From Thermoplasmata archaeon (lineage in GTDB: Archaea > Thermoplasmatota > Thermoplasmata > Lutacidiplasmatales > UBA184), in NCBI GenBank assembly GCA_030039825.1, contig JASHUV010000010.1:1-9539 (forward strand): DNA of 9,539 nucleotides, written 5' to 3'. Below are positions 1 through 9,539 of this stretch, piece after piece. Positions within the stretch are counted from its first letter, which is position 1, and each line of letters opens with the position of its first letter. The notes under the pieces are model-generated. The model did not search any database. It was not told the DNA's origin and saw only the letters and a list, made by a program, of their open reading frames with translations. The translations under genes were made by a program, and so were the position numbers.

Positions 1-788
1 AGGGCCCGTCCGAGGAGGAGGTAGGCGACCGTGGGGAGGGCGAGGAGGAGGACCCCGACGAGGGCGAGCTCGCTCGCCGCGGTCGTCTCGGCGAGGCTCT
101 GGGCGAGGACGTAGACCTCGACCTCGACGGTGTACTGCCGAGCGCCGCCGATCAGGAGGGGGCCGGCGAACGCGAGCGCCGAGAAGAGGAAGGTCAGGAG
201 GGCCCCGGCGGCCGCCCCGATGAGGGAGGGCCGCGCCCACACGGTCCGGTAGACCTCCCCCGGCCCGCCGCCGAGCGTCGCCACGGTCTCCTCGAGCTCG
301 ACCGGCGCGCTCTCGAGCCCGACGAGGGTGAACAGCGCCACGATCGGCGCGTTGAACGCGGTGTTGATCGCGACGATGCCGCCGAGCCCGCCCCCGAGGA
401 CGGCGAGCGCGGGCCACGCAGCGGACGCGTACCCGCCCGGGCCGAACCACGCGACGACCCCGTCGACGACCGCCACGGTCGGCAGGAGGAACGGGACGAG
501 GAGGAGCGCGAGGAGGGCGGAGCGGCCCGGGAAGCTCGTTCGCCCGAGGAAGACCCCCACGGGGTAGCCGACGAGGAGGGAGGCGGCGGCGCTCAGGCCC
601 CCTTGCGAGAGCGAGTTCGCGAGCGCGAGCCGGTCGAGCGGATCGGAGAGGACGCCGGCGAGACCCGCGACCCCACCGCCGTCGGCGAGCCCGCGCAGGA
701 AGAGGAGCGCGACCGGTAGGACCGTGACGGCGACGACGAAGAGGAGGACCGGGGCGATCCAGAAGGGATCACCCTCGCCGCGCCTCAC
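1..788 (-). CDS. thiP: Thiamine/TPP ABC transporter permease ThiP (partial, cut by left edge)
   Basis: Membrane permease that would carry thiamine, TMP or TPP inward from the binding protein ThiB, powered by an ATPase (ThiQ) expected beyond the left edge. I translated it directly: from a GTG at 788 the frame stays open to base 1, giving 262 residues without a stop. Residues 10-31 form a first membrane helix, with further helices near 66-82 and 88-112. The cytoplasmic coupling (EAA) loop lies at about 160-190, with E166/E167 and ATLGGGP resembling the EAA...G consensus. The motif FNAPIVALF before the loop and QYTVEVEVYVLAQ after it align with the first half of bacterial ThiP (FNLPLA, TTIELAIYQAL). 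ThiP of E. coli has two such halves of about 260 residues, so the second half should lie outside. The GTG overlaps the thiB stop as GTGA, indicating translational coupling in one operon. Confidence 0.88.
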   Translation of the reverse strand, partial: MRRGEGDPFWIAPVLLFVVAVTVLPVALLFLRGLADGGGVAGLAGVLSDPLDRLALANSLSQGGLSAAASLLVGYPVGVFLGRTSFPGRSALLALLLVPFLLPTVAVVDGVVAWFGPGGYASAAWPALAVLGGGLGGIVAINTAFNAPIVALFTLVGLESAPVELEETVATLGGGPGEVYRTVWARPSLIGAAAGALLTFLFSALAFAGPLLIGGARQYTVEVEVYVLAQSLAETTAASELALVGVLLLALPTVAYLLLGRA

Positions 789-1945
789 GGCCCGAACGCG
801 TCGTAGAGGGTCTGCCACTCCGAGAGCCAGCCCGGCAGTCCGGCGACGATCTCCGACGGGGGGATCGCGCCGTTCAGGTCGACGGCGCCGGTCGGGTCCG
901 CGGCCCAGCCGAAGCTCGACGGGAGCGCGACCGTGTCGTTCGCGGGGTACACCCACTCGTTCGTCGGGATCTCCGATTGGACGGGGCCCTCGAGGAAATC
1001 GTCCTCGAACGCCTCGGCGAGCGCGAGGTGGGGCGTGCCGCGGACGATGCCGATCCCGTAGACCGTCCGCCAGGCAAACGTCGTCCCGTTGCCGTGGAAG
1101 AGCGTCGCATTGAAGCTCGGCGGCCCCGAGCCCGTGAGCGCGGCGGCCGGGTCGGTGCTGTAGCTCACGAGCATCGGCGGGGCGTTCGGGCCCGTCGTGA
1201 ACGCGTCGTACGCGTCCGACCAGGAGTCGCTCACGCGCAGCGAGGGGTCGGCGGCCCGCCAGAAGTCGGTCCAGTTCTCATGGAGGACGGACTGGCTGTA
1301 GGCGATCTCCGCGAGCAGGAACTCCTCGCCCGTGATGTCGGTCTCCGGATCCTCGATCATGAGGGCCCGGGCCCACGTCGCGTTCGCGGCGACCTCCTCG
1401 AGGGAGAAGTTCCGGACGGCCCCGCTCGTCACCGAGTCGAACGACGGGGTGTAGTCGATGCCGAGGTAGCCGTACTCGTACGGCGTCACCGAGTGGTCCG
1501 GGGCGATCTCCGCCTGCAGCGCGGCCGGCTCGTCGGCGACCTCGGGGGGCGTGTACGGGAGCAGGACCCCGGCCGCATCGGCCTGGGGCGCGGTGATCTC
1601 GTCGAGCCCGATGACGAGGTCGATGCCGACGGAGCCCTTCTCGTCGATGAGGAGGCTCGAGAGCGTCCCGGAATAGCAGTCGAGGTTCACGTGGACGTGG
1701 TGGGCCGATTCGAACCCGTCGACGATGGCGGTCAGGTTGGCGGAACCGCACCCGCCGAACAGGCTCTCGTAGGTGACGATCGTGAGCGTCGCCTCCTCGT
1801 TCGTTAGGTAGGCGTTGAGCCCGATCGCCGCGAGGACGACGAGGAGCGCGACGCCCGCGAGCGCGAGGACCCGCCCGAGGCGGCCCGGGCGGAACCCGCG
1901 GCGCGGCGGACGCGCCGGGCCGGCCGACGCCGGGCCTACGGCCAT
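785..1945 (-). CDS. thiB: Thiamine/TPP-binding protein ThiB of an ABC importer
   Basis: Extracytoplasmic binding protein that captures thiamine or its phosphates for ThiP. The mature domain starts near residue 53 with LTIVTYESL. It then shows the family landmarks in order: SSLLIDEKG and DLVIGLDEITAP, YGYLGIDY, an EDPETDITG segment (PRTS in E. coli), SWSDAYDAF, LVSYSTDPA, SEIPTNEWVYPAND and a C-terminal WLSEWQ. All match E. coli ThiB (TbpA) in order and spacing. Length 386 exceeds the usual 330 because of an Arg/Pro-rich N-terminus followed by a hydrophobic helix at 25-46. There is no lipobox cysteine, so it is probably anchored by an uncleaved helix or cleaved by signal peptidase. C66 and C90 could form a disulfide. 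Seven N-X-S/T sequons (N70, 179, 188, 224, 279, 286, 336) fit a glycosylated surface protein. The ATG at 1945 follows a GGGGGAGGGG ribosome-binding site under TPP-riboswitch control. Confidence 0.92.
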   Translation of the reverse strand: MAVGPASAGPARPPRRGFRPGRLGRVLALAGVALLVVLAAIGLNAYLTNEEATLTIVTYESLFGGCGSANLTAIVDGFESAHHVHVNLDCYSGTLSSLLIDEKGSVGIDLVIGLDEITAPQADAAGVLLPYTPPEVADEPAALQAEIAPDHSVTPYEYGYLGIDYTPSFDSVTSGAVRNFSLEEVAANATWARALMIEDPETDITGEEFLLAEIAYSQSVLHENWTDFWRAADPSLRVSDSWSDAYDAFTTGPNAPPMLVSYSTDPAAALTGSGPPSFNATLFHGNGTTFAWRTVYGIGIVRGTPHLALAEAFEDDFLEGPVQSEIPTNEWVYPANDTVALPSSFGWAADPTGAVDLNGAIPPSEIVAGLPGWLSEWQTLYDAFGP

Positions 1946-1972
1946 CCCCTCCCCCGGTGCCCGGGGGGAGCT
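1946..1972 (-). promoter_or_regulatory. Expression platform: SD-sequestering hairpin of the TPP riboswitch
   Basis: In the - strand transcript, AGCUCCCCCCGG (1972-1961) is followed by GCA and CCGGGGGAGGGG, then the thiB ATG. CUCCCCCCGG pairs with CCGGGGGAG (one bulged C), burying the G-rich ribosome-binding site just upstream of the start. The same AGCUCCCCC (1972-1964) is perfectly complementary over 9 nt to GGGGGAGCU (2076-2068), the 5' strand of aptamer helix P2. The two pairings are mutually exclusive. With TPP bound, P2 holds its strand and the hairpin hides the SD (off). Without TPP, the P2 strand can take the anti-SD and free the SD (on). The base complementarity is seen; the switching order is inferred. 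Confidence 0.75.
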
Positions 1973-1984
1973 CTCAGCCGACCC

Positions 1985-2080
1985 ATGGCGTTCCCTTCGC
2001 GGGGATTACCCCGATCAGGTTCATGGGGTCGGCAGGACCGAGGTCCTGCCCTCTCAGCCGGTGCATTAGCTCCCCCAGCG
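1985..2080 (-). promoter_or_regulatory. TPP riboswitch (THI element) aptamer
   Basis: The - strand transcript carries the conserved TPP aptamer cores in order. These are GGGGGAGC (2076-2069, P2 5' strand), a short P3 ending in GGC, CUGAGA (2057-2052), a variable hairpin P3a (2050-2031, perfect 9-nt arms), GACCCC (2030-2025, P2 3' strand), ACCUGAUC (2020-2013), P4 GGGGUAAUCCCC (2012-2001) and GCGAAGGGAACGC (2000-1988, P5/L5). CUGAGA and the GAUC/GGGAA segments are the pyrimidine- and pyrophosphate-sensing parts of the thi-box. P1 is not well defined: I find only weak pairing between the base before 2076 and the end near 1988. It reads into thiB about 40 nt downstream, so it matches its target, a thiamine uptake operon. 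Confidence 0.93.
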
Positions 2081-2101
2081 AGCGCGCGACCTCGGGCGAG
2101 G

Positions 2102-2107
2102 CTATAG
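2102..2107 (-). promoter_or_regulatory. Possible TATA box for thiB
   Basis: CTATAG on the - strand, about 25 nt upstream of the riboswitch core. If used, transcription would begin near 2077-2080, right at the P2 strand, leaving almost no room for helix P1. The alternative is the TTAAAT at 2157-2152, which would start the RNA near 2127 and allow a 5' extension. The sequence alone does not decide between them. Confidence 0.35.
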
Positions 2108-2150
2108 CGTCGACGGTCGCGCCGGACGCCGTCGCCGGCGCGGCGGTGGC

Positions 2151-2158
2151 GATTTAAG
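2151..2158 (+). promoter_or_regulatory. TATA box of pdxS, possibly bidirectional
   Basis: ATTTAA at 2152-2157 is the only AT-rich patch close upstream of pdxS. Its centre is about 27 nt before the ATG at 2182, so the transcript would start at or next to the start codon (leaderless). The box reads TTAAAT on the other strand and could also serve the riboswitch-thiBP transcript. Confidence 0.6.
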
Positions 2159-2181
2159 CCGGAGCCCCCCTCCCACCGACG

Positions 2182-3117
2182 ATGGTCGAGCCGACCGCCG
2201 AGCTCCGCTTCGGCACCGATCTCGTCAAGCGGGGCTTCGCCCGGATGCAGCAGGGGGGCGTCATCATGGACGTCACCACCGCCGAGCAGGCCCAGATCGC
2301 CGAGGAGGCCGGGGCCGTCGCCGTCATGGCGCTCGAGCGGGTCCCGGCGGACATCCGCGCGATGGGCGGCGTCGCCCGCATGGCCGACCCCCGGAAGATC
2401 CGGGAGATCCAGGAGCACGTCTCGATCCCCGTGATGGCGAAGTGCCGGATCGGGCACATCGCCGAGGCCCGGATCCTCGAAGCCCTCGGCGTCGACATGA
2501 TCGACGAGAGCGAGGTGCTGACGCCGGCCGATCCGTTCCGGCACGTGGCGAAGGCCGGCTTCGGCGTCCCGTTCGTCTGCGGCGCCCGGGACCTCGGCGA
2601 GGCGCTCCGCCGGATCGAGGAGGGCGCCGCGATGATCCGGACGAAGGGGGAGGCCGGGACGGGGAACGTCGTCGAGGCCGTCCGGCACATCCGCCAGGTC
2701 AACGACGGGGTCGCCGCCCTCGCGGAGATGCCCCCGAAGTCCCTCCACGCCTGGGCGAAGGAGCAGGGCGTCCCGGAGGCGCTCGCCCTCGAGACCAAGC
2801 GGCTCGGCCGGCTGCCGGTCGTGAACTTCGCGGCGGGCGGGATCGCCACCCCCGCCGACGCCGCCCTCTGCCGGATCCTCGGCGTCGACGGGGTCTTCGT
2901 CGGCAGCGGGATCTTCAAGGCCGAGCGGCCGATGCGCGTCGCGCGCGCGATCGTGGAGGCGTCGACCCACCCGGAGGACCCCTCGCTCCTCGCCCGCATC
3001 TCCGAGGGCCTCGGGGAGCCGATGCGGGGCGTCGAGCTCTCGACGCTCGCCCCGAGCGAGCTCCTTCAGACCCGCGAGTCACGACCCGAGCCGAACCGTG
3101 CCGTCGGGCGCGCCTAG
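2182..3117 (+). CDS. pdxS: Pyridoxal 5'-phosphate synthase subunit PdxS (Pdx1)
   Basis: Synthase subunit of the deoxyxylulose-independent vitamin B6 pathway. It condenses ribose 5-phosphate, glyceraldehyde 3-phosphate and ammonia into PLP, the ammonia coming from the glutaminase PdxT, which is not in this window. The whole (beta/alpha)8 barrel is recognisable: [20 protein letters not shown] with the catalytic aspartate D30, VMAKCRIGH with Schiff-base lysine K87, [11 protein letters not shown], and [12 protein letters not shown] with the second lysine K155. The phosphate-binding [13 protein letters not shown] and [10 protein letters not shown] follow. At 311 residues it has the normal family length. 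One small departure is DVTTAEQ where DVVNAEQ is usual. The ATG at 2182 is about 27 nt from a TATA box, so the mRNA is probably leaderless. It diverges from the thiamine-uptake operon. A glycosyltransferase follows after 30 nt on the same strand. Confidence 0.97.
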
Positions 3118-3147
3118 GCGGGGGAGGCGGGGCGGTCCCGCCGGACC

Positions 3148-4281
3148 GTGAGGATCGTCCAGGTCAGCCCCTTCTACCTCCCCCACGCCGGCGGGGTCGA
3201 GGCCCACGTCCGGCGCCTCACCGAGGAGCTCGTCCGGCGCGGCCACGACCTGACCGTTCTGACCTCCCGCTACGACCCCGCCCTCCCCGCCGAGGAGTCG
3301 CGGGACGGGTACCGGATCCTCCGCAGCCGGACGCGCGGCGTCGTCCTCGACACCCCCATCAACACCGGCACCCGCAAGGCGATCCGGGGGCTCCCCGCCG
3401 ACATCGTCCACCTCCACTACCCCCCGCCCCTGACGGCGTACTTCGCGACGCGCGGCCTCCGGGGCCGGTCGACGCCGGTCTGCCTCACCTACCACTGCGA
3501 CCTCTTCCGGCCCGGGCCGGCCGGGCGTCTCCTCACCGCGATCTACGAGAGCCTCTTGCTTCCGGGGACGCTCGACCGGGCCCAGGCGCTCATCGCGCAC
3601 ACCGAGAGCTACGTGGCGACCTCCGGTCCCCTGCGGGGCCGCCGGGTGGAGATCATCCCCTCCGCGGTCGACCTCCAGCGCTTCCGGCCCGACATCCCGG
3701 GCGGGGCGGTCCGGGCGAGCCTCGGTCTCGAGGGGTCGCGCGTCCTCCTCTTCGCGGGCCGGCTCGTCCCCCACAAGGGCGTCGACACGATCGTGCGGGC
3801 CCTTCTGCGCCTCCCGCCCGACGTCGCGCTCGTCGTCGTGGGCCGGGGTCCCGGCCTCGATCCGCTGACGGCGCTCGCGCGGCGCCTCGGCGTCGCCCCG
3901 AGGGTCCGCTTCTGTCCCAACGTCTCCGACGAGGAGCTGCCGAGCTACCTAAGGGCGGCCGACCTCTTCGTCTTCCCGAGCCAGAACCGCCTCGAGGGCT
4001 TCGGTCTCGCCGTCGCCGAGGCGATGGCCTGCGGGCTCCCCGTCATCGTCGCCGACATGCCCGGGGTCCGGGAGCTCATCACGCCCGGCGTCGAGGGGCT
4101 CCTCACCGAACCGCTCCTCTCCTCCGACCTCGCCGATCGGGTCGACGAGCTCCTCGGCGATCCGGCCCGCCGGCTCCGGATGGGGGGGGCCGGTCGACGT
4201 CGCGCGGAGAGCCGTTACGGGGCGGCGACGGTCGTGGACGCGCTGCTCAGGGTCTACGGAAGCCTGAGCGGAGCTGGTTGA
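3148..4281 (+). CDS. Glycosyltransferase family 4 (GT-B fold)
   Basis: Retaining, nucleotide-sugar-dependent glycosyltransferase; the acceptor cannot be read from sequence. The N-terminal acceptor domain opens with MRIVQVSPFYLPHAGGVE (GGVE with H20 is the usual GT4 start) and VRRGHDLTVLTSR. The C-terminal donor domain has FAGRLVPHKG at 202-211, with R205 and K210 as likely phosphate contacts, then VVVGRGPG, FVFPSQNRLEGFGLAVAEA with the E-X7-E pair E283/E291, and ACGLPVIVADMPGVREL. Length 377 is normal. The start is GTG at 3148, chosen because it gives the canonical N-terminus. GGAGG lies about 20 nt upstream, next to a small GC hairpin (3126-3142), so initiation may be weak or coupled to pdxS. 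Likely roles are polar lipid, surface glycan or protein N-glycosylation. The 3' end overlaps convergent pyrF by 35 bp. Confidence 0.9.
   Translation: MRIVQVSPFYLPHAGGVEAHVRRLTEELVRRGHDLTVLTSRYDPALPAEESRDGYRILRSRTRGVVLDTPINTGTRKAIRGLPADIVHLHYPPPLTAYFATRGLRGRSTPVCLTYHCDLFRPGPAGRLLTAIYESLLLPGTLDRAQALIAHTESYVATSGPLRGRRVEIIPSAVDLQRFRPDIPGGAVRASLGLEGSRVLLFAGRLVPHKGVDTIVRALLRLPPDVALVVVGRGPGLDPLTALARRLGVAPRVRFCPNVSDEELPSYLRAADLFVFPSQNRLEGFGLAVAEAMACGLPVIVADMPGVRELITPGVEGLLTEPLLSSDLADRVDELLGDPARRLRMGGAGRRRAESRYGAATVVDALLRVYGSLSGAG
4243..4271. repeat. Inverted repeat in the convergent GT4/pyrF overlap
   Basis: GCTCAGG (4245-4251) and CCTGAGC (4263-4269) are perfect inverted 7-mers separated by 11 nt. 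The stem extends by a wobble pair and one more C-G pair. It lies within the last codons of the glycosyltransferase and covers the pyrF stop on the other strand. It could act as a bidirectional stop or RNA 3'-end protector. There is no T-tract, so terminator function is unproven. Confidence 0.4.
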
Positions 4282-5092
4282 TCTGCTCCTTCAGGTGCTG
4301 GGCCTCTCGGCCGGCGGCCTCGGCCCAGTCCGCGCCGGCGCTCGCGAAGAGGATCGATCGGGAGGAGTTGACGAGCAGCGCGCGGCCGTTCGCGTCGACC
4401 CCCTCGCGGACGGAGGTGGAGAGGCGCCCGCCCTGCACCCCGACCCCCGGGATCAGGATCGGGACGCCGTCGCCGAGGCGCTTGCGGCTCGTCCGGAGGA
4501 GCTCGGAGTACGTCGCGCCGACGACGACCCCGGCGTTCCCGTGGGCCCGGGCCATCCGGCCCACCTCGGCCACGACGGCGAGCCAGAGCGGCCCCCTCGG
4601 CGTGGGGATCTCCTGGAAGTCGGGCGCACCGGCGTTCGTCGAGTGGGCCACCACGAAGATCCCGTGCTCGGGGTCCTCGGCGAACGGTTCGAGCGTCTCC
4701 CAGCCGAGCCAGGGCGTCACGGTCACGGCGTCGAAGCCGAGGGCGCCGAACGCGCCGTCCCGGACGAGCCGCATCGTGTTCGGGATGTCGTTCGCCTTGA
4801 GGTCGAGGATCTTGATGACGCCCGGGCCGAGGCTCGCCGTCAGCCGCTCGAGCTGGGCGAGGCCGACCGATCCGAAGGCGAGGTAGGAGCCGAGCTGGCA
4901 TTTGTATGCCGCCGCGTGGGGCGACGTCGCCTTCACGATCCCATCGAGGAAGCGCGTCAAGCGCGCCGTCGGGGAGGTCCCCCCCACGGACGCCGGCAGG
5001 AGGGCCGGGTCGGGGTCGAGCCCGACGCACAGGAGGGAATCCCGCGCCTTGAGGGTCCGGTCGAGTCGACCTTGGAAGTCGGAGGCCGGCAC
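4247..5092 (-). CDS. pyrF: Orotidine 5'-phosphate decarboxylase PyrF
   Basis: Last step of de novo UMP synthesis: decarboxylates OMP to UMP. Landmarks, numbered from the GTG at 5092: CVGLDPD at 22-28 (substrate aspartate), YKCQLG at 63-68 (lysine K64), the catalytic DLKANDIPNT with D97, K99 and D102 (the D-x-K-x-x-D charge network), TPWLG, VVGATYSELL, ILIPGVGVQGG, and VNSSRSIL near 241-248 with the phosphate-binding arginine. The length of about 281 residues and the GATY/SSRSI layout resemble the longer bacterial type-2 family. However, the active-site loop reads DIPNT as in archaeal short enzymes rather than DAKRGDIGST. A TTG at 5104 would add four residues. I prefer GTG 5092 because a T-rich box is centred 27 nt upstream and no SD is visible. 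The C-terminus overlaps the glycosyltransferase by 35 bp. Confidence 0.93.
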   Translation of the reverse strand: MPASDFQGRLDRTLKARDSLLCVGLDPDPALLPASVGGTSPTARLTRFLDGIVKATSPHAAAYKCQLGSYLAFGSVGLAQLERLTASLGPGVIKILDLKANDIPNTMRLVRDGAFGALGFDAVTVTPWLGWETLEPFAEDPEHGIFVVAHSTNAGAPDFQEIPTPRGPLWLAVVAEVGRMARAHGNAGVVVGATYSELLRTSRKRLGDGVPILIPGVGVQGGRLSTSVREGVDANGRALLVNSSRSILFASAGADWAEAAGREAQHLKEQINQLRSGFRRP

Positions 5093-5116
5093 GAAGGAGG
5101 GCAACTGTTCCGCGTC

Positions 5117-5127
5117 AAAAACCTATC
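5117..5127 (-). promoter_or_regulatory. Probable TATA-like element of pyrF
   Basis: On the - strand GATAGGTTTTT (5127-5117) is the only AT-rich patch before pyrF. TTTTT is centred 27 nt from the GTG at 5092, matching the spacing seen for pdxS and supporting a leaderless mRNA with that start rather than the TTG at 5104. Confidence 0.45.
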
Positions 5128-5330
5128 GTGATGGGTCGGCATGCGCATGATGGGGGGCGGAACGGCCGATTTTCAGTTCGGGGCGGGGGGGTTCCGCCCG
5201 CCCGGCGGGACCGATGACGCGACGCCCCGGGCCGGTCGAGACGCGTTCGATCCGGCCGGGACACCGGCGGTCGCAACGCGGGGGCCGGCCACCATCCCGG
5301 GCGCCCGCGCCGGGCCGCGCGGGCCAACGC
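5128..5330. other. Divergent intergenic region between pyrF and the nuclease
   Basis: About 200 bp, extremely G+C-rich, between the two opposite promoters. It contains runs such as GGGGCGGGGGGG and short self-complementary blocks (CCCGCC-C-GGCGGG near 5198). One AT-rich patch, ATTTTCAG near 5169-5176, could be another promoter, but nothing recognisable follows it. Open frames here look like non-coding GC-rich sequence (Arg/Pro/Gly-rich). I see no RNA gene. Confidence 0.5.
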
Positions 5331-5336
5331 TATCTT
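5331..5336 (+). promoter_or_regulatory. TATA-like box of the nuclease gene
   Basis: TATCTT in an otherwise GC-only stretch, centred 25 nt upstream of the GTG at 5358. The spacing fits leaderless transcription and supports that start over the ATG at 5214, which lies upstream of this box. Confidence 0.55.
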
Positions 5337-5357
5337 CCCGCCCCCGCGTGTGGACCC

Positions 5358-6563
5358 GTGGTCGGCGGCGACGCCCCCCTGAGCTATTCCTCCGTCCGCG
5401 CCTACCTCGAGTGCCCGCTCCGGTGGAAGTTCCTGTACGTCGACGGCCTCAAGGAGGCGCCCAAGGGGTACTTCTCCTTCGGACGGACGGTCCACGACGT
5501 CCTCGAGCAGCTCCTCCGGCCCCTCGTGACCGCCGCCCGTCCCGCCGGACGGCGGGCCGCCGGCGGGCAGACCACGCTCGATCGTTTCCCGTCGTCCGGC
5601 GGCGGGGCCGGGACCCCCCTCATGACCCGGGAGGAGCTCCTCGCGGCGTACCGCACGGCGTGGGTCTCGGAGGGGTACGCCTCCGCCGAGGAGGAGGAGC
5701 GCTATCGCCGCCTCGGGGAGGAGATCCTCGAGGCGTTCTGGGCGGCGCTCGCCGCGGAGCCCCCGCGGCCGATCGCCGTCGAGGAGCACCTGGAGGCGAC
5801 CTGGGACGGGGTCCGCGTCCACGGCTACATCGACCGGATCGACCGGCGGCCGTCCGGAGGGCTCGAGATCCTCGATTACAAGACGAGCAAGGGCCTGTCG
5901 GAGGACGACGCGCGCGGCTCCGATCAGCTCGCCCTCTACCAGGTCCTCGTCGAAAAGAACTTCGAGGAGCCCGTCGAGGCGCTGACGCTCTTCCACCTCC
6001 GCGCGATGCGGCCGCTCTCGGTCCCGCCTCGGGGGGAGGAGGAGCTCGCCGGCCTCTACGACCGCCTCGGGACGGCGCGGGACGGCATCCGGTCGCGCTC
6101 CTACGAGCCGACCCCCGGGCGGCACTGCGCCCGCTGCGAGTTCCAGGGGCTCTGCCCCGAGTTCCGGGTCGTCCCGGAGAGCGAGCGGGCGGACCTCGCC
6201 GCCCTCGTCGACCGGTTCGCCCGGCTCCGGCGGGAGGAGAGGAACCTCGACGTCGAGCTACGGCGCACGGCCGAGGAGCTGCACGCCGCCGCCGACCGGC
6301 TCGGCGTGCACCGGATCCCGGGGAGCGAGGAGCTCGCCGTCCGCCACGCCGAGCCGTCCTGGGAGCTGCCGTCGGAGTGGCTCCGGCCGCTGCTCGAGGA
6401 GAACCGGCTGAGCGGCCGCGTCGACACCTCCGACCCGACGGCGATCGGCCGGCTCCTGAAGGACCCGACCGTTCCGCGCGAGGTCCGGGCCCGGTTGACC
6501 GGCGCCGGCGGCCGCCGCCTCCGGTGGTACTGGGAGATCGAGCCGTCGACGGGCCGACCGTAG
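5358..6563 (+). CDS. Cas4/RecB-like PD-(D/E)XK nuclease with Fe-S cluster motif
   Basis: Predicted DNA exonuclease of the Cas4/RecB-nuclease superfamily, 401 residues from GTG 5358. It opens with LSYSSVRAYLECPLRWKFLY (first cluster cysteine C19), followed by FGRTVHDVLE with motif-I histidine H46. GYIDRID (D159), LEILDYKTSKG (D173, K175) and DQLALYQ (Q190, Y194) complete the nuclease core. A C-terminal cluster CARCEFQGLC (C257, C260, C266) would complete a 4Fe-4S site with C19, as in Cas4 and AddB. Residues 275-310 are charged and helical, possibly coiled coil. The remaining 90 residues (ELPSEWLRPLL...RLRWYWEIEPS) have no function I recognise. The frame is open from 5214, but those 48 codons are Arg/Pro-rich and precede the TATA box, so I exclude them. 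No cas1, cas2 or CRISPR array is present, so this is probably a repair/recombination nuclease. Confidence 0.87.
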   Translation: MVGGDAPLSYSSVRAYLECPLRWKFLYVDGLKEAPKGYFSFGRTVHDVLEQLLRPLVTAARPAGRRAAGGQTTLDRFPSSGGGAGTPLMTREELLAAYRTAWVSEGYASAEEEERYRRLGEEILEAFWAALAAEPPRPIAVEEHLEATWDGVRVHGYIDRIDRRPSGGLEILDYKTSKGLSEDDARGSDQLALYQVLVEKNFEEPVEALTLFHLRAMRPLSVPPRGEEELAGLYDRLGTARDGIRSRSYEPTPGRHCARCEFQGLCPEFRVVPESERADLAALVDRFARLRREERNLDVELRRTAEELHAAADRLGVHRIPGSEELAVRHAEPSWELPSEWLRPLLEENRLSGRVDTSDPTAIGRLLKDPTVPREVRARLTGAGGRRLRWYWEIEPSTGRP

Positions 6564-6620
6564 ACGCGCGCGCCGCCCGGACCCTCTCCGGCGGCTCGCA
6601 AACCCCAAATCCCCGACCTC

Positions 6621-7700
6621 ATGTCGCGCGGTATGGGAATCGCGCTTTCCGGCCCCGACCGGTTCGGCCCGCTCGCCGACCGCCCCCCGACCGTCGCCAC
6701 GCTCTGCTCGCACTCCTCGCTGCAGATCTTCCACGGCGCCCGGACGGAGGGATTCCGCTCGGTCGGCATCTGCCGGGGACCGCCCCCGCGCTTCTACGAG
6801 GCGTTCCCGCTCGGCCGCCCGGACCGCTTCCTGCCGGTCCAGGAGTACCGGGAGATCGCGGGGCTCGCCGACGAGCTGAACCGGGAGAACGCCGTCCTCG
6901 TCCCGCACGGCTCCTTCGTCGAGTACCTCGGGCCGGAGAAGTTCCAGGCCCTCCCGGTCCCGGTCTTCGGCAACCGCGCCGTGATCGGCTGGGAGTCGGA
7001 CCGGGAGAAGGAGCGGGTCTGGCTCGAGTCGGCCGGCGTCCGGATGCCGAAGCGCTTCGCGGCGCCGGAGGACGTCGAGGGTCCGGTGATCGTGAAGTAC
7101 TACGGGGCGAAGGGCGGGAAGGGGTTCTTCCTCGCGAAGAACCGCGACGCGCTCACGGGCTTCCGGCCGACGGGCCCCCACGTCATCCAGGAGTACGTCC
7201 TCGGGACGCGCTACTACGTCCACTTCTTCTACTCGCCGATCTCCCAGGACGGCTACCGCGTCGGGCACGGCTCGCTCGAGCTGCTCGGGATGGACCGCCG
7301 CGACGAAGCGAACATCGACGAGCTCTACAAGCTCGGGGCGCAGGAGGAGCTCCTGCGCGCCGGGATCCGCCCGACGTTCGTGGTGACCGGGAACGTCCCG
7401 GTCGTCCTGCGCGAGTCCCTCCTCCCGCAGGTCTTCGACGTCGGGGCGCGCATCGTGAGCCGGTCGATCGAGCTCTTCGGCGGGATGGTCGGTCCGTTCT
7501 GCGTCGAGGGGATCATGACCGAGGAGCTCGACTTCAAGGTCTTCGAGATCTCCACGCGCATCGTCGCCGGGACGAACCTGTTCGTCGGGGGTTCGGCGTA
7601 CTCCGACCTCCTCCGTCCCCAGCTCTCGATGGGGCGTCGGATCGCGCTCGAGCTCAGGACGGCCCGGGAGACCGGCCGCCTCGCTGAGGTCATCTCCTGA
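6621..7700 (+). CDS. purP: FAICAR synthetase PurP (formate- and ATP-dependent)
   Basis: Archaeal purine enzyme that formylates AICAR with free formate and ATP to give FAICAR, replacing the folate-dependent transformylase half of PurH. It is an ATP-grasp protein. SHSSLQIFHGAR at 30-41 is the substrate-binding start, VPHGSFVEYLG lies at 94-104, and the ATP-grasp lysine/glycine segment KYYGAKGGKGFF is at 159-170. HVIQEYVLGTRYYVHFFYSP follows, and EISTRIVAGTN at 309-319 carries the metal-ligand glutamate. Length 359 equals that of M. jannaschii PurP (361). The ATG at 6621 has no clear SD. An in-frame ATG at 6633 (M5) lies 25 nt after a weak CAAAT patch and could be the true start. It follows the nuclease by 57 nt and precedes the ABC ATPase by 17 nt. 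The next pathway step (IMP cyclohydrolase) is not in the window. Confidence 0.95.
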   Translation: MSRGMGIALSGPDRFGPLADRPPTVATLCSHSSLQIFHGARTEGFRSVGICRGPPPRFYEAFPLGRPDRFLPVQEYREIAGLADELNRENAVLVPHGSFVEYLGPEKFQALPVPVFGNRAVIGWESDREKERVWLESAGVRMPKRFAAPEDVEGPVIVKYYGAKGGKGFFLAKNRDALTGFRPTGPHVIQEYVLGTRYYVHFFYSPISQDGYRVGHGSLELLGMDRRDEANIDELYKLGAQEELLRAGIRPTFVVTGNVPVVLRESLLPQVFDVGARIVSRSIELFGGMVGPFCVEGIMTEELDFKVFEISTRIVAGTNLFVGGSAYSDLLRPQLSMGRRIALELRTARETGRLAEVIS

Positions 7701-7717
7701 GGGAGCCGGACGACGCC

Positions 7718-8695
7718 GTGGCCGCCCTCCCCTCGGGCCCGTCCGGGGCCCCGCCGGCCCTCCGGGCCCGGGGGATCTCGAAGCGCTACGAGCACGGCCG
7801 CGCGTCGGTGGCGGCGCTCGACGGCGTCGATCTGACGATCCCGGCCGGGAGCGTCTACGGGCTCATCGGCCGGAACGGCGCCGGTAAGACGACGTTCGTC
7901 CGGATCGCCGCGACGCAGTTGCGCCCGACCGCCGGGACGCTCGAGGTCCTCGGCCACGACGTCGTGCGCGACCCGGGGGAGGTCCGCCTCCGGATCGCCG
8001 CGGTCCCCCAGGAGTCGCGGCCGCTCTACTTCCTCAACGTCGACGAGCTCGTCTTCCTCTACCTGAGGCTGCGCGGGCTCGAGCGCTCGGACGCCCGGGC
8101 GAGGACCGACGCCGTCCTCGAGGAGCTGAGCCTCACCCCGATCCGCCACCGGCTCGTCAGCACGCTCTCCGGGGGGATGCGACGGCGCGCGATGGTGGCG
8201 ATGGTCCTCGCCTCGGAGGCCGAGGTCATCTTCCTCGACGAGCCGACGACCGGCCTCGACCCGGTCGCCCGCCGCGAGGTGTGGGCCGCGATCCGCAAGG
8301 CCCGGCGCGCCAAGCGCACGGTGCTCCTCACGACCCACTACCTCGACGAGGCCGAGGCGCTCTCCGACCGCGTCGCCCTCCTCGAGGGCGGGCACGTGAA
8401 GGTCGAGGGCTCGCCGAGCGAGATCCGGGACAGGGTGCGCTACCCCTACCGGGTCGCCCTCCAGGGGGGCTTCACGCGCGAGGAGCTCGCGCCGTACGGC
8501 GAGGTCTCGGTCGTCGATCCGGGGTTCCTCGTCTTCGCCCGGGAGGCCTCGGCCCGCGAGCTCGCGAGCCTCGCGCTCGCGAGGGGCGCGCGCGTCGCGC
8601 TGGGCCCCGTGAGCCTCGAGGACATCTTCCTTCAGATCGTCGGCCGCCCCATCGACGTCGACGCGCCCGAGGACGGCGAGGGGAGCGGCCCATGA
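7718..8695 (+). CDS. ABC-2 type exporter ATP-binding protein (DrrA-like)
   Basis: Cytoplasmic ATPase that would drive the membrane protein encoded immediately downstream. All motor motifs are intact: Walker A GRNGAGKT at 51-58, Q-loop Q98 in VPQES, signature LSGGM at 150-154, Walker B VIFLDE at 170-175, D-loop GLDP, and switch histidine H207 in TTHYLDEAEALSDR. The C-terminal 90 residues after VEGSPSEIRD form the accessory domain typical of DrrA/CcmA-like exporters, ending in SLEDIFLQIVGRP. Length 325 is normal. The start is GTG at 7718, with GGGAG about 13 nt upstream near the purP stop; the first 15 residues are low-complexity. The stop overlaps the permease start as ATGA. The substrate (drug, lipid, polysaccharide or other) cannot be assigned. 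Confidence 0.93.
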   Translation: MAALPSGPSGAPPALRARGISKRYEHGRASVAALDGVDLTIPAGSVYGLIGRNGAGKTTFVRIAATQLRPTAGTLEVLGHDVVRDPGEVRLRIAAVPQESRPLYFLNVDELVFLYLRLRGLERSDARARTDAVLEELSLTPIRHRLVSTLSGGMRRRAMVAMVLASEAEVIFLDEPTTGLDPVARREVWAAIRKARRAKRTVLLTTHYLDEAEALSDRVALLEGGHVKVEGSPSEIRDRVRYPYRVALQGGFTREELAPYGEVSVVDPGFLVFAREASARELASLALARGARVALGPVSLEDIFLQIVGRPIDVDAPEDGEGSGP

Positions 8696-9441
8696 CGGCG
8701 ACGCGCCACCGGCTGCGCTCCCTCGGAACGCTCGCCTACATGAACGGCATCGTCCCGATGAGGACCCAGCCGCTCTACCTGCTCGGCGTCATCGCCTCGC
8801 CGCTCTCCTTCCTCTTCTTCATCGCCGTCGCCTCCGGCGGGCGCGACACGCTCTACGGGATCGCCGGCGGGCTCGTCCTGACGATGGTCTCCATCGGCAC
8901 GAGCCTGCAGTCGGACATGGCCCATTACCGCCAGGACCTGAAGCTGCAGGATCTGATCGTCGCCTCGCCCGTCGAGGCGCCCGTCTACGTCGCCGGCATC
9001 GCGCTCTCCGAGCTCTGCTACTCCCTCCCGGGCGTGGCGATCTTCGTCCTCCTCTGGGCCCTCAACACGACCGTCACCGTCCTCACCGTCCTGACGGTCG
9101 TCCCGGTGCTCCTCCTCGTTTGGGCGTTCGCGAGCGGGCTCGGCTTCACGCTCGCGACCTACTTCGCCGACGTGCGGGAGACGTTCGTCTTCTCGACGCT
9201 CGTCTCCCTGATCCTCTCGGTCATCCCCCCGGTCTACTACCCGGTCTCCGCTCTCCCCGCCTCCCTCCGGCCGTTCGCCTACCTCTCGCCGACGACCTAC
9301 GCCGCCGACCTGATGCGGAACGCCTTCGGCCTCGAGTCGTTGAGCCTCGTCGCCCGGCTCACCGACTGGGGCGTCCTCGTCGCCTTCACCGTCGCGCTGC
9401 TCGCCATCGCGGCCGTCAAGGCCCGCTGGCGGGACCCCTGA
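8692..9441 (+). CDS. ABC-2 type transporter permease
   Basis: Integral membrane partner of the preceding ATPase, 249 residues, the usual size for an ABC-2/DrrB-like half-transporter. About six membrane segments can be read, near 30-48, 54-72, 98-124, 128-156, 163-183 and 226-245. The cytoplasmic segment after helix 2, with SDMAHYRQDLKLQDLIVASP, and the later YYPVSALPASLRPFAYLSPTTYAADLMR are the characteristic ABC-2 signature region (P..L.p......P.t). The ATG at 8692 overlaps the ATPase stop by 4 nt (ATGA), so the two are co-translated. The longer open frame starting upstream is a shadow of the ATPase gene. A terminator-like hairpin follows at 9476. Confidence 0.92.
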   Translation: MTATRHRLRSLGTLAYMNGIVPMRTQPLYLLGVIASPLSFLFFIAVASGGRDTLYGIAGGLVLTMVSIGTSLQSDMAHYRQDLKLQDLIVASPVEAPVYVAGIALSELCYSLPGVAIFVLLWALNTTVTVLTVLTVVPVLLLVWAFASGLGFTLATYFADVRETFVFSTLVSLILSVIPPVYYPVSALPASLRPFAYLSPTTYAADLMRNAFGLESLSLVARLTDWGVLVAFTVALLAIAAVKARWRDP

Positions 9442-9475
9442 CGCGCGCGCGCCCGCGGCGCCCGTGAGGGGGCGG

Positions 9476-9501
9476 TCCGGCGCCGTCGCGGCGCCGGATT
9501 T
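9476..9501 (+). terminator. Terminator-like hairpin after the ABC exporter
   Basis: TCCGGCGCCG (9476-9485) and CGGCGCCGGA (9489-9498) are perfect 10-nt inverted arms around a TCG loop, followed by TTT at 9499-9501. It lies 35 nt after the permease stop, at the end of the + strand cluster. The T-tract is very short, and archaeal termination depends mainly on U-runs, so function is uncertain. Confidence 0.4.
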
Positions 9502-9503
9502 CG

Positions 9504-9536
9504 CGCGTCGCGACGCGTCCGGCCGGCCGCGCGGCC
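9504..9536. repeat. Two further perfect palindromes at the right edge
   Basis: CGCGTCGCGACGCG (9504-9517) is a perfect 14-nt palindrome. It is followed by GGCCGGCC overlapping GGCCGCGCGGCC near 9521-9536, also a perfect palindrome. With the 9476-9498 hairpin this makes three self-complementary blocks in 60 nt of non-coding sequence. They could be RNA 3'-end structure, binding sites or simply the result of extreme G+C content; the window ends before this can be resolved. Confidence 0.35.
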
Positions 9537-9539
9537 AAG

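Follow-up and report, generated by a model that had tools for sequence, protein, structure and literature searches.

How does an archaeon that carries a TPP riboswitch ahead of a thiamine transport gene convert ligand binding into control of that gene? Members of the TPP family RF00059 have been noted in euryarchaeal species, in an account that, in the part considered here, gives no archaeal expression platform (PMC2258182); nor did we find a described expression platform for archaeal TPP riboswitches in the open-licence literature. The locus examined below lies in a GC-rich stretch of 9,539 nt (the window) from a soil archaeon of the Thermoplasmata (GCA_030039825.1, contig JASHUV010000010.1).

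The preliminary description of this DNA placed a TPP aptamer in the leader of thiB, and a covariance-model search bears this out. In a cmscan of a 301-base stretch, RF00059 aligns over its full model (1-105) to minus-strand positions 2086-1974 with 54.1 bits and an E value of 3.8e-10. Because that score is 0.2 below the gathering score of 54.3, a scan at gathering level lists nothing; relatives in the genus score up to 66.9 bits. The conserved TPP core (CUGAGA, ACCUGAU, GCGnAGGGA and GGGGAGC) is present in the sequence and in the cmscan alignment, and the aptamer stands upstream of a thiamine gene, whose thiB-type protein exceeds the cutoff of TIGR01254 and falls far under that of TIGR01276, the stricter thiB model. 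By these marks the window's leader is a TPP riboswitch, with TPP binding itself predicted. Its main elements are the following.

2102-2106, minus strand: TATA-like box of the thiB transcript, with the transcript start predicted near 2079.
1992-2079, minus strand: TPP aptamer (RF00059, 54.1 bits), with a P1 of about 2 bp (2079:1988 and 2078:1989) from pair counts over 94 leaders.
2068-2076, minus strand: 5' strand of P2, GGGGGAGCU, read from the sequence as the partner of 1972-1964 in the window's lineage.
2025-2028, minus strand: 3' strand of P2, CCCC (cmscan alignment).
1994-1996, minus strand: 3' strand of P4, AGG within GCGAAGGGA, at the position of the GGAGG of other families and a putative weak Shine-Dalgarno (SD) sequence for the leader ORF.
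785-1945, minus strand: thiB, thiamine ABC transporter substrate-binding protein (TIGR01254, 95.9 bits, cutoff 93.4).

Matches to the TPP family occur in 74 of 78 genomes of the window's genus, 97 of 106 of its order and 193 of 400 of its class. Leaders were extracted by covariance-model coordinates, giving 103 anchored leaders, of which 77 belong to the genus, 23 to six further genera in its family and 3 lie outside the family. Their positions are numbered from u, the base that lies 5 nt beyond AGGGA of the aptamer (1986 in the window). Three genomes have two TPP leaders each (G003, L033/L034; G071, L044/L086; G079, L046/L094), and L046 is identical to the G077 leader (L045) over the printed stretch, so that mixed bins are possible. 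One of these paired leaders, L086, keeps the start codon described below and lacks the early frame-1 stop.

The aptamers of this sample appear to have very little P1. In counts over 94 leaders that ignore kinship, pairs on the P1 diagonal exceed shuffles at -4:u-2 (86, with 72 expected), -3:u-3 (76, with 72 expected) and -2:u-4 (33, with 18 expected), which cuts P1 to 2-3 possible pairs adjoining P2. An initial idea, that the aptamer has no P1 at all, was dropped because these counts favor a remnant of 2-3 bp. The most AT-rich 5-mer starts -34 to -31 from GGGGAGC in 79 of the 94 leaders, and since this box begins about 28-29 nt before the remnant pairs in most leaders, the transcript probably starts at the remnant itself. 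The divergent neighbor, pdxS, has a TTTAA box at 2153-2157 (region 2153-2182), and because this box lies about 25 nt ahead of the pdxS ATG, the pdxS mRNA is likely leaderless; one intergenic region serves both a vitamin B6 and a vitamin B1 gene. The sequence CGGCUGAGAG occurs twice on the minus strand, at 2060-2051 in the aptamer core and at 1980-1971 within the leader ORF.

What lies between the aptamer and thiB? In 95 of 100 family leaders, AGGGA is followed at a distance of exactly 5 nt by an ATG or GTG: 76 of the 77 genus leaders have a start at u, always AUG, as do 19 of the 23 leaders from other genera (12 AUG, 7 GUG). The leaders without AUG or GUG at u are L055, L098, L102, L104 and L103, the last of which has UUG. 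On a quick tree of 96 ThiB proteins, the second and third bases of the codon show no change and the first changes twice (A/G); in the flanks, positions -5 to -1 change 8-19 times and positions +3 to +9 change 18-31 times. In the window, this codon opens the following frame.

1936-1986, minus strand: uORF-B, the leader ORF, 16 codons (MGRLRAPPGHRGRGWP), with AUG at 1986-1984 and stop UAG at 1938-1936, overlapping the thiB start.

The preliminary description had the aptamer and the hairpin over the SD sequence right, and had overlooked the leader ORF, whose start codon stands 5 nt downstream of the aptamer and whose end overlaps thiB, along with the conserved frame-1 stop. Across the sample, the leader ORF has 12-16 codons in 84 of 94 leaders and 17-21 codons in 10, with one further leader truncated at a contig end. 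The start of thiB could be placed in 93 of 95 leaders, the exceptions being L033 and L097 at contig ends; it is at +41 in 60, +40 in 17, +44 in 9 and +38 in 7. Among ORFs no shorter than 700 nt (300 nt at a contig end), the one whose start is nearest to +42 was taken as thiB, a choice that leans towards closeness to the end of the leader ORF. With starts so placed, the leader ORF stops -5 to +23 nt from the thiB start in all 93, with an NUGA overlap in 69; the window's leader ORF ends with UAG 7 nt past the thiB start, not with NUGA. As a control, random thiB codons are followed by a stop within 25 nt in 15.2% of cases in the frame of the +41/+44/+38 class and in 1.6% in that of the +40 class. 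In the +40 class, where thiB is one base closer, all 17 leader ORFs stop within 23 nt though their frame is nearly stop-free in thiB; these leaders are related, and the thiB frame changes just 6 times on the tree. A frameshift fusion of leader ORF and thiB as the common product was ruled out because thiB occurs in two frames relative to the ORF. The putative SD sequence for the leader start is in P4, which in the window's family reads GAAGGGA or GCAGGGA, a weak SD. A pattern for the 16S tail matched in 3 of 61 genomes, and the one locus scanned was not an SSU gene by Rfam.

A second short frame, lying at +1 to the leader ORF (frame 1), ends just past the leader start.

1974-2024, minus strand: uORF-A, a candidate aptamer-internal ORF in frame +1 to uORF-B, with AUG at 2024-2022 (start uncertain) and stop UGA at 1976-1974.

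Of the 95 leaders with the start codon, 94 have a frame-1 stop no later than +16 (+10 in 75, +13 in 14, +16 in 3 and +1 in 2), as UAG in 44, UGA in 34 and UAA in 16. Stops that early are found in 0 of 95 leaders in each of frames 0 and 2 and in 10.9% of dinucleotide shuffles, and none of the five family leaders without AUG or GUG at u has a frame-1 stop by +16; L055 and L104 have neither the start codon nor the early stop. The stop changes its identity among UAA, UAG and UGA at least 28 times on the tree, and in the +10 class bases +11 and +12 change 16 times each, never yielding UGG. It also accounts for the NTA at codon 4 of the leader ORF in 44 of 95 leaders; in thiB, NTA makes up 1.3% of 8,670 NTN codons. 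The conserved L or V at codon 4 had been considered as selection on the peptide, which the NTA bias rules out, as does the fact that +10 to +12 is the frame-1 stop in 75 of 95 leaders. Could the stop be a by-product of pairing? This reading was ruled out because the stop lies outside the pairing strand in CUCUC-type leaders, and it also fails in g29, where the UAG stays while the aptamer side changes.

An in-frame start for frame 1 (AUG, GUG or UUG) exists inside the transcript in 95 of 95 leaders, mostly as an AUG in loop L5 (82 of 95), although the presence of that AUG could stem from the aptamer's own conservation. The P4 base that would create a frame-1 UAG is never U in these 95 leaders; L055, which does have U there and hence the UAG, is without the start codon and the later stop. 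The stop pattern, the in-frame starts and the avoidance of U in P4 argue that frame 1 is probably read from inside the aptamer. Such reading might feed the leader ORF or might only guard thiB. A complementary presence of starts at -20 and -38 (Fisher 4e-10) was dropped because it comes down to 4-5 independent pairs on the tree and a sign test gives nothing.

Within the leader ORF lies a strand that can pair with two partners.

1964-1972, minus strand: competing strand AGCUCCCCC (anti-aptamer / anti-SD), inside uORF-B (sequence and cross-leader pairing tests).
1949-1955, minus strand: GGGGGAG, hairpin partner and SD-like sequence before thiB (sequence).

Both complementarities that had been reported for the window are found in its sequence: AGCUCCCCC (1972-1964) is the exact reverse complement of the P2 strand GGGGGAGCU (2076-2068), and CUCCCCC (1970-1964) that of GGGGGAG (1955-1949), which makes the hairpin over the thiB SD. 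In shuffles that preserve dinucleotides, AGCTCCCCC appears in 41 of 20,000 versions of the 60 bases after the aptamer, and 139 of 5,000 contain a stretch of 9 nt or more that is perfectly complementary to the 5' half of the aptamer. Given the GC-rich sequence, the 9-nt complementarity of the window is unusual, not overwhelming.

The broader claim, that a strand 3' of the aptamer has two alternative partners, the aptamer itself and the bases ahead of thiB, extends to other species. Among 88 distinct leaders, the strand region (u+8 to u+32) pairs with its own aptamer half at a mean of -22.95 kcal/mol, versus -21.03 with those of other species (sd 0.24), and with its own SD region at -16.20, versus -13.45 with those of others. 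Neither preference was reached in any of 2,000 permutations, nor was the aptamer preference in 2,000 permutations within genera, although all such permutation tests are inflated by relatedness. The preliminary choice of P2 as the partner does not carry over to the family: a 9-nt complement to P2 exists in 4 of 93 leaders and one of at least 7 nt in 10 of 93, and GGGGGAGC (2068-2076) is identical in 93 of 93, which leaves no variation there for covariation. The favored partner is P3 in 55 of the 88 leaders, J3-2 in 18 and P2 in 15, with at least 21 changes of label on the tree. In the window it is P2, and this match is not exceptional: the window's strand has a stronger predicted pairing with 37 of the 88 aptamer halves than with its own. 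In a set of 36 leaders, the pairings that pass mononucleotide shuffles (at most 5%) number 5 for P2, 18 for J3-2 and 14 for the SD. Across the compared leaders the competing strand is general and co-adapted, and its partner drifts among P2, P3 and the CUGAGA core. The window has one more near-complementarity, between CAUGGGUCGGC just 3' of the aptamer (1987-1977) and GCCGACCCCAUG in the region of the P2 3' strand (2033-2022), a possible second competing pairing.

Do predicted structures favor a switch? For 1940-2080, the minimum-energy fold (-70.9) pairs P2 with 1972-1964, and the centroid (-70.2) has the SD hairpin with P4/P5 and without P2. Extending the stretch by about 14 nt at its 3' end shifts the minimum-energy fold to one that combines the aptamer with the SD hairpin, although the pair probability of P2 across that ensemble averages just 0.23, and P2 and P4 can be imposed only at a cost of 1.0 kcal/mol. 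The ranking of folds thus depends on the chosen ends, and the predicted energies are close. Over 93 leaders, forcing P2 and P4 has a median cost of 3.7 kcal/mol. With the aptamer forced, the thiB SD becomes clearly less open in 33 of 93 and more open in 8, and the uORF-B start, with little change, less open in 16 and more open in 9; in the window, the SD is unpaired with probability 0.46 when free and 0.20 with the aptamer forced. Ensemble folding of this kind, which treats secondary structure and leaves aside the TPP-bound tertiary structure, gives the switch weak support at best.

How, then, might the aptamer match, the fixed start codon, the stop at thiB, the frame-1 stop, the competing strand and the short P1, all of which are present in the sequence, work together? 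We infer both switching and translation of the leader ORF. The reading that we consider probable is that TPP lowers ThiB by keeping ribosomes off a relay ORF, which would be coupled to thiB by termination-reinitiation; since this ORF opens 5 nt from the aptamer and extends across the thiB start, it is the likely route by which TPP switches uptake off. Transcription would begin about 4 nt before GGGGAGC, hence the near absence of P1. Without TPP, the strand inside uORF-B would pair with the 5' half of the aptamer (with P2 in the window's lineage), and the aptamer would be open, such that a 30S subunit could load at AUG 1986. The translating ribosome would melt the hairpin between 1970-1964 and 1955-1949, stop at 1936, past the thiB start, and restart at 1945. 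With TPP, P2, P4 and P5 would lock, the AAGGGA beside the AUG would be held in P4, uORF-B would go unread, and the freed strand would close the hairpin over the thiB start.

The preliminary description proposed a more direct two-state switch, in which TPP forms P2 and the freed AGCUCCCCC buries the thiB SD; in the absence of TPP, AGCUCCCCC would be taken up by P2 and ribosomes would load at thiB directly, with no role for the short ORF. The exact complementarities in the window, the near-equal energies of the two folds, the lower openness of the window's SD once the aptamer is forced, and the co-adaptation of the strand with both partners across species all agree with such a switch. Direct initiation is possible, because 54 of 93 leaders have GGAG or GAGG within the 14 nt upstream of thiB; the other 39, however, lack it, and the 9-nt pairing with P2 is confined to the few leaders counted above. 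In the window, just 2 nt separate GGAGG from the AUG of thiB. A spacing of 2 nt between SD and AUG is poor for direct initiation, and the arrangement fits reinitiation better. The direct switch also leaves the fixed start codon, the conserved stop at thiB and the frame-1 stop unexplained, and we regard it as unlikely. Perhaps instead the leader ORF is repressive, its ribosomes competing with thiB initiation or its peptide sensing something, with TPP tuning the outcome. A uORF inside the metE aptamer of M. tuberculosis does lower expression (PMC11260477, in the part considered here), and many of the leader peptides share a loose S/P-A-G pattern near codon 8. The shared part of the peptide coincides with the pairing strand, however, so that RNA can explain it, and a stop-start overlap is an arrangement for coupling rather than repression; a repressive role seems quite improbable. 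Control of transcription, through termination or stability and with the translation signals incidental, is very improbable: the E. coli tbpA riboswitch is reported to control mRNA level as well as translation (PMC11487190, in the part considered here), but the conserved features in our leaders (start, stop and overlap) are translational, and a simple bacterial-type scan, which covers archaeal terminators in part, found no terminator-like site in 1850-2200.

The relay through uORF-B that we prefer may have a further stage, which we advance only tentatively. Ribosomes might also load inside the aptamer, at an AUG of L5 or J2-4 (uORF-A), terminate at the frame-1 stop shortly beyond the uORF-B start, step back to uORF-B and then pass to thiB, so that three frames would be relayed. 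In that case the RNA that TPP folds would also be the RNA that ribosomes have to cross, and the two would be in competition. More broadly, the TPP aptamer of Thermoplasmata might itself serve as a ribosome-binding site gated by its ligand, P4 supplying the Shine-Dalgarno strand.

Other families bear on the broader idea. A further 80 loci outside family f1 were considered, a non-random choice among the matches listed in the class scan, with their long ORFs known as reading frames and not as identified genes. Among the matches listed, GGAGG is the P4 sequence of 61 of the 80 loci, and in 60 of those loci it is accompanied by the start codon. Family f19 has a start codon 2-8 nt after the aptamer in 52 of 54 listed loci, which opens a long ORF directly in 20 and a short ORF in 32; the codon is present in 10 of 10 listed loci of f31, with a long ORF in 9 and a short one in a locus of 215 bases. 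The long ORF itself starts there in 29 of the 64 listed f19 and f31 loci. Again among the matches listed, 26 of the 27 testable short ORFs of f19 end -12 to +4 nt from the start of the next long ORF, compared to 1 of 28 control frames that end at such a start. Families f25 and f26 seem to use another platform, since 10 of their 11 listed loci (L107-L115, L125 and L126) have GCGUAGGGA and most have no start codon right after the aptamer (4 of 9 f25 loci and 0 of 2 f26 loci, among the matches listed, have one). Several f25 leaders have a CAGCC(C) strand complementary to GGCUG of the aptamer.

How does this locus relate to known systems? Termination-reinitiation at ATGA or TGATG overlaps was shown for gene pairs of H. 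volcanii and E. coli (PMC6728339, in the part considered here); the H. volcanii overlaps are likewise of this kind, but they join gene pairs and do not lie in a riboswitch leader. The E. coli tbpA (thiBPQ) riboswitch, like that of the window, places a TPP aptamer before the same kind of gene; it turns translation off, and its free-state helix disrupts the aptamer and exposes the SD, much as is proposed in the model preferred here (PMC11487190). There, P1 competes with an anti-P1 strand, whereas P1 in the window's family does not exceed 2-3 bp and the competing strand targets P2, P3 or J3-2; the term uORF is absent from the main text of that paper, as far as it is covered here.

The closest precedent is the B12 riboswitch of M. 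tuberculosis ppe2 with its uPPE2 ORF, described in PMC11260477 (as above, in the part considered). Both systems have a short out-of-frame leader ORF after an aptamer, under riboswitch control in ppe2 and probably so here, and in both a purine-rich strand of the aptamer is predicted to sequester an anti-TIR strand when no ligand is bound. The ppe2 ORF overlaps its gene by AUGA, and the gene is made mainly by termination-reinitiation; in the window, coupling is proposed. Within the family, a short ORF with a conserved start is found in 95 of 100 leaders and a stop at the gene start in 93 of 93. The differences are also clear: ppe2 involves B12 and a bacterium, the window TPP and an archaeon; the ppe2 ORF is served by an SD of its own 3' of the aptamer, while the start codon of the archaeal ORF lies within 5 nt of its aptamer, with P4 itself in the SD position. 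Unlike ppe2, the archaeal arrangement is conserved over a family, and a similar one recurs in another family.

The kind of system is therefore known from ppe2 of M. tuberculosis. As far as could be found in the open-licence literature, the ligand, the domain of life and the start codon right at the aptamer are new, and so are the double overlap of frames and the return of a like arrangement in a second family. What emerges is a concrete and conserved archaeal TPP platform, in which the aptamer appears to gate a start codon 2-8 nt downstream, which begins a long ORF directly or else a tiny one from which ribosomes would move on to the long ORF. The competing strand seems to retain its job while switching its partner within the aptamer, and the comparison with the single mycobacterial B12 switch suggests that the riboswitch-uORF relay originated in Archaea too, and in more than one form.
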